This document shows, in pieces, positions 1-64,000 of a stretch of 64,000 nt of DNA. The translations under genes were made by a program, and so were the position numbers. Position 1 is the stretch's first letter; each line of letters begins with the position of its first letter. Source of the stretch: an uncultured Fidelibacterota bacterium. Lineage in GTDB: Bacteria > Fidelibacterota > Marinisomatia > Marinisomatales > Marinisomataceae. The notes beneath the pieces were generated by a model. It was not told the DNA's origin. It did not search any database and worked only from the letters and a program-made list of their open reading frames with translations. Location of the stretch: assembly GCA_902538565.1 (NCBI GenBank), contig CACBFQ010000002.1:1-64000 (forward strand), read 5' to 3'.

Positions 1-1626
1 GTAAATATATGTACCTTTGACTGCTCTTAACAGCATTGTTTTGTATATATTTATAATATAAGATTTTAATTCGTGTTTATTTTTAATTCCTCTTTTACCA
101 TTTTTATCAAAGTACATATCTTCGTTTATTATAATTTCATTCATTTCTTTATTATAAGAAATTTCATGACCAAAAATCAAAGCGCAATAATTTAAATCAT
201 AACCTTGAGATGTATGAATGCAACCAATTTCATTAATTGCGTTATCTGAATTAATCCAATCTCTAGTTATAGAGTTCCATTTAAATGATTTATTTTCAAT
301 TGTAATATCTCTATATGATCTGTCATCTTTGTATTTCCATTCCCATGAAAAACCTGCCAACATTCTACTAAGTCCATATTTCTTATCTTTTGTTTTGATT
401 TGTCTTTGTAAGTCATCGATTTTGTCAAATAGAATAAGATCATAGTATTTGTTTTTATATACGCTGCTAGCCCTTGATTCAAATAAATCTTCGATAAATG
501 ATTCATAACTTTCACCTCCCAAAGATCTATGTTGAGATGATAATTGTAATGTATGTGAGTTAATTTTTTCCTCTTGAAATTTAAAATCATCAATATCAGT
601 AGGTCTTACTGATTGATTTTTATCATAAAAAAGAATTTGGTTCGTAGATTTCTTAATTATCCAGTCTAATTCAGTGCCAGACTCTTTATCAAAGCCTAAT
701 CTTTCATTTACACTATCAAATGTTCCATAATTGGTTAAGTTCTTTCTTTTCTTCAATCTATGCGATTCATCTACAATTAATAAATCAAAATTGTCATTAG
801 CTACTTCTGAAGGACCTATAACCATATTAGCCTTCAAACCTTTAACTGATCTAAAAACTTTTTTCAATGTAAACCTTAATGAAGTCATGGGTACAACCAA
901 TCCAATTTTAATACCATTAGGAAACTTTGATTGAATAGTTTTTACTAATTCGAGTTCTTCTGAATAGTCCTTATCTGATTGATCTAAATGATAATCGTGA
1001 ATCTTTGTTGAAAGCAATTTCATCAAGTAAGTTGCTAATACAGTCTTACCTGTTCCAGCTCCCCCTTCTATAAATATTTTATTATTAGTATTTTTGCTTA
1101 GATGATTTAAAATACTGATTACTGAACTTTTTTGATCCGATGACAAACTTTTAAATGGAGAATATTTAAAATAATCATCATTATCGATTCTGCTAATATC
1201 ATTTTTTGCAAAATCGAGCGATTTTAATTTTTCCCAAATATCATTAAAAAAAGAAATATACATATCTTTTTGATAGAAATTATTATTTGAACATAAACCG
1301 TCGTTTCTATTTTCAACGTTTACCTTTTCATCAGCAGCCATATATTCAATTAATTTAGATTCAATAAAAGTCGTTGCAGATTTATTAAATCTATCTGAGC
1401 TTATCACTAATAATTCGTCCGCATGATTTCTATTTGAATTTCTTAAATGATCATTAAATCGATTTATACCATTTGTTGTTTCACCGATATATGTATCGTT
1501 TGTATCGCTGTTCTTTAAAATATAGACTATTGGCCATCTTTCTGACACTTTATCGTTAAGTTGATATCCACTACTTGATGAAAACGGATATCTATTTACT
1601 CTCAAAGAGGAAGAGAAATCATTCAT
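1..1626 (-). CDS. GIY-YIG nuclease / DUF2075 helicase-like protein, 3' end cut by window
   Basis: An open frame of 542 codons runs from ATG at 1626 to the window edge with no stop; the C-terminus lies outside. A GIY-YIG-like domain is visible at residues 34-95 (VYI at 34-36, YIGE at 46-49, R56, H60, putative metal ligand E89). It is followed by a P-loop ATPase of the DUF2075/Schlafen-3-like type: Walker A GGAGTGKT (188-195), Walker B LIVDESH (283-289), FYDKNQSVRP (333-342), the SQHR arginine motif (364-367) and HTSQGYDLNY (471-480). This fusion is known as an uncharacterised nuclease-helicase family, often found in variable genome regions. The start overlaps the stop of the MazG-like gene (ATGA), so the two are probably translated together. 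Role in DNA or RNA processing, possibly defence, is inference. Confidence 0.88.
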   Translation of the reverse strand, partial: MNDFSSSLRVNRYPFSSSSGYQLNDKVSERWPIVYILKNSDTNDTYIGETTNGINRFNDHLRNSNRNHADELLVISSDRFNKSATTFIESKLIEYMAADEKVNVENRNDGLCSNNNFYQKDMYISFFNDIWEKLKSLDFAKNDISRIDNDDYFKYSPFKSLSSDQKSSVISILNHLSKNTNNKIFIEGGAGTGKTVLATYLMKLLSTKIHDYHLDQSDKDYSEELELVKTIQSKFPNGIKIGLVVPMTSLRFTLKKVFRSVKGLKANMVIGPSEVANDNFDLLIVDESHRLKKRKNLTNYGTFDSVNERLGFDKESGTELDWIIKKSTNQILFYDKNQSVRPTDIDDFKFQEEKINSHTLQLSSQHRSLGGESYESFIEDLFESRASSVYKNKYYDLILFDKIDDLQRQIKTKDKKYGLSRMLAGFSWEWKYKDDRSYRDITIENKSFKWNSITRDWINSDNAINEIGCIHTSQGYDLNYCALIFGHEISYNKEMNEIIINEDMYFDKNGKRGIKNKHELKSYIINIYKTMLLRAVKGTYIY

Positions 1627-1961
1627 TTCAAATCACTGTATTTTGTCGATTTACCTTTTGATTTTTCTACAGGATATTTTTTTGAGTTATCTTTAATCTT
1701 ATTTTTAATTATTTCAAAAGGATCAAGATTATGTTTATCTGCAATCAAAAATGCATACGAAAGAACATCAGCAAGCTCTTCTGAAAGTTTTTCTTTGCTT
1801 ACGTCTTCTGACTCCAAGGTATTTTTCCAAAGAAATAATTCATTTAGTTCAGCTACTTCAATAGAAAGAGCTAAAGCCAGATTTTTTGAATCATGAAACT
1901 GCTTCCAATCTCTTTCATCTCTAAATTTTTTTAATCTTTTAATTATTTCTTCATAATTCAT
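1623..1961 (-). CDS. MazG-like nucleotide pyrophosphohydrolase
   Basis: A 112-residue all-alpha protein with the MazG/dCTPase metal-binding pattern: ExxE at 35-38 (E35, E38, with E41 following) and ExxD at 62-65 in EELADV. Members hydrolyse (d)NTPs to the monophosphate and pyrophosphate; this short single-domain form resembles the RS21-C6/dCTP pyrophosphatase branch. The ending HNLDPFEIIKNKI is typical of the fourth helix. It is immediately upstream of the GIY-YIG/DUF2075 gene with an ATGA overlap, pointing to a two-gene unit. Substrate cannot be told from sequence; house-cleaning of damaged nucleotides or nucleotide depletion during stress or infection are both possible. Confidence 0.85.
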   Translation of the reverse strand: MNYEEIIKRLKKFRDERDWKQFHDSKNLALALSIEVAELNELFLWKNTLESEDVSKEKLSEELADVLSYAFLIADKHNLDPFEIIKNKIKDNSKKYPVEKSKGKSTKYSDLK

Positions 1962-2004
1962 TATATAATTTAAGCCTAAATAAATTGATTATTTAAGAAC
2001 ATAA

Positions 2005-3003
2005 TTATGAAACTAACTGCTTAATTTGCTTAGCAGCATCAATAATTGCAGACTCTGAAGATCGGAACTTCCACCCTAATATGTTTTTTGCATTTCTAGA
2101 ATGATAAATACGAAGAATATCTATGTCGTTTACGAAGTGTTTAACCTGCTTATCAAAAATTGAGAATACTCGTGCTAGAAATGACGGTAGTTTTATCTTT
2201 GGTGCTTTAAAGCCATTATTATTAAGCACTTTAGCTATTTCAGGGAAAAACATATGATTATTAGATGCAATAAAGCGTTTACCAGGTGCTTTGTCATTAA
2301 TCATCGCTTCAAAATGCATATCTGCAACATCTTTAATATGAACAATATTGATACAAATATTTAACGTAACTGGTAGTGAACCATCAATTAAACGCTTAAT
2401 AACTAAATTTGAAGCACCAATATCATCTGATAACGAACTACCAAAGACCATGGAAGGATTAATGGCTACGGCTTCCATATCCGTCTTCCCTTTATGTTCT
2501 TTCATAAAGTTCCATAAATATTGCTCAGCCTTGGTTTTACTGGTCTGATAAGGAGCAACATCCATACTTAAATCTGTCCAATCAGTGTCATCATACTCAA
2601 ATTTATGATTTGAGCCCCCCACTGCTGCTACAGAGGATGTCATTACAAAACGTTTAACGTTATTCTTTAGCGCAGCGTTAAGGCATCGTTTGATGCCATT
2701 TACAGCAGGTTTTACAACAATATCATAATCATCTGAATTGGTAGTTGGTATAGGTGAGGCAATATGTTGCACATAATCACATCCAGCAACTGCTTCATCC
2801 CACCCTTCATCTTTTAATAAATCAAGTTCGCAGAATTCAAGCATACCTGCCGTGGAAACTTCTTTTTCCACTGCATCAATCACTTCTTGCTTTCGATCTA
2901 ACGAACGAAGAGATGTACGTACCTTATAGCCCTCTTGAATGAGCTTTGAAATTAGATGTAGTGAGATAAATCCAGAACCACCGCTAACAAAAACTTTTTT
3001 CAC
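2005..3003 (-). CDS. NAD(P)-dependent epimerase/dehydratase, dihydroflavonol-reductase-like
   Basis: A 332-residue extended short-chain dehydrogenase. The N-terminal nucleotide motif is SGGSGFIS (residues 7-14), close to the GASGFI(G/A) of dihydroflavonol-4-reductase relatives. RSLDRK near residue 35 would contact NADP. The catalytic set is TSS (around 122) and YQTSK (YxxxK, about 152-156), and NPSMVFG is the usual substrate-loop start. Such proteins reduce carbonyl groups on varied small molecules; substrate is unknown. The following membrane-protein gene (3009-3290) lies 5 bases upstream on the same strand, so they are likely co-transcribed. Confidence 0.85.
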   Translation of the reverse strand: MKKVFVSGGSGFISLHLISKLIQEGYKVRTSLRSLDRKQEVIDAVEKEVSTAGMLEFCELDLLKDEGWDEAVAGCDYVQHIASPIPTTNSDDYDIVVKPAVNGIKRCLNAALKNNVKRFVMTSSVAAVGGSNHKFEYDDTDWTDLSMDVAPYQTSKTKAEQYLWNFMKEHKGKTDMEAVAINPSMVFGSSLSDDIGASNLVIKRLIDGSLPVTLNICINIVHIKDVADMHFEAMINDKAPGKRFIASNNHMFFPEIAKVLNNNGFKAPKIKLPSFLARVFSIFDKQVKHFVNDIDILRIYHSRNAKNILGWKFRSSESAIIDAAKQIKQLVS

Positions 3004-3008
3004 TATGG

Positions 3009-3290
3009 CTATTCAGGCTTTGGTAACCAAATCATTACCATTTGGAAAATGATTATAAAAGCATGAAATGCTAAAATAAATATTTTTTTGGTATGAAAAG
3101 CTACTGATAAATGTGAAAATAAAAAGAACAAACCAACAGAAATACAAAAGATAGAACAAAAAGCCTTTGCTATATTTCTTACTTTATCTCCTCTATTAAT
3201 TGCTGCTCGTAAGGATTGAGCTAGATGAAAAGCTTGTACTGTCATAATAGACCAAACAAGGAAGTAAATCATTAGTGGTGAAAAATCCAT
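3009..3290 (-). CDS. Small three-helix membrane protein, unknown function
   Basis: A 93-residue hydrophobic protein with three predicted membrane segments (about 6-27, 41-61 and 68-88) separated by a basic loop, RAAINRGDKVRN, which would face the cytoplasm. It starts at ATG 3290 and ends 5 bases before the epimerase-like gene, so it probably sits in the same transcript. I do not recognise a family. The overlapping reading at 3196-3381 lacks protein-like character and was discarded. Confidence 0.6.
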   Translation of the reverse strand: MDFSPLMIYFLVWSIMTVQAFHLAQSLRAAINRGDKVRNIAKAFCSIFCISVGLFFLFSHLSVAFHTKKIFILAFHAFIIIFQMVMIWLPKPE

Positions 3291-3381
3291 GTAATAAGAT
3301 AAAAAATAATAAAATAATTGGAAACCATTTTAAGATAACTAGGTATATAAAATATGAAAGAGACATTAAGAGGCATAACAA

Positions 3382-3888
3382 ATGGAGTTAAAAAATATGT
3401 ATAATAATGTTGAAAAATTCGTGTTAGCAGGTGTAATTTTGTGTATCGGTTCCTTGTTTTTTCTAATGGATCAATCCGAAGAAGTAGAACTGTCCGATAA
3501 TATCTCAGAAAGCTTTAGCAATGAAGGCACTGTGGATGTAGAGATTACCTCATTAGTTAATAACACCAATATGGGTAATTCAGTCAATGACGAAGCCATG
3601 ACTACAGAAGCAGTGCCAACATTTAGCAATGATGTTGAATCAATTGAAGTAATTGAAACTACCCCTGTACCCTCTTTCAATGACGCATTTTTAGAAGCTA
3701 GAAATGAACTAGGTCCTGGAAATACGTTTCAATGGAATGGAAATCTTTTTTCTACCAATTACGCTGATGAAGTATTTGAAGTCTTACAAAGCGAAGTTGC
3801 AGTAGAAGATATTTTAATTGATGAGACTGAACCACAACTCAGTCAAGTTGATGAAGACGAAAGTCTTGCTTACAGTAACTCAAAATAG
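3382..3888 (+). CDS. Membrane-anchored acidic protein of unknown function
   Basis: A 168-residue protein with one N-terminal membrane helix (about 12-29) and a long, acidic, Ser/Thr/Asn-rich low-complexity stretch (30-100). A short folded-looking C-terminal module has the pattern AFxxARxELGPGxxFxWNGxxFxTxYADE (about 105-137). I recall this module in uncharacterised proteins of Bacteroidota but cannot name a family. It is one of only four clear plus-strand genes. A strong hairpin follows the stop and is shared with the convergent glutaredoxin gene. The linker suggests the C-terminal module is displayed at a distance from the inner membrane. Confidence 0.7.
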   Translation: MELKNMYNNVEKFVLAGVILCIGSLFFLMDQSEEVELSDNISESFSNEGTVDVEITSLVNNTNMGNSVNDEAMTTEAVPTFSNDVESIEVIETTPVPSFNDAFLEARNELGPGNTFQWNGNLFSTNYADEVFEVLQSEVAVEDILIDETEPQLSQVDEDESLAYSNSK

Positions 3889-3911
3889 TTATCTCTAATT
3901 ACCTCAAGTAC

Positions 3912-3943
3912 AAAAAAGGCGCCAAGTCGAAGGCGCCTTTTTT
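3912..3943. terminator. Bidirectional intrinsic terminator
   Basis: The perfect stem GGCGCC (3918-3923) pairs with GGCGCC (3932-3937) around an 8-base loop, flanked by six A on the left and six T on the right. The symmetry gives a U-tract on both strands, so it can end both the plus-strand gene at 3382-3888 and the minus-strand glutaredoxin gene ending at 3947. Confidence 0.92.
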
Positions 3944-3946
3944 ATT

Positions 3947-4354
3947 TTATGATACTTTTGGAACTGGCATATCGCTGCCAAAGATTTTTTTCAGATCTGA
4001 AAATCCACCGATTGGTACTCCATCTACGAATATTTGAGGGACAAAAAAGTCTTCAATACCAATTTCTTTTAATTTACGTTTTGAAATATTGTATTCTTCT
4101 ACATCTACCTCAAAGTAGGCAATACCTTTTTCATCAAGCAACTGCTTGGCTCCTTTACAATATCCACACCATACAGCAGTAAAAATAGTTATTGCTGCAC
4201 CATTAAAATCTTTCTCGGTAATCGTTTCTTTAGTAAAAGTTGGATTATTGTTATAGGAAACAATTGCCTTAAGTACGTCTTGCTCAACTATTTTCTCTTG
4301 AACAAAAACAGCAAATAAAATTACAATTAATATTGAAAAGACAGTTTTTTTCAC
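3947..4354 (-). CDS. Membrane-anchored or exported glutaredoxin-like thiol oxidoreductase
   Basis: A 135-residue protein: a hydrophobic N-terminal signal or anchor (residues 3-18) followed by a thioredoxin fold at about 52-130. The active site is CGYC (63-66) in AVWCGYCKGAK; the cis-proline motif VPQIF has P106, and GGFSDLKK is the usual glutathione-binding end. Glutaredoxins reduce mixed disulfides or carry Fe-S clusters; CxYC forms are mainly disulfide reductases. The signal places it outside or at the outer face of the inner membrane, which is unusual for a glutaredoxin. It lies downstream of the DoxX-like and CDGSH genes. Confidence 0.85.
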   Translation of the reverse strand: MKKTVFSILIVILFAVFVQEKIVEQDVLKAIVSYNNNPTFTKETITEKDFNGAAITIFTAVWCGYCKGAKQLLDEKGIAYFEVDVEEYNISKRKLKEIGIEDFFVPQIFVDGVPIGGFSDLKKIFGSDMPVPKVS

Positions 4355-4393
4355 ATTTTCCCCCTTTAAGTGAACGCAAATATAAACATTAAA

Positions 4394-4759
4394 TTATTCT
4401 TCAGTAAGAAAAATCAAGGCTAATAAAAATAATGTGAAAGGATACATTGTACCGCTTGATATCAAAGCACTTTCAGCAACAAAATACTTCATATAACTTG
4501 CTCCAAGCATTACAACTGCAATCATAGCTGATCCAAGTAATTGAAATTTATTAAATTGAATACCTATCAAAAGAAATATAGGTCCAATAATTTCAAACAA
4601 TACAACCAAATATCGGAGAAATTCAGGAAGTTGTTTTACCAAACCTCCAATTTCCGAAACCGGTAACTTATTGATACCAGCTTTGAAAATTATAGCAGCT
4701 AAAACTAAACGCGTAATAAATAGAACAAATGCTCTATAATATGTTAAATCAATATTCAA
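4394..4759 (-). CDS. DoxX-like membrane protein
   Basis: A four-helix membrane protein of the DoxX/SURF4-like superfamily: RLVLAAIIFKAGINKL is the typical first helix, followed by LVVLFEIIGPIFLLIG and GSAMIAVVMLGASYMKY. I place the start at TTG 4759, just after the stop of the CDGSH gene. A longer reading from TTG 4789 would overlap that gene by 28 bases and add an un-helix-like tail. DoxX relatives accompany thiol and sulfur redox enzymes; the neighbouring glutaredoxin and CDGSH genes fit. The exact start is uncertain. Confidence 0.72.
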   Translation of the reverse strand: MNIDLTYYRAFVLFITRLVLAAIIFKAGINKLPVSEIGGLVKQLPEFLRYLVVLFEIIGPIFLLIGIQFNKFQLLGSAMIAVVMLGASYMKYFVAESALISSGTMYPFTLFLLALIFLTEE

Positions 4760-4761
4760 AA

Positions 4762-4986
4762 TTATAATGTTAAATGTGTACCATCGCAATATGGCGCATT
4801 TTTTGATTGTTTACAACCACAAAGTGCTACTTCTTTTGATGTATCTGACTTAAAGACTATAGGTTTATGATCAGTTTTTTCATGACTACCATCACAAAAT
4901 GGTTGACCTTCAGATTCACTACACTGACACCAAGCATAATTCTTATCTTTTTTAATATCTAATACATGAGGTTCTTTTTTACTCAT
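4762..4986 (-). CDS. Double-CDGSH iron-sulfur protein
   Basis: A 74-residue protein containing two CDGSH modules. Module 1 has ligands C20, C22, C31 and H35 (CQC...FCDGSH). Module 2 has C56, C58, C67 and H71 (CGC...YCDGTH). CDGSH (mitoNEET-type) proteins bind a labile 2Fe-2S cluster through three Cys and one His, and act in redox sensing or cluster transfer. A paralogue lies directly upstream (5005-5310). A divergent HxlR regulator gene begins at 5413, and DoxX and glutaredoxin genes follow. Confidence 0.9.
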   Translation of the reverse strand: MSKKEPHVLDIKKDKNYAWCQCSESEGQPFCDGSHEKTDHKPIVFKSDTSKEVALCGCKQSKNAPYCDGTHLTL

Positions 4987-5004
4987 TTTATCTTCCTTTC
5001 ATTT

Positions 5005-5310
5005 TTAAATATTCGCGTGTGCTCCACTACAATATGGAGCGTTATTTGATTCTTTACAACCGCATAAGCTTACTTCTGTATCCTTATCAGTACTAAAAAA
5101 AACCGGTGCTTTAGTATCGGCTGCAATAAGTTTTTGAGAATCTTCTGAGATCAAGCTTATTTCTTGGAGATTCTCTACCAAGTTTTCATTTCGCTTATTC
5201 ACTTTTGTGTGACTTCCATCACAGAACGGTTGTGTCTGAGATTCAGCACAATCACACCATGCGTAGTTTTTACCTTTTTCAAGTGTTACTATGTAAGGTT
5301 GTTTTTTCAT
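5005..5310 (-). CDS. Double-CDGSH iron-sulfur protein, second module variant
   Basis: A 101-residue paralogue of the adjacent 74-residue protein, with a longer linker (36-75). Module 1 is standard (C19, C21, C30, H34). Module 2 keeps C83, C85, C94 and H98 but reads YCSGAH, so the usual Asp after the third Cys is Ser95. All four cluster ligands are retained, so a cluster could still bind, probably with altered stability. First gene of the minus-strand unit that faces the HxlR gene; the 102-base spacer should hold both promoters. Confidence 0.9.
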   Translation of the reverse strand: MKKQPYIVTLEKGKNYAWCDCAESQTQPFCDGSHTKVNKRNENLVENLQEISLISEDSQKLIAADTKAPVFFSTDKDTEVSLCGCKESNNAPYCSGAHANI

Positions 5311-5361
5311 ATTTTTATCCTTTCAAAAATGATTTGAAAAATTATACAGTAATATTAAATT

Positions 5362-5404
5362 CTACAAGTAGGCACTATTTTTTAATATAGTTACAAAAAA
5401 AGGA
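5362..5404 (+). promoter_or_regulatory. Putative HxlR control region
   Basis: In the divergent spacer, a short inverted repeat CTAC-AA-GTAG (5362-5371) lies just upstream of a possible -10 element TAATAT (5382-5387) and a Shine-Dalgarno AGGA (5401-5404, 8 bases before ATG 5413). HxlR-type regulators commonly bind short inverted repeats in such divergent spacers. The operator assignment is inference from position and symmetry only. Confidence 0.35.
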
Positions 5405-5412
5405 CCATTATA

Positions 5413-5757
5413 ATGAAACAACAATGTTTTGAAGACATATGCGGATGTACGGTAGACTCCTGCCCTATCACTTATTCTATGAAGATGATTGGAGGTAAAT
5501 GGAGACCAATTATTATTATGAGAATAGCACAAAATATTAATCGCTTTGGTGTGCTTCATCGTGGTATTGACGGAATTAGTAAAAATATGTTAACTAGAGA
5601 ATTAAGAGACTTAGAAAAAAATAATATAATTTCTAGAAAGATCTTTGCTGAAATTCCTCCTAGAGTTGAATATTCATTAACAAAAAAAGGTAAGTCATTG
5701 GTTCCAGTACTTGATAAACTAAATGATTGGGCCTTAAACTTTATTAAAGCTAATTAA
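5413..5757 (+). CDS. HxlR-family winged-helix regulator
   Basis: A 114-residue HxlR-type regulator. The core has the hallmark GGKWRPIIIMRI (helix 1), then RFGVLHRGIDGISKNMLTRELRDLEKNNIISRK (recognition region) and the wing PPRVEYSLTKKGKSL. Several HxlR relatives sense electrophiles or disulfide stress through a cysteine just before the core. Here C5, C10, C12 and C17 are all N-terminal, so redox or metal sensing is plausible. It faces the CDGSH-DoxX-glutaredoxin unit and is its likely regulator. A clear Shine-Dalgarno supports the start. Confidence 0.92.
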   Translation: MKQQCFEDICGCTVDSCPITYSMKMIGGKWRPIIIMRIAQNINRFGVLHRGIDGISKNMLTRELRDLEKNNIISRKIFAEIPPRVEYSLTKKGKSLVPVLDKLNDWALNFIKAN

Positions 5758-5762
5758 GGAAA

Positions 5763-6920
5763 TTATTCTTCTTCGTTTTCAGCTTTTAACGATTCGATAA
5801 CTGGTGTTACGTCAACTGGAACACTTTCCATATCAATTAAATCTTCTGGTTGTCCTTGTAATTTTTGGAGGTTTCTTACAGAAGGTTTTAATCGTGCATT
5901 ATATGATGAAACTGACGAGTTATATGCTTTGCCTAAAGCTAAAATCTTGCTTCCAACAGCTTGATATTTATCTTCATAAATTTTTAGACGATCTGTTAAA
6001 TCTTTGGCAATTTGTATTGCTTGATTAGCATTAGTGCTTAATTGAAATTGCCTCCAAGCTTCTGACACTAAACTTAATAATGGTAATAGTGATAATGGAG
6101 ATACAACAAATACTTTTTTATCCGCACCATCTAGGAAAAGTTTTCCATCATGTTTTAATGCCATTTGATATGCCGGCTCACTTCCAATGAACATCACTAC
6201 AAATTCAATAGGACCGTCAAATTGTTTGTGGTATTCTTGTTTAGACAGGTTTCGCATTAATGTTCTGCAATTATTAGCATGCTTTTCTTCAAGAGCTTTT
6301 CGTTCAGATTTATCCGTACTATCCATCGCTCGATCAAATGCTTCTAATGATAGTTTAGAATCGATTGGAATCTTACCACCACCAGGTAAATTAATTACCA
6401 TATCAGGGATGCTTCTATTGCTTGTAGATGTTTGCTCCACAAAATCGATGTACTTTATCATCCCTGCTTTCTCAACTAAATTTCTTAAGATTGTTTCTCC
6501 TAAGTCACCTGTGTCAGAACTTGAGGAAAGTGCTCTACTTAGACTTGATGTGGTGCTGATTAAATCTTTTAATTTTTCATCAAGCTTTCCTTTATCTTCA
6601 ATACGTTCTCTTTCTACCTCAGAGATATTTTTTTGTAAATCTTCTAAAGATTTTTTTACTGGTGTGAGGGTGAGATCTAAGTCTTTTTTATATCCATCCC
6701 AATCTTTCTTTTGAAGCTCAGCATTTTGTTTTAAGACTTCATCTAAGGCTTTTTTAGCTGCATCAACTGCAATCGTGCTTGCTCTTTCGTTTAACAAGTC
6801 TTCTTTATCTTCAGAGACAGTGGTAGGCATTTTTTTGGACATTCCATACAGCGTAAAAGCAATCATCCCTAACGCAAGAGAAAAAACAATGATAAATAAT
6901 GTTATAAAAAAGGTTTCCAT
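5763..6920 (-). CDS. rmuC: DNA recombination protein RmuC
   Basis: A 385-residue protein with an N-terminal membrane helix (about 4-26), a coiled-coil region (40-130) and the RmuC nuclease-like domain. Recognisable blocks are GDLGETILRNLVEKAGM, IPDMVINLPGGGKIPIDSKLSLEAF and PIEFVVMFI. RmuC limits inversions and other rearrangements and is predicted to be a PD-(D/E)XK-type nuclease; in this class the D of PDMV and the DSK triplet are the likely active-site residues. It is followed by an acidic tail. It converges with the HxlR gene (5-base gap), and the small gene at 6927-7319 is 6 bases upstream. Confidence 0.92.
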   Translation of the reverse strand: METFFITLFIIVFSLALGMIAFTLYGMSKKMPTTVSEDKEDLLNERASTIAVDAAKKALDEVLKQNAELQKKDWDGYKKDLDLTLTPVKKSLEDLQKNISEVERERIEDKGKLDEKLKDLISTTSSLSRALSSSSDTGDLGETILRNLVEKAGMIKYIDFVEQTSTSNRSIPDMVINLPGGGKIPIDSKLSLEAFDRAMDSTDKSERKALEEKHANNCRTLMRNLSKQEYHKQFDGPIEFVVMFIGSEPAYQMALKHDGKLFLDGADKKVFVVSPLSLLPLLSLVSEAWRQFQLSTNANQAIQIAKDLTDRLKIYEDKYQAVGSKILALGKAYNSSVSSYNARLKPSVRNLQKLQGQPEDLIDMESVPVDVTPVIESLKAENEEE

Positions 6921-6926
6921 TACAAT

Positions 6927-7319
6927 TTATTCCTGGCGAATTCCACCAACGTAAGATTTGACAACGGGTGAAGACATTTGTTTCAATTTATTCTTGAATT
7001 CATCACTTATTTCTCCCAAAACAGTAATTTTTTCAATTGTAAATAATTCTCTTAATCTTAAATTTATTGGTGAACCAATTAATTTATTTCCAACATTTTC
7101 CCATACTTGGGAATTTTCAAATATTTCAATAAGGGTTCCGGTTTTATCTTCCTCGTTTAAGTACCATTCAAATCGATGAATTCCCTTATCTTTAAGATTA
7201 AAAAAAACTGTTGCATGCTCATCTCTTACAAAATCTCTAGCAACATTATTTTCAACTTCATATGAAACATCAATTACTACTGTTGTTTGATTATTTTTTT
7301 TGTTTAGTTCAGTTTTCAT
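6927..7319 (-). CDS. Small alpha/beta protein, possibly antibiotic-biosynthesis-monooxygenase-like fold
   Basis: A 130-residue cytoplasmic protein. The block RFEWYLNEEDKTGTLIEIFENSQVWENVGNKL, followed by a strand-rich stretch ending in VLGEIS, resembles the dimeric alpha-beta barrel (ABM-like) proteins of unknown function. No catalytic residues can be assigned. It lies 6 bases upstream of rmuC and is likely co-transcribed with it. Family assignment is tentative. Confidence 0.6.
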   Translation of the reverse strand: MKTELNKKNNQTTVVIDVSYEVENNVARDFVRDEHATVFFNLKDKGIHRFEWYLNEEDKTGTLIEIFENSQVWENVGNKLIGSPINLRLRELFTIEKITVLGEISDEFKNKLKQMSSPVVKSYVGGIRQE

Positions 7320-7365
7320 TCATTCCTCTGCTTTTTAGAATTTATAAGTTTATATATTAGAGTAA

Positions 7366-8007
7366 TTATTCATCAACAAAAAGAAGATTATTAGGTTTTC
7401 TTACCTTAGTCTTGTGCTGATATTTATCTTCATCTGATCTATATCCAGTAGGAAGTAACACTACTGATGTTAAATTTTGTGAATCTAAATCAAGGATTTC
7501 ATCAAACTCATTTGATTTAAATCCTTCCATTGGACATGAATCTATTCGCATATCAGCACAACCTACCATTAATTGACCTAATGCTATGTAACATTGTTTT
7601 TTGAGCCATTCACTCTGTTTATGTTTATTCATTCCCAAAACACTCTTTTTAACCTCATTTGAATAATTTTCAATGCTATCTTTGGAATAGTCTTTATCAT
7701 TAGATCTTAAAATATGAAATTGGTCTATCATTTGATTAATATCTTTTTCGTGAACATCTTTTAATGAGCAAAATACGAATAAGTGAGAACAATCCGCTAC
7801 CTGCTTTTGGTTGTATGCAGCGGGTAAAAGTTTATCTTTAATCTCTTGATTTGAAAAAATTAATATTTTATAAAATTGTAATCCCCATGATGATGGGGAT
7901 AACTTAACAATTTCTTTAAGTTTTGAAATATCTGAATTGGAAATCTTTTTATTTCTATCAAACTTTGTTGTAGCGTATCGCCAATTTAAACTATCAATAA
8001 TACTCAT
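7366..8007 (-). CDS. NAD(P)H-dependent nitroreductase-family flavoprotein
   Basis: A 213-residue FMN-dependent nitroreductase of the NfsB/YdgI type. The start MSIIDSLNWRYATTKFD is the family N-terminus (RYATKKFD binds FMN phosphate), SPSSWGLQFYK is the second FMN-contacting block, and MEGFKSNEFDEIL is the typical C-terminal helix. Such enzymes reduce nitro compounds or quinones, or act as dihydropteridine reductase. The start overlaps the MBL gene stop by 4 bases (ATGA). Confidence 0.88.
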   Translation of the reverse strand: MSIIDSLNWRYATTKFDRNKKISNSDISKLKEIVKLSPSSWGLQFYKILIFSNQEIKDKLLPAAYNQKQVADCSHLFVFCSLKDVHEKDINQMIDQFHILRSNDKDYSKDSIENYSNEVKKSVLGMNKHKQSEWLKKQCYIALGQLMVGCADMRIDSCPMEGFKSNEFDEILDLDSQNLTSVVLLPTGYRSDEDKYQHKTKVRKPNNLLFVDE

Positions 8008-9104
8008 TTAATTATTATCTCCTTTGTGTTTAATGGTAAAGAAATAACCATATTTATTTCTGCAACTACAACATCATGTGAAGATTGAGAACTAAACTTC
8101 TTTAGCGCTCGTTTAACAATAACATTATCCTTATCTGGAATAATATGGATGAGTGCTAACAATCCTAGTTCAATACCTTCAAGTCTTGATAATAATCCTG
8201 GATTATCTTCGTAATCAATTAAATTAGCGTGGTAATCATTAATATCATTAAAAATTTCACTTATTCGTTCATTTCCCAATCTTTTGGCTGATTGACTCAC
8301 GGCAGTACTTACTGGCTCAATAATTGCTTCATGAATCAAAACATCTACCCCATTTATAAAGTCATAACTATTCATTACATCAGTATCTCCAGAAATTACA
8401 ACTGATCTGTCTCCAGAGATAATTTTATATCCAACAGAACCATGAATTGGTCCATGGGGAACATTAAAGGCAAATACTTGAACATTTTCATCCTCAAAAA
8501 TTAATAGTTCATTTTCATTGACTTCAAATAACTGTGCTTGTAATAAACCATTTTCTGGAACAAAGAATTCTTGACCATGATGAGCTGTTCTGTGATCCCT
8601 ATCAGGTTTATATGCTAAATTAAATCCATCTACGACATTCTGAATTTCTTTTCCTGCTCCGTAAACAGGTAAAGGTAAGGTCCTTCCTCGAGCCCAAGAT
8701 GCTAAAATAAGCTCACCTAAACTACCTATATGATCTGAATGTGTATGTGTTATAAAAACTGCTTCAATATTAGCAGCTTCGAGTGATCCTTCAGAAATAA
8801 AATTAGCAGTAGATCTTGAACCGGCGTCAAAAACATAATTTTTATTATTAATGGATAAAACAACACTTTGTTGAGCTATATACGGAGTAAGTGGCGTGCT
8901 AACCCCAGTAAAAACAATTCGTAAAATATCATTTTCGTTTGGAGGTATTATAGTTAGAGTTTCGACCTGTCTATCGAAAAAATTATTTTTTAAGGTCTCA
9001 AAATTTAATGAAATAACAACAATGATTGTTGTCAACATTATTGTTAACAATGATATGACTACATATTTTAAAACACTTTTTTCGGATAACTCTTCTAATC
9101 TCAT
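8004..9104 (-). CDS. Membrane-anchored metallo-beta-lactamase-fold hydrolase
   Basis: A 366-residue protein with an N-terminal membrane helix (about 14-34) and an MBL domain. The metal motif HTHSDH is at 120-125. Further metal-binding blocks are HGPIHGSVGY, SGDTD and the late LIHEAI. The layout with HxHxDH followed by GSLGELILASW is that of the RNase Z/arylsulfatase-like branch, but the membrane anchor puts the catalytic domain outside the cytoplasm, arguing against tRNA processing. Substrate unknown. It sits between cutA (3-base gap) and the nitroreductase (overlap). Confidence 0.82.
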   Translation of the reverse strand: MRLEELSEKSVLKYVVISLLTIMLTTIIVVISLNFETLKNNFFDRQVETLTIIPPNENDILRIVFTGVSTPLTPYIAQQSVVLSINNKNYVFDAGSRSTANFISEGSLEAANIEAVFITHTHSDHIGSLGELILASWARGRTLPLPVYGAGKEIQNVVDGFNLAYKPDRDHRTAHHGQEFFVPENGLLQAQLFEVNENELLIFEDENVQVFAFNVPHGPIHGSVGYKIISGDRSVVISGDTDVMNSYDFINGVDVLIHEAIIEPVSTAVSQSAKRLGNERISEIFNDINDYHANLIDYEDNPGLLSRLEGIELGLLALIHIIPDKDNVIVKRALKKFSSQSSHDVVVAEINMVISLPLNTKEIIIK

Positions 9105-9107
9105 GAA

Positions 9108-9419
9108 TTACTTTTCAACAAAATCCTTTAGCCAATTTTCATAATCTTTATCGACTTTTGAAGTTTGAATCGTTGAAATTTCAGGAATTTCATAATTATG
9201 ATGTTCTTTAATGATTTTATAAACTTTATCTTCCAGCTTTTCAGTTGTTTTAATTAATAAAATTACCTCTCTAGACTCAGTAATTCTTCCATCCATTATA
9301 TACTTCGAACGCATGCGAGGAATCATATTTACACAAGCAGCAAGCTTGTTATTAAGCAAAGCATTGGCAATAACTTTCATTGTCTTGTGACTGTCTGTGC
9401 TGGTCTTTATAATGATCAT
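9108..9419 (-). CDS. cutA: Divalent-cation tolerance protein CutA
   Basis: A 103-residue protein with the complete CutA1 fold signature: NNKLAACVNMIPRMRSKY near the N-terminus, EVILLIKTTEKLEDKVYKII, and HNYEIPEI with the conserved Y-x-x-P-E-I core. CutA forms very stable trimers linked to copper and other divalent-cation tolerance, though its biochemical role remains uncertain. Its ATG shares one base with the stop of the upstream DUF885 gene. Confidence 0.93.
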   Translation of the reverse strand: MIIIKTSTDSHKTMKVIANALLNNKLAACVNMIPRMRSKYIMDGRITESREVILLIKTTEKLEDKVYKIIKEHHNYEIPEISTIQTSKVDKDYENWLKDFVEK

Positions 9420-11206
9420 TATTTACTATCTACCCAACTTAAAACAATATCTTCTAAAATATCCATGGTTACGCTGCCATTTCTAAGTACTACATCATGA
9501 AATTCTTGTATAGAAAATTTGTCTCCTAATTCTTGTTCAGCAAACGCACGAAGCTCTTGCACCTTTATCATACCAATTTTATATGATACAGCTTGTCCTG
9601 GCCAAACGATATGTCGTTCAACCATTCCAATACAATCTCCTTCTGGATTAGCTGTATTATTCATATAATAGTCAATTCCTTCTTCTCTAGTCCACTTATA
9701 ATGATGAACACCGGTATCAACAACTAGTCTACACGCTCTCCAAAGCTCTCCTGAAAGTCTTCCAAAATCAGAATAAGGATCTTTATACAATCCTATTTCT
9801 TTAGGAAGGGTTTCTGAATATAACGCCCAACCTTCAGCAAATACGCTATATCCACCATATTTTCTAAAACTTGGCATATCTTCTACTTCTAGCTGTATAG
9901 AAATTTGCATATGATGACCTGGAATTGCCTCATGATAGGCTAAATTTTCAAGCTTATAAATTGGCATATCTTTCATTCTGTACAAATTAGCATAGTACGT
10001 ACCAGGCCTACTTCCATCCGCTTGACCACGCTGGTAGAATGCAATACCCGCTGAAGCTTCTCTGTAGGCCTCTACAGCTTTAACTTGAAGCGGAATAGAT
10101 GGTAACCCATAAAACAGTTCTTCTATGCGATTTGACAGCGTATCTACAACTACCTGAACCTGATCTAAGTACATTTGTCTTCCTTTAGGACCTTCAGGAT
10201 AATAAAACTGATCATCCTCTCTCATATAATCAAAGAATTCTTTTAAGGTACCATCAAAATTAACCTGTTCCATAATTTCATAGATTTCTCCATGAATTCT
10301 TTCTACCTCGCTTAAACCAATCTCATGAATTTCCTCAGCGGTTAATCCTAGGGTTGTATATCCGTCGAGTGTATGTTGATAATATTCTGCTCCGTCTTCA
10401 TACTTCCAAACTCCATGATTATTGTCTGCTAATTTTTGTTGTTCTTCAAGAAACGTAATTAGCTTTCTATATGAATAGTTCACAATAGTAACCAATACAG
10501 CTTCCATCTCGCTTTGATATCTTAACTTTAAAGCATCAGACATCTCTAAAGCATTCAATTTTTTCATGAAATCTTCATAGATAACATTTTGTTTTTCAGT
10601 TTCCTCAAAAGGATATCCTGAAATAATGTTTTCGGACGTTTTAATTGCTTGAGGAAATACAAACGCTGGAGCTATTTTTTTCACGTCTTGCCTTAGCTTT
10701 AATTGCAGAATTAAATCATCCATTAATGGCTCAACATTACGTAAGCGACTAATATAGTCTTTCACATCTTGTTCTTCATCAATACGATGATAATTAATCA
10801 AAAATGATGGAATCCTGGAGTGTTTTCCTCCTCTATGAGTAATCAAATAGTTATGAAATATAAAATTATCATTATCAATCGTTCTTTGGAGTCTTTTCAC
10901 CATCAAACGATAACTGATTTTTGTATTTTCATCTAACTTATCAAAATCAATATTTTTTTCTAAATAATCTAAATCATCTTTAGCTCTGTAGGCTCTTTGT
11001 CTTGATGCTTGCCATGTAATATCATCCCATTTATCGTAATTTGATTTATAACCTAATGATGCTTGAAATTCTGGACTATCAAGTACTGAATCTTGAAATA
11101 CTGATTCAAAGAATTGACGTGCCTTTTTAACTTCTGCTTCATCCACATTAGAAGTACACGAAAAAAGTAGAAATGGTAAAATTATAAATAGTAATTTTTT
11201 ATACAT
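9419..11206 (-). CDS. DUF885-family lipoprotein, putative metallopeptidase
   Basis: A 595-residue DUF885 protein. The signal ends in the lipobox LLFSC (cysteine at residue 17), so it is a lipoprotein. The family motif HEAIPGHHMQ, an HExxxGHH variant of the metallopeptidase HExxH motif, is in the C-terminal third, with EGWALYSE downstream supplying the likely third zinc ligand. DUF885 proteins are usually about 560-620 residues, so this one is full length. They are predicted zinc peptidases; substrates are largely unknown. Overlaps the cutA start by one base. Confidence 0.88.
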   Translation of the reverse strand: MYKKLLFIILPFLLFSCTSNVDEAEVKKARQFFESVFQDSVLDSPEFQASLGYKSNYDKWDDITWQASRQRAYRAKDDLDYLEKNIDFDKLDENTKISYRLMVKRLQRTIDNDNFIFHNYLITHRGGKHSRIPSFLINYHRIDEEQDVKDYISRLRNVEPLMDDLILQLKLRQDVKKIAPAFVFPQAIKTSENIISGYPFEETEKQNVIYEDFMKKLNALEMSDALKLRYQSEMEAVLVTIVNYSYRKLITFLEEQQKLADNNHGVWKYEDGAEYYQHTLDGYTTLGLTAEEIHEIGLSEVERIHGEIYEIMEQVNFDGTLKEFFDYMREDDQFYYPEGPKGRQMYLDQVQVVVDTLSNRIEELFYGLPSIPLQVKAVEAYREASAGIAFYQRGQADGSRPGTYYANLYRMKDMPIYKLENLAYHEAIPGHHMQISIQLEVEDMPSFRKYGGYSVFAEGWALYSETLPKEIGLYKDPYSDFGRLSGELWRACRLVVDTGVHHYKWTREEGIDYYMNNTANPEGDCIGMVERHIVWPGQAVSYKIGMIKVQELRAFAEQELGDKFSIQEFHDVVLRNGSVTMDILEDIVLSWVDSK

Positions 11207-11227
11207 TATATCTCCTGTTAATAAAAA

Positions 11228-12097
11228 TTAATTTAACAATAATTCAGCTGATAAAACGGTGTTTTCTACGAGCATGGCAATCGTCATTGGTCCAACACCT
11301 TTTGGAACAGGTGTTAACGAACTTGCTATACCAGTTACACTGTCTTGATTGACATCACCAACAATTTTTGACTTTCCATCTACCTCAATTCTATTTATCC
11401 CAACATCAACTAAACATGCTCCATCTTTGATGTAAGAACTGTCTACAAACTCTGGTGATCCTAAAGCAGCAACTAACACATCTGCTTGTTTTGAGAAATA
11501 CTTTAAATCTTTTGTTCCACTGTGACAAAGCGTTACAGTAGCATTTCCTAGTTCTTTTAAACTAGCTAAAATAGAAATGGGCCTACCAACGATATTACTT
11601 CTACCGATAACGACTACATGCTTGCCATTTAAATCTATATTAAAATGCTTTAAAATAAACATAATACCCTTAGGAGTACATGGCACAAACCTAGGCTTAC
11701 CTATGGATAATAAACCAGCGTTTTCAGGATGAAATCCATCTACATCTTTTGTAGGAAAGATTGCATTAAGGACTTTTTCACTATCTATATGTTTTGGGAG
11801 CGGTAATTGCACTAAAATACCATGAAATTCAGAATCAGTATTTAACTTACTTATTAAAGACAATAATTCGTCTTCAGATACTGTTTCCTCTAATCGAAAC
11901 ACATCAGTTTTAAGTCCTAAAGATTCAAATTTTTTGGTCTTGTTTTTTACGTATATTTCAGACGCAGGATTGTTACCAACTAAGACTGCGGCTAGCCCAG
12001 GAACAATGCCATGGTCTTTTAAGTGACTTATTCTACTTTCAAGACTTGAATAAAGAGCTTTACTGGCTTCTAAGCCAGATAATATTGACGTTTCCAT
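11228..12097 (-). CDS. folD: Bifunctional methylenetetrahydrofolate dehydrogenase/cyclohydrolase FolD
   Basis: A 289-residue cytoplasmic enzyme that interconverts 5,10-methylene-, methenyl- and 10-formyl-tetrahydrofolate with NADP. Landmarks are YVKNKTKKFESLG with the catalytic Lys (YxxxK), GILVQLPLP, the cofactor-binding VVIGRSNIVGRP, and the C-terminal TPVPKGVGPMTIAMLVENT. Length matches the family. It is the last gene of the translation block, 11 bases downstream of zapA. Confidence 0.97.
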   Translation of the reverse strand: METSILSGLEASKALYSSLESRISHLKDHGIVPGLAAVLVGNNPASEIYVKNKTKKFESLGLKTDVFRLEETVSEDELLSLISKLNTDSEFHGILVQLPLPKHIDSEKVLNAIFPTKDVDGFHPENAGLLSIGKPRFVPCTPKGIMFILKHFNIDLNGKHVVVIGRSNIVGRPISILASLKELGNATVTLCHSGTKDLKYFSKQADVLVAALGSPEFVDSSYIKDGACLVDVGINRIEVDGKSKIVGDVNQDSVTGIASSLTPVPKGVGPMTIAMLVENTVLSAELLLN

Positions 12098-12108
12098 TAC
12101 GATATCCT

Positions 12109-12402
12109 TTAATCTGTAATTTCTTCGATTCGTTCAATTAACGATTTTACTTTGGACTCAACCTCACCTTTAAATGAGTATTCTCCTCTACGAGCACCAA
12201 ATAATTCATCAGAAATATTCATAGCTGCCAAAATAGCTATTTTTGATGCATTCATGGAAGATGGAACTGATCGTTGAACTTCATGCATTTTTTTATCTAC
12301 ATAAGCTGCGACTTCCTTAATATAATCCTCATTTGAAGAAGCTCTAATTGGATACTCTTGTCCAAAAATTCTAACGTTTACTAGTTTTTTATTTGATTCC
12401 AT
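12109..12402 (-). CDS. zapA: Cell division protein ZapA
   Basis: A 97-residue protein with the ZapA N-terminal fold (VNVRIFGQEYPIRAS...YIKEVAAYVDKKM) and a C-terminal helix likely to form a coiled coil. ZapA bundles FtsZ protofilaments at the division ring. Placement directly after pheT, as here (8-base gap), is common in several phyla. Confidence 0.9.
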   Translation of the reverse strand: MESNKKLVNVRIFGQEYPIRASSNEDYIKEVAAYVDKKMHEVQRSVPSSMNASKIAILAAMNISDELFGARRGEYSFKGEVESKVKSLIERIEEITD

Positions 12403-12410
12403 ATCAACCT

Positions 12411-14792
12411 CTAATTATCTCTTAATTTAGCATTAAATTTCTTAGAAACAATATTTATAATTTCAGCAATAATTGAATTTACATCGTTGTCTTCAAGTGT
12501 TTTTTTAGATGATTGAAAGTTCAATGAAAATAAAACATCCTTGGATGATGTGTCTTTTTTTGATTGATAAATATCAACCGGAATTACATTTTGTAATATA
12601 GACTGATTAATTGATTTCATTGTTTTGACAACATCACCAACTTGAATACTGCTGTCCATTTTAAAATTTAAGTCTCTTTGCAAATTTGGGAAAGTTATAA
12701 TATCCTCTACCTTAGTGCTATAACTACCATAATTAGTAAAAATCTCTGGATCGATATCTAATACTACAACTTCATGTTTATGAGCTATACCTAATTGTTT
12801 TAGTAAAGAATCTTTAATTACACCTAAACCACCAATAACTTGTTTTTTACCATCAATAATTGAGAAATATGGATCGCAGTAATGATGTGACTGTTCGGAA
12901 TACTTAACTTTTATACCCAGTCTTTTATCTTCAAAAATATTGGAAGCCACACCTTTTAAGAATGCAAATGAAGCAGGTATAGAATCAAAATGTACATTTT
13001 TTGAAAATACATCACCATGAACTAAGCACGATAAACTACTTTTCTGAGCTATATCCTCTAATTTATCTGTTTTACCCTCAAAGATTGTTCCATATTCATA
13101 AATCAACGTATTTGCAGATCCATTTCGATAATTAAAATCTAAATTCTTTAATAATCCTGAATGAAGATTTGTTCGCAAAGTATTCATTCTTTCAGACAAA
13201 GGATTCATAATACTAACAGCATCTTTTCCAAACAACTTCAATTCTTCAATATCTTCAAGTGAATTATTATAAGATTGATGAAATCCTAAGGAGGATAAAT
13301 GATGTTTTAATGAAGAAATAGTAGATTCTTTATCGTTTGCATATTGCATAATAGAAGAATAATTAAAAGACGACTTAATATTGTCATAACCATAACATCT
13401 AAACACCTCTTCAATAAGGTCTGTTTCTACCTCTAAATCAGTTCTAAATGTAGGAATAGAACAATTCCAACCAGTTTTTGTTTTTTCAGCATCTATGTGA
13501 AGTCCTTTCAGTATAGATTCTACGTCTTTTGAGGGAATTTCTTGTCCAGCATATTTGAGCAGTTTTTCAAACGATAAATCAACAGAATTATTGTCTAAGC
13601 TCATTGAACATTCATCAGTAATCACAGACTCTAAAGTACCACCAGCAACTTCTTGCATTAACTGGACAATCATATTGAATGCCTCTAATGCAGCATTTGG
13701 GTCTGTACCTCTCTCAAATCTTCTAGATGCCTCAGATAATAAATTTAATTTTTTAGACCCTTTTCTGATAACAACTGGGTCAAAATAAGCACTTTCAATC
13801 AATACTTCTGTGGTTGAATCAGTAACAGAGCTATCCATCCCACCTATAATACCAGCTAAAGCAACGGTATTTTTTGTATCCGTAATCACCATATGATCGG
13901 TACTTAATTCATATGTTTCTTCATCCAAAGCATCAAATTTTTCACCTTTTTTTGCCCAAGAAACCTTTATTGCAGGTTTGGTTAATTTTTTTAGATCAAA
14001 GACATGTGTTGGATGACCAATTTCCAAAAGCATAAAATTAGATATATCGACAAGGTTATTGATGCTCTTCTGACCAACTGATTTCAAATATTCTGCCAGC
14101 CATTTTGGAGAAGGTCCTACCTTTACTCCCTTCATTGTACCCGCAATATAGCGTGTACAGCCGCCTTTTTTATCTAATTCGATTGATACAACGTCTTTAG
14201 ACTTTGGGTTTAATTTTACGCTATTTATTGGAGTTTTTAGTTTAGACCCTACAATTGTTGCTACTTCCCTTGCTATGCCTCGATGACTTAATGCAAAAGC
14301 TTTATCTGGAGTTACTTCAATATCAATGGCATCAAATAGTGGACCTAACACTTCTTTAATCGGTGTTCCTGCCTTATTAGACTCATTTAACACCATAATA
14401 CCATCATGCTCTTCTGAAATTCCAAGCTCTCTTTCAGAACAAATCATTCCAAAGCTTTCTACGCCTCTTATTTTAGCTTTACCTATTTTGAAATCGCCTG
14501 GAAGAACAGCTCCAACTTTTGCAAAAACTATTTTTTGACCAGCATCGACATTTGGAGCTCCACAAACAACACTGAATGTTTCTGATCCATCTGAAACAGA
14601 ACATAACTTAAGCTTGTCAGCATCAGGGTGCTTTTCTGCTTTTAAAACGTCTCCAACAACTAAATTTTCTAAAGAATCAAAATCTGATGCTACTTCAGAC
14701 TCAAATCCTCTCATGGTTAGCTTTTCAGCTAACTCAGTAGCAGTTAAATCAAAGTCAATGAACCTTCTTAGCCAATGTAACGAAACTTTCAT
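12411..14792 (-). CDS. pheT: Phenylalanyl-tRNA synthetase beta subunit
   Basis: A 793-residue beta chain of the alpha2-beta2 synthetase. Domains in order: N-terminal B1 (MKVSLHWLRRFI), tRNA-binding OB fold at about 40-150 (DKLKLCSVSDG, CGAPN), B3/B4 with LLSEASRRFERGTDP, B5 DNA-binding-like domain, catalytic-like core, and C-terminal anticodon-binding ferredoxin fold (TFPNLQRDLNF). Length agrees with E. coli PheT (795). Its start shares one base with the pheS stop, giving tight coupling. Confidence 0.97.
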   Translation of the reverse strand: MKVSLHWLRRFIDFDLTATELAEKLTMRGFESEVASDFDSLENLVVGDVLKAEKHPDADKLKLCSVSDGSETFSVVCGAPNVDAGQKIVFAKVGAVLPGDFKIGKAKIRGVESFGMICSERELGISEEHDGIMVLNESNKAGTPIKEVLGPLFDAIDIEVTPDKAFALSHRGIAREVATIVGSKLKTPINSVKLNPKSKDVVSIELDKKGGCTRYIAGTMKGVKVGPSPKWLAEYLKSVGQKSINNLVDISNFMLLEIGHPTHVFDLKKLTKPAIKVSWAKKGEKFDALDEETYELSTDHMVITDTKNTVALAGIIGGMDSSVTDSTTEVLIESAYFDPVVIRKGSKKLNLLSEASRRFERGTDPNAALEAFNMIVQLMQEVAGGTLESVITDECSMSLDNNSVDLSFEKLLKYAGQEIPSKDVESILKGLHIDAEKTKTGWNCSIPTFRTDLEVETDLIEEVFRCYGYDNIKSSFNYSSIMQYANDKESTISSLKHHLSSLGFHQSYNNSLEDIEELKLFGKDAVSIMNPLSERMNTLRTNLHSGLLKNLDFNYRNGSANTLIYEYGTIFEGKTDKLEDIAQKSSLSCLVHGDVFSKNVHFDSIPASFAFLKGVASNIFEDKRLGIKVKYSEQSHHYCDPYFSIIDGKKQVIGGLGVIKDSLLKQLGIAHKHEVVVLDIDPEIFTNYGSYSTKVEDIITFPNLQRDLNFKMDSSIQVGDVVKTMKSINQSILQNVIPVDIYQSKKDTSSKDVLFSLNFQSSKKTLEDNDVNSIIAEIINIVSKKFNAKLRDN

Positions 14793-15772
14793 TAAAACTG
14801 CTCCAAGAAACGTTTATCATTCTGATAAAATAATCTGATATCTTTTATACCATATTTAATCATGGCAATTCTTTCTACTCCCATACCAAAAGCAAATCCT
14901 TGATATTTTTCATTGTCATATCCAACATTATATAAAACATTTGGATTGACCATACCACAGCCTAAAATTTCCATCCATTGATTTAACTTACTATTCCAGA
15001 TATCTACTTCTGCACTGGGTTCAGTAAATGGAAAATAACTTGGTCTAAAACGCATTTTTGTATCTTTTCCAAACATTTCCTGAACAAAATACTCCAAGGT
15101 TCCTTTCATCTCAGCAAATGAGGAGGATTCATTGATAACCAACCCTTCTACTTGATTAAATAAACAAAAACTTTTATAACTCACTGCCTCATTTCTAAAC
15201 ACTCTACCACAACATATGTATCTTAAAGGCGGATCTTGATTTTCCATTAAGTGAATTTGAACATTGGATGTATGTGTTCTAAGTACAGCATTAGGATTGA
15301 TAAAAAATGTATCCTGCATATCTCTTGCTGGATGATGTTTTGGTACGTTTAATGCTTCAAAATTATGATAATCATCATCAATTTCAGGGCCGTAAGCAAC
15401 AGAAAATCCAATCGATTGAAAGATAGATTTTATTTCTGAAGTAATTTGTTCTAATGGATGGATATTTCCATCAGGTAAATTATATCCTGGCAATGAAAAA
15501 TCTACATCGCTTGAAGCAGAGTTTTCACTTTTGTTGCCTAAGACATTTTGATACTGTTCAGTTAATTGATTTTTTAGGATATTTAATTCTTTTCCAAAGC
15601 GAGGTTTTTCAGAAACAGGTAGTTTATTAAACTCTTCAAACAATGATGCAAGCTGCCCATTTCTACCTAAGTATTTGATTCGAAAATTTTCTAGATCTTT
15701 GGAAGTCTTTGACTTGGATAACTCTTTAGAAAATGATGTCTTTAATCCTTTAATGGTTTTATCTAATGACAT
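14792..15772 (-). CDS. pheS: Phenylalanyl-tRNA synthetase alpha subunit
   Basis: A 326-residue catalytic subunit. An N-terminal coiled coil (1-90) precedes the class II core. Motif 1 surrounds HPLEQITSEIKSIF, motif 2 is RYICCGRVFRNEA, and motif 3 is GFAFGMGVERIAMIKYGI. SFCLFNQVEG and FTEPSAEVDI form the phenylalanine pocket region. Length matches E. coli PheS (327). It is 9 bases downstream of rplT, in the order infC-rpmI-rplT-pheS-pheT seen in many bacteria. Confidence 0.97.
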   Translation of the reverse strand: MSLDKTIKGLKTSFSKELSKSKTSKDLENFRIKYLGRNGQLASLFEEFNKLPVSEKPRFGKELNILKNQLTEQYQNVLGNKSENSASSDVDFSLPGYNLPDGNIHPLEQITSEIKSIFQSIGFSVAYGPEIDDDYHNFEALNVPKHHPARDMQDTFFINPNAVLRTHTSNVQIHLMENQDPPLRYICCGRVFRNEAVSYKSFCLFNQVEGLVINESSSFAEMKGTLEYFVQEMFGKDTKMRFRPSYFPFTEPSAEVDIWNSKLNQWMEILGCGMVNPNVLYNVGYDNEKYQGFAFGMGVERIAMIKYGIKDIRLFYQNDKRFLEQF

Positions 15773-15781
15773 CGTATTTTT

Positions 15782-16132
15782 CTATTTTTTCTTTAAGAAT
15801 TTTACGAGATCTTCAAAGACAGTTGGGTTATTAACAGCTAAATCTGCTAATACTTTTCTATCTAAATCGACCCCTTTCTCCTTCAATAAATGTACAAAAT
15901 TTGAATAGGATAAACCATTTAATCTTGATGCAGCGTTAATTCTTACAATCCAAAGTCTTCTGAACTGACGTTTCTTCTGTCTTCTATCTCTATAAGCATA
16001 TAGACCAGCTTTAGTTACTGCATCTTTAGCTGCTTTAAAATTTCTACTTCTAGCACCAAAATAGCCTTTTGCAAGCTTTACAATTTTTCGATGTCTTCTA
16101 TGTCTTGGAACTGAACTATTTGATCTTGGCAT
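15782..16132 (-). CDS. rplT: Large ribosomal subunit protein bL20
   Basis: A 116-residue protein with the L20 signature: the basic N-terminal tail [32 protein letters not shown] and [15 protein letters not shown]20 binds domain II of 23S rRNA early in 50S assembly and in some bacteria represses its own operon. It is separated from rpmI by one base. Confidence 0.98.
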
Positions 16133-16133
16133 C

Positions 16134-16337
16134 TTAACTTCCTGCTTTCGCCATCATTTTTTTCATACGTTTTTCAAAAGATGGGGCTACTACTGTAGCT
16201 TTTTTTGCAGAACGCTTCACATCTTTATCTCTACGAATAAGCATGTGACTGTGTCCAGCTTTATTACGTTTCAGCTTACCTGAACCAGTAACTTTAAATC
16301 TTTTTGATACGCTTTTTCTTGTTTTTTGTTTTGGCAT
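16134..16337 (-). CDS. rpmI: Large ribosomal subunit protein bL35
   Basis: A 67-residue, very basic protein: [21 protein letters not shown], then the [10 protein letters not shown] motif, as in all bL35 proteins. It is 9 bases downstream of infC in the classic infC-rpmI-rplT order. Confidence 0.97.
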
Positions 16338-16346
16338 ATTTATTTC

Positions 16347-16856
16347 CTATTTCGGGGCTAATATTATAGATTTTTTTCTTCCAGTCAAAGGAGAATCTTT
16401 TTCTAGCTCTGCATGCTCACTTAACGTCGATAAAACACGTTGCATTAGCTCTTGCCCTAAATCTTGTCGAGACATTTCTCTACCTCTATACATTAAAGTT
16501 AATTTTAACTTATAACCTTCAGATAAAAACTTTTTACCCATCTTAAGTTTATTTTCTAAATCATGATCACCAATATTTGGTCTCATTCTTAATTCTTTTA
16601 CTTTGATAATTTGTTGTTTTTTCTTGCTTTGCTGTGCTTTCTTTTTTTCTTCGTATTTAAACTTGCCAAAGTCCATAATTTTGCAAACTGGAGGTTTTGC
16701 ATTTGGTGAAATCTCAACCAAATCTAAACCAGCTTCCTGAGCTTTAATTAAGGCTTCTTTTACGCTTACAACTCCAATTTGCTCTTTATTTTGACTGATG
16801 AGCCTTATTTCATCAGCATAAATTCTTTCGTTTACCCTTATTCTTTGTTTTTTAAT
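16347..16856 (-). CDS. infC: Translation initiation factor IF-3 with AUU start
   Basis: The frame gives IF-3 from KKQRIRVNERIYADEIRL through the linker to LVEISPNAKPPVCKIMDFGKFKYE and the C-terminal domain (IKVKELRMRPNIGDHDLENKL), about 170 residues in all. There is no ATG, GTG or TTG at the expected place. The in-frame ATT at 16856-16854 sits 8 bases after GGAG, matching the AUU start used in E. coli infC. That rare start lets IF-3 repress its own translation by rejecting non-AUG codons. The ATT overlaps the thrS stop (ATTAA). A start at TTG 16721 would delete most of the N-domain and is rejected. Confidence 0.93.
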   Translation of the reverse strand: MKKQRIRVNERIYADEIRLISQNKEQIGVVSVKEALIKAQEAGLDLVEISPNAKPPVCKIMDFGKFKYEEKKKAQQSKKKQQIIKVKELRMRPNIGDHDLENKLKMGKKFLSEGYKLKLTLMYRGREMSRQDLGQELMQRVLSTLSEHAELEKDSPLTGRKKSIILAPK

Positions 16857-18792
16857 TCGAAACTCTCCTTTCGTTAATTTCAGTTAATACTTCATTGGAA
16901 AAATTATCTAAAGATAATTCTTTTTGCTCTTTTATAAACCTTCTTCTGATAGTTACAGTTTTATTTTCAACTTCTTTTTCACCAACAATAATCATGATGT
17001 TAATTTTTTGTAATTCTGCATCCCTAATTTTTGAACCTATTTTTTCTGATCGTTTATCCAAATAAGCTCTGATACCTTTAGATTTGAGGTCTTTGGTGAC
17101 TTTTTCTGCATAATCATTATATTTATCAGAAACAGGCAATACAATTACTTGTTTTGGCGCTAACCAAAGCGGGAAATTGCCTCCAAAATGTTCGATTAGA
17201 AACCCAATAAAACGTTCATGTGTTCCCAGAGGTGCTCTATGAATACAAAGAGGTGTTTTTGAGGTACCATCGTTATCATTATATGTTAAGTCAAATCTTT
17301 CAGGAACAGCAAAATCTACCTGATTAGTGGCTAAGGTAAACTCTCTTCCAATTGAACTCCAGACCTGAACATCAATTTTAGGACCATAAAAAGCAGCATC
17401 TCCAACAGATTCAACAAATTTCAGATTAGCACTTTTAAGTGCATTTCGAACATCGTCTTCTGTTTTTTTCCATAATTCAGCATTATCAATAAATTTTTCA
17501 CCTAGCCCTTTTGGATCGTGAAGACTTAATCTCATTTCATATTTTTCAATACCGAAGATTTTGAAGTAATCCATATAAAGATTACAAACCCCTATAAACT
17601 CATCTTTAAATTGTTCTTCCGTACAATAGATGTGAGCATCATTCATCTGCATACTTCTTACACGCATTAATCCAAATAATTCTCCCGATTTTTCATATCT
17701 ATAACATGTTCCATATTCAGACAATCTATATGGCAAATCTCTATAACTTTTAGGAGTGTTTGCAAAAATTTTATGATGATGAGGACAGTTCATTGGTTTC
17801 ATATAATAGTCAATACCATCAACATCCATTGCCGGATACATGCTAGAGATGTAATGCTTTAAATGACCGGACTTTTCATAAAGCTCTCCTTTCGTTAAAT
17901 GTGGAGTTTTAACTCGTAAATATCCGCTTGCTGTCTCTTTTTCTTTAGCTAAAGCTTCCAATTGGTCAATCATCACAGCTCCATTAGGAGTCCACAACGG
18001 TAGACCAGGACCTACTTCATCATCAAAAAAATATAAATCTAATTCTTTTCCTATTTTTCTATGATCACGTTTTTTTTGCTCTTCAAGCATATTTAGATAT
18101 TTTTTTAAATCTTTTTCATTTTGAAATGAGGTACCATATACGCGTTGCAAAGTTTGATTATTTTCGTCAGCTCTCCAATAAGCTGCAGAAGATGATAACA
18201 ACTTAAAGTGTTTGATAGTGCCTGTTGATGGCACATGCGGTCCTCTACATAAATCTGTAAATTCCCCCTGTGAATATACCTTTAAAATCTCATCTTCATC
18301 TAAGTCGTTAATGATTTCAACTTTATAATCTTCCTCAATATTATCAAAGAAGCTCAAAGCTTCATCTCTAGATTTCACTTCATAAATAATTTCAAGATTT
18401 TCATTAGATATATTAACCATCTCTGCTTCAATTTTTGCTAAATCTTCCTCCAAAAAAGGAGTTTCAACATCAAAATCATAATAAAATCTATTCTCTAAAT
18501 ATGGACCAATAGTTACTTTAGTTTTAGGAAATAATCTTTTTACTGCCTGGGCCATTAAATGAGCAGTACTATGCAAAAGAACACTATGACCGTCTTTACT
18601 TTTTGAATCCATAAATTGTAATTCGCAATCATTCGAAAGCTGTGCAGAAAGATCAGTAAGAACGCCATCAACTTTACAAATTATAGAATCCTTTGATACA
18701 CCTTTTGTATCAGTCATAATTTGAAGAGGAGTTACACCTTTTGGAAACTCTTGAGAGTTTAGGCCTTTAATATTTACTAAAATATTACTCAC
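16852..18792 (-). CDS. thrS: Threonyl-tRNA synthetase
   Basis: A 646-residue protein (E. coli ThrS has 642). Domains: TGS (1-62), editing domain with HSTAHLMAQAVKRLFP (HxxxH, about 74-78) and the later CRGPH, the class II core with motif 2 (YRLSEYGTCYRYEKSGELFGLMRVR), motif 3 (HRAPLGTHERFIGFLIEHFGG) and a zinc site using CPHHHKIF, then the C-terminal anticodon-binding domain. Its start overlaps the preceding secreted-protein gene (ATGA), and its stop overlaps infC. No T-box leader is seen. Confidence 0.97.
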   Translation of the reverse strand: MSNILVNIKGLNSQEFPKGVTPLQIMTDTKGVSKDSIICKVDGVLTDLSAQLSNDCELQFMDSKSKDGHSVLLHSTAHLMAQAVKRLFPKTKVTIGPYLENRFYYDFDVETPFLEEDLAKIEAEMVNISNENLEIIYEVKSRDEALSFFDNIEEDYKVEIINDLDEDEILKVYSQGEFTDLCRGPHVPSTGTIKHFKLLSSSAAYWRADENNQTLQRVYGTSFQNEKDLKKYLNMLEEQKKRDHRKIGKELDLYFFDDEVGPGLPLWTPNGAVMIDQLEALAKEKETASGYLRVKTPHLTKGELYEKSGHLKHYISSMYPAMDVDGIDYYMKPMNCPHHHKIFANTPKSYRDLPYRLSEYGTCYRYEKSGELFGLMRVRSMQMNDAHIYCTEEQFKDEFIGVCNLYMDYFKIFGIEKYEMRLSLHDPKGLGEKFIDNAELWKKTEDDVRNALKSANLKFVESVGDAAFYGPKIDVQVWSSIGREFTLATNQVDFAVPERFDLTYNDNDGTSKTPLCIHRAPLGTHERFIGFLIEHFGGNFPLWLAPKQVIVLPVSDKYNDYAEKVTKDLKSKGIRAYLDKRSEKIGSKIRDAELQKINIMIIVGEKEVENKTVTIRRRFIKEQKELSLDNFSNEVLTEINERRVSN

Positions 18793-19457
18793 AAGGCAGC
18801 ATTATCAATTAAAAATATAGCAATGGTAAAAGCACCGAGCATTCCAGCAACTCCTACCCTATGTCTTCTGACTAAGGCTTTTTCAGCGTCTGTTAGTTCT
18901 GATCCAGTTAGATCTGAAGCGAGAACTTGCTCTTGTTTATCATCGTAATACTTGGCATAAAATTGATCTAACCAATGCATTCCTTGCTCACAATTATTAT
19001 CATCTGAATCACAATAAGTTAGAAAAACTGATTCACTAGTTCCAGGAATCGGTCTTACATTTTTAGTACCCATTTTCATTCTTTCAAATTCTTCCTGAAG
19101 TAGTTCAAACTCAGCAACATCTCTTGCGTCAAAATCAAAATTTTGTAACTCGTTTGTTAGATATTGAAACTGTGATTGAGGGTATAAGCTTATAGTATAG
19201 ACCTGATTGTCGGTAGGTAATGATATAACTGCTGGAAACGTTCTTTCAGTAGACAGCCATGTTGAATTCCATACAAATACGTCTGCTACTGCAGCGTTAG
19301 AATAGATGTTAACTCTTGATTCTCCTCTTTCAAGTGATCGATAATTTTCCTGCCAGTTATCGCTGGCAGGATTTTCTGCTTCCATATCCCTCCCACTTTG
19401 GGCAAACGATAAGCTAATTAGGAGAATGATGCTTAAAAACGTTTTAAATGAATTCAT
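18789..19457 (-). CDS. Secreted protein with C-terminal membrane helix, unknown function
   Basis: The start is set at ATG 19457, because the protein then opens with a clean signal peptide (MNSFKTFLSIILLISLSFAQ). A start at 19505 would add 16 non-signal residues but would overlap the upstream gene as ATGA, so it cannot be excluded. The mature part is about 200 acidic residues with three Cys (two in a CDSDDNNC segment) and a single hydrophobic C-terminal helix (VGVAGMLGAFTIAIFLI). No family recognised. The stop overlaps the thrS start, so it is co-translated with a housekeeping gene. Confidence 0.7.
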   Translation of the reverse strand: MNSFKTFLSIILLISLSFAQSGRDMEAENPASDNWQENYRSLERGESRVNIYSNAAVADVFVWNSTWLSTERTFPAVISLPTDNQVYTISLYPQSQFQYLTNELQNFDFDARDVAEFELLQEEFERMKMGTKNVRPIPGTSESVFLTYCDSDDNNCEQGMHWLDQFYAKYYDDKQEQVLASDLTGSELTDAEKALVRRHRVGVAGMLGAFTIAIFLIDNAAL

Positions 19458-19501
19458 TAGAGAAAATTTACTATAGATGTCGTCAAAAAGATATGTTTTT
19501 A

Positions 19502-19957
19502 TCATCTGAAAGAAATGACTTCTTGCTCATAAGCAAAACAACTAATCCAACGATCAAAATATTCTTCAGCTCTTGTTCTTCCATATTGGGATACTAGCAC
19601 TTCAAAAATATCATAATTTTTCTCTTCTAAATAAGGATCTGCTATAAACATATAGGTCAAAGTACCATCCTCGTTTTGCTCTTCTGGAACTAAAAATTTT
19701 AAACTTTTAAAGACCTCCGTATCCTCTCTTTTCATAGCTGGCATTATAACTGTCTTTGTTAACATCTCAAACTGCCCAGCTCTTTGAGGAAGAATGTAAT
19801 TTATTGCAACCATAGTCTTGCCATTTTTTGCATATACTGTGTTTGAATCATTAGCAGATTTATTTTCATTATCTACAACTGATTTATTTCCAATTGATAC
19901 GGGTACAACACAGCTATAACAAGTAAAAACAAAAATCATTATTAGATGTTTCTTCAT
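19502..19957 (-). CDS. Lipoprotein of unknown function
   Basis: A 151-residue protein with a lipoprotein signal (lipobox YSC, cysteine at residue 16). The rest is acidic with a plausible alpha/beta domain (YILPQRAGQFEML ... YFDRWISCF). No family recognised. It lies in the same minus-strand series as the CBM9/DUF5916 protein upstream (11-base gap) and the secreted protein downstream. Confidence 0.68.
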   Translation of the reverse strand: MKKHLIMIFVFTCYSCVVPVSIGNKSVVDNENKSANDSNTVYAKNGKTMVAINYILPQRAGQFEMLTKTVIMPAMKREDTEVFKSLKFLVPEEQNEDGTLTYMFIADPYLEEKNYDIFEVLVSQYGRTRAEEYFDRWISCFAYEQEVISFR

Positions 19958-19968
19958 GGTTTTATATC

Positions 19969-22179
19969 CTAGAATAAGTATTGAAATTTGATAAAAAATT
20001 GTCTGTTATTTTCGCTAATGCCTGAAAAAATATTATCATCTACATCTAAAAGTTCATTAATACCAAAGTAGAATGCAGAAAAAGCACTAGGCTGGTATGT
20101 CAAAAGAGGCTCAATAAACCAACTTTTTGAGAAATCGCTATATTGTACTTTAGATCTCAATGATAGCTTTGGATTAAATGCATGTTTTGCTCTAAAGTTT
20201 AACAGATATCCATCAAAAAAATCTTTTGCATCTTCATATCCAAGACCAAGTGAAAGCTGTGTATTATCTGAAAGTTGATATTCGGTATAAAAATCAGCTC
20301 CCAATGAATTTGTTACAATAGGAGTATCAATATAGCGTATGATTTGATCACGGAATGATAGCGTAGTGTAGTACAACACTTTAGAGCTAGGTCTAATACT
20401 TGCTCTAAGAGAAAACTCATTCATTCCTTTGAAATCCAAGCTTTTGTACACTTTGTCAGAATATTCATATGATAGGTTCAGATTTAAGGTGTTTGCAAAT
20501 TCATAATTTGCTTTAAGCTCATATTCGCTGTTTACAACTCTGCCGTCATAATTTTCTTTATGAACAATAACGCCAGTATAGGATGATTTTAATAAAGTAT
20601 CGCTATCGTGATATATTGATTTACTACGTTGAAATTTAAACCATTTTGTAGAATTGTTTCTTTCAAATCCGTTACTAGTTCTAAAACCTGGTGACCTTAA
20701 TCTTGCAGTAAAAGATTTTCCATCTGTTCTGGTGCGATTTGTAGCATTAAAGCCAATAGCATACCCACTGATTGACTCACCATCAAATTCTGTTGTGTAT
20801 TTTCCATTATCAAATGTTTGAATTTCATCTTCTTCAGGAGCGTATTCACCATTTTCTGACTCTTCATGACTAGAGGTTGCTATATGCGCTGATAAATGCC
20901 AATTTCCTCCTGGGTGAGAGTGTAAATCTAAACCAACATTACCGATATTCCCTGCCCCTTCGAAATTACGAATGGACGTAAAGGCACCTATGTGTGAACC
21001 ATATTTTAACATTCTTTTTAATCTTAAAACATACGTTTGACTTTCACCCAGGTTTACCAATGTGCTGGTCTCTTCAAATGGTAATAACAAAGAAGAATTT
21101 TTATCTTTAGCGGAAATTATTCCATATGATGTTTTTCCTATCTTTCCTGTAAATTTTCCAACAACTGACGGGTCATTTATCGTTCTTGAGTAAAATAAAT
21201 TTATATAACCTCTTTGAGGATCAAACTTGAATAATTCAGCTCCCTCACTGAAAAAAGGTCTTCGTTCAGGAAAAAATAAGGCATTCACCTCATTAATATC
21301 GTTTTGAATATCATCAGATTCAATTTGGCTAAAATCTGGATTCAATGCTACTTCAAGCAAATCAACTGATGAAACATAGTATTTTGCAAATAAAGATGCT
21401 TCATCATTGGATGAAGTTGTATTATTGATTTTATCTTCCGAATAACCACCAACAATTGATGGAATAAATTCTGTTCCTCTAGAGGATTGCTGAGGAACGT
21501 ATAAATTTTTTAAAAAACCTAATTGACAGGTTTGACACTCAATTCCATCTATTTGATTTGCCCAATGCACAAAATGTCCTTGCATGTCAGGAGTTGTAAA
21601 CAATCTTCCAAAACTTATTCTCCAAGTTTGAATATCAGCTAAAGAATATCTTAAACTTGAAAAAGGGATAGAAAACTCTGCTTGATATCTATCATCAAAA
21701 ATTTGAACAGCAGTATCGTAAATGATATCAAGATTTGTATCAAATCCGTAACCTTCTCTACCATCAACTTGAATATTTCCAGCACTGACTCCTATTCCAT
21801 ATGTTAATGACTCATCATCAAATGTATCAATAGCGATGTAAACTCTATCATCATTGCCTTCAACCTCGTCGCGATTAGTAATGGTATAGGTTAAATTTTC
21901 TCTATCAACATATGCAATAAATGCAACATATAAGTTTTTATCATCATAAGTAATTTTAGCTTCGGTTTTGTAAGGTGAAAGCAAACCCTGATAAATCCCA
22001 CGATCTGTGAAATCAGTTGCAATTTGTGCATTAATCCAGTCAATTTCGGACAAGTCACCGTCAATTATAATTTTGGAAGAGGATTTTAGCGGATTATAAA
22101 CTGGCCGCTCTGTTAAATCTTTATAAGACTGACCTAGAGAAAATGTTATTATTAAAAGTGTAAAAATTATCTTCTTCAT
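19969..22179 (-). CDS. DUF5916 outer-membrane protein with CBM9-like domain
   Basis: A 736-residue protein. After a signal peptide (1-16) comes a carbohydrate-binding family 9-like domain (about 30-215; IIIDGDLSEIDW, YDDKNLYVAFIAYVD, RVYIAIDTF). The rest is a large beta-strand-rich region ending in phenylalanine, as expected for an outer-membrane barrel. The motif FFPERRPFFSEGAELF is the signature of DUF5916 proteins. These are abundant in Bacteroidota and relatives; function is unproven, but the CBM9-like part suggests ligand or glycan binding. A 75-base gap separates it from the TonB receptor gene upstream. Confidence 0.88.
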   Translation of the reverse strand: MKKIIFTLLIITFSLGQSYKDLTERPVYNPLKSSSKIIIDGDLSEIDWINAQIATDFTDRGIYQGLLSPYKTEAKITYDDKNLYVAFIAYVDRENLTYTITNRDEVEGNDDRVYIAIDTFDDESLTYGIGVSAGNIQVDGREGYGFDTNLDIIYDTAVQIFDDRYQAEFSIPFSSLRYSLADIQTWRISFGRLFTTPDMQGHFVHWANQIDGIECQTCQLGFLKNLYVPQQSSRGTEFIPSIVGGYSEDKINNTTSSNDEASLFAKYYVSSVDLLEVALNPDFSQIESDDIQNDINEVNALFFPERRPFFSEGAELFKFDPQRGYINLFYSRTINDPSVVGKFTGKIGKTSYGIISAKDKNSSLLLPFEETSTLVNLGESQTYVLRLKRMLKYGSHIGAFTSIRNFEGAGNIGNVGLDLHSHPGGNWHLSAHIATSSHEESENGEYAPEEDEIQTFDNGKYTTEFDGESISGYAIGFNATNRTRTDGKSFTARLRSPGFRTSNGFERNNSTKWFKFQRSKSIYHDSDTLLKSSYTGVIVHKENYDGRVVNSEYELKANYEFANTLNLNLSYEYSDKVYKSLDFKGMNEFSLRASIRPSSKVLYYTTLSFRDQIIRYIDTPIVTNSLGADFYTEYQLSDNTQLSLGLGYEDAKDFFDGYLLNFRAKHAFNPKLSLRSKVQYSDFSKSWFIEPLLTYQPSAFSAFYFGINELLDVDDNIFSGISENNRQFFIKFQYLF

Positions 22180-22254
22180 ATTGCCTGTAATTATAAGTAA
22201 AAAAAAGTATAAAAAATATACTAATTATTTGACTGAAATTACTTGAAGAAGTTC

Positions 22255-24444
22255 CTAAAAAATATAATTAACACCAATATTTAAACTTCGTGGCATTGAT
22301 GGTCTAACGCCGTAAGGACGCCTTGCAGCGATACTATTATCATTTAAAAAATTATTTATATTAAATGATAATGTAACACTATTGTCAAAGGCATATCTCA
22401 TGCCAACATCAATAATGGTTAATTCATCAGTTGAATTAGATTTATATAACCTTCCAGAACCAGCAACTGTTCTCATTTTTGGAGTTTTTTTCAAACTAAT
22501 ATTTGATGAGAATTTTTCAACATTTAATCCAAGATTGAATGTAATTAGATTATCTGGTATGTAAGGTAATTCGTCTCCTTTTAACACTTTACCCCAAAAG
22601 CCATCAAATGACTCTTGAAATTCTGAGTTTGTGTTTGTCCAAGACATTTCGAATGGTATTTGCATTGAACCGGTATCAACAAGGATTCTTCTTAAATACA
22701 ACTCTAAACCTGAAATATCAACAGCACCACCATTAAATATTTCGTCCGTTCCTCCTCCAGAAGCAGCAGTATCTGCCCCAATGAGATTTTCATAACTATT
22801 TGTAAAAAAAGTAACCTCTAAACTATTTAAACCTTTATTAGATTTAAATCCAATTTCAGTATTAATACTAGTCTCGGGTTCAACCGCATTCTCTTCTACT
22901 CCAGATGTACCTGGTCCTGGAGGTGCAAACCCTTTGTGAACTCCTACAGAAACCGATTGATAATCATTTAAAGCATATTCAAATCCAATACCTGGAACAA
23001 TCACATCCATAGTATGCTGTCTTTGGGATGGAGTTTCAGATCTATCAGGATCTGTCTTGCCCCAATCATCTCTTTTTAGTACAATTTCTTCATATCGTGC
23101 TCCAGCAGTAACAGTTATATCTCCATAAGTAAATCTATCCTCAGCAAAAAGAGCTGTCGCTTCAGCAGAATCAATCCGATTTGAATCTGAGCCTTTTGTT
23201 GCTTGAGTTGTCATTATTAGTTTACCATTTTGCATACCATAACGATCTTCCCACTGGAATCTATCCATTTCATCGCTATGAATTCTTACTCCAGCCTGAA
23301 TATCATGATTACCAGCATTAACATTAAATACTGCTTGAATCCCTGAAGAATAATATTCTCTATTATTAGCCTTAATTCTATAAGCATCATCAACACTATT
23401 TTCTGCATTCATCAGTAAATAAAATTCATTCCATTCGTCTGAAGTAGGCTTTGTAATTGAGCTCAAACTCATACTATTCACCTTATTCAGCTTGTACCAA
23501 TTTCTTGCAAAATCATTACTATATCCTATTATAGCTAAACTCATATTATCATTGAGTTTTGCAGCATATGATAGCATAATTTGTGAATGATCCGCATCCA
23601 TTTCATCAAGCGTAGTTGCTCTATATCTTCGTAATGGATTATCACTATAATCTGCGTCTGTTAACCCTAAATAAGTTTCATCTGACAACTCATCTGTCAT
23701 GGAGTATTTAAATTCAAGAGCATGTGACTCACTGAAACTATATCTTAACTTTGTCATAAAGTCAGTTTTATCGTATCCAGTATCTCCCCCGCCATCAAGC
23801 TCTTTGAAACCATCCATTTTATCAGAGTATAATTCAATTAAATAAGCAAAATTACCCATTGAATCACCAGATCTGACTTGCATGAGCCTTTTACCGAAAC
23901 TTCCAATATCTAATGATACTGAATTAAGTTTTGAAGTTGGAATTGAAGTTGAAATATAATTTAAAGAACCACCAGTAGTAAATGGACCATGTTTTATTTG
24001 AGTCGAACCTTTTCTTACCTCTATTGATTCCATTCTACCAGCAGTTGGTGAATAATAAGCTGCTGGTGAAGCATATGGAGCTGGAGCAATAAGAACACCA
24101 TCTTCCATAACATTAAGTTTTTCCATTCTTAATGAACCTGTTCCTCTTACACCAATATTCGGTCTTAAGCCTAAGCCATCTTCTTCGGAAATATATACAC
24201 CTGGAATTCTACTAACAATTCTATGGATATCTGTGTATCTAAATTGATCTAATTCAGATTTACTAACCACATCGCTTGGTTCAGCATTTCTAAGAAACAT
24301 ACCCGTAGTAATACTTTTTGATTCTGCAAGTACTTCAACAGCATCTAAGGCAATCGGTTTTGTTGAATCTGATTCGGCAACAACATTAGGATTGTTTGCT
24401 AAAACTAGGTTAATAATTAATACAAAAAATATAATTTTTCTCAT
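22255..24444 (-). CDS. TonB-dependent outer-membrane receptor, FecA-like
   Basis: A TonB-dependent receptor of about 729 residues. The start at ATG 24444 gives a signal peptide (MRKIIFFVLIINLVLA) with GGA 8 bases upstream; ATG 24453 or an upstream start at 24504 are less likely because operator-like repeats occupy that DNA. The plug domain contains RIPGVYISEEDGLGLRPNIGVRG and VRKGSTQIKHGPFTTGG, close to ferric-citrate (FecA) type receptors. The barrel ends in NIGVNYIF with a terminal Phe. It probably imports an iron or metal complex using TonB energy; no TonB or FecR genes are in the window. Confidence 0.9.
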   Translation of the reverse strand: MRKIIFFVLIINLVLANNPNVVAESDSTKPIALDAVEVLAESKSITTGMFLRNAEPSDVVSKSELDQFRYTDIHRIVSRIPGVYISEEDGLGLRPNIGVRGTGSLRMEKLNVMEDGVLIAPAPYASPAAYYSPTAGRMESIEVRKGSTQIKHGPFTTGGSLNYISTSIPTSKLNSVSLDIGSFGKRLMQVRSGDSMGNFAYLIELYSDKMDGFKELDGGGDTGYDKTDFMTKLRYSFSESHALEFKYSMTDELSDETYLGLTDADYSDNPLRRYRATTLDEMDADHSQIMLSYAAKLNDNMSLAIIGYSNDFARNWYKLNKVNSMSLSSITKPTSDEWNEFYLLMNAENSVDDAYRIKANNREYYSSGIQAVFNVNAGNHDIQAGVRIHSDEMDRFQWEDRYGMQNGKLIMTTQATKGSDSNRIDSAEATALFAEDRFTYGDITVTAGARYEEIVLKRDDWGKTDPDRSETPSQRQHTMDVIVPGIGFEYALNDYQSVSVGVHKGFAPPGPGTSGVEENAVEPETSINTEIGFKSNKGLNSLEVTFFTNSYENLIGADTAASGGGTDEIFNGGAVDISGLELYLRRILVDTGSMQIPFEMSWTNTNSEFQESFDGFWGKVLKGDELPYIPDNLITFNLGLNVEKFSSNISLKKTPKMRTVAGSGRLYKSNSTDELTIIDVGMRYAFDNSVTLSFNINNFLNDNSIAARRPYGVRPSMPRSLNIGVNYIF

Positions 24445-24458
24445 TTTTTCCATCTTAT

Positions 24459-24526
24459 TGAGATTCAGTCTCAGAATTATAAATAGAAAAAAATAGAAAA
24501 ACAAGTACTATTGAGATTTCATCTCA
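24459..24526 (-). promoter_or_regulatory. Two operator-like inverted repeats upstream of the TonB receptor
   Basis: Two copies of a similar repeat lie 53 bases apart between the M28 peptidase stop and the receptor start. Box A is TGAGATTCAGTCTCA (24459-24473, 5-base arms). Box B is TGAGAT-TTC-ATCTCA (24512-24526, perfect 6-3-6). The size and symmetry fit a metalloregulator of the Fur type, whose sites are often TGA-N9-TCA. The regulator identity is inference. Confidence 0.55.
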
Positions 24527-25807
24527 TTAAAAAGAAATATCTAGAATTATCTCCTTATTTTTCCTCAGAATCGTTAAGGTTGAACTATCACCAGGTTTTA
24601 GCGATAATAGAGCCTCTAGGTAATTATCCATTGAATTGATTTCAAATTTGCCAATCTTCTTAATTACATCATTTTTTTTGACTCCTGCATTAAAAGCTGG
24701 ACTATCTTTTGTAATTTCAGCAACCTTGAATTCTGGTTTTTCCGTAGGATAAACTGGTCTTGCTCCAAGGGAAACTTTTATTTGACTCCATCTTGAAGGT
24801 CTTTCAGCATCATCAAACTTTGTATAAACCAATCTATCATTTAAATCGCTAAAATGACCAACTACTTTATCTGCTAGATCTGCGATATCTCTCAAACCTT
24901 CATAATTGACTAATTCTTTTTCATCTCTTGGAGTATGGTAGTCATCGTGTATTCCAGTAAAAAAGAATATTACAGGAACTTCGCTTTTGTAAAAGTTCCA
25001 ATGGTCAGATGCGCTAAAAAGATTATCTCTTTGAGTAGTGCCTGTGCTATATGCAACAATATTAAAATCAGAATTTTCTAAAAATGGATTAATTTCTTTT
25101 TCAAAGTTGGTAGCAGAAGGAATTCCTCCAAGATATAACGTTCTGTCATTGTCTAACCTGCCAACCATATCAAGGTTAACCATCAGTTGAATTTTTGAAA
25201 GATCAATTGTAGGATTTTGTACATAATATTCTGATCCTAATAGACCTAACTCTTCGCCTCCATAAAGCATGAACACTAATGTTCTTTTGTGATTATTCGA
25301 TTTTGCATATTTTTCAAAAAGCTCCATAACCATTGATGTTCCTGAAGCATTATCATCGGCACCATTATTTATATCATTTTTAGGATTTGCAGTGGAATCA
25401 TAGTGACCTCCAATAACAATAAATTCATCTTTTAATACCGGGTCATTTCCAGGTAAAGTAGCTATAATATTATAAGTTTTAACGGTTCTATCTTCAGGCT
25501 TAATATTTCTAGTTCTCTTTGCTGGAACATAATGTTCTTGAACTTCTACAAACCTTGGAGCAGGCTGAGAAACTGTATTAAAAAAGTTAACAATATAGTC
25601 TTTAGCCATTTCATCACCAATAGTTCCAGGTGCTCTTCCTTTTAAATGATCTGATGCTAGATAACCTATATGGCTTTTAAAGTCTTTAACAGTGATCTCT
25701 GAAGTTGTTGGACTCACTTCAAGATTTGATTTATTTAAATTTAATAATGAGGCTTCAGTTGAGCAGGAAACCAGAAATAATATTGATGTTAATATAATTG
25801 TTCTCAT
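24527..25807 (-). CDS. M28-family aminopeptidase lipoprotein with PDZ domain
   Basis: A 426-residue lipoprotein (lipobox VSC, cysteine 15). The M28 zinc peptidase domain spans about 40-330, with ligands and catalytic residues recognisable as H135 and D137 (GGHYDS), D151 (GADDN), E185/E186 (GGEELG), the D of NLDMVGR, and a late H (DDYHTPRDE). A C-terminal PDZ domain (about 350-426; PAFNAGVKKNDVIKKIG) follows, as in several secreted M28 enzymes. It likely trims peptides in the periplasm or on the outer membrane. Ten bases separate it from the upstream DedA/YqaA gene. Confidence 0.92.
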   Translation of the reverse strand: MRTIILTSILFLVSCSTEASLLNLNKSNLEVSPTTSEITVKDFKSHIGYLASDHLKGRAPGTIGDEMAKDYIVNFFNTVSQPAPRFVEVQEHYVPAKRTRNIKPEDRTVKTYNIIATLPGNDPVLKDEFIVIGGHYDSTANPKNDINNGADDNASGTSMVMELFEKYAKSNNHKRTLVFMLYGGEELGLLGSEYYVQNPTIDLSKIQLMVNLDMVGRLDNDRTLYLGGIPSATNFEKEINPFLENSDFNIVAYSTGTTQRDNLFSASDHWNFYKSEVPVIFFFTGIHDDYHTPRDEKELVNYEGLRDIADLADKVVGHFSDLNDRLVYTKFDDAERPSRWSQIKVSLGARPVYPTEKPEFKVAEITKDSPAFNAGVKKNDVIKKIGKFEINSMDNYLEALLSLKPGDSSTLTILRKNKEIILDISF

Positions 25808-25817
25808 TTTTTCCTTT

Positions 25818-26432
25818 CTATAACATATATGCTACTAAAACATAACTTAATGTAAAGATAATGGTTAAAACTATTATAAAAATATTAAAATGTTTATCCA
25901 TGACTGCTTTAATTGGTTCTCCGAAAAACCTTATTAACAATCCTATGATGATAAATCTCCCTCCTCTGCCTAAAATGGAAGCGATAATAAATGTTGGAAG
26001 ATTAATTTGAAATACACCCGCAGTAATTGAAAAGACTTTGTAAGGAATTGGTGTAAATGCTGCTGTAAATATTACTAAAAAATTATGCGCATCGTACTGA
26101 GAACCAACATTATCAAATACCTCTGGTGTAAAACCTGGAATTATACGGAAAAAAAAGTTTGCAACTCCTGTTAACTCACCACCTGGAGTATACCATAAAA
26201 AATATCCTATCATGAAACCAAATACTCCTCCTAATACAGAACCAAGAGTGCACATGAAGACGTAATACATAGACTTTTTAACTTTTCCAAGACATAGTGC
26301 CATCAAAAGTGGATCAGCTGGAACTGGAAAAAAAGAAGATTCAGCAAAAGCGACTAAAAACAATGCTAACGTACCATATGCACTTTTTGCCCAAGATAAA
26401 ACCCATTGATATAGGCTCTTTAATGGTTTCAT
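25818..26432 (-). CDS. DedA/YqaA-family membrane protein
   Basis: A 204-residue polytopic protein of the DedA (SNARE-associated, VTT-domain) superfamily, YqaA branch. The conserved block FAESSFFPVPADPLLMALC and the amphipathic re-entrant block FTPIPYKVFSITAGVFQINLPTF are both clear. DedA relatives act in lipid or undecaprenyl-phosphate flipping and in membrane homeostasis. It lies 3 bases downstream of the large secreted protein gene. Confidence 0.88.
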   Translation of the reverse strand: MKPLKSLYQWVLSWAKSAYGTLALFLVAFAESSFFPVPADPLLMALCLGKVKKSMYYVFMCTLGSVLGGVFGFMIGYFLWYTPGGELTGVANFFFRIIPGFTPEVFDNVGSQYDAHNFLVIFTAAFTPIPYKVFSITAGVFQINLPTFIIASILGRGGRFIIIGLLIRFFGEPIKAVMDKHFNIFIIVLTIIFTLSYVLVAYML

Positions 26433-26435
26433 AAT

Positions 26436-29400
26436 TTATCTAATTTTAACCATTTTTTTGGCTTTGACAAACTGCCCGCCATTTGGATTTTTTGGAGTAT
26501 ACATTTGACAAAAATAGACACCTGAACTTACTTCATCGCCATTCTCATTCGTACCATCCCAAATAACTGTATAGTATCCTGCATTTTTGTCTTCGTTTAC
26601 AAGAGTTCTTATAGTTTGACCTCTGATATTGAAAATTCTTATTACCACGTTTTGCTCTGAGGGAACATCATATTCAATAGTAGTAAAATTCGTAAATGGA
26701 TTAGGATAACTCTGTCTTATTGCTAAAATATCAGGAATAAGCTGTCTTCCATCAATTCTCATTTGACCGTTTAAAAGAGATGCTGAACGTGATAATGAAC
26801 CGTCGCTCGCAATAACATTCCAAAACCCTTCAAGCACTGTAACTGTATCCGTTTGAGCAGCCAAATCTTTCAAGGCCCAAGTTTTATAATTATCTGTGAT
26901 ATACTCGCTTTCATCCATTGTTAAGAATTCTAGCCCTTGATATCCTATCATTCGATAAGAAACATCATCACCATCTATATCTGTTGTGGCATTCCACACA
27001 AACCTTAATGAATCATTTACATTTTCTGGGGTTATATATAAAGTTCTAAAATCTATTCCTGTTATATATTCTCCATCTGAAATAAAATATTCTCCAACAG
27101 TACTGAAACTTGCAGGCGCATCATTGACTGGTAATACTTCGGCGTTAAATGAAACCATAGTTGAATCAACACCGCCCCCAACAGTTCCACCATCATCTTT
27201 AACAGTTAAAGTAATTAATGATGTACCATATTTATCTTGATTTGGAATTAATGATAAAAGTATTGGATCAACTGCTGGATCATAATCTATAGAAACATCT
27301 GAAAATAAATCGTCATTATCAGAAGTTGCATCTATTGTAATATTTTGAGGATTAATATCATTTCCGTAACTAATACTAGTTAATACAACATCATATCTAT
27401 TATCTTCAAAGAATTGAACATCATCTGGTACATCTATTGTTGGTGCCTGATTAGGGACGAACACAGGCTTTACTTGAATCTCGTCAGTAAACAAACTTTC
27501 TTGTCCATTAGCAGTTACTGAAAGTCTATAATAATAGAAAATATTCTCATCCAAATTAGAATCTGTAAATTCAAATGTTGGATAGTTTATACTTGTTAAT
27601 AAGTTTGAAGAATCTGGGGTAAATCCAGGCTCTAGCGATCTATAAATATTTACTGTACAGGAAGATATACAAATTAAATCTTGCCAATTTAAAGTAACAT
27701 TTCCGTCGCTAGGAATCGTATAAGTCACCTCTGGTGCAGGCGCAGGTCCGCTACCGCTAGGACTAACAACAAATAGTCCTTCATCGATACCTGTTACAAC
27801 AATACTTCCACTGCCATAATAAGGGAAATTACTCCATGTACCATCAAATTGAGTATTATTACTAGATGGATACACATCAAAATAAGCTGATTCAGTTGGA
27901 TTAGAAATATCTGAAATGTCCATCACTCTTAATCCAGCAGTATAATGAGACATATAAACATTATTACCAATAATATAATTATTATGATCAATAGCTGGTG
28001 TTGGGCCAAAGTACGTTTTATGTACTACTGGATTATTTAAATCTTCTACATTCCAAATTAAAGTTCTGGTATTATTATAAGCATTATTTGACTCATCTAA
28101 CTCATCATTTACAATGAAATATCTGTGATCTTCGGTTAACCAGCCTTGGTGCGTATAATAGTTGTCATAGCTTCCAAGACCAATAGTCTTAGCACCGCTA
28201 TTATCATCTGACTTCGTGCTAACATCTGCAATCCACACTCTGGTTTCATTTGAACCAAAACAAATCTCTTTTCCAACATATGCTGAATCAGGACCATCGT
28301 AAACAACGCACTGAACATCATGAGAATATCCTGTATTTGATCTTCCTGTGTTTGGGTCAGATATACAAGCGGATTTTGTTGGTGAACTTGGAGTGGAAAT
28401 ATCAATAATATGTAATCCTCCAGGTCCACAGGTTTGAGTACCTACAGCATAAGCAAAACCAGTATCTTCATTTATAAAAATATTATGAGCATTTCCAAAA
28501 CCACTATAATATGCTGTATTAGAAAATGTAAAAGGATTTCCGTTAAAATTTCTTAGCTCAGTTAAATCAAATACCTGCATTCCATGTCCACTTGCTTCAG
28601 AAACAACAAATACATGATTTTGATAAACTTTTAAATCTCTCCATGTTGAATTATTAGTTTGGGTAGGCAGTCTACCAATATAAACAGGATTTTCAGGATT
28701 AGATATATCCACAAAAGAAGTTCCATTGCTCATACCTACAAGCGCGTATTCTTTTCCAGTTTGAGGGTCAGTCCATCCCCAAATATCATTTAAAGATGTT
28801 GAATTAGAACCACCAATTTCCGTTTTATCAGTAAAAGACATTAAGTCCATATCTTTACAAGGATAAGAGCCGGCAAACCCATTTGTACACTCAATTTTAT
28901 TTTTAATCGATGTACTACCAATACCAGTTGAAAAAGTTGAGACGATGCTTTTGTTTGATGTGCTTAAGTCAAAAGCATAGAGCTTATCATTATAATATGC
29001 TCCACTAATCAAAAGATTATCACTCAATACTATATTTCTACCAAAATACTCATCTGATGAGCTTTCTATATAATCAACTAATTCAAGACGATCAGAACCA
29101 TTGATGATATAATTAAAAATTTTTCCTTCATTAAAAGTTGATATGGAAACTTTATTATCGCGTTCAACAATCTTATATCCAAAATGCGAATTTTCTTCAA
29201 GTAAAACAGGTTGAATTTCATAAGGATTTATCCAAGGATTTTGATCTTCATCAGTTCTAGTTGAAGTTAAATAAGGGTACACAAAAACACGACCCTTTCC
29301 ACCATCATCTTCAAGCGCAGATATATACAAATTATTTTTTCCAACATAGACTGACTCACCAAATTTAATTTTAGTATCCTCGCTTTTTATACTGCTTGGA

Positions 29401-30146
29401 CTTGGAATGTCAATTCCAAATGGCATTCCGTCTTTATATTCAATCATATATACAAATTCTTTCAACGATCCAATGAGTAATTTATTGTTATAAAATGATG
29501 TAGAAATACCAAACCCAAACTTATTAGGTCCAATAGCATAACATCCTTCAACATCACCTAGCTTTCTTACATCTATTGTGTGAAAAGGCTTACTTGAAAA
29601 TCTAGTATTATCAATACTATCTAAGCTATAAACATACACAATACCATCATTATAAAATGGAGATGAAATAGATACATACTCGTCCGTCAATGTAACATTA
29701 TAACCGAATTTATGAGGTGTTCCAGTTACGTTGGAAGGTACTGGATTCTCAAAAGTATTATGTAGCTCCCACTTTCCGTTATTTTTTTTATATAAATATG
29801 CAACACCATGTCCATTCCTGTGTCCTGGAGCGCCAACAATCATGTAATTAGATGTTAAAGCGATGCTAAAACCGAAATCATCACCTGGCATTGGATTTGG
29901 TGAAATTATCTCAGATTCTTTTACTAATTGATTTGAAGCTACATTATAAGAATACAAATCTAAAATTCTAGAGGTCAATGATGAAAATGTTTTAGCAGTT
30001 ACAAGAGTATCATCAAACATTGCAATTGGAACAGATCTTCCTCTACTTAATAGCTCTGCGGAATGACTTTTTCCAAATGATCCACCAAAAATTTGTGAAC
30101 ATATAATCGATATTAAAAATAATTTATTTAGATTTTTTATAATCAT
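26436..30146 (-). CDS. Large secreted choice-of-anchor-B protein with C-terminal sorting domain
   Basis: A 1236-residue secreted protein. Regions: signal peptide (about 1-22); FG-GAP-like beta-propeller repeats (about 25-400; repeated blocks such as DDFGFSIALTSNYMIVGAPG); an LVIVD/choice-of-anchor-B region (about 430-800; SLNDIWGWTDPQTGKEYALVG, SHDVQCVVYDGPD, DHNNYI); a fibronectin-III-like domain (about 805-890); a cadherin-like segment with NDAP; and a C-terminal FlgD-like/type IX sorting domain (about 1145-1236; SYPNPFTNFTTIEY, GYYTVIWDGTNENG, SSGVYF). It is probably exported to the cell surface or medium; ligand unknown. Its length and architecture are typical of Marinimicrobia and relatives. 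Confidence 0.85.
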   Translation of the reverse strand: MIIKNLNKLFLISIICSQIFGGSFGKSHSAELLSRGRSVPIAMFDDTLVTAKTFSSLTSRILDLYSYNVASNQLVKESEIISPNPMPGDDFGFSIALTSNYMIVGAPGHRNGHGVAYLYKKNNGKWELHNTFENPVPSNVTGTPHKFGYNVTLTDEYVSISSPFYNDGIVYVYSLDSIDNTRFSSKPFHTIDVRKLGDVEGCYAIGPNKFGFGISTSFYNNKLLIGSLKEFVYMIEYKDGMPFGIDIPSPSSIKSEDTKIKFGESVYVGKNNLYISALEDDGGKGRVFVYPYLTSTRTDEDQNPWINPYEIQPVLLEENSHFGYKIVERDNKVSISTFNEGKIFNYIINGSDRLELVDYIESSSDEYFGRNIVLSDNLLISGAYYNDKLYAFDLSTSNKSIVSTFSTGIGSTSIKNKIECTNGFAGSYPCKDMDLMSFTDKTEIGGSNSTSLNDIWGWTDPQTGKEYALVGMSNGTSFVDISNPENPVYIGRLPTQTNNSTWRDLKVYQNHVFVVSEASGHGMQVFDLTELRNFNGNPFTFSNTAYYSGFGNAHNIFINEDTGFAYAVGTQTCGPGGLHIIDISTPSSPTKSACISDPNTGRSNTGYSHDVQCVVYDGPDSAYVGKEICFGSNETRVWIADVSTKSDDNSGAKTIGLGSYDNYYTHQGWLTEDHRYFIVNDELDESNNAYNNTRTLIWNVEDLNNPVVHKTYFGPTPAIDHNNYIIGNNVYMSHYTAGLRVMDISDISNPTESAYFDVYPSSNNTQFDGTWSNFPYYGSGSIVVTGIDEGLFVVSPSGSGPAPAPEVTYTIPSDGNVTLNWQDLICISSCTVNIYRSLEPGFTPDSSNLLTSINYPTFEFTDSNLDENIFYYYRLSVTANGQESLFTDEIQVKPVFVPNQAPTIDVPDDVQFFEDNRYDVVLTSISYGNDINPQNITIDATSDNDDLFSDVSIDYDPAVDPILLSLIPNQDKYGTSLITLTVKDDGGTVGGGVDSTMVSFNAEVLPVNDAPASFSTVGEYFISDGEYITGIDFRTLYITPENVNDSLRFVWNATTDIDGDDVSYRMIGYQGLEFLTMDESEYITDNYKTWALKDLAAQTDTVTVLEGFWNVIASDGSLSRSASLLNGQMRIDGRQLIPDILAIRQSYPNPFTNFTTIEYDVPSEQNVVIRIFNIRGQTIRTLVNEDKNAGYYTVIWDGTNENGDEVSSGVYFCQMYTPKNPNGGQFVKAKKMVKIR

Positions 30147-30193
30147 CTCAGAAATAAAGTATAAGAATAAAAAGTAAAAATTAGAATTTATTT

Positions 30194-30760
30194 TTAAGAT
30201 AAATCTTCTATTGATTCATCAAGAAAAAGGGATTTGTCTATTGCAGTAAAAAATTCCCTAAAAAATTTGATGGATCTTTTTCTTTCTGATCCACCAAAAT
30301 TAACTCTCAATGATGACTTATATGGTTCTGATTCATTTATAGCTTTGACAGTTACAGTTGCGGAAAGCTTGTAGTCTTTTACGATAACAGTCTCTCCATC
30401 GCTTCCTCCGCCGCCAGGTGAATCTCCATCCCAGTCAGAGGCTATCAACCAAGCAATTGCAGCAACAGCGACAATAGCGCCTAGTGCCTTTTGAGCATCT
30501 GAAGGTTCTTCTTTTTTAGGTTTTTCAATCTTACTGGCTGTAATTAACCCAAAATCTTCATTTAAAGTATCAATTGTAAACCCTAAGTCTTGAAAAGCTC
30601 CAATTGTTGACTGCATTAAGTTTTTAGAGCTTACATCATACTCTCTTGTTTCAACTGCTCTTTGAGCTGCAGTAGACTTTTTTGATGAACCTCCTAATGA
30701 GGCGCAACTCATTAACAAAAAGGTTATTAGAAAAGAGTGAATTGCAATTTTTTTAAACAT
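30194..30760 (-). CDS. Lipoprotein, paralogue of the next upstream gene
   Basis: A 188-residue lipoprotein (lipobox MSC, cysteine 19). The domain AVETREYDVSSKNLMQSTIGAFQDLGFTIDTLNEDFGLITASK is nearly the same as in the gene at 30763-31260. It has a central hydrophobic stretch and a Gly-rich loop (about 90-125) not present in the paralogue, which may form a membrane hairpin. Proteins with this FQDLGF...G.ITASK pattern are common small envelope lipoproteins of unknown function. Confidence 0.75.
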   Translation of the reverse strand: MFKKIAIHSFLITFLLMSCASLGGSSKKSTAAQRAVETREYDVSSKNLMQSTIGAFQDLGFTIDTLNEDFGLITASKIEKPKKEEPSDAQKALGAIVAVAAIAWLIASDWDGDSPGGGGSDGETVIVKDYKLSATVTVKAINESEPYKSSLRVNFGGSERKRSIKFFREFFTAIDKSLFLDESIEDLS

Positions 30761-30762
30761 TT

Positions 30763-31260
30763 TTAATTAATTGCTTGATCTAAAAATAATGATTTATCTA
30801 AAGCTGCAAAGAAGCTTTTAAAGAAAAGATCTGAAAACTTACGATCTCCTCCTTCAAAATTTACTCTTAAAGATGATAATATCGGATCAGTTGAAATTTC
30901 TTTTACAGTAATTGTAGCAGACAAAGTCAACGGAGCTATTATAACATCATCTTTATTTTCAATCCCAGTTAGTGCTCGCCAGAAAGCTTCAAAGGGATCT
31001 TCTTCAAGATTAGTTCTAGTTGCAGTTGTTCCCTGTTTCTTGCTTGCTGTAATTAATCCAAACTCAGCGTTAAGAACATCAATAGTATAACCAAGATCTT
31101 GAAATGTTCCGATAGAAGCAGTTATCAACTCTTTGGTGGAAACTTCATACTCTTTAGTTTCAGTTGCTCTTTTTACAGCTGTAGTACGTTCTGGCATCAT
31201 AGATGCACATCCACTAAGGACAACGCCCAATGAAAAGGCTAGGAGTAAATTTTTGTTCAT
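30763..31260 (-). CDS. Lipoprotein, tandem paralogue
   Basis: Start chosen at ATG 31260, which gives a lipoprotein signal (MNKNLLLAFSLGVVLSGC) and an AGGA upstream. An in-frame start at 31314 would overlap the BamE-like gene and spoil the signal. The mature protein of about 147 residues carries KRATETKEYEVSTKELITASIG and FQDLGYTIDVLNAEFGLITASK, matching its neighbour at 30194-30760. The two genes are 2 bases apart and arose by tandem duplication. Confidence 0.78.
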   Translation of the reverse strand: MNKNLLLAFSLGVVLSGCASMMPERTTAVKRATETKEYEVSTKELITASIGTFQDLGYTIDVLNAEFGLITASKKQGTTATRTNLEEDPFEAFWRALTGIENKDDVIIAPLTLSATITVKEISTDPILSSLRVNFEGGDRKFSDLFFKSFFAALDKSLFLDQAIN

Positions 31261-31264
31261 TTTC

Positions 31265-31669
31265 CTAGTATTTGATGCTCTGGTACTTAAAGTCCGTGAC
31301 AATACCTTCTGCATTTAATTTTACAATTAAAGTAAGGTTTTTACTAGAATTTGATGATTTTGAACGACCGCCACCAAAAATACCAAAAAAATTACCACTA
31401 GAACCTGCACCAGCTCCAGAAACGCTTGATGATTCAGATTCTTGAGAAATTTTATCGTATGTCCATGCCTCTCCACCATCTTTAGTGCTTGTAACTAAAT
31501 TTGGTGAACCAAGTAAAGACACCACTTGAGATGAACTCATTCCCTCTTTTAACTGTGATTGAACTTTACCTAAAGTAAAGTCATTTGATTCTGCAGGAGC
31601 TGTAGGAGCTTGCATTGCACATCCAGTTAAAATGAATGATAAAAATAATACAAAAGTCAGATTTTTCAT
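31265..31669 (-). CDS. BamE/SmpA-like lipoprotein
   Basis: A 134-residue lipoprotein (lipobox TGC, cysteine 17). The core LKEGMSSSQVVSLLGSPNLVTS...GGEAWTYD followed by a final strand (LTLIVKLNAEGIVTDFKY) is the BamE/SmpA-OmlA fold. A Ser/Gly-rich loop (80-110) is inserted. True BamE stabilises the outer-membrane assembly machine; many homologues have other roles, so function is inferred from fold only. It begins a three-lipoprotein operon with the two genes downstream. Confidence 0.75.
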   Translation of the reverse strand: MKNLTFVLFLSFILTGCAMQAPTAPAESNDFTLGKVQSQLKEGMSSSQVVSLLGSPNLVTSTKDGGEAWTYDKISQESESSSVSGAGAGSSGNFFGIFGGGRSKSSNSSKNLTLIVKLNAEGIVTDFKYQSIKY

Positions 31670-31743
31670 TTTTTCCTCTCTATTTTGTTATTTCTAATTT
31701 ATACATTAAAAATAATCATCTTGTTCCCAGTATAAGCAATTAA

Positions 31744-32622
31744 TTACCTATTTGATATACCAATTTTTAATATTTCCTGTTGATATAAGCTCATCAACTT
31801 TTTATACACTGGTCCAATTTTACCATCACCAACTTGATTACCATTCACCGATACGACAGGAATCAAGTCTCTATTTGCGGAAGCTATAAATGCTTCGCTA
31901 GAACTCTTTAAATCATTGATTGAAATTACAGACTCACTATGTTCAATTTTTTGAACATCCATTATTCTTAACAAATTTTTTCTTGTAACACTTCCTAAGA
32001 TTCTACCGTCAAGCTTTGAAGTAATTACAGATCCGTACTTAACAATAAAAAATGAAAAAGTAGTTCCTTCTAAAATTTCATCCTTACTCGTATACAACAC
32101 CTCATCAAAAGGTCCATTATGCACTAGAGATCTATGTGCTTTCATCCCGCCGTAATATGTATATGGTGTCTTAACTTCAGCATCAATTCTTTCAAATTCA
32201 TATAGGCCTAATGAAATTCCATTTTGATAAGACTCTTTAGGAAATTTTTTTATTGGAGATGTAACAATAAACAAATCAACTTCTTGTGATGAAACTAAAC
32301 CTGAAATATCGTCTGGAGCTTTACCAGCAAAAATAATCATAACATTACACTCACTGTTTGAAAAATCATTTTTTTCTAATGTTTGATGAACCAAATCTTT
32401 AATATCCTGTTTTGAAAAGAATAAATTCATTTTCATTGCATGAGCATTTCCTACAATTCTATCAATATGGTCGTCAAGGAAAACAGGTACCCCATTATTA
32501 GCAGTTTTAAAAAATGTGAAAACCTGATAACCGCGAGTCACACTTAAGTAATTCCCCCTTACAGTAAGACTCACTTCATCAGAAGGAATAAATTTATCTC
32601 TTGAAAATGATATTAAACTCAT
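31744..32622 (-). CDS. Class IV PLP-dependent aminotransferase or lyase
   Basis: A 292-residue protein from ATG 32622 (an in-frame TTG at 32658 adds 12 unlikely residues). Fold-type IV features: SVTRGYQVFTFFKT (the region that precedes the substrate loop), FLDDHIDRI, the PLP lysine in YYGGMKAHRSL, and DEILEGTTFSFFIVK, which follows the family EGTTSNFF pattern. Relatives are branched-chain aminotransferase, D-amino-acid transaminase and 4-amino-4-deoxychorismate lyase; the sequence does not decide among them. Divergent from the alkylsulfatase-like gene. Confidence 0.82.
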   Translation of the reverse strand: MSLISFSRDKFIPSDEVSLTVRGNYLSVTRGYQVFTFFKTANNGVPVFLDDHIDRIVGNAHAMKMNLFFSKQDIKDLVHQTLEKNDFSNSECNVMIIFAGKAPDDISGLVSSQEVDLFIVTSPIKKFPKESYQNGISLGLYEFERIDAEVKTPYTYYGGMKAHRSLVHNGPFDEVLYTSKDEILEGTTFSFFIVKYGSVITSKLDGRILGSVTRKNLLRIMDVQKIEHSESVISINDLKSSSEAFIASANRDLIPVVSVNGNQVGDGKIGPVYKKLMSLYQQEILKIGISNR

Positions 32623-32716
32623 TGTTCTATGTATGTGATTTCTGTTTTGTTGTTCCAATTATTATAACAATCTAATTTATTTAAAATATACCGCAAAATG
32701 ACTTATATTTTAAAAT

Positions 32717-34420
32717 ATGAGAATAATATTATATCTTCTATTGTCTCTAATTATTTCTTGCAATGATAATGCGCAAAGTAATACTGATAATTCAGCTCCG
32801 TTTTCTGAAATTATTCATATAGATGATGATTTTTATTTTGAAAAAGGAATCTATCAAGTTGTTGATAATGTCTATGTTGCAATTGGGTATGGTTTAGCCA
32901 ATTCAATACTTATTGTTGGAGACACTGGCAATATCATCATCGATACAACAGAGGATCCTGAATTAGGAAAACAAATTAATAATGAGTTTAAAAAAATCTC
33001 AAATCTACCAAATGAAGCTATTATTTATACACATTCACATGTAGATCATTGGAGAGGTGCTCCAGGGTTTTATGAGGACGATACCAAGATTTATGCTCAT
33101 ACTACATTTCAAAAAGGATTTTTTGACCAAAACAATTTACTTCGACCAATACTTACTGAAAGAGGCATGAAACAATTTGGTCATTTTTTACCAGATAGCT
33201 TAAAAAGAGGTCACGGACTAGGCTTTACTCTAAACTTTGACTTTGAACAACCTCCAGTAATTTATCCAACACATTTTTTCGAACTACAAACAAATAAACT
33301 CTCTGTAGGTGGCGTTGAACTTGAAATTCAACATAGTCCAGGAGAAACAGATGACCAAATCATTATTTACTACCCAGAAAAAGAAGTAGTTATTAGTGCT
33401 GATAATTATTACATGAGATTTCCTAACCTGTATACCATCAGAGGAACATCTTATAGAGATTCAAAGAGTTGGTATAAATCTGTTGATGCTATGAGATCAT
33501 ATCAACCACAATACTTGATTAGTTGTCATGGTCCCTTTCTTTCAGGAAAAGAAGATATAGAACAAAGATTATCTATTTACAGGGATGCCATTCAATTTAT
33601 TCATGATTATGCAGTTAGAGGTGCAAATGCTGGCAAAACACCAGATGAGCTCGTTGAAGAATTTGAATATCCTGCATTTTTCTTAGAAAATTATGATTTA
33701 CAAGAAAAATATGGCAAAGTATCATGGAGCATAAGAAACGTTTACAACGGATATTTAGGATTCTTTGATGGTAGAGCTGTTAACTTAGAGCCATTATCTG
33801 ATAAGATTAGAGCGCAATATATTTACGAATTGATTGGTTCAAAAGATAGATTAATTGAAGAAATTAATAAGGCTAACGATTTAGCAAAATATCAATGGGC
33901 TGCAGAGTTAAGCGATATTGGATTATTTAATTTTCCAAATGATAAAGAAATTAAAAAATTGTATAGCTTATCTCTTGAAAATCTATCATTAGCGGAGAAA
34001 AATCCAATAGCAAGGAATTATTATCTATCAGAGGCTTATGAACTATCAGAAAAAATATCTCCTTCATTGAAATATACCGTTTCAGCTGAACAAGTAAAAA
34101 ATATACCTCTTGGCACATTTTTTGAAGCTATGGGACCAAGATTGGATCCAGTTAAGGCAAGAAATAAGTTTATAAGAGTAGGTTTCAATATTACAGATTC
34201 TGATGAAAAATTTGGAGTAGTTATACGAAACCAAGTAGCTGAAATATCAAATTTTTATAAAAATGACTATGATGTTATTGTTTCAGTAGATTCAAAGACT
34301 TGGAAAGGGATTATTTTAAGAACTGAAAGTGCTGCCGGAGCTATTGCTTCGGGTAAACTCAAAATTGATGGAGAATCACTTATGTTTCTTCAATTCTCCT
34401 CACTTTTTGTTAATGATTAA
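32717..34420 (+). CDS. Alkylsulfatase-like MBL-fold lipoprotein
   Basis: A 567-residue lipoprotein (lipobox ISC, cysteine 15). The MBL domain has HSHVDHWRGAPGFYE (metal motif at 106-111), HSPGETDDQ and SADNYY. A helical dimerisation domain (about 290-430) and a C-terminal SCP2-like domain (about 450-567) complete the architecture of SdsA1/BDS1-type alkylsulfatases, which are somewhat longer (about 640 residues). These cleave sulfate from alkyl sulfates; related enzymes act on other sulfate esters. It overlaps apt convergently by 4 bases, so no terminator separates them. Confidence 0.87.
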   Translation: MRIILYLLLSLIISCNDNAQSNTDNSAPFSEIIHIDDDFYFEKGIYQVVDNVYVAIGYGLANSILIVGDTGNIIIDTTEDPELGKQINNEFKKISNLPNEAIIYTHSHVDHWRGAPGFYEDDTKIYAHTTFQKGFFDQNNLLRPILTERGMKQFGHFLPDSLKRGHGLGFTLNFDFEQPPVIYPTHFFELQTNKLSVGGVELEIQHSPGETDDQIIIYYPEKEVVISADNYYMRFPNLYTIRGTSYRDSKSWYKSVDAMRSYQPQYLISCHGPFLSGKEDIEQRLSIYRDAIQFIHDYAVRGANAGKTPDELVEEFEYPAFFLENYDLQEKYGKVSWSIRNVYNGYLGFFDGRAVNLEPLSDKIRAQYIYELIGSKDRLIEEINKANDLAKYQWAAELSDIGLFNFPNDKEIKKLYSLSLENLSLAEKNPIARNYYLSEAYELSEKISPSLKYTVSAEQVKNIPLGTFFEAMGPRLDPVKARNKFIRVGFNITDSDEKFGVVIRNQVAEISNFYKNDYDVIVSVDSKTWKGIILRTESAAGAIASGKLKIDGESLMFLQFSSLFVND

Positions 34421-34944
34421 TAATCTAAAAGAGTAATTACTTCACCAAATTTTTCAGCAAGCTTTTTAGATCCACCTAGTTTTGGTAGATCAATTAATGC
34501 AATTATATGAACTTCTGTTGCACCTAATTCTTGGCAAAGTTCTGCAGTTGCCATTGCGGTGCCGCCAGTTGCAATTAAATCATCAACTACCAAGACTTTA
34601 TCTCCCTTTTTAATTGCATCTTCATGAATATGTACTGTATTTGTTCCATATTCTAAAGAGAAAAACTTTTCAGCTGCTTTTCTGGGCAATTTTCCAGGCT
34701 TTCTAGCTAATACAAATGATTTTGATAAAGCGTAGGCAATTGGTCCAGACCAGAAAAATCCTCTTGATTCAACGCCAACAACTCTATTGAAATCTAAGTG
34801 TTTTACCTTATCAACCATAATGTCTACTGTTGATTTAAAAGCTTCAGGATTTTCTAAAAGCGTGGTGATATCTTTAAATACTATACCCTTAATAGGATAA
34901 TTTTTAACTATTGTTATTGTTTCTTTTATTTGTTCAATATTCAT
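34417..34944 (-). CDS. apt: Adenine phosphoribosyltransferase
   Basis: Start taken at ATG 34944 (MNIEQIKETITIVKNYPIKGIVFKDIT), which aligns with known Apt N-termini; ATG 34968 is an alternative adding 8 residues. VLVVDDLIATGGTAMA is the PRPP-binding motif, and GVESRGFFWSGPIAY and ARKPGKLPRK are the adenine-specific blocks. The enzyme salvages adenine to AMP. Confidence 0.95.
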   Translation of the reverse strand: MNIEQIKETITIVKNYPIKGIVFKDITTLLENPEAFKSTVDIMVDKVKHLDFNRVVGVESRGFFWSGPIAYALSKSFVLARKPGKLPRKAAEKFFSLEYGTNTVHIHEDAIKKGDKVLVVDDLIATGGTAMATAELCQELGATEVHIIALIDLPKLGGSKKLAEKFGEVITLLDY

Positions 34945-34996
34945 TTTTATTGCGTGCATGATACGCATTTAAAACATGAATTCAAACAAATGATTA

Positions 34997-35656
34997 CTAA
35001 GCTTGAATGTTATGTTTTTCACAAAGACCAGAAAGAAAGCCCCATAGTACTTTTACAGTGGACAATCCAGCTTGTTTTGCCAAAATCTTTTCTTCATCTG
35101 ACAACTTATTCATCAATTCAGCACTTTGCTCTCTATGCTCGACATCAGCATCTTTGTGAACAAGAAAATATTCTAAACCTTCATCAGTCGACACACTATA
35201 ATGATCTAAAAGTCCTTTAATTTTAGTTTCTGCAATTTCAGGTACCTGTCTTTCATAAGCATATAAAGCTCCTAAACCTTCAGCATATGTAGATCTTGAA
35301 AGTCTAAAGAAATTATCAATCATCTCTTTTGTAAAATTCTCATGATCTACTGTTTCAACTGTATTTTCATCTGCTCCAACTGCTAAAGCAAAATTTTTCC
35401 ATAGCATTGGATGATCTTTATTGAAATCTTCTTCATCGCTAAGATTATCAAGTAAAATTTTTCTATTTTCAATGTCTTCACAAATTGAATGTGTAGCACT
35501 GATATAGCGAGGAAACGCCTTTATGTGCTGATAGTACTGTTCTGCGTAATCTTTTAATATTTCTTGATTTAACTCTCCATTGTTCCATGCAACATAAAAT
35601 GGATGTTTTAATAAATGAAACTCATCTAATTGTTGATTTAATTTTTCTAGATACAT
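34997..35656 (-). CDS. CADD-family self-sacrificing pABA synthase candidate
   Basis: A 219-residue heme-oxygenase-fold protein of the CADD (folate-related) family. Relative to Chlamydia CADD as I remember it (metal ligands E81, H88, E142, H174, D178, H181; sacrificed Tyr27; amine donor Lys152), this protein has E75, H82, E135, H167, D171, H174, Y21 and K145. Spacing is identical apart from a one-residue shift before E135. In CADD, a dimetal site cleaves its own tyrosine to make para-aminobenzoate for folate. TenA and PqqC are more distant relatives. It lies 52 bases upstream of apt. Confidence 0.88.
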   Translation of the reverse strand: MYLEKLNQQLDEFHLLKHPFYVAWNNGELNQEILKDYAEQYYQHIKAFPRYISATHSICEDIENRKILLDNLSDEEDFNKDHPMLWKNFALAVGADENTVETVDHENFTKEMIDNFFRLSRSTYAEGLGALYAYERQVPEIAETKIKGLLDHYSVSTDEGLEYFLVHKDADVEHREQSAELMNKLSDEEKILAKQAGLSTVKVLWGFLSGLCEKHNIQA

Positions 35657-35717
35657 TTTTTCTCCTAGTTTAGTTGGCTACCACAATAATCTATATATTA
35701 AAATTTAATAATTCAAT

Positions 35718-37136
35718 TTATCCTTTAATTTGATCATACGCTTTTAATGCTATATCTCGAGACTCTTCAATTGATACTATAGGTTTTGGATAATCTTCAC
35801 CGTAATTAATTCCTGCTTCTTCAAAGACAGAATCATCTGCTTCCCATGGAGCAAATAAAAATTTTGCAGGAAGGTTCTTTAATTCTGGTATAAAATGCTT
35901 AGTATATTCACCATCAGGATCAAATTTTTTACCCTGCAAAATAGGGTTAAATATTCTAAAATATGGTGCAGCGTCTGCTCCGCTTCCTGCAGTCCATTGC
36001 CAGCTTGCAGTGTTATTTGCCAAATCTGCATCGCACAAGCAATCATTAAACCATTCCATTCCTAATCTCCAGTCAATTAAAAGATTTTTGACTAAGAATG
36101 ATGCGACAATCATCCTAACACGATTATGCATATATCCTGTTTCCCATAATTGTCTCATTCCAGCATCCACAATTGGATAACCTGTCTTTCCTTTTTGCCA
36201 TGCTAATAGAAAATCTTGATTAAGAGACCAAGGAAATTTATCAAATCGTTTATTTAAATTTTCAGTGCACATAAATGGAAAATGATATATCAAATAATAT
36301 GAAAATTCTCTCCATCCTAATTCGCTATGAAAATGAGCAACATCTTTTTCTGGGCAAGCACTCTTATTATCAAACCATATTTGATGAGGTGAGATTTCAC
36401 CAAAATGTAAATGAGGAGATAAAACAGATACATTTTCTTGGGCAGGAAAATTTCTACCTTCTTTATAACCAGTTAAGCCGTTGTCTCTGAAATGAATATA
36501 TTTTTCCATTGCAAACCTTTCTCCAATCTTCCAATGCTTATTAAACTTATCCTTCCAATGATGTTTTGGAAGGAGGTTTAATGAATCTATATCACTCGAA
36601 AAGGCAAGCTTATCGGAAAAACTATAGTCATTTTTTGCAACAACCTCTCTTGGGCCAGCATGTTTTTTTAAGCACCCTTTTCTATAGAATGGTGAAAAGA
36701 CTTTATAAGGGGTATTATCATCTTTTAAAATCTCCCAAGGTTCCCACAATAATGAACCATTAAAAGTTTTTACTTCAATATCATTATCTTTTAAAAATGA
36801 TTTAATTATTGTATCTCTTTCAATTTCCCACGGACTATAACATCGATTCCATGAAAATGACTCAATGTCATGATTGCTTATTAATTCTTTAATAATTTTA
36901 ACAGGATCTCCTGAAAAATAATTTATTTTACCTTCTAATGAATTGTTCAAAGAGTTAAGAGAATGATGAAGCCACCAGGAGCTCGCTTCTCCGAGATTGA
37001 ACACTTTTTGAGTGTTATTTACTGTATCAAGGATAAATATAGGCGTTACAGGGCCATTTTGAGCTGCAAAATGTAAAGATGGGTTATCTGATAACCTTAA
37101 ATCTCTTCTGAACCAATGGATTGCTAATTTACTCAT
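35718..37136 (-). CDS. phrB: Deoxyribodipyrimidine photolyase
   Basis: Start at ATG 37136 (a TTG at 37139 is the alternative), giving 472 residues. The N-terminal photolyase domain starts with IHWFRRDLRLSDNPSL. The FAD-binding C-terminal half has YKEGRNFPAQ, ELGWREFSYYLIYHFP, GKTGYPIVDAGMRQLWETGYMHNR and NTASWQWTAGSGADAAPYFRIFNP, the full signature of CPD photolyases. It repairs UV pyrimidine dimers using light. It overlaps the nuclease gene stop by 8 bases; the DUF2256 gene two positions upstream is a frequent photolyase neighbour. Confidence 0.95.
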   Translation of the reverse strand: MSKLAIHWFRRDLRLSDNPSLHFAAQNGPVTPIFILDTVNNTQKVFNLGEASSWWLHHSLNSLNNSLEGKINYFSGDPVKIIKELISNHDIESFSWNRCYSPWEIERDTIIKSFLKDNDIEVKTFNGSLLWEPWEILKDDNTPYKVFSPFYRKGCLKKHAGPREVVAKNDYSFSDKLAFSSDIDSLNLLPKHHWKDKFNKHWKIGERFAMEKYIHFRDNGLTGYKEGRNFPAQENVSVLSPHLHFGEISPHQIWFDNKSACPEKDVAHFHSELGWREFSYYLIYHFPFMCTENLNKRFDKFPWSLNQDFLLAWQKGKTGYPIVDAGMRQLWETGYMHNRVRMIVASFLVKNLLIDWRLGMEWFNDCLCDADLANNTASWQWTAGSGADAAPYFRIFNPILQGKKFDPDGEYTKHFIPELKNLPAKFLFAPWEADDSVFEEAGINYGEDYPKPIVSIEESRDIALKAYDQIKG

Positions 37137-37893
37137 CAAAAACCTCGTTCAATGTACCAGCTAGGCGATATCCAGCAGTAAATAACTGTATTTTGACTAT
37201 ATCAAAGTTTTCATATATATAATCATATCCAAGATAATCACCATTTCTTACATTACTGTAAATTATTTTAACTTTATTTTGAGATTCATCTATCCATTCA
37301 TTCTCCGACAAAAGCTCAATATTTTCAGAGGAAAAACTAAGTAGTAAATGTGAAGACAATTCAGTATAACTCATTTGGTAATTATCAATCATATTTGTAT
37401 CCCAAACTCGATGTAAATTTGAATCGTCACCAAACCATTTTACTTTAATATCATTTCCTCCTCTATCTTCACCTCTACCAACGTGTAACGGTTGATGTAT
37501 ATCTCCTATTAAATGAACCAAATATCTCAAATAAAATGCTTTTTCCTCAAATGAAACATCATTGTCTTTCAACTTGGATTTTGAAAGCTTGATTGCTTGA
37601 ACAATATCTCCTTTTGAAGATTTTTTTGAATTCGCATATGTTATATTTAATGGCATATTTGCATAATGCCATGGGTTGTACTTCCTAAAATCTGGATTTG
37701 ATCTCATTTCGTCAGACCAAGTACTTGCAATGGCAAGTGACGGATTTTGTAAAATTTTTTTAATTTCAATTTTTGTTTTTTTAGTTAAAAAATGTTCTGC
37801 AACTTCTCCGGTAGTGCGATGACCAGTCTTACCCCAACTAAATGCTAAGTTTAATAATAATATAATTTGTAAGAATAGTTTAAAGTGTCGCAT
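37129..37893 (-). CDS. Secreted S1/P1-type zinc nuclease
   Basis: Start at ATG 37893, with AAGGAAAA upstream; a start at 37947 would lie inside the DUF2256 gene. The signal peptide ([19 protein letters not shown]) is followed by the mature N-terminal Trp ([14 protein letters not shown]) that ligates zinc in this family. Other ligands come from [20 protein letters not shown] and DRGGND. S1/P1 nucleases cleave single-stranded DNA and RNA and 3'-nucleotides; here it could scavenge phosphate or nucleosides outside the cytoplasm. Confidence 0.93.
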
Positions 37894-38032
37894 TATTGTT
37901 TTTCCTTTTATTTTTTCTACATCTTTCACTACAAAATTTAACATCATTCCAAGTCAATCTCCACTTCTTCCTCCATGAAAATGATAATTTACAAACGGGA
38001 CAAATCTTTGTGGGTAGATGTTCTTTTTTCAT
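37880..38032 (-). CDS. DUF2256 small zinc-ribbon-like protein
   Basis: A 50-residue basic protein with the DUF2256 pattern: [19 protein letters not shown], then [12 protein letters not shown]. The four cysteines (11, 14, 34, 38) can bind zinc. The start ATG 38032 overlaps the LLM oxidoreductase stop (ATGA), and its 3' end overlaps the nuclease start by 14 bases. DUF2256 genes often neighbour photolyase/cryptochrome genes, as here. Function unknown. Confidence 0.88.
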
Positions 38033-39051
38033 GATTTCAGCAATGGTATTACTTTATCACCAATCAATTTAATAGAGTCAGATAATTGTTGATGTGCTAG
38101 TTCAGCAACACTCATTTGAAAAGCAAATTGTGTGATACCACCTAAGCTATTACTATGCGCTTTTATCTTTTCAACTACCTCGGAAGGATCTCCTACTACC
38201 AATGCACCTGTTTCACTTACGAGAAAATCATAACTTTGTCTAGTAACTGGACCCCATCCGCGCTCTAATCCAATTTTAGTAAATGATTTTTTATATCCAT
38301 GAAAAAAACTCTCTCTGGCCTTGTCTCCATCTGTTCCTACAAATCCCAATGAATGGACTCCAATCTGAATATCTTCCTCTTTAAATCCTGAATCTATCCA
38401 TGTTTGGCGATATAAATCACATAACGGTCTAAATCTGTGTGTTTCCCCGCCAATAATAGCAATCATTAAAGGAAGACCTAATTTTGCGGCTCTGACAACA
38501 GACTGTGGTGTTCCTCCTACCCCAATCCATATAGGTATTTTTTGTTGATAAGGTCTTGGATGAACCTCTTGTCCTGAAAGAGATGGTCTAAATTTACCAG
38601 ACCAAGTAACTGCAGTATTATCTCTAATTTTTAAAAGTAGGTCTAATTTCTCTTCAAATAATTCATTATAATCATCAAAACTTAAACCAAAAAGTGGAAA
38701 TGATTCTCTGAAGGATGCTCTTCCAACAACCATTTGTACTCTTCCTTTCGAAAGCAAATCTAAAGTAGCATAATTTTGAAACAACCTAACTGGGTCAGCT
38801 GCAGATAATACAGCAACTGACGACTTAAGTATAATATTTTTTGTAATACTGGAGGCAGCGGAAAGTATATTATGAGCTGCGGAATCTAAATACTCACGTC
38901 TATGATGTTCTCCAATACCATAAAAATCTAATCCATATTCGTCTGAAAGATGAATGCGATCTAATAGATTTTTAATGGTTTGATGTCTGTGATCAGCAGA
39001 ATTATTTTCTGGCTGCTCTAATGATGCAAAACTGTGAATTCCTATTTTCAA
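38029..39051 (-). CDS. LLM-class (luciferase-like) flavin-dependent oxidoreductase
   Basis: A 340-residue TIM-barrel flavoprotein. [51 protein letters not shown] and [15 protein letters not shown] are the standard luciferase-like landmarks. Members use reduced FMN or F420 to oxidise varied organic substrates. First gene of a tight run: DUF2256, nuclease and photolyase follow with overlaps. Confidence 0.9.
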
Positions 39052-39114
39052 ACTTTTTTCCTTTTTTTGTGGTGCAAATTATTAGAAAATGAAAATTTTA
39101 ACAAGAAGGTCTTA

Positions 39115-39321
39115 TTATTTATTTTGATTGTATAGCAGAGTTTTTAAGCCGTAAAAAAACCAAACTGCAACAACTCCCCACCATAAAGCAAAAAACCAAT
39201 CATTTTTATTTGTTCCATTCCAGTCTAACCGCTCAAAAATAAATGCTTCCACAAACAAATCAAATGCAAGAAGAGTAAAGAATCCAAAAATCCATATGAG
39301 AAAAAAATTAAACGATTTCAT
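39115..39321 (-). CDS. Small two-helix membrane protein
   Basis: A 68-residue protein with two hydrophobic segments (about 6-28 and 41-62), rich in Trp and Phe, with WNGTNKNDW between them. It is preceded on the same strand by an apparently decayed acetyltransferase fragment and followed, 63 bases on, by the LLM gene. No family recognised. Confidence 0.5.
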   Translation of the reverse strand: MKSFNFFLIWIFGFFTLLAFDLFVEAFIFERLDWNGTNKNDWFFALWWGVVAVWFFYGLKTLLYNQNK

Positions 39322-39350
39322 CAGCTTTTTCCATTTTTAAGCCAGTTGCT

Positions 39351-39446
39351 TCAAAATCCGTAAAGCTCAATAATTCTTGCATTGTCATGGATTCTGCAAA
39401 TATTGTTCCAATCTAGCTGATGGACATACTCTCTAATTGAAAGCAT
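39351..39446 (-). pseudogene. Possible remnant of a GNAT acetyltransferase N-terminus
   Basis: A 31-codon reading begins at ATG 39446, directly after the stop of the 38-residue gene, and ends at TGA 39351. Its translation (IREYVHQLDWNNICRIHDNAR) resembles the opening of GNAT acetyltransferases (IRxYxxxDWxxICRIHDxAR), but nothing GNAT-like follows. Either decay has removed the rest or the match is chance. Low certainty. Confidence 0.3.
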
Positions 39447-39563
39447 TTAATCATCTTCATTCATAGCTATGTTGAATACCATAAATACAACGAAAATAAT
39501 GCACAAAAAGAACATCGGAAGCTCTATTGGATGCTGAAATGTAAATGGTCCCCATTCTATCAT
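39447..39563 (-). CDS. 38-residue single-helix membrane microprotein
   Basis: The reading from ATG 39563 encodes 38 residues: a hydrophilic start (MIEWGPFTFQHPIELP), one strong membrane helix (MFFLCIIFVVFMVFNIA) and an acidic end. The helix followed by NEDD looks like a genuine membrane microprotein. No Shine-Dalgarno is visible. It lies just downstream of a terminator, so it would need its own promoter; TATATATA-rich DNA lies directly upstream. Confidence 0.5.
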   Translation of the reverse strand: MIEWGPFTFQHPIELPMFFLCIIFVVFMVFNIAMNEDD

Positions 39564-39577
39564 GACGAAATATATAT

Positions 39578-39603
39578 AAAAAGGGGCTAAAAAGCCCCTC
39601 TTT
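39578..39603 (-). terminator. Intrinsic terminator after the 59-residue membrane-protein gene
   Basis: AGGGGCT (39582-39588) pairs with AGCCCCT (39593-39599) around a 4-base loop. Read on the minus strand, the hairpin is followed by TTTTTATATATA, a good U-tract. It is 19 bases past the stop of the gene at 39622-39801. Confidence 0.88.
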
Positions 39604-39621
39604 TAAACCAAATGAAAAGGA

Positions 39622-39801
39622 TTATTTCTCATTTAATTGTGCTCTTACTCCTAAGATTCCAAAAGTTGGAGCCCATAATCCTACAAAAACTCCTACTTGT
39701 CTTGCTGATGCAGCATTTTCATATCCTGGAACATTTAAAAACAACAATACAGCCATCAGAATTGAAAGAATCATTAAAAGATACCATGAATTTGAGTTCA
39801 T
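39622..39801 (-). CDS. 59-residue two-helix membrane protein
   Basis: ATG 39801 follows a good Shine-Dalgarno (GAGGG, 4 bases before the start). The product has a hydrophobic helix (WYLLMILSILMAVLLFLNV), a polar loop (PGYENAASARQ), a second helix (VGVFVGLWAPTFGILGV) and a short end. The terminator immediately downstream confirms a real transcription unit. No named family recognised. The antisense reading at 39612-39815 is its shadow. Confidence 0.75.
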   Translation of the reverse strand: MNSNSWYLLMILSILMAVLLFLNVPGYENAASARQVGVFVGLWAPTFGILGVRAQLNEK

Positions 39802-39822
39802 TTTTCCCTCTGTAAGTTAAGT

Positions 39823-39927
39823 TTAATAAACACTTAATAATTTTAGTACAAATGCGATAAAAATCAACACTAAAACTAATTTGCTATCTAAGCATACATT
39901 AACAACTTTTGCTATCATTTTATCCAT
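39823..39927 (-). CDS. 34-residue membrane microprotein
   Basis: A strong Shine-Dalgarno GGAGGT sits 8 bases before ATG 39927. The product is amphipathic then hydrophobic: MDKMIAKVVNVCLDSK, then LVLVLIFIAFVLKLLSVY. Its start overlaps the end of the 44-residue reading upstream by 8 bases, so the pair should be translationally coupled. Both have an LD(S/T)K element immediately before the membrane helix. Confidence 0.6.
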   Translation of the reverse strand: MDKMIAKVVNVCLDSKLVLVLIFIAFVLKLLSVY

Positions 39928-40054
39928 TTATAAGTACCTCCAGAAAAATTAACGATGCTACACCAACAGTAAATATTAAAGATAGATAGAATCCTACCTT
40001 TGTATCTAAAATTGAAATAAGACCATTTGATATATTATTTAATTGTTTTAGCAT
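39920..40054 (-). CDS. 44-residue membrane microprotein
   Basis: From ATG 40054: MLKQLNNISNGLISILDTK, then the helix VGFYLSLIFTVGVASLIFLEVLI. It has the same plan as the downstream 34-residue product (a short amphipathic N-terminus, LDTK/LDSK, one membrane helix), which suggests duplication. The downstream gene's Shine-Dalgarno lies in its last codons. No clear ribosome site precedes its own start. Confidence 0.5.
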   Translation of the reverse strand: MLKQLNNISNGLISILDTKVGFYLSLIFTVGVASLIFLEVLING

Positions 40055-40101
40055 GCGTGCATAAAATAAGGCTTTGGAGTTAAAAAAACAAATAGAACTA
40101 A

Positions 40102-40725
40102 CTAAAAATGTGTCATGAAGGATAAAAAAGCATTATCTCCGTTAGATCCAATTTCAACTAGATAATTCTTTTTAAATAATCGAACTACCGGAATAAACAT
40201 ATAAGAATATTTGTTATCAGAATATTCCATTCTGTACTGTGCTATAAGCCAGGTTGAGGTTTTTGAATAGTCTACCGTATAAGGACTATATGCTAGACGA
40301 GTATTTGAAACTACAGCACTGTTATGAGAATAATATTCAAGCATTTGCACAACCATAAATCTTCTATCTTCCCAGTCTCCGTTTATTCCAACAGTACCCA
40401 TACTTTTAGAATTCTTAGTATTTAGTCCAACGCTTGAAAGCAAGTAAAGATTTGCTTGAGAATTTTTATTATTCCACCTCTTGGCTAAATAGTTATTGTT
40501 AATTAATGCAAAGGTTTCATTTGACTTTCTGTCCTCCAGAAATCTTCCACCAATTAACCAATTGCTAGTCTTAGAAACACCAAACCTTATATCATTGTAA
40601 CTAGGATTTTGTGTTATCCAAAACACCTTTCCGTTTTTAAATATTACAGGATGAGCAGATATAGCGCTAAATAGAATGATTGAAACAAAAAGTTTTCTAA
40701 TCACAAATGATTTTTTAGCTTTCAA
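40102..40725 (-). CDS. Secreted protein, strand-rich, unknown function
   Basis: A 207-residue protein with a signal peptide (about 1-24, ending ISA). The mature part is rich in alternating beta-strand-like stretches with aromatics (SNWLIGGRFLEDR, STWLIAQYRMEYSD, YSYMFIPVVRLFKKNYLVEIG), consistent with a small outer-membrane barrel or beta-sandwich. It overlaps the HMA-like gene by 11 bases, so the two are co-expressed; export of a metal or anchoring of the partner is conceivable. Confidence 0.65.
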   Translation of the reverse strand: MKAKKSFVIRKLFVSIILFSAISAHPVIFKNGKVFWITQNPSYNDIRFGVSKTSNWLIGGRFLEDRKSNETFALINNNYLAKRWNNKNSQANLYLLSSVGLNTKNSKSMGTVGINGDWEDRRFMVVQMLEYYSHNSAVVSNTRLAYSPYTVDYSKTSTWLIAQYRMEYSDNKYSYMFIPVVRLFKKNYLVEIGSNGDNAFLSFMTHF

Positions 40726-41134
40726 TTTCAGAAGTAAGATTAAATGCTATAGGCTGTAAAATGCCCAGCTTATCCGTGCTGAACTTGGTTAATTTTTCAT
40801 TCTGGAGAATATAAAGTAAATTTACATCATAACCGGCATCTTCAATAACCTGCACAATTTTTTCAGGATTTATATTTGTTGATTCTAATAGACCAAGCTG
40901 TACATATTGAGCATCAATATCTACAGAAACACCATCTGTAAATTTAGACTTGTCGATGAAATCGGTTTTTGCAAAACCTTCGCCAATTCCAAAAGCGCAC
41001 ATTGAACAAACCATTCCTAAAACTTCTACAACTGCCTCGTTTTCATTTATCTTAATTTCTTTATCCTGAATTGATACTTTAGATTGAGAAAATCCAAGGC
41101 TTAAAAGCAAAAAAAATACAAAAAACATTTTCAT
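40715..41134 (-). CDS. Exported heavy-metal-associated (HMA-like) domain protein
   Basis: A 139-residue protein with a signal peptide (MKMFFVFFLLLSLGFSQ) and an HMA-like fold: AVVEVLGMVCSMCAFGIG carries the GMxCxxC metal site, and the end NPEKIVQVIEDAGYDV matches the family's final helix and strand. Periplasmic relatives (MerP-like) shuttle Hg, Cu or similar ions. The 30-residue extension after the HMA core is not recognised. Overlaps the downstream secreted-protein gene. Confidence 0.78.
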   Translation of the reverse strand: MKMFFVFFLLLSLGFSQSKVSIQDKEIKINENEAVVEVLGMVCSMCAFGIGEGFAKTDFIDKSKFTDGVSVDIDAQYVQLGLLESTNINPEKIVQVIEDAGYDVNLLYILQNEKLTKFSTDKLGILQPIAFNLTSEIES

Positions 41135-41216
41135 TATTACTTCTCCGATTTATTATATACAATTTTAGTAAATAAAAAATTTTTTGACAAGTAGGTAATT
41201 TTATGTGACTAGTAGT

Positions 41217-42926
41217 TTAACCAGCTCCGCCGCCGCCACCGCCACCGGCGCCACCACCACCAGCTCCACCACCTCCACCGCCATCTCCTGCAAAAGAAGC
41301 AGATATGGTTGTACCGGTTGAAGCAATATCACTTACCATGGAAGCTGCAGATGATAAGCTTGAAGTGTCTCCTCCATGACCCATCCAAACAAAGCTATCT
41401 GTGTGCTCTGACTCAATATTTTTTATGATACTCTTAAGCTCTTCTGGTTGTGTACCTAGCGCAAGACAATATTGAAGCATTAAATCAGGATCAAATTTTT
41501 TAATATCAATCTCACCTTCTTTTAATTTGCTCATAAATAAGCCCCATTGATCATATAATAATTGCCCTTCTTTGGTTAATCTACTACCTGCAATAGTTAT
41601 AACAAAAAATATAAATGGTGCTATAGATACAAAACCAAGGAAGGTTTGGAACCAAATTGCACAAAAAATAATTATATTTAAAATCAAAAATTGTAGGATT
41701 GCTAATCGATATTTTTCATCTTGATAAGACATATCAACCCAACCTCTACCATAAACCTCTTCTTCTTTTAAAGATTTCCAATCTGATGAAAGCAAACTAA
41801 AATCACTAAAAACATCTCTAAATGAGGTTTCAGAACCAAATTTTTTCATTCTTTTTAATAACAATTTAGCAAAACTACTTTTTACATTATCTGAATCAGT
41901 ATTTTTAATTGTGATTTTAAGACGTTTTGATTTAAACCACTTACCTACTTCAACAACCTCAATTTTAAGCTTATTTAATGATGCTAGTTCAAAAAGTGTA
42001 GATAATACACCGCCACCAGTAGGTCCAAGCGTTAATTCACGATAAATAAGGCCGTTGACTATTACTGGATGATCATTTGAAGGGAATGATGTGAATTGCT
42101 GATTTTCATCAGTTTTTATTTTGAATTTTATAAGATTTCTTCTGGTATAACTAATAAATGTTACTAATGAAAATAATGCTAAAAGACCAATAAAATATTG
42201 AGCAAGGTCTTTATCTCTTTTTTTCTTTTCAATTGCAGCTAATGAAAAATTTTCATTATTCACTTTAACATTTACAAAATATGATGATGGAAATATTGTT
42301 CTTAATTTCATTTCATTATTACTTGAAAAGTCTGAAGAGAAAAATGATAATGAATCATCTTCAATATTTAACTTATACTTCTTTGAATTAGAAGGATTTT
42401 CTATGTAGTAAATAATATCATTTTTTTGAATGTTTGATGAAAATTTTTGTGAAATAGATAAATTTCCTGGTCTTTTATCCCACCTATCAGATAAATAAAT
42501 CCAGTAAAATTGACTGTCTTTATCACCAATTGTAAATGGATTTTCTAGAGTATACTTGATAGTAAATTTTTTGGTTTCATTGGAAGAATTGTGATAAAGA
42601 TAAATTCTATAAGAATTCTTTCTTTCATCGATTAAAAATGTACCTTTTTGCTTTGTATCTTTATTTAAATATGCTACATCATTTTCAAAAACTTGAATAT
42701 TATAGATTTCATCGTACCCTCTTTTTGGAATAACCTGATAAACAAAAGTAAAATCTCCTTTGAAACTAAATTCTCTGGTTTCAATAAAATTAACCGTACC
42801 ATCATTATTAATTATAGTTTGAATATCTGTAGATACAATTTTGTATGATTTATCTGCTGCATTAAGCAAAGTTGCATTAAATAGCACAATGAATAAAAAT
42901 TTAATTGAATAAATAAACTTTCCCAT
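41217..42926 (-). CDS. DUF2207 membrane protein with glycine-rich tail
   Basis: A 569-residue protein. After a signal peptide (1-23) comes the DUF2207 extracytoplasmic domain (about 28-235; VNFIETREFSFKGDFTFVYQVIPKRG), a membrane helix (about 242-262), a cytoplasmic part (NGLIYRELTLGPTGGGVLSTLFELASLNKLKIE), two further helices (about 405-445), and a C-terminal tail made almost wholly of Gly and Ala. DUF2207 proteins are common envelope proteins of unknown role. It has its own promoter with an overlapping palindrome (42929-42960) and seems to be leaderless. Confidence 0.88.
   Translation of the reverse strand: MGKFIYSIKFLFIVLFNATLLNAADKSYKIVSTDIQTIINNDGTVNFIETREFSFKGDFTFVYQVIPKRGYDEIYNIQVFENDVAYLNKDTKQKGTFLIDERKNSYRIYLYHNSSNETKKFTIKYTLENPFTIGDKDSQFYWIYLSDRWDKRPGNLSISQKFSSNIQKNDIIYYIENPSNSKKYKLNIEDDSLSFFSSDFSSNNEMKLRTIFPSSYFVNVKVNNENFSLAAIEKKKRDKDLAQYFIGLLALFSLVTFISYTRRNLIKFKIKTDENQQFTSFPSNDHPVIVNGLIYRELTLGPTGGGVLSTLFELASLNKLKIEVVEVGKWFKSKRLKITIKNTDSDNVKSSFAKLLLKRMKKFGSETSFRDVFSDFSLLSSDWKSLKEEEVYGRGWVDMSYQDEKYRLAILQFLILNIIIFCAIWFQTFLGFVSIAPFIFFVITIAGSRLTKEGQLLYDQWGLFMSKLKEGEIDIKKFDPDLMLQYCLALGTQPEELKSIIKNIESEHTDSFVWMGHGGDTSSLSSAASMVSDIASTGTTISASFAGDGGGGGGAGGGGAGGGGGGGAG
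41220..41282 (-). repeat. GC-rich low-complexity stretch coding for poly-glycine
   Basis: Tandem GGN triplets, with occasional GCN, encode the Gly/Ala tail of the DUF2207 protein. It is strikingly GC-rich against the AT-rich surroundings and could vary in length by slippage. Confidence 0.85.
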
Positions 42927-42928
42927 GC

Positions 42929-42960
42929 TGTAAAGTACACTTTACATACTATAATGTCAA
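42929..42960 (-). promoter_or_regulatory. Promoter with overlapping palindromic operator for the DUF2207 gene
   Basis: On the minus strand, TTGACA (42955-42960) is followed after 17 bases by TACTTT (42932-42937), a consensus -35 with a weak -10. The -10 lies inside the inverted repeat TGTAAAGT-AC-ACTTTACA (42929-42946, plus-strand reading; 8-base perfect arms). The repeat ends 2 bases before ATG 42926, so the transcript would start at or next to the start codon. A repressor bound here would block the promoter. Confidence 0.6.
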
Positions 42961-42999
42961 AACTAATTTTTTAAGAAAAAAGGATAGTTTTTTATTAAA

Positions 43000-43782
43000 T
43001 TATAAAACTTTAAGAGCTTTATGCCATTTTTTTGCATACCAAAAAGTTCTTCCTTGAGAATCAGTCATTTTTTGAGTTTTACCATAAAATTGCATCCATT
43101 TGTGAAATGCTTGATCTTGGTGAGATTTATTTTCATTCATCCAAGAATATAACTCTCCCCCGCCTAATCTATAAGTGTCATGAATCTGTTCAATAACATG
43201 GTCTAAAAAAGGTTTATTTATGAGCTTCTTAAGAGGTTGGAATGGATTCTTATTCCATTTACCTAAAATCTCAGCTCTAAGATAATTTCCCATTCCATTA
43301 AACCATTTCTGATTCATGATTGCGGTATGAGCTGGCTTCAAAAAATCTCGATGATGTAGATTGTCCATAATGTGTTCACGAAAAGCCTTTTCTTCATCAA
43401 ACACATCCGGACCCCTGTTTGGATTCCAATCCTTTGATATACTTTTTCCAAACCTTCTGATATCACTCCAACAAAACCATGTGTTATCACTCATTCTAAA
43501 GCGAATATGACCATGTTTCCAATGCTTATTTTTATATCCTCTTTTTTTAAAATTTTTAAAACATCCTGTCATCCCTAGTGAAATCACTACTGGTTGTTTG
43601 TCAAAAAATAACTTTAACTCTTTACCTCTACTTTGAGCGCTTATTTTTTTACCTTTAAGATCAATTTCTTCAATGAGTTTTAACTTATTTGTTTTAAGGA
43701 ATAATACTTCTTCGATTAAACGATTTTTGTTCGTTTCTGTTACAAATTCAGCTGTCAGCTTAACTTCGGATATTTCAGGCAT
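43000..43782 (-). CDS. Fpg/Nei-family DNA glycosylase lacking zinc-finger cysteines
   Basis: A 260-residue member of the Fpg/Nei family. The N-terminus MPEISEV supplies catalytic P2 and E3 plus E6; QSRGKELKLFF contains the conserved beta-strand lysine; NQKWFNGMGNYLRAEIL is the helix-two-turn-helix signature. The C-terminal region (FYGKTQKMTDSQGRTFWYAKKWH) keeps the shape of the zinc finger without its four cysteines, as in zincless members such as NEIL1 and some plant and viral proteins. It likely excises oxidised bases. One-base overlap with the phosphatase gene. Confidence 0.87.
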   Translation of the reverse strand: MPEISEVKLTAEFVTETNKNRLIEEVLFLKTNKLKLIEEIDLKGKKISAQSRGKELKLFFDKQPVVISLGMTGCFKNFKKRGYKNKHWKHGHIRFRMSDNTWFCWSDIRRFGKSISKDWNPNRGPDVFDEEKAFREHIMDNLHHRDFLKPAHTAIMNQKWFNGMGNYLRAEILGKWNKNPFQPLKKLINKPFLDHVIEQIHDTYRLGGGELYSWMNENKSHQDQAFHKWMQFYGKTQKMTDSQGRTFWYAKKWHKALKVL

Positions 43783-44798
43783 TATAGACTAAGAGACTGT
43801 ACTACTTTTCCTTGATTATCTTTTAAGTTAACTATGATTTTATTAGTCAGTTTATTTAAAAGAATTTCACCATAATTTTCATCTACAAATGTTGGTCCAA
43901 TTCTTAAAGGACCTGCTTCTTCCTCATTAGTAAAAGATAAATTCAAACTTGATGAGGTCATTTCAAAAATATTTTTTCCTGAGTCAGATGATAATTGATA
44001 TAATCCTGCTCTATGTCTATCCCCAGAAATAAATAAAACGGTATCAGAAGATGATTGATCAATTAAATTAATAAGTCTTTGACGTTCATGAGGTAATGTC
44101 TTCCAAGCCTCCCAACCATGCCCCATTGCTAAAAATTGAATAGATGAAACAATAATTCTATGATCTACTTCTGTAGCCATCTTTTGCTCTAACCAATTCC
44201 ACTGTACATCACCGAGCATACTCGTTGATGTATCTGTTTGAGGAAGATAACGTTCTTTTCCAGCAGCTCCCCTTTCATCTGTAGGAAGTAAAGCATCTCT
44301 AAAATATCTTGTATCTAAAAACAACATTTGGACTTCAATTCCATCAATATTTTCAATCCATTCGAAGTACAGACCAGGTCTTGTTCTTCTAATATCGTCT
44401 TCTGGTATATTCCAAAAATCTAAAAATAACTGTTCAGCATCTTCTTTAAATATATATTCTTTTCCAGCATCATTTAAACCGTAGTCATGATCATCCCAAA
44501 TAGCTTCAAATGGAAAATTAAAATTGAAACTATCAAAATTTTGACGCTGCTTATCATATGCTTCTCTAAGCTCTAATAAGTCTTCACGCTCAGAGTCTCC
44601 GTAAACATTATCACCTAACATGAGAAATAAATCATAGTTTTCTGCTTTGATGATATTGAAAATTGGCATGGAACGCTCTTGAGTTAAGCACGAACCAAAA
44701 CCAATACTATACACATTGGGATTTTTAATGGTTTCAATTGGTTGGTTTTCTTCGCATGAAATGAGTAGAAAAAGCGCTATAAAAATTATTTGTTTCAT
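43782..44798 (-). CDS. PhoD-like alkaline phosphatase lipoprotein
   Basis: A 338-residue lipoprotein (lipobox ISC, cysteine 15). It has the PhoD metallophosphatase core: GFGSCLTQ, LMLGDNVYGD, EAIWDDHDYGLNDAG, QFLAMGHGWEAW and FISGDRHRAGLY. Enzymes of this family are phosphomono- or phosphodiesterases with Fe/Ca sites. It lacks the long N-terminal PhoD domain, as do many environmental forms. It is divergent from the purple-acid-phosphatase-like gene at 44879, making a phosphorus-scavenging pair. Confidence 0.9.
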   Translation of the reverse strand: MKQIIFIALFLLISCEENQPIETIKNPNVYSIGFGSCLTQERSMPIFNIIKAENYDLFLMLGDNVYGDSEREDLLELREAYDKQRQNFDSFNFNFPFEAIWDDHDYGLNDAGKEYIFKEDAEQLFLDFWNIPEDDIRRTRPGLYFEWIENIDGIEVQMLFLDTRYFRDALLPTDERGAAGKERYLPQTDTSTSMLGDVQWNWLEQKMATEVDHRIIVSSIQFLAMGHGWEAWKTLPHERQRLINLIDQSSSDTVLFISGDRHRAGLYQLSSDSGKNIFEMTSSSLNLSFTNEEEAGPLRIGPTFVDENYGEILLNKLTNKIIVNLKDNQGKVVQSLSL

Positions 44799-44878
44799 TT
44801 TGATATCCTTTGATTTGAAAAAAAATTAAATCTTATTTTTTAATTACGCAATGAAGGAAATATTTGTTATTATCAATC

Positions 44879-46225
44879 ATGTTCAAAAAACTATTTATTG
44901 TTGCTATAATTTTGATTAATGGGCTTTTTTCCCAATCGTTGCCTAAAAAATCAGAGTTTGATAGTAGCTGGAGAAATCCTAGTAAACGTCCTGACCACAT
45001 TCTTATAAATTTTTCAGATGATCCAGCCACTACTGTTAGTGTAACTTGGAGAACTAGTAGAGAAATTAATAAAGGTTTTGGAGAGATAGCTGTTGCCAAG
45101 GCAGATCCAAAATTTGTACTCAAATCAGATAGGTTTATTGCTAAAACTTCAAATCTAAGATATTCAAATGTTGTAAATCATTATAAGAATTCAAAAAAAT
45201 CTTTTAACACTTTAAATCATAACTATCATTCAGTTACTTTTACCGGCTTAGAACCCAATACAACCTATGCATATCGTGTTGGCGATGGTAAACATTGGAG
45301 TGAGTGGATTCACTTTACCACTGCTCATAGAACTAATGAGCCTTTTTCATTTTTATATGTAGGTGACGCTCAAAACTATATTTATGATTTATGGTCCAGA
45401 CTTATAAGAGAAAGCTATAAAAAAGCACCCAATGCAAGTTTTATCATTCATGCTGGCGATTTAATTGATGATGCGCACAATGAAGAAGAATGGCATGAGT
45501 GGTTTGCTGCTGGTGGATGGATTCATCGATCGCTTCCCTCTTTAGCTGTTCCTGGAAATCATGAATATAGACCTTTGTACCAAAAGGATATAACATCAAG
45601 AAAAAGAACATTATCAATTCAGTGGCAACATCAATTTACCCTACCAAATAATGGTTTAGATGAACTTCTTGAAACGCATTATTTTTTGGATTATCAAGGG
45701 GTGCGCTTCATTGGATTAAACAGCAATGTAAATGTTAAAGAACAAACAGAATGGTTAGAAACAGTTTTGAAAAATAATCCTCATAAATGGGTCGTAGTCT
45801 TCTTACATCATCCCATTTACTCTGCTTCAACTGAAAGAGATAATCCTGAAAGAAGAAATTTATTAAAACCTTTATTTGATAAATACGGTGTTGATATAGT
45901 TCTTCAAGGACATGATCATTCTTACGCAAGAGGATCAGCCTCACTTTATGAACAAAATATATTAAGTGGCACTAATGTTCAAGACGCAACAGGTACGGTT
46001 TATGTGGTATCAGTAAGTGGATCAAAACAATATGAGGCAAAACCAAACTGGGATCAGTATGATGCTGTAAGAGATAAAGCTGGAGAAGATAAACAGTTAT
46101 TTCAGGTTATTTCTGTAGATGGGAATACTCTTTCGTATAAATCCTATACTGCTATTGGAGATTTATTTGATTCGTTCGATTTAATTAAGAATGAAAATGG
46201 AATAAATAGCCTTAGAAATAATTAA
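44879..46225 (+). CDS. Purple acid phosphatase-like metallophosphoesterase, secreted
   Basis: A 448-residue exported protein. Start set at ATG 44879 (signal MFKKLFIVAIILINGLFSQ). A TTG at 44864 with AAGGAA just before it is an alternative adding five residues. An N-terminal fibronectin-like domain (about 35-140; HILINFSDDPATTVSVTWRT) precedes the metallophosphatase core: VGDAQNY, HAGDLIDDA, PGNHEYR, FLHHPIYS and QGHDHSYAR. This is the purple acid phosphatase architecture. It releases phosphate from organic esters in the periplasm. Its 3' end overlaps the merC-like gene convergently by 4 bases. Confidence 0.9.
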   Translation: MFKKLFIVAIILINGLFSQSLPKKSEFDSSWRNPSKRPDHILINFSDDPATTVSVTWRTSREINKGFGEIAVAKADPKFVLKSDRFIAKTSNLRYSNVVNHYKNSKKSFNTLNHNYHSVTFTGLEPNTTYAYRVGDGKHWSEWIHFTTAHRTNEPFSFLYVGDAQNYIYDLWSRLIRESYKKAPNASFIIHAGDLIDDAHNEEEWHEWFAAGGWIHRSLPSLAVPGNHEYRPLYQKDITSRKRTLSIQWQHQFTLPNNGLDELLETHYFLDYQGVRFIGLNSNVNVKEQTEWLETVLKNNPHKWVVVFLHHPIYSASTERDNPERRNLLKPLFDKYGVDIVLQGHDHSYARGSASLYEQNILSGTNVQDATGTVYVVSVSGSKQYEAKPNWDQYDAVRDKAGEDKQLFQVISVDGNTLSYKSYTAIGDLFDSFDLIKNENGINSLRNN

Positions 46226-46611
46226 TGGCAACATTCAGCACATAATTTTTGATTTTTAAAATGTCCAAAAGAAACAATACTTGCACCTAAAAGTGTAAGA
46301 ATAGTCTCTCCGTTTTCACCAAAATAATCATGTCCAAAAAAGGCTGCAATTAAAAGGGTAGCTATTCCAAAGATTCCATATAAATAAACATTGTATTTAC
46401 CATGCATCTTACATCCAAGTGATAATGCTATAATACTTGTGGGGATAACAAAGTAAAGCAATGTTTTATGAAAATCTTCTGATCCTAAAAATGTAGCGGA
46501 TATTGCTGGTAAAAAAATGACAGCAATAGGTAATAAAAGACAATGCAATGCACATACAACTGAAATACCAATTGCAATGTTATCTAAATTAATATTTAAA
46601 GCGTTTTTCAA
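46222..46611 (-). CDS. MerC-domain membrane protein
   Basis: A 129-residue protein with four membrane helices and the MerC signature CALHCLLLPIAV (about 20-31) in the first helix. The C-terminus carries additional cysteines (KLCAECCH). MerC proteins import mercuric ions, but many chromosomal homologues have no mer operon, as here, and their substrate is unknown. Convergent with the phosphatase gene. Confidence 0.87.
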   Translation of the reverse strand: MKNALNINLDNIAIGISVVCALHCLLLPIAVIFLPAISATFLGSEDFHKTLLYFVIPTSIIALSLGCKMHGKYNVYLYGIFGIATLLIAAFFGHDYFGENGETILTLLGASIVSFGHFKNQKLCAECCH

Positions 46612-46650
46612 GTGAATATAATATCTAATTCTTAAGATTTTGTAAAGCGT

Positions 46651-47526
46651 TTATTTAAAAATTTCTTTGATAGCTTGAATCACCTCTGTTGGAGTCTCCT
46701 CTTGAACAAAATGTCCTGCTTGAGTTTTTACCACCTTTGCCTGAGGTAGTAATCTAGAAGTTCGTCTTCTTAGCTTCCACATTACAGGATCATTCATACC
46801 CCAAACAATTTGTGCAGGACCATTATATGAACCAAGATATGTCTCAATTTCTTGCTCAAGTGGTACGCTTGGATGATGCATACTGTTTGGAACCATTCTA
46901 GCTAATGCTAATGGACCACAATTGTCTTTAAACTTTTTTAAAGGATATTTATATGCTTTCATTGTTTGTGAATCAAATGATCCAGGTACACTTGCAAAAC
47001 GATTTAAGAATGATAGCGGAAAATTTAACCCTCTAAACAAAAAACTACTAATAAGCGGTACTTGTGAAAGACTGTGAAACCAAGTAGGCTTAAATCCATC
47101 TTTTGGAGCAGTTATTGATGTGTTCATCACTACTAAGCCATCAATTTTTTTTCCTGCTCTCATTGCGCCTGCTATTCCAATCATACCTCCCCAATCATGA
47201 ACAACAAGACCAATTTTTTCCTCTTTGATAGTTGAAAAGAATTTCGCCATCCATTTACTATGAGCTTCTAGGGAATGTTCACGTAGTTTTATTTTTTCGG
47301 AGAATCCAAAACCAATTAAATCAGGAATAATATATTTATGATTGTCATCGAGTCCTTCTAATACTTTTTTGTATAAATATCCCCACATAGGATTTCCATG
47401 CACCATCACAATAGGCTTTCCTACGCCTTTTTCCATAATATGCATTTGTTTGCCAACATTTATCCATGAATGATTGTACGGAAGTTTTTTAAGAAGCCAA
47501 TTTGGGATTTTAGTTATTTTTTGCAT
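46651..47526 (-). CDS. Haloalkane-dehalogenase-like alpha/beta hydrolase
   Basis: An alpha/beta hydrolase of about 291 residues. The start is taken at ATG 47526; ATG 47538 adds four residues. The oxyanion region is VHGNPMWGYLY. The nucleophile elbow reads VVHDWGGMIG with Asp instead of Ser, as in haloalkane dehalogenases and epoxide or fluoroacetate hydrolases. The catalytic His is in AGHFVQEE. Chemistry on C-halogen or epoxide bonds is therefore likely. Overlaps the small membrane-protein gene upstream. Confidence 0.87.
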   Translation of the reverse strand: MQKITKIPNWLLKKLPYNHSWINVGKQMHIMEKGVGKPIVMVHGNPMWGYLYKKVLEGLDDNHKYIIPDLIGFGFSEKIKLREHSLEAHSKWMAKFFSTIKEEKIGLVVHDWGGMIGIAGAMRAGKKIDGLVVMNTSITAPKDGFKPTWFHSLSQVPLISSFLFRGLNFPLSFLNRFASVPGSFDSQTMKAYKYPLKKFKDNCGPLALARMVPNSMHHPSVPLEQEIETYLGSYNGPAQIVWGMNDPVMWKLRRRTSRLLPQAKVVKTQAGHFVQEETPTEVIQAIKEIFK

Positions 47527-47675
47527 TTTAACATGCATGCTCTTCCAAAAAACATTGAAGCAATTAAAATAATAAATGCAAATGCAGGGAAATATTTTAT
47601 TTCAAAATTTTCGTTAATAATGACTAACGCAATACAAGTAAAAACTATGGCAAGAAATGGTATCAATTTTTTCAT
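47514..47675 (-). CDS. 53-residue two-helix membrane protein
   Basis: From ATG 47675: a hydrophobic helix (LIPFLAIVFTCIALVII), a short polar turn (NENFEIKYFP), a second helix (AFAFIILIASMFF), then a basic, cysteine-containing end (GRACMLKCKK). The opening MKKLIPF and the charge pattern look genuine. It overlaps the dehalogenase-like gene by 13 bases. The plus-strand reading at 47470-47748 is its shadow. No Shine-Dalgarno is evident. Confidence 0.5.
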   Translation of the reverse strand: MKKLIPFLAIVFTCIALVIINENFEIKYFPAFAFIILIASMFFGRACMLKCKK

Positions 47676-47838
47676 AGGAAAATATACAAAAAATTATTTG
47701 AGAATGTGTGTGCCTTTTATATATCTAACCTACCCTACCCTGATTTAAGATTAGGTTGAGAATTTTGGTTGAGAAAAGTAGTAACAGAGTAGTCAGTATT
47801 TTTGGCATTACATGACATTTAATGTCTGATCTAAAACC

Positions 47839-47868
47839 AAAGAAGGGATATCGAAATACCCCTTCTTT
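47839..47868 (-). terminator. Hairpin downstream of the tRNA gene
   Basis: AAAGAAGGG (47839-47847) pairs with CCCTTCTTT (47860-47868) across a 12-base loop that can itself extend the stem. On the minus strand it comes 31 bases after the tRNA 3' end, followed by a modest T-rich stretch. Likely terminates the tRNA transcript. Confidence 0.6.
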
Positions 47869-47898
47869 ATCGTCTATATAATGCTATTACTATCGATG

Positions 47899-47972
47899 TG
47901 GGCGATACTGGATTCGAACCAGTGACCCCCTGCGTGTCGAGCAGATACTCTAACCAACTGAGCTAATCGCCC
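47899..47972 (-). tRNA. tRNA-Val (anticodon GAC)
   Basis: Cloverleaf: acceptor GGGCGAT/ATCGCCC, D stem GCTC/GAGT, anticodon stem TCTGC/GCAGG, 5-base variable loop, T arm ACTGG-TTCGAAT-CCAGT, discriminator A73. The 7-base anticodon loop TCGACAC gives anticodon GAC (valine, GUC/GUU). Val elements A35, C36 and A73 agree. Position 33 reads C rather than the nearly universal U. CCA is not encoded. No gene occupies the rest of 47676-48012. Confidence 0.85.
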
Positions 47973-48012
47973 TAAATATTATAATTTAGGATAGCAATAT
48001 ATAATACACTTT

Positions 48013-48885
48013 CTAATCACTAATAAAAAGTATAAATCGATCAAACATCTTATCTGTCATAATTTTACGCAAAAATATACCAATTTTACTATATGCTCCA
48101 GCAGCATACCTTGTTTTAGGATTTCTTGCATTCATTGCCTTATTAATCACCTTAGCAATTACAATTGGATCTGATTGATTTGATAAAACATCATTTCCAG
48201 TATCTGTTATAGGTTCTCCATAAAGATGTTGATAAGCTGAGTTTTCTCTATACTTATCAATATATGTTTTTGTAACGTTTGAAAAGTTAGTATTGATTGC
48301 ACCTGGTTGTACAACAACAACATCGATATCAAACTCTTTCAGTTCCACTCTCAGTGCATCTGACCAACCTTCTAAAGCATGTTTTGTAGATAAATACCAA
48401 CCAGCTAATGGTCCATATGTTTCACCTAACACAGAGCTAATATTTATTATTAATCCACTTTCCTTTTCTCTCATATGTGGTAAAACTGCTTTTGTAACTC
48501 TTGCCAAACCAAAAAGGTTAACATCATATTGATAATAAATATCTTCCATTGAAACATCTTCAATTGCACCATAAACACCTAAACCTGCATTGTTGACAAG
48601 CACATCTACTCTACCTTGCTCTGAGATTATCTGGTTTATTGCCTTGTCTATATGTTCTTGGTTTGTAACATCCATTTCAAGTGCGGTACCCCCAATATCA
48701 TTTAAGTATAAGTTTTCTTCAACAAGAATATCACCCCCATAAACAATATGGCCTTTATCAATTAAAAGTTCAGCAGTTGATTTACCAATACCATATGCAG
48801 TACCCGTAATTAAAACCACTTTTTGTTCATCTTGGGCATTAATAAACCCTGAAATAATTAATATTAATACAATTTTGTTAAACAT
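48013..48885 (-). CDS. Short-chain dehydrogenase/reductase with N-terminal export-like signal
   Basis: A 290-residue classical SDR: TGTAYGIGKST (TGxxxGIG), NNAGLGVYG, ISSVLGETYG and the catalytic YLSTK, then VQPGAINT. An N-terminal hydrophobic stretch, MFNKIVLILIISGFINAQ, looks like a signal peptide and precedes the first Rossmann strand. SDRs need NAD(P), which is normally cytoplasmic, so the signal may instead be an inner-membrane anchor or the enzyme may be exported with bound cofactor. No later Met before the nucleotide motif offers a signal-free start. Confidence 0.87.
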   Translation of the reverse strand: MFNKIVLILIISGFINAQDEQKVVLITGTAYGIGKSTAELLIDKGHIVYGGDILVEENLYLNDIGGTALEMDVTNQEHIDKAINQIISEQGRVDVLVNNAGLGVYGAIEDVSMEDIYYQYDVNLFGLARVTKAVLPHMREKESGLIINISSVLGETYGPLAGWYLSTKHALEGWSDALRVELKEFDIDVVVVQPGAINTNFSNVTKTYIDKYRENSAYQHLYGEPITDTGNDVLSNQSDPIVIAKVINKAMNARNPKTRYAAGAYSKIGIFLRKIMTDKMFDRFILFISD

Positions 48886-48957
48886 TTTTTCTCCTATTTA
48901 TCTTTTGAATTAATTATAAACCAAGCAAAAAATTGCATGATTTTATTAAAAATTTTT

Positions 48958-49326
48958 TCAATTACCCTTTGCATGCCAAAATGCTAGACCTATAAACATA
49001 TATTGAAATGGTAACCTGCCCCAAGCAAGTTCTTTGGAAATATTCATTGCTGCACCGTCTGTTACAGCTAGATATAAATTTGCAGGAAAAACTGTAATCA
49101 TAACAAAAATTATTCCCCACCCAGCAAGCTGTCTTGTCTTTGGATTTATAAGTAAAAATCCAAAAAGGAGCTCAAAAAAACCACTCCAATAAACTGCTTC
49201 AATGTGATGAGGAAAGTTTGGGGGCATTATCTGTAAAAACCATTCTGGTTCAATAAAATGTTTCACTCCCGCATTCATATAAAAGCATGACATTATTAAA
49301 ATTGTTATAAATTTAAAATTCATCAT
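48958..49326 (-). CDS. DoxX-family membrane protein
   Basis: A 122-residue, four-helix membrane protein: MNAGVKHFIEPEWFLQIMPP is the DoxX-type first block, followed by AVYWSGFFELLFGFLLI and GWGIIFVMITVFPANLYL. Similar to the YphA/DoxX-like proteins. It is coupled by a 1-base overlap to the TPP enzyme gene upstream. Function unknown. Confidence 0.82.
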   Translation of the reverse strand: MMNFKFITILIMSCFYMNAGVKHFIEPEWFLQIMPPNFPHHIEAVYWSGFFELLFGFLLINPKTRQLAGWGIIFVMITVFPANLYLAVTDGAAMNISKELAWGRLPFQYMFIGLAFWHAKGN

Positions 49327-51056
49327 TATACCGATATTGAGCCTTTTCTAAAATCAGACTTTGAAATTTTAATATTGACTAAAACTGGATATCCTAACTT
49401 TGCATCTTCTTTTGCTCTTTTTAACGTCTCATTTAATGTATCATGGTTTTCAACATAGTAACCTTTACCTCCATAGCCTTCAACAACTTTTTCGTAAGCG
49501 TTATAGGATAATTCAGTACCAATATTGCTACCTAACATCTGCTTTTGCTCTCGAGCAATTTGCTGCCAAGATGCATCGTTACCAATAATTGCTATTACCG
49601 GCAGTTTATGTCTGCATAATGTATCAAATTCTGCTAGACTATACGCGCTAGCTCCATCTCCATAGAACACCCATACTTCTTTTTCTGGAAATGAGGATTT
49701 GGCTCCAATTGCAAATCCGCCACCCACTCCCAATGTTCCAAATGGTCCTGGATCTAACCACCCTAGCGGATTTCTTGGTCTAACTGTATATGATGCGGTT
49801 CCAACAAAATCTCCACCATCTGCAATCAAGATACTCTGTTCATCTATCAATTGATCTATGGTCTTACACAAATAAACAGGGTTTACAAAATCAGTTTTTT
49901 GTTCTGAGAATTGTTGAATTTCATTTTCTCTATTTTCTTCAAGCTTAGTTAATTCTTCTATCCAGTTTTGGCAAGAAGGAGGATTTATGATTTTTCCTAT
50001 TTCATGCATGATTCTTGATGGATCTGCATGCATTCCAATATCAGGTTTTCTATTTTTATTTAGGTCTTCTTTGGACTTGTTTATGGAGATCAATGTCGCA
50101 TCTTTGCTGATTGAAAATCCATATCCCAATCTAAAATCTAGCGGAACGCCTAAAGTCACAACTACGTCCGCATTTTTTAAAGCATGTTTTCTATTATGTC
50201 TAAAAAAGTACTTATCTGAAGATCCAAAACAACCTCTAGCCATTCCTGATGTATAAACAGGAGCAGAAAGCTTATCTAAACTCTTTAAACACAATGATAA
50301 AAACTCTTTATTTTGTGTTACTTGATTTCCTAAAAGGAAAACAGGCTTTTTAGCTTTTACAATAGCAAGTGCAGCTTTATCAATTTTGTGTTGATCTAAT
50401 TTAAATTCTTTAACAGGTTTTATATTTACAGATGATTTTTTTGATGCAAATAAATCATTCAGGTGCCTGTTTACATACCAATGAGCAATTTTTCCAACAA
50501 ATCCACTTTTTGGAAGCTGATTCATAAACTCTTTTCTAATATCTTCTTCCGGATAAAGCAAATCAATAGGTAATTCCACAAATACGGGTCCTGGAACCCC
50601 TGAAATAGCAATATTAAAGGCATTAGCTAGTAAAGGTACCACATCTCTTGTTTTTTTAACGCTAACAGCTGATTTTACATATGTTTTTAATAACGAAATT
50701 TGATCAATATCTTGCAGCGAACCTCTTCCCTTTAATAGTGTTGCTGCTGCTCCTCCAATTAATAGCAGTGGAGATTGAGCCATTTGAGCATTTTTTATCG
50801 CTGTAATTGTATTAGTAACTCCAGGTCCAGCAGTAACAATTGCTACTCCTACAGAATCAGTTAACCTTGAAACTGCGTCAGCAGCGAATACAGCAGAGAC
50901 TTCATCGCGAACTTGAATAATATCTATGTTTTCTTTTTCACACCCAACAAGAATTGGAGAGATATGGCCACCGCACAACGTAAAGACTGAAGAAATATTT
51001 TTTTGTTTAAAAAAAGAACCTATATCAAGTCCGATATGTTGCAGATCTGAGCTCAT
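49326..51056 (-). CDS. Thiamine-diphosphate enzyme, acetolactate synthase/2-hydroxyacyl-CoA lyase-like
   Basis: A 576-residue ThDP enzyme with the three-domain layout: N-terminal PYR domain ([12 protein letters not shown], catalytic Glu in [22 protein letters not shown]), central FAD/ADP-type domain ([11 protein letters not shown]), and C-terminal PP domain with GDGASAYS...IGND, the GDG-N motif that binds Mg-ThDP. It resembles ILVBL/HACL-type lyases more than true IlvB, and no small regulatory subunit is nearby. Substrate is undetermined. Two bases separate it from the protease gene upstream. Confidence 0.88.
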
Positions 51057-51058
51057 TA

Positions 51059-52732
51059 TTAATTATTAACAGATGCCACTTCAGTGGATTCTGTGTTTGA
51101 TAAAATGGATAAATATTGAGACTCATTAGCAAAAATTTCAAGCGCTTTTAGAACAACCATATCATCTTTTAAGTAAAGATTGTATCGACCTTCATAACCG
51201 TTATAGTAGAATGCAAATTCTCCATGAATCATACGTTGGATAATTTCTTTTTCATCTTCAAACATTGCAGATTGAGTTTTTTCAATTTGTTTTTCTATAA
51301 CACTAAAAGCATTAATAATAAATAAATTCTTTTCATCTTTTGTGGAAAGTTTTTCTTTTGCTAACTTCAAATCTTCTTGACCATCAACATATCCACTAAT
51401 ATCATTTTCCTCAATAAATACTTTAAATTTTGTCATCAATTCATTATCAGCCAAAACTTCATCAATGGAAGCGTATTGATCATTGTTCTCCTGAACAAAT
51501 TTAAAATAAGCCCCACTTCTTAAAATGGAAGCAGCAAGTGGATAAGACCCTTCGTCTTTTACGATAACATCAGGAGTTATACCGCCTCCACCAACTACTG
51601 ATCTTCCCGCTTTAGTTTGAAATAACGAATCTGCAACAGTTGAGGAATCAGCAATCAAATCATCATCAATAAATTCTCTTTTCTGAAGTGATCTTCCGCT
51701 TGGAATATAGTACTTAGAATTGGTGATTTTAAGAGCAGTTTCTTGATTGATTCCAATCACAGTTTGCACTAAACCTTTTCCAAATGATTGACTACCCAAA
51801 ACAACAGCTCGGTCATAATCCTGAAGAACGCCTGCAACAATTTCGCTCGCAGAAGCACTTGCGCCATTAATTAAGACTGCCATGTTAATCGTTTCTGGGA
51901 TAAGCGCATTATTTAGTGTTTTATAATTTTTAATACTCTTACCAGCTCTTCCCTTTGTTGAAACTAGCTCTAGATTTTTTGGAAGAATTAAATCTAACAA
52001 GTCTAATGATGAAGACAGTAAGCCTCCGGGATTATCTCTTAAATCAATAATAATATTACTCGCTCCGTCTTGCATTAAGCTTATTATAGCATCTTTCGTT
52101 TCATTAGCAGTATTGACTGAAAAATTAGTAATTCGTAGGTATCCAACGTCATTATTGACCATACCATAAAACGGAATATCTTTAATTGTTATAACATCTC
52201 TAATAATCGAATAATCCTGCACTTCGCCTGTATTAGGTTTTTTGATAGTTAATATTACTTCAGTCCCAGCCCTTCCTCTAATCTTGCTGGTTGCATCTTT
52301 TAATTCAAGACCTGTAGTAGGTTCACCATCAATATTCATAATTGCATCTCCAGTATAAATTCCAGACCTTGATGCAGGAGATCCTTCAATTGGGCTTACA
52401 ACAGTTAATTGATCTTCATACATATAAATTTCAAGCCCAACACCGCTAAACTCACCTTCTGTTTTTAATGATAAATCTTCAAGATCTTTTTCTTGATAAT
52501 ATTCCGTATATGGATCAAAATTTGAAAGCATTGAATCGATAATTCTCGTTGTAAGTTCGGTTACATCAAGCTCGTGAATGTATTCCGTAAGCAGATATTT
52601 ATAAACAGTCATTATTTGCTGCTGAGAACGAGCAATTTCTCTATAAATATCCATTTGCTGCGTCCTAACATAGCTAAAGGAAATAATTGTTAGAACTAAC
52701 AGTGCGTAAAAATAAGATTTAAATGATTTCAT
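51059..52732 (-). CDS. S41 carboxy-terminal processing protease
   Basis: A 557-residue protein with an N-terminal signal/anchor (about 6-22), a PDZ domain (about 85-170; GVGLEIYMYEDQLTVVSPIEGSPASRSGIYTGD) and the S41 catalytic domain. The catalytic Ser is in NGASASASEIVAG and the Lys in GSQSFGKGLVQ. A C-terminal extension (about 400-557) is typical of Bacteroidota-like CtpA proteins. It cleaves C-termini of periplasmic proteins. It overlaps tmk by 4 bases. Confidence 0.93.
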   Translation of the reverse strand: MKSFKSYFYALLVLTIISFSYVRTQQMDIYREIARSQQQIMTVYKYLLTEYIHELDVTELTTRIIDSMLSNFDPYTEYYQEKDLEDLSLKTEGEFSGVGLEIYMYEDQLTVVSPIEGSPASRSGIYTGDAIMNIDGEPTTGLELKDATSKIRGRAGTEVILTIKKPNTGEVQDYSIIRDVITIKDIPFYGMVNNDVGYLRITNFSVNTANETKDAIISLMQDGASNIIIDLRDNPGGLLSSSLDLLDLILPKNLELVSTKGRAGKSIKNYKTLNNALIPETINMAVLINGASASASEIVAGVLQDYDRAVVLGSQSFGKGLVQTVIGINQETALKITNSKYYIPSGRSLQKREFIDDDLIADSSTVADSLFQTKAGRSVVGGGGITPDVIVKDEGSYPLAASILRSGAYFKFVQENNDQYASIDEVLADNELMTKFKVFIEENDISGYVDGQEDLKLAKEKLSTKDEKNLFIINAFSVIEKQIEKTQSAMFEDEKEIIQRMIHGEFAFYYNGYEGRYNLYLKDDMVVLKALEIFANESQYLSILSNTESTEVASVNN

Positions 52733-53358
52733 AATTCAAGTTTTTCTTTTACATGGTTCCAGATTTCAGTTCGAACATCTTCAATTGATTGTTCACCGTT
52801 AATTAAGATTACTCTTTCAGGCTCATTTTCATGCAATTTTAAATATTGCTCTCTTACTCTTTGCTGAAATCCGTCCCCCTCTTTTTCAATTCTATCTCTT
52901 TCAACTCTCATTCGATTATTTGCTACATTAACTGAAATATCGATAAAAAATGTCAAGTCAGGTTTGAGAGTATATGTACCAAATTCATTTATACTGTCTA
53001 AAGACTGAACGCTCAAGCCTCTACCTCCACCTTGGTATGCTAAAGTTGAATCTGCATACCTATCCGCAACAACCCATGTTCCATTAATTACCTGAGGTAA
53101 AATTACCTTATCAGTTAATTGAGCTCTGCTAGCAATCATAAGCAATGCTTCAGCTCTATCTGACATAGACTCTTCTGCATGAAGTAATAATTTTCTAATA
53201 GACTCAGAGATAGGATCTCCGCCCGGTTCCCTAACAAGCTTAGCTGAAAGACCTGCTTCTACTAATCCATCAATAATAAATTCAGCTTGGGTTGTTTTAC
53301 CGCAACCATCAATACCTTCAACCGTTATAAACTTTCCACTAGAAATTGATTCTGTCAT
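52729..53358 (-). CDS. tmk: Thymidylate kinase
   Basis: A 209-residue kinase: P-loop GIDGCGKTTQ (15-24), the DRY-like VADRYADSTLAYQGGGRGL, VREPGG, and the DLTFFIDI strand, all Tmk hallmarks. It phosphorylates dTMP to dTDP. Its start overlaps rsmI by 20 bases. Confidence 0.96.
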   Translation of the reverse strand: MTESISSGKFITVEGIDGCGKTTQAEFIIDGLVEAGLSAKLVREPGGDPISESIRKLLLHAEESMSDRAEALLMIASRAQLTDKVILPQVINGTWVVADRYADSTLAYQGGGRGLSVQSLDSINEFGTYTLKPDLTFFIDISVNVANNRMRVERDRIEKEGDGFQQRVREQYLKLHENEPERVILINGEQSIEDVRTEIWNHVKEKLEL

Positions 53359-54031
53359 CGTCCTTACCTATCATTATCACTATTTCACCTTTTATTTTTG
53401 ATTTAGAAAAATACACAATTATATCTTTTAAATTACCTCTAATAACTTCTTCATACAACTTAGTTAATTCTCTACCGACTACTGCAGATCTATTTCCAAG
53501 ATGATCTAATAATTGGTTTAATGTCTTTTCAAGTCTGTATGGACTTTCAAAAAGAATGATGGTATTATCCAATTCTTTCAACTGATTAATTTTTTTCAAT
53601 CTTCCTTTTTTTTGAGGTAAAAAACCAATAAACGTAAATGAATCTGATGGTAATCCTGATATACTCATAGCTGCAGTAATTGATGATACTCCTGGAATAG
53701 GGATGATAGAAATATCATGATTAATACAATCTCTTATTAAACCATAGCCCGGATCACTGATTGTAGGTGTTCCAGCATCTGAAATAAGCGCTAAATCTTC
53801 TCCTTCGAGTAATAAACCGACTATTTTTTTTATTTCCTTTTCACTACTGTGGTCATGATAGCTTATCATTTTGGTATTGATATTGTGAGCATCTAATAAT
53901 TTTTTTGAGTTTCGTGTGTCTTCTGCAAGAATAGTATCAACATTTTGGAGGGTAGATATTGCCCTTAGGGTTATATCTTCTAAGTTGCCAATTGGAGTCC
54001 CAACGACAAATAACTGACCTTTATCAGACAT
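53339..54031 (-). CDS. rsmI: 16S rRNA (cytidine1402-2'-O)-methyltransferase
   Basis: A 230-residue tetrapyrrole-methylase-fold enzyme: LFVVGTPIGNLEDITLRAI at the start, AEDTRNSKKLL, SDAGTPTISDPGYGLI, IPIPGVSSITAAMSISGLP and GFLPQKKGRLK, the complete RsmI signature. It uses SAM to 2'-O-methylate C1402 in the decoding centre. It shares one base with the lysine aminotransferase stop. Confidence 0.96.
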   Translation of the reverse strand: MSDKGQLFVVGTPIGNLEDITLRAISTLQNVDTILAEDTRNSKKLLDAHNINTKMISYHDHSSEKEIKKIVGLLLEGEDLALISDAGTPTISDPGYGLIRDCINHDISIIPIPGVSSITAAMSISGLPSDSFTFIGFLPQKKGRLKKINQLKELDNTIILFESPYRLEKTLNQLLDHLGNRSAVVGRELTKLYEEVIRGNLKDIIVYFSKSKIKGEIVIMIGKDDDRINF

Positions 54032-55380
54032 TATGATAGTTTATTAAGTGCTCTTCTAAAACAGTCCATACCGAAATTGATATCATCTTCGGTAACATTT
54101 AAATGAGGCCTAAATCTAATAGAATAATTTCCTGAACCTAACAAAATAGATCCTTCATCAAGTAATAGATTAGCTAATTTATCTCTATCTTCACTTGAAG
54201 GAAGATCAAAAGCACAGTATAGTCCTTTTCCTCTGGCATTTGAAACTAGAGAAGGGAATTCATTTTGAAGATCGTGTAAGCTCTGTTGTAAGAATAAACC
54301 TGTTTGTGCAGCTTTATCTACAAGATTTTCTTTTTCAATAAGCTCTAGATAAATTGTTAATCTTACCATATCGACCAAACTTCCACCCCATGTAGAATTT
54401 ATACGAGATGACTCACGAAAAACATTGCCTTCAACCTCATCAAACCTGGTGCTAGCAGCCACACCACAAACCTGTGTTTTTTTACCAAACGAAATGATAT
54501 CAGGTTTAGCAGAAAGACCATCTCCACAATTACAATTATTTGTACAGACTCCAGTAGAAAAGTGTTGATGAGCCCACATTTTTCCGGTAACTCCTACACC
54601 AGTTTGAACTTCATCATAAATGAGAATAATATCATTCTCATCAGCAATATCTCTTAGAGCTTGCATAAACTCACATCTAAAATGGTTATCACCACCTTCA
54701 CCTTGAATTGGCTCAATGATGATAGAGGAAATATTATCAGGATTTGCATTGATCGCATCTTTAATCTCTGCAATTGCTTTATTTTCAAGCTCGATGATGC
54801 TACCTAAATTATCTTCAATCGGAAACGTTATTTTTGGATTGGAAATTCTTGGCCAATCAAATTTTGGGAAATACATAACTTTACGCTTATCAGGAGAGTC
54901 AGTTAATGACATTGTGTAACCTGTTCTACCATGAAAACATTGTTGAAAGTGAATAACTTTTTCTCCTTTTGCAGAACTGCCTTTTGCTAAGTTTTTCCTT
55001 CTCTTCCAATCAAATGCTGCTTTTAATGCATTTTCAACAGCTAAACCTCCGCCTTCAATAAAGAATGTTAGTGGAAGGTAGTCTGGTTGCGCTACCCTTT
55101 TAAAAGTTTGTACAAACTCAGCCATTTCATGTGAATATACATCTGAATTTGTAGGCTTATTGATTGCAGCCACTTTTAATCTTTCAGATTGCTCTAAAAC
55201 GTATGGATGATTATAACCAACTGACAAAGAGGCAAACATTGAGAATAAATCTAAATATTCTTTTCCAGTAACCTTATCAACTAACCATGATTCATGTGAT
55301 TTTTCAAGATCTATGACAGGTGACATCCCATCAGCTAAAATACTTTTACTGATAACTTTTCTAATATCAGATTTGTTCAT
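54031..55380 (-). CDS. lat: L-lysine 6-transaminase
   Basis: A 449-residue class III PLP enzyme of the LAT family: MFASLSVGYNHPYV, the PLP region IEGGGLAVENALKAAFDW, IIIEPIQGEGGDNHF, YDEVQTGVGVTGK, the PLP lysine K300 in FGKKTQVCG, and NSTWGGSLVDMVR. LAT moves the epsilon-amino group of lysine to 2-oxoglutarate, giving 2-aminoadipate semialdehyde. An unusual insert with three Cys (279, 283, 285; VCTNNCNCGDG) sits just before the PLP lysine strand. Three bases separate it from the membrane-protein gene upstream. Confidence 0.92.
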   Translation of the reverse strand: MNKSDIRKVISKSILADGMSPVIDLEKSHESWLVDKVTGKEYLDLFSMFASLSVGYNHPYVLEQSERLKVAAINKPTNSDVYSHEMAEFVQTFKRVAQPDYLPLTFFIEGGGLAVENALKAAFDWKRRKNLAKGSSAKGEKVIHFQQCFHGRTGYTMSLTDSPDKRKVMYFPKFDWPRISNPKITFPIEDNLGSIIELENKAIAEIKDAINANPDNISSIIIEPIQGEGGDNHFRCEFMQALRDIADENDIILIYDEVQTGVGVTGKMWAHQHFSTGVCTNNCNCGDGLSAKPDIISFGKKTQVCGVAASTRFDEVEGNVFRESSRINSTWGGSLVDMVRLTIYLELIEKENLVDKAAQTGLFLQQSLHDLQNEFPSLVSNARGKGLYCAFDLPSSEDRDKLANLLLDEGSILLGSGNYSIRFRPHLNVTEDDINFGMDCFRRALNKLS

Positions 55381-55383
55381 TTA

Positions 55384-56160
55384 CTAGTTCTCCTTTCGTT
55401 CAGGATTTTGAAATGACCAGAATCCTAAAGTAACGATAATGAATACCAAGACGCCAAGAGTTGCATAATTGTAATCTGCAGACGAATATTCAATTAAATC
55501 GTTAAATCTTCCAACTAGTAATGAAATTCTTCCCATGACTGCGAATCCAAATGATGCTCCAAAGCTTACCATAAGAAAATAAATACCTAATCTTGTAAAT
55601 CTTCCAAAGTTTCCTGTTTGCTCTTTTGAAAAATAAAAGTACATCAATGCACTTAAAGTACCTACTAAGAGAACAATGTTATTAAAAACACTGTCTCCCC
55701 CTAAGCTGAAAAATGGCAAAGAGCCACTAAATATGTCGACAGAGCTGGCTTTAACCTGGTTAAGAACATTTGAATTTAAATAACCAAATGCTTTCAAACC
55801 TGCAGCAATAGCAACTGTATAAGCTATTCCCCAGCGTGCCATCCAATTAAATTGTTGGAAGACGCTTAGCAACATCATTATTCCCAATAACATAGGGAAT
55901 AAATAAAGAATATTAAATTCATGATTAAAATCAAACTCTAAACCTGTAAAGGCTAGCGGACCATCTTTTGGAAATAATCTCCCAAAAAGATTTGGATAAA
56001 TTTGTGTCCAGAAACTAATCGCTGCCACATATGCAGCAGAAATACCAACAAAAACGTGTTCAGCAATCTTGTAAAAAGGATTATCTCTGTAAAGATAGGA
56101 AAAAATACCAAGCGTTAAAAACGCCGCAATCCATGCTCCTAATATTGCTGAAAAACTCAT
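55384..56160 (-). CDS. Polytopic membrane protein of the MutL/DUF6754 cluster
   Basis: A 258-residue protein with about seven membrane helices (roughly 4-24, 32-52, 84-101, 107-127, 158-176, 188-212, 231-250). A conserved-looking loop NPFYKIAEHVFVGISAAY lies before helix 2, and FTRLGIYFLMVSFGASFGFAVMGRISLL lies near the end. No transporter motif recognised. It is one base from the next cluster gene upstream. Probably a membrane subunit of a complex with the neighbouring proteins; last gene of the seven-gene set. Confidence 0.8.
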   Translation of the reverse strand: MSFSAILGAWIAAFLTLGIFSYLYRDNPFYKIAEHVFVGISAAYVAAISFWTQIYPNLFGRLFPKDGPLAFTGLEFDFNHEFNILYLFPMLLGIMMLLSVFQQFNWMARWGIAYTVAIAAGLKAFGYLNSNVLNQVKASSVDIFSGSLPFFSLGGDSVFNNIVLLVGTLSALMYFYFSKEQTGNFGRFTRLGIYFLMVSFGASFGFAVMGRISLLVGRFNDLIEYSSADYNYATLGVLVFIIVTLGFWSFQNPERKEN

Positions 56161-56161
56161 A

Positions 56162-57028
56162 CTAATACTTCCTGTCTCTTCTCTGTTTTATAAAGAATGC
56201 TAAATTACCAAATACAATAAAAATTACTATTACAATGTGAGCAAATGACTGTGCAGCCATACCTTGAATTGCGATTCCAGGCACATTGATTAATTTTTCA
56301 TATTCTGCAGCACCAGGCATACCAGCTAACAATCCAATTAGCTGCCCTGTTTGCACATAAGGAATGACTTCATTTACCTGAACTGATGTGGTACCCGAAG
56401 ACATAGGAACTCCAGTTGGGTCTCCACCATATTTTACCCACTCAAATGTACCAGGATATCCTGCAGATCCACTGTAAATGTATGCAAAATCGTTCAAGTT
56501 TTTTATGCCATCCATCATTTCAATATCGTCGATAAAGTTTCCATTTACATCGACGGTATATACTTTTCTTAAATCGCTTGCCAATCCTTTTATCACTGCT
56601 TCAGCTCCAGGTCTATATCCTAATAAAATATAGTCTTCATATTCTTTGATATCAAATGTGGATACATTATCAGGATTAACTTCATCAGTAATTTCTTCTA
56701 ATGCATCTAAAGCCATATAAATTCCATCAGGCCACAAACATGATATGTAAATCTGGTGACCATTGCGTAGCATGTGACGTAAAACTCCAACATTCATTGG
56801 ATGAATTTCAGGACGAGTGCTAGGACCGTAATCAAACGAAACTAATACTTTTGAATTCTTTGGTATATCCTCAATTCCATCATAAAACTTTACAGTAGTA
56901 GGTGTTTCTCTAACTGGTAAACTAATCGGCGTTAACAGCGGAATTAGAACAGCTAACCCAATTAAAATAAAGATTACTCTTCTATCTACTGCACCAAGCT
57001 TTAATATTATATCTTCTAAAAATTTCAT
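56162..57028 (-). CDS. Membrane-anchored extracytoplasmic domain protein of the cluster
   Basis: A 288-residue protein with one helix near each end (about 18-36 and 262-282). The roughly 220-residue middle (SKVLVSFDYGPSTRPEIHPMNVGVLRHMLRNG, YEDYILLGYRPGAEAVIKGLASDL, FAYIYSGSAGYPGTFEWV) looks like a folded alpha/beta domain. With both helices inserted, it lies on a single side, probably periplasmic. No family recognised. Its start shares one base with the upstream gene stop. Confidence 0.8.
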   Translation of the reverse strand: MKFLEDIILKLGAVDRRVIFILIGLAVLIPLLTPISLPVRETPTTVKFYDGIEDIPKNSKVLVSFDYGPSTRPEIHPMNVGVLRHMLRNGHQIYISCLWPDGIYMALDALEEITDEVNPDNVSTFDIKEYEDYILLGYRPGAEAVIKGLASDLRKVYTVDVNGNFIDDIEMMDGIKNLNDFAYIYSGSAGYPGTFEWVKYGGDPTGVPMSSGTTSVQVNEVIPYVQTGQLIGLLAGMPGAAEYEKLINVPGIAIQGMAAQSFAHIVIVIFIVFGNLAFFIKQRRDRKY

Positions 57029-57927
57029 TATTCACCTAAATATGATTTTTCTAAACCAAAAATATATCTAAGACTTGTTGCGACAATTCCAAGTCCTATA
57101 CCGATTAAAATTGCCCTTGAACCTGCTAGATTTGGCACAAGATAAATCCACTCCTGTAACGCAGGTAAAAAGAAAATCGCGGGTTGATCAATTGGCCAAC
57201 CCATAGTCATTCCAAATCCAGTAATTAAACCACAGCTACCAAGGATCCATCCAAAAACAATATTTCGGTTTTTAACATAAGAATTAATGCCAATACCTAT
57301 ACTAAAGGCTAAAATATACATGATGGTCCAACTAGAAATCAAACTTCCAATAGGCACTCTTCCAAGCATTATTATAATACCAGCTACCAATAACAATGAT
57401 GCTTCAAAATTTCTTGCTCTAAATGCTCTAAATGATGCAGACGCAACAAAAAAAGCTAGTAAAGCAAACATAGTTGCTGATAGCGGTGAAAAGATGTATT
57501 TAAACATCCATTGAAATAAACTACCGTCCGTTTGAACGTGTGCTCCCCAATCAACAGGAACAACGACCTCAGATGATCCTGAACTCAAAATTGCAGCTTC
57601 AGCAGCTTTTTGACTAAAGTATACATCTTCCCCAACGAAATACGCACCTCTAATAAAGAAACCAATAATAAATGCAAAAAAGAAGGAAGCAATAGCAATA
57701 GCACTATATATCCAACCTGATTGCTGTTTTAACACTTTTATAAATTGTAACTTTAATAAATTTAAAGCACCAAGGAAAACAGCAAATGCTGCGATAATAT
57801 CAAAGAACTGGGTAGCATCATCATTAGCAAATGTTTCTATTGTTTCGTTATCGATAAACCATGCGCTTAAAGTTAGGGCTCCAAAAAAAGCAACAATAGC
57901 TATTGGGATATATCTCTTCAACAACAT
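57028..57927 (-). CDS. Polytopic membrane protein of the cluster, about eight helices
   Basis: A 299-residue protein with about eight helices. A longer polar loop (around 95-140; VGEDVYFSQKAAEAAILSSGSSEVVVPVDWGAHVQTDGS) lies after the third helix. LLKLQFIKVLKQQSGW is a basic cytoplasmic loop. No motif of a known transporter or channel recognised. One base separates it from the DUF6754-like gene upstream, and it overlaps the downstream gene. Confidence 0.8.
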   Translation of the reverse strand: MLLKRYIPIAIVAFFGALTLSAWFIDNETIETFANDDATQFFDIIAAFAVFLGALNLLKLQFIKVLKQQSGWIYSAIAIASFFFAFIIGFFIRGAYFVGEDVYFSQKAAEAAILSSGSSEVVVPVDWGAHVQTDGSLFQWMFKYIFSPLSATMFALLAFFVASASFRAFRARNFEASLLLVAGIIIMLGRVPIGSLISSWTIMYILAFSIGIGINSYVKNRNIVFGWILGSCGLITGFGMTMGWPIDQPAIFFLPALQEWIYLVPNLAGSRAILIGIGLGIVATSLRYIFGLEKSYLGE

Positions 57928-57928
57928 A

Positions 57929-58804
57929 TTATAATCCCAACCATGTTATAAGATTAAAATCAGTAACACCTAAATCAAAAAATGCTCTTGAAACGATTGA
58001 TAGTAAAATAAATCCTACTAAAATAACTTTGATAATATCTTGAGCAGTAATTCCGGCAATTAATTCTGGCTCTTTAGATAAATAAGCACTTGCAGCAAAA
58101 AACTCTTCACCCATTAATGTGTAGTCACAAGCAGTAACAAAAAACGGTATTTGAGTTTGTGAGCCTGTACCGGCAATTTGAATAGCACCAATGCTATTAC
58201 CCGTTTCAGCAAACAATAATGATTCAGCAAAGAATTTACCCATATATAAACATGCTGCTGGCTCATCTCTTTGCATTATTCCATTTACTGCCGCAGCATA
58301 AGCAAATTGATCATCAGTAATATAGTGGACCATATCTTCATTATACATTTCTGGTCTACCCTGAGTTAAATAAGCTTCTTTAGTTACCTGTCTAGCAGAT
58401 TGCATCACAATTGCTCTAGCAACAGGTACATCTAGCTCAGTTTCATATTGAGCTGTCATATTTGCAACGTGACCAAGCACAACTACACCTGCAACAGTTT
58501 CTACCTCATTCATATCCATAATTCCTGGAACATAAAGAATTGGTCTACCCATTTCCGTAGATCTTCCAACAGCTTCCTCTACAGCTTTAAGTCCTGGAAT
58601 AGTTCTTAAAAAAGTTGGTTCTGATGAAGATTTTGCAAGCTTTACCTCATATAGCATAATCATTATTACAATTAAGGTAAAAATGAACATTGCTGATTGT
58701 TCTTCTCTGAAAAAATTAAATGAATCAGGAATCACAGATAGCAGAAAAGTAAGTAAAATGATACCAACTATTCCTCCTGCATATACCGTAAACTTGTTAT
58801 TCAT
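57929..58804 (-). CDS. DUF6754-like membrane protein
   Basis: A 291-residue protein I recognise, from memory, as the DUF6754 type. Two N-terminal helices (8-24, 38-52) precede a large soluble domain (about 60-245) with GRSTEMGRPILYVPGIMDMNEVETVAGVVVLGHVANMTAQY, QSARQVTKEAYLTQGRPEMY and a Gly-rich GTGSQTQIPFF segment, followed by a C-terminal helix. Function unknown. Its start overlaps the 90-residue gene by 8 bases. Confidence 0.82.
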   Translation of the reverse strand: MNNKFTVYAGGIVGIILLTFLLSVIPDSFNFFREEQSAMFIFTLIVIMIMLYEVKLAKSSSEPTFLRTIPGLKAVEEAVGRSTEMGRPILYVPGIMDMNEVETVAGVVVLGHVANMTAQYETELDVPVARAIVMQSARQVTKEAYLTQGRPEMYNEDMVHYITDDQFAYAAAVNGIMQRDEPAACLYMGKFFAESLLFAETGNSIGAIQIAGTGSQTQIPFFVTACDYTLMGEEFFAASAYLSKEPELIAGITAQDIIKVILVGFILLSIVSRAFFDLGVTDFNLITWLGL

Positions 58805-59069
58805 TTTTGTCTAATCTCTCAATTTCTCGAATTAAAAATTCTACGCTGTTATGATTTTCAAAAATTTCAGCAGCTTTATAATAGCCATCTGTTTTGACAA
58901 ATGCACTAATTATTGGCCCAAAAAAAATCATAGCTTGACTTCCAACAAAATTCAAAGGTCTCATCATTTCTAAAAAAAATATAGCAGGAGTTGTCATTCT
59001 TCTTGCCTTGACTTCCTCGGCGAGCTTAATTAGAAATGCTTTATCTTCTAACTTTAATGAGCCGTTCAT
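58797..59069 (-). CDS. 90-residue conserved small protein of the cluster
   Basis: A small protein with a helical start (LKLEDKAFLIKLAEEVKARRMTTPAIFFLEMMRPLNFVGSQAM), a short hydrophobic stretch (IFFGPIISAFV) and a charged C-terminal helix (VEFLIREIERLDK). The RRMTTPAIFFLE and PLNFVGSQAM blocks look strongly constrained. It may be a peripheral membrane subunit. ATGA overlap with the upstream gene. Confidence 0.78.
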   Translation of the reverse strand: MNGSLKLEDKAFLIKLAEEVKARRMTTPAIFFLEMMRPLNFVGSQAMIFFGPIISAFVKTDGYYKAAEIFENHNSVEFLIREIERLDKNE

Positions 59070-60190
59070 TCGGTTTCTACCATCTCCAAATTAGCTCTTG
59101 GAATCAAAATATTTTTTCCATCTATGTTAATTTCTGCAACACGAACCATTGTCTCTGACTCCATCTTATTCAACTCAGCTGGTAATGAAATTACTTTTCC
59201 AATTTTTCCAAAATTAGGACTTCTAATAACTCTCACAGTACTGCCTTCTTGAATGCCTTCAGGCATTTTTGAACTTGAATCATCATCTGTATTTCCAGCA
59301 TCAATTGGAATAACTATCTCTGGCCTTATAACTCCAGCTCTGATTTGTGTCGCACCATTTATTGAAGCAGCTTTGCCATCATTTTCTTTTAGTAATGAAA
59401 AAGTAGCTTCACTCATTGGAATAGAACCGTAACCTTCTGTTACAATAAGAGCTGTATTTAATTTTTCTGTACCAGTAATTGCTACACCCAAATTGTATCC
59501 AAGAACAGCTTTCAAATCATAATAATTAAAGCCTCCGACTACAATTCCAGCAACTTGAACACTTAAAGCTTTCTTGTAAGCATCTAGACTAAGAAAAGAT
59601 CCTCCTATTAAAATTTTTCCCTTCATATCTGCTGTAATTTGATCTGCAGTGAGTTCTTCGCCAGGACCAGATGAAACTAGTAATAAATCGCCTCTTTTTT
59701 CTCCTGCAATTCCAAAAATCCCTTGAATGAATGCGGCATTTGACTTTAATACTATTCCTTCATTTTCAACAATCTCATCAACAACACCGCTCACATAGGC
59801 ATCAACCTCAACAGGTATAGGAGCTTCTCTTACAACAACCCTACCAGTGCTTTGAGAAATAGATTCAATAGTACCATCAACTGGACTTTCGACAGATGAT
59901 TTAAACATTCCAAAAATGCCAGATGTTTCAGCGATAATATCCCCTTTTTTAACTTCCTGCCTTTCTTTAACCTTAAGAGCCTCCACAACATCTTTAGGAT
60001 CGATATTCAATATATTACTTACTTTAAGCATTTGAACATTTCCTGGAAGGTTTGTAGATGCAACAATTGTATCAGGAGTTAATTGGTCTCCACTTTTCAC
60101 AAGCACATCACCTTTAAGAGGTAAAATTCTCTCTTTTTTAAAAATTGTTTTCTTTAAAACTTTAAGACCTGGAGTATATGAATGAGCCAT
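59066..60190 (-). CDS. Barrel-sandwich (lipoyl-like) and KOW-like protein of the cluster
   Basis: A 374-residue soluble protein. Residues about 20-150 hold repeated barrel-sandwich motifs (GDVLVKSGDQLTPDTIVA, KKGDIIAETSG, VESPVDGTIESIS, and VSGVVDEIVENEGIV), resembling lipoyl/biotinyl or RnfC-type domains without an obvious modified lysine. The middle (EELTADQITADMKGKILIGGSF...VAGIVVGGFNYYDLK) is an alpha/beta segment. The end has a KOW-like element (GSTVRVIRSPNFGKIGKV). It could be the adaptor between the ATPase and the membrane proteins. Its start shares one base with the ATPase stop. Confidence 0.8.
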   Translation of the reverse strand: MAHSYTPGLKVLKKTIFKKERILPLKGDVLVKSGDQLTPDTIVASTNLPGNVQMLKVSNILNIDPKDVVEALKVKERQEVKKGDIIAETSGIFGMFKSSVESPVDGTIESISQSTGRVVVREAPIPVEVDAYVSGVVDEIVENEGIVLKSNAAFIQGIFGIAGEKRGDLLLVSSGPGEELTADQITADMKGKILIGGSFLSLDAYKKALSVQVAGIVVGGFNYYDLKAVLGYNLGVAITGTEKLNTALIVTEGYGSIPMSEATFSLLKENDGKAASINGATQIRAGVIRPEIVIPIDAGNTDDDSSSKMPEGIQEGSTVRVIRSPNFGKIGKVISLPAELNKMESETMVRVAEINIDGKNILIPRANLEMVETE

Positions 60191-62016
60191 TAAAACATTT
60201 CTCCTTTAGGATATTCATCTACAGCTTTTGACCAGTTTAATAAACTATCAATTCTTTGATCTGATTCTTTAGATAAGGTAATAGGTCTATTTCTTCCATC
60301 AAAAATTAGCCCAACAACTCCACCATAGATTACAGATTCTAATTCTTCGCCTTTTCCAGCTCCAACGTCAATACCTCTTACAGGCTTAATATTCACCTTA
60401 ACTTCCTCATATGGATGCTCCATCATTTCAAGAGAACCTTCATTTATCTCAATTTCTTTTACAGAACCATCACCAAAAGTTAAAGTGACATCAGCCATTT
60501 TCGAGTTTGGCTTAGCATTTCCTACAGGAGTAAGACATGTTCCTAAGCGTATCAAACAATCATTATCAAATACTTCCAAAGCGGCTTGAGATGCGTCTTC
60601 TTTCAATTCATCTTTATCAATATTTGCTAAAACACCTAATTGAGGCATCATAAATATTGAGTCAACTGCCAACTGGGTGATACCTTCAGGCATAAATGCA
60701 TCAATTAACATTCTTGCTGACTGTTGTCTTCTTGGAGCATGAGATAATACACCTCCTGAACCTACAAGCAAATCTAAGTCCATCATATTAACCAATGATT
60801 GACCACTTGAGGATTGTTCAAATGCATCAGAAATAGTTCTTTCTGATTGTACTCCTTTTAAACTGGTTGCAAATTCTTTATGTTGAATGAATGATAAACG
60901 AAGCGCCTCTCGAGCAATTGCTTGTTCAATAACTAGTTCTTCAAGAGATTGAGGAACTGTTGTAGGTCTAATCATTTTATTACCAATTCGGTTTGTTAAT
61001 TCACTTCGATCAATATCAAAAGGAACCCAACGTAAAACATTATCTAATCCTGACTCAGCTAAAACATTGCATATAGAATAACTCATTCCAAGATTAGCAC
61101 TTACAGTTCTGTTAAATTTACCTTCGAAAACTGAAAAAATATCAGTTGTAGCTCCACCAATATCAACACCAACAACAGAAATATTTTCTTTTTTAGCTAT
61201 CATCTCAATCAATGAACCTACAGCTCCAGGTGTTGGCATAATAGGAGCGTCCGTCCATGACATAAGTTTTTTATATCCTGGTGCTTGCGCCATAACATGC
61301 TCCATAAACAAGTCATGAATTTTATCTCGAGACGGTTCAAGATTTTCTTGCTCTAAAACTGGTCGAATATTATCTACAATATCCAAATCAGAAATCTCGC
61401 CAAGAGTTTCTCTTATAGAGTCTTGTGCTTTTTTGTTTCCAGCATAAATAACTGGTAGTTTATAATTTTGTCCAAGACGAGGACGTGGATTTGCAGCAGC
61501 TAATATTTCTGCTAATTCCATGACATGAGTAGTCGTACCGCCATCTGTTCCTCCAGATAAGAGAATCATATCAGGTCTTAGTTGCCTAATTCTTGTAATC
61601 TTTTCGTGAGGAAGTCTTCCATCGTTTGAAGCTAGTACATCCATAACAATTGACCCTGCTCCTAAAGCAGCTCTTTCAGCACTTTCTCCTGACATAGACT
61701 TAACAACACCTGCTACCATCATTTGAAGACCTCCACCAGCTGAACTGGTTGATACATAAATATCCACACCTTTTGATCCGTCATCAGGAGTGATAATTTT
61801 ATCTCCATCTAATATTGTTCTTCCAGAAAGCTCTTCAACTTCCATAACAGCATTCAATACGCCCTTGGTAACGTCCTCAAACGGTGCTTCTACTGTAGTT
61901 GGAGCTTCTCCTCTGAAAGTAAGGCGGTATCTGTCTTCTTTCCATTCAATTAAGACAGCTTTGGTTGTAGTACTACCACAATCAGTAGCTAAAATTGATT
62001 TAATTTTTTTACTCAT
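60190..62016 (-). CDS. MutL-type ASKHA ATPase (glutamate mutase L-like)
   Basis: A 608-residue protein of the actin/Hsp70/sugar-kinase superfamily, in the family annotated glutamate mutase subunit MutL (not the mismatch-repair MutL). Phosphate-1 motif DCGSTTTKA (12-20), phosphate-2 VDIGGATTD (284-292), adenosine motif GSGGVLSHAP (419-428). Related proteins (HgdC, BadF/G types) energise or reactivate radical enzymes. No cobalamin-binding mutase subunit is nearby; instead six genes for membrane or adaptor proteins follow, so the usual annotation is probably misleading here. ATGA overlap with cdsA. Confidence 0.9.
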   Translation of the reverse strand: MSKKIKSILATDCGSTTTKAVLIEWKEDRYRLTFRGEAPTTVEAPFEDVTKGVLNAVMEVEELSGRTILDGDKIITPDDGSKGVDIYVSTSSAGGGLQMMVAGVVKSMSGESAERAALGAGSIVMDVLASNDGRLPHEKITRIRQLRPDMILLSGGTDGGTTTHVMELAEILAAANPRPRLGQNYKLPVIYAGNKKAQDSIRETLGEISDLDIVDNIRPVLEQENLEPSRDKIHDLFMEHVMAQAPGYKKLMSWTDAPIMPTPGAVGSLIEMIAKKENISVVGVDIGGATTDIFSVFEGKFNRTVSANLGMSYSICNVLAESGLDNVLRWVPFDIDRSELTNRIGNKMIRPTTVPQSLEELVIEQAIAREALRLSFIQHKEFATSLKGVQSERTISDAFEQSSSGQSLVNMMDLDLLVGSGGVLSHAPRRQQSARMLIDAFMPEGITQLAVDSIFMMPQLGVLANIDKDELKEDASQAALEVFDNDCLIRLGTCLTPVGNAKPNSKMADVTLTFGDGSVKEIEINEGSLEMMEHPYEEVKVNIKPVRGIDVGAGKGEELESVIYGGVVGLIFDGRNRPITLSKESDQRIDSLLNWSKAVDEYPKGEMF

Positions 62017-62675
62017 AAATAATACGCAATAACATAAAACATTGTTACTGGTGTTGTCAATATTAAAGAGTCTAATCGATCTAACATTCCTCCGTGTCCC
62101 AAAAGCAAGCCTGAAGAATCTTTTACATTAGCTTTTCTTTTAATAAACGATTCAAAACTATCGCCAATAAATCCAATAATATTGAACACAAAAACAAGGA
62201 AATATTGATCTCTTTTCGTTAAAGAAAATTCAAATCCGCTTAAAAAATAAAGCTCACACAAATATATGAAGACTATAGATCCTATCAACCCTCCAAATAA
62301 ACCTAAATACGTTTTTTTAGGGCTTATAGTTGGAAGAATTTTTGGTCCTCCAAATTTCTTACCAACAATAAAGGCCATTGAATCATTAATCATGACTCCA
62401 GCAAACAACAACAAAGTAAATGGAGAACTTAAAAGACTATCAATACTTCTCAAATAAATCAAAGACATCATACTCCCAAAGATGTAAATCGTACCGAAAA
62501 ACAACCAATAAGTACGATTATTAAAATTACTGACAATCTTAATAAACTCTCTAAATGCTAATGCAAAGCAGAACACAACAATCATATTGAAAACTAGAAT
62601 ATGATTCAGTATGACATAAATAACTGAAGGGAAACCAACTAATCCAATTAAAATTCTAGACTGTAGCGATGACAT
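62013..62675 (-). CDS. cdsA: Phosphatidate cytidylyltransferase (CDP-diglyceride synthase)
   Basis: A 220-residue integral membrane enzyme with about six helices. The C-terminal signature SFIKRKANVKDSS...GHGGMLDRLDSL matches CdsA; INDSMAFIVGKKFG and SPKKTYLGLFGG are the other conserved blocks. It makes CDP-diacylglycerol from phosphatidate and CTP. Shorter than the usual 260-280 residues at the N-terminus. It follows the lipid-kinase gene, consistent with phospholipid synthesis. Confidence 0.93.
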   Translation of the reverse strand: MSSLQSRILIGLVGFPSVIYVILNHILVFNMIVVFCFALAFREFIKIVSNFNNRTYWLFFGTIYIFGSMMSLIYLRSIDSLLSSPFTLLLFAGVMINDSMAFIVGKKFGGPKILPTISPKKTYLGLFGGLIGSIVFIYLCELYFLSGFEFSLTKRDQYFLVFVFNIIGFIGDSFESFIKRKANVKDSSGLLLGHGGMLDRLDSLILTTPVTMFYVIAYYL

Positions 62676-62698
62676 TTATCAAAATAATTATTTTTTGC

Positions 62699-63589
62699 TT
62701 ATATCAAAAGATTAATTGCTTCTGGAACTACTCTCACTGAGGCTTTTTGACTCTCGACAATATCTCCATCAATATTGTAAAAACTCACTTCTCCTGGGTC
62801 AATTGAAAAGGAATCAACTTTTATATTCTCAACAAATGGTAAATTTATATGAGTACCTTTATAAACTTTTTGAAAAACCTCAAAAACTTGAAACCTATTA
62901 ACATTTTTACCTACTGTTATAAGATCGATTTTTTTATCAGAAAAACCACCATTAGGAGCAACAATCATCCCTTTGCCTGTATGCTTACTGTTGCAACCAA
63001 CAATAAAAGCGCATTCTAGCATTTTTTGTTCTCCATCTACTTGAATTTTAGCTTTGTGGATTTTCTTTTCTATAAGCGTAATTATTGATGCTACATCATA
63101 CCTTATTGGACCAAAGAATCTTAATTTTTCTGCTCTTATGTTACCAAAAGAAAACATACCCCATCCTAAAATGCTTACACTTAACTGTGAAAAGTTATCA
63201 AATTCAACCTGATTGACATCCATTTTCATAGTATTATCACCTACGCATTTATTTATCGCATCTTTCACATCCAATAAACCAGTATCATGGGCTACTGAAT
63301 TACCAGAACCTGTTGGAACAACTCCAAGCTTAAAACTGCGAAGATTATTTGAATCTTGTAATCCATTTACAACTTCATTAACTGTTCCATCTCCACCAAA
63401 AACTATTAATCTATCAAAACTATTTTTATCAATTTTTGATACAAAATCTTTTATGTGATTTGGATATTCCGAAACAAATAATGATGTATTAAAATTAGAT
63501 TTTTCAAAATGATTTTTTGCTTCATAATATACTTTAATTGATTTCTTTAAACCACTTACTGGATTAACTATACAGCAAATTTTTTTCAT
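62699..63589 (-). CDS. Diacylglycerol/lipid kinase, DagK/YegS family
   Basis: A 296-residue kinase: CCIVNPVSGLKKS at the start, the nucleotide motif FGGDGTVNEVVNGL (about 64-77), LGVVPTGSGNSVAHDTGL, and the C-terminal beta-domain with the FYNIDGDIVES motif. It phosphorylates diacylglycerol or a related lipid, feeding phosphatidate to CdsA, whose gene is next. Start overlaps the rlpA-like stop by 4 bases (ATGA). Confidence 0.92.
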   Translation of the reverse strand: MKKICCIVNPVSGLKKSIKVYYEAKNHFEKSNFNTSLFVSEYPNHIKDFVSKIDKNSFDRLIVFGGDGTVNEVVNGLQDSNNLRSFKLGVVPTGSGNSVAHDTGLLDVKDAINKCVGDNTMKMDVNQVEFDNFSQLSVSILGWGMFSFGNIRAEKLRFFGPIRYDVASIITLIEKKIHKAKIQVDGEQKMLECAFIVGCNSKHTGKGMIVAPNGGFSDKKIDLITVGKNVNRFQVFEVFQKVYKGTHINLPFVENIKVDSFSIDPGEVSFYNIDGDIVESQKASVRVVPEAINLLI

Positions 63590-64000
63590 TTATAATACTT
63601 GTTATCACCTAAGCGAATTACATCAATTCGAACTTTAACAGTTCCTTGATTTACAAAGTCTAATTTTCTTGCAGCTTTATATGAAAGATCAATTATTCTA
63701 CCCCTAACAAATGGTCCTCTATCATTAATTACAAGCTTAATTGATTTGCCATTTTCAAGATTTGTAACCCTTACTTTTGTACCAAGCGGATATGATTTAT
63801 GAGCAGCGCTTACTTTGTACATATTGAAAATTTCTCCATTGGCTGTGCGCTTTTTATGGAACTTCTTTCCATAATAAGATGCTATGCCAATTTGAGTTTT
63901 AGGGTGATTTTTAATTGATTCAATTTGCTTTCTCGACCAACCGGTTGTGTTGACATAATCACCGTATGCAATATTTGAACCACAAGCAGTGATAAAAACT
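63586..64000 (-). CDS. rlpA: RlpA-like septal lipoprotein, 5' end outside window
   Basis: The frame is open from the window edge (about 137 residues visible). A lipobox-like ITACGSN near the edge suggests the gene start is only a short way beyond. The double-psi beta-barrel of RlpA is complete: IGIASYYGKKFHKKRTANGE, AAHKSYPLGTKVRVTNL and VINDRGPFVRGRIIDLSYKAA (catalytic Asp in NDRGP). RlpA proteins cut or bind denuded glycan strands in peptidoglycan, often at the septum. No SPOR domain follows. Starting at ATG 63822 would cut into the barrel and is wrong. Confidence 0.88.
   Translation of the reverse strand, partial: VFITACGSNIAYGDYVNTTGWSRKQIESIKNHPKTQIGIASYYGKKFHKKRTANGEIFNMYKVSAAHKSYPLGTKVRVTNLENGKSIKLVINDRGPFVRGRIIDLSYKAARKLDFVNQGTVKVRIDVIRLGDNKYYK

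Follow-up and report, generated by a model that had tools for sequence, protein, structure and literature searches.

The described enzymes closest to the locus studied here each resemble it in part. Type IV restriction enzymes of the SauUSI type, composed of a PLD nuclease, a superfamily 2 (SF2) helicase and a DUF3427 domain, likewise fuse a nuclease to a helicase motor, and their relatives are operonic with a nucleotide pyrophosphohydrolase, sometimes fused to an S24 domain, and found in five loci beside the MazG-like and GIY-YIG/Schlafen-helicase (MazG/GIY-SLFN) pair described below; they differ from the pair in the nuclease (PLD versus GIY-YIG or PD-(D/E)XK-like), in the helicase superfamily and in the hydrolase (Nudix versus MazG). 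The dCTP pyrophosphatase DCTPP1/RS21-C6 has in common with the small protein of the pair the family, the ExxE..ExxD metal site, two pocket tryptophans and the C-terminal YPV..KY.DL, whereas His38 of the human enzyme is not conserved and the small protein belongs to a near-obligate operon with a nuclease-helicase. Schlafens of group 3 (SLFN11) and bacterial Schlafens share the PF09848 helicase with the large protein, of which SLFN11 is the top fold match, but the large protein possesses a GIY-YIG nuclease in place of the Schlafen RNase core. Finally, the Ala-Gly site, the G-x-S-M serine and the T-x-K lysine of the S24 autoproteases LexA, UmuD and CI are found in 59 of 79 relatives of the large protein, with the difference that S24 is fused there to a nuclease-helicase and not to a DNA-binding domain, and that the gene under study ends before that region.

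PADLOC 2.0 contains no model for the pair and none for the MazG-like gene, and its models for the large gene are partial and weak: the candidates PDC-S14 and PDC-S41 match the GIY-YIG and helicase parts (E ~1e-10 and 1e-6) as single domains, with no model for a MazG-like partner. A search that covered subscription papers and preprints thinly found no literature in which GIY-YIG or MazG is linked to DUF2075 or Schlafen, an absence that is no proof of novelty, and the pair is not described in the passages found in papers on MazG, GIY-YIG and antiphage defence or in BREX and phosphorothioate surveys. As a system it thus appears to be undescribed, while its component families are all separately known.

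The stretch of DNA analysed (hereafter the window, G000:C2:1-64000) comprises 64,000 nucleotides, with position 1 located at the contig edge; genome G000 amounts to 0.97 Mb in 5 contigs and is 96% complete. The features of the locus are listed in Table 1. An earlier note on this DNA had described two open reading frames overlapping as ATGA, the larger of them running past the window edge, had assigned MazG-like, GIY-YIG and DUF2075 domains to them and had singled out E89 and K194 as residues to mutate. All of this was confirmed: both frames are present on the minus strand with a 4-base overlap, the Pfam families PF12643, PF01541 and PF09848 (SLFN-g3_helicase, the present name of DUF2075) all match, both residues are correctly named, and the large frame is still open at the contig end, at residue 542.

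Table 1 Features of the MazG-like and GIY-YIG/Schlafen-helicase gene pair and its flank. Positions are those of the window.
Feature	Coordinates	Strand	Basis
MazG-like gene, first of the pair, 112 aa, dCTP pyrophosphatase 1 / RS21-C6 family	1623..1961	-	PF12643 E=3.7e-17
Large gene, GIY-YIG nuclease and Schlafen-group-3 SF1 helicase, readable over 542 aa, 3' end cut off by contig edge	1..1626	-	Pfam, ORF
GIY-YIG core, residues 33-76 of the large protein	1399..1530	-	PF01541 E=3.2e-6, above Pfam cut-off
GIY-YIG catalytic Glu E89 of the large protein (catalytic set runs on to E89 and N106)	1360-1362	-	
Schlafen-group-3 helicase domain, residues 184-542 of the large protein	1..1077	-	PF09848 E=4.7e-55
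Walker A Lys K194 of the large protein (Walker B is D286-E287)	1045-1047	-	
ATGA overlap of both genes, 4 bases, translational coupling	1623..1626	-	coordinates
NAD-dependent epimerase/SDR-type gene, left boundary of the hotspot, not part of the system	2005..3003	-	assigned by reading the sequence

The small protein (62.8 bits against a PF12643 cut-off of 27) belongs to a family of all-alpha NTP pyrophosphohydrolases, and its nearest solved structures are the pyrophosphatase 4qgp (E=5.5e-21) and dCTP pyrophosphatase 1 (6sqw and 2a3q, E=3.4e-19), the alignment with the latter reaching through the C-terminal YPV..KY.DL. Its metal site, consisting of E35, E38, E62 and D65, is invariant in 80/80 homologues, as are W19, F22, H23 and W45. 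Compared with the pocket of human DCTPP1 (His38, Trp47, Trp73, Tyr102), both tryptophans are invariant in the homologues, the Tyr102 position is occupied by Tyr, Phe or Trp and the His38 position mostly by Leu or Ile. For the large protein, the SLFN-g3_helicase match reaches 187.7 bits against a cut-off of 24, and an AlphaFold model built from the family alignment (pLDDT 88.6, pTM 0.84) finds its best PDB fold match in human SLFN11 (7zel), followed by Dna2, Upf1 and RecD2; no Pfam domain for the Schlafen RNase core is detected in the protein, GIY-YIG being located at that end. Among the 79 aligned homologues, the GIY-YIG residues Y35, Y46, G48, R56, H60 and E89 are invariant and N106 is kept in 78, and the helicase residues K194, D286, E287, H289, Q365, R367 and R534 are invariant as well. 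Because the GIY-YIG, helicase-motif and metal-site residues are conserved to this extent, activity is predicted for the nuclease, the helicase and the hydrolase alike.

When some 85,000 species genomes were scanned with an alignment of plasmid and phage homologues as query, at least 591 matching stretches encoding relatives were returned, the best 80 of which were fetched; a genome-contig scan with the single protein as query had given no matches. The earlier note had proposed neighbourhood statistics for the pair. A MazG-like gene adjoins the large gene in 78 of the best 80 homologous loci, being upstream on the same strand in 75, divergent in two and downstream in one; of the two exceptions, one is truncated at the end of its contig. 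The commonest spacing is again a 4-base overlap. Since the same neighbour recurs in 78/80 loci from other genomes, the pairing is not due to chance. More distant GIY-YIG helicases occur without a MazG-like neighbour (L007, L008, L011, L013, L014). Among the hosts of the pair are Bacteroidota, Pseudomonadota, Bacillota, Bdellovibrionota and several candidate phyla. Within these ranges the distribution is patchy. Among 150 relatives searched, clear matches with the paired gene were obtained only in G000 itself and in G065 from the same order, three others being weak partial helicase matches, and none of the 23 further genomes in the genus of G000 has the two genes as a pair. In Marinobacter, 12/124 genomes carry the GIY form and nine more a variant, and all ten loci read have the MazG-like neighbour. 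E. coli genomes searched with an Achromobacter pair as DNA query gave no match.

The variant units, represented by L003 (182-2349, from G065) and by L135 (3447-6188) and L136 (4730-7471) from Marinobacter, retain the MazG-like gene and the helicase while the N-terminus is replaced; S24 is also kept in Marinobacter. The N-terminus of the L003 protein contains a D...ExK pattern typical of PD-(D/E)XK nucleases, as noticed by reading the sequence and not by a profile match. A swap of the nuclease with motor and hydrolase retained is what would be expected of an effector attacking DNA.

An origin of the pair in phages was considered and rejected, there being one IMG/VR match at 28% and four records in the phage collection searched, only two of which cover most of the query. 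The pair is also found, at 36% identity, at 6469-8713 of L012 (MT836409.1), a record deposited as a human-faeces bacteriophage, although this scaffold is short and unverified and could be of bacterial origin.

In G000 the pair starts 43 bp after the epimerase gene, which has orthologues (76-94% identity) in eight congeneric genomes, with variable cargo starting right beyond them. The variable slot (L125-L131) extends from the epimerase to a conserved membrane-protein gene and leuS. It is essentially empty in G014 (L128), and elsewhere it contains genes for N6/N4 methyltransferases (G009), C5-methyltransferases (G022 and G008), D12 adenine methyltransferases (G011), a type I restriction-modification (R-M) system with a helicase-REase (G012) and an apparently decayed type I R-M system (G019). 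The pair therefore occupies a restriction hotspot, the slot of which is empty in one relative and holds R-M or DNA-methyltransferase genes in six, and this is direct evidence. PADLOC models applied to the flanks matched 161 families with 94 near genes against 8 families with 61 far genes, which counts families and not genes and includes many redundant models. As for the rest of the neighbourhood statistics, clear defence neighbours are present in a minority of the relatives, 14/81 loci with a limited query set. The suspicion of defence expressed in the earlier note is nevertheless upheld by the patchy presence of the pair and by the hotspot, and the pair was found to be neither rare nor confined to housekeeping contexts.

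Two further observations concern the surroundings. Seven loci (L016, L026, L039, L040, L049, L070, L078) have RhuM-family genes at distances of up to ~5 kb from the pair. The small gene at 3382-3888 of the window has a diverged second copy (~32-50% identity) just past the epimerase in most relatives from the same genus, and this second copy is absent from the window, where the pair sits.

With regard to the lost 3' end, the earlier note had supposed that more components may lie beyond the edge. This holds for most relatives, 59 of the 79 usable ones carrying a C-terminal S24 domain of the LexA/UmuD/CI type which brings the large protein to ~670-740 aa, but not for the two nearest: the sister group of the window protein in the tree (support 97), made up of L015 with 54% and L016 with 50% identity, has a short form of 563 aa without S24. 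This group is nested among S24-bearing lineages, and at least seven changes of state (gain or loss of S24) are required over the tree. The contig edge cuts the window gene off ahead of the S24 region of the long-form relatives, and because its sister group is short it is expected to be a short form as well, lacking ~20 residues compared with L015. Neither the lost 3' end nor an S24 piece nor an overlapping contig end was found elsewhere in the five-contig G000 assembly. Where the domain is present, the catalytic serine and lysine are each conserved in 59/59 proteins, and about 54/59 retain the Ala-Gly scissile site; these features are documented for RecA-mediated self-cleavage (PMC8565304).

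A parallel operon was encountered when Flavobacterium difficile was searched with the long protein, which revealed a second S24 copy (47% identity) at the end of a 1142-aa protein consisting of PLD, ResIII helicase, DUF3427 and S24 (L134, 2057-5885, together with a Nudix gene). This protein matches the PADLOC model for type IV methyl-directed restriction (mREase_IV) with E=2e-236 and PDB 7clg, which we take to be SauUSI, with E=5.6e-227. The Nudix gene, matching PADLOC candidate PDC-S07, overlaps the SauUSI-like gene on its upstream side, and among solved structures its product comes closest to a putative CTP pyrophosphohydrolase and to MutT, the CTP pyrophosphohydrolase 2rrk also being matched. 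In 200 Flavobacterium genomes, 25 of the 29 SauUSI-like homologues (L145-L173) have a Nudix frame in the fetched stretch, the overlap being mostly 4-8 bases, and L151 additionally has a frame-broken Nudix beside the SauUSI-like gene; five close SauUSI-like copies in Flavobacterium carry S24. Both units, complete, adjoin each other in L009 (2246-7641, a Lactiplantibacillus plantarum plasmid), L031, L083 and L174, and in L075 a SauUSI-like gene is located beside the MazG unit. From these findings it follows that each of two nuclease-helicases without mutual homology has an operonic hydrolase, the two hydrolases being non-homologous as well, and that S24 modules and loci are shared.

We consider it likely that the pair serves defence. 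Given defence, it is somewhat probable that the partner sanitises the nucleotide pool rather than depleting it. The complete reading which we prefer, namely that the pair is a mobile and self-contained restriction-like DNA-defence unit in which the small enzyme prevents modified dCTP from entering the cell's own DNA, is put forward tentatively, our confidence in it stopping just short of the halfway mark. The large protein would act as an ATP-driven SF1 helicase or translocase with a GIY-YIG nuclease (elsewhere a PD-(D/E)XK-like one) attacking foreign DNA, and its target would most likely be DNA with modified cytosine or phage replication intermediates. A modification-dependent nuclease would free modified dNMPs which, once rephosphorylated and polymerised, would turn the host genome itself into a target; modified dCTP, such as 5-methyl- or 5-hydroxymethyl-dCTP, could come from degraded modified DNA or be made by phage enzymes. 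By hydrolysing the modified triphosphate, the small dCTP-class pyrophosphohydrolase would break this loop, and no self-cutting would ensue. In most relatives, though perhaps not in G000, RecA filaments formed upon damage of host DNA may trigger self-cleavage at S24 and so switch the nuclease-helicase off or on.

Hydrolysis of 5-methyl-dCTP is known for DCTPP1/RS21-C6 and for E. coli Orf135 (PMC10742078, PMC4491611), and the Km of human DCTPP1 for 5-methyl-dCTP is lower than that for dCTP (PMC4491611). Sanitising is favoured because two hydrolase families converge on the same arrangement and one of the two branches has a type IV identity. It is weakened by the loss of the human-pocket His38 and by the fact that the carriers show no avoidance of C5-methyltransferases: in Marinobacter these enzymes are found in 5/12 genomes with the pair versus 41/103 without it (Fisher p=1). 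The latter result does not support a general 5mC trigger, and 5hmC or a specific 5mC context fits better. G000 possesses no C5-cytosine methyltransferase, and no PADLOC type IV model matches the large window protein. With Leu or Ile in place of His38 and Tyr, Phe or Trp at the Tyr102 position, the substrate preference of the small protein is taken from its family.

The main rival, which was already present in the earlier note as a logic of nucleotide depletion plus cutting, is abortive infection, in which the MazG-like enzyme would destroy dCTP and the nuclease-helicase would cut DNA so that phage replication stops. Antiphage dCTP deaminases and dGTPases are known, all catalytic residues of the MazG-like protein are kept, the pair lies in a defence hotspot, and the family of the small protein hydrolyses dCTP (PMC4491611). 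On the other hand, a constitutive dCTPase cotranslated with a nuclease would need control, of which none is visible, and the Nudix of the SauUSI-like operon falls in the MutT/CTP-pyrophosphohydrolase group, usually viewed as pool cleaners. To our knowledge, the nucleotide-depleting enzymes of defence are deaminases or dGTPases, none being of the MazG-like family. Depletion is thus possible but not the best supported reading, and we regard it as unlikely; because the partner family hydrolyses 5-methyl-dCTP as well as dCTP and a non-homologous Nudix is operonic with a type IV restriction family in similar loci, protection of self DNA from modified dCTP fits at least as well.

Two other readings seem to us distinctly improbable, and to a similar degree. 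The pair might be a module for SOS repair or fork processing, the helicase-nuclease trimming DNA ends, the dCTPase tuning the pool and S24 linking both to RecA, which is consistent with the intact cleavage site and Ser-Lys pair of S24 in most relatives and with Dna2, RecD2 and RecD as fold neighbours. Against this stand the patchy presence inside genera, the R-M hotspot in the window's genus, the several gains or losses of S24, and the finding that, upstream of the MazG-like gene, none of four SOS-box motifs (CTAA-N5-TTAG, GGA-N5-TCC and the types of E. coli and Bacillus) is enriched. Alternatively, the MazG-like protein might be no pool enzyme but a nucleotide-sensing regulator or antidote holding the nuclease-helicase inactive in the manner of a toxin-antitoxin pair, as near-invariant pairing and translational overlap would suggest; yet the metal-binding residues and pocket tryptophans, invariant in 80/80 homologues, would be unneeded for pure binding, and the distant GIY-YIG helicases listed above manage without a MazG-like neighbour.

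Returning to the restriction-like unit with a sanitising hydrolase, what would be new is that a nuclease-helicase of restriction-like character has its own enzyme acting on the nucleotide pool, and that most members add a switch of the LexA type. If true, it would explain how modified nucleotides are excluded from the genome of a cell which breaks down foreign DNA carrying modifications, a question that seems rarely to be asked, and the SOS system would be joined to a restriction-like enzyme in one polypeptide. A still wider generalisation, which we regard as doubtful, would see here a general restriction design, so far undescribed, with three parts. The nuclease-helicase would join a GIY-YIG or PD-(D/E)XK-like domain to an SF1 motor of the Schlafen type, or PLD to an SF2 motor of the SauUSI type; a MazG/DCTPP1-like or Nudix enzyme from the same operon would hydrolyse modified dCTP, so that the targeted mark does not return to self DNA; and self-cleaving S24, triggered by RecA, would serve as a safety switch. 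The window would probably contain the short version of one branch. The two unrelated hydrolase families and two unrelated nuclease-helicases provide independent, cheaply testable cases in culturable hosts, namely Marinobacter, Flavobacterium and the hosts of the Lactiplantibacillus plasmids. In five Marinobacter genomes (L139-L143) the pair is located directly after glyS and in L138 and L144 at a different site, and the position behind glyS is possibly another insertion hotspot.
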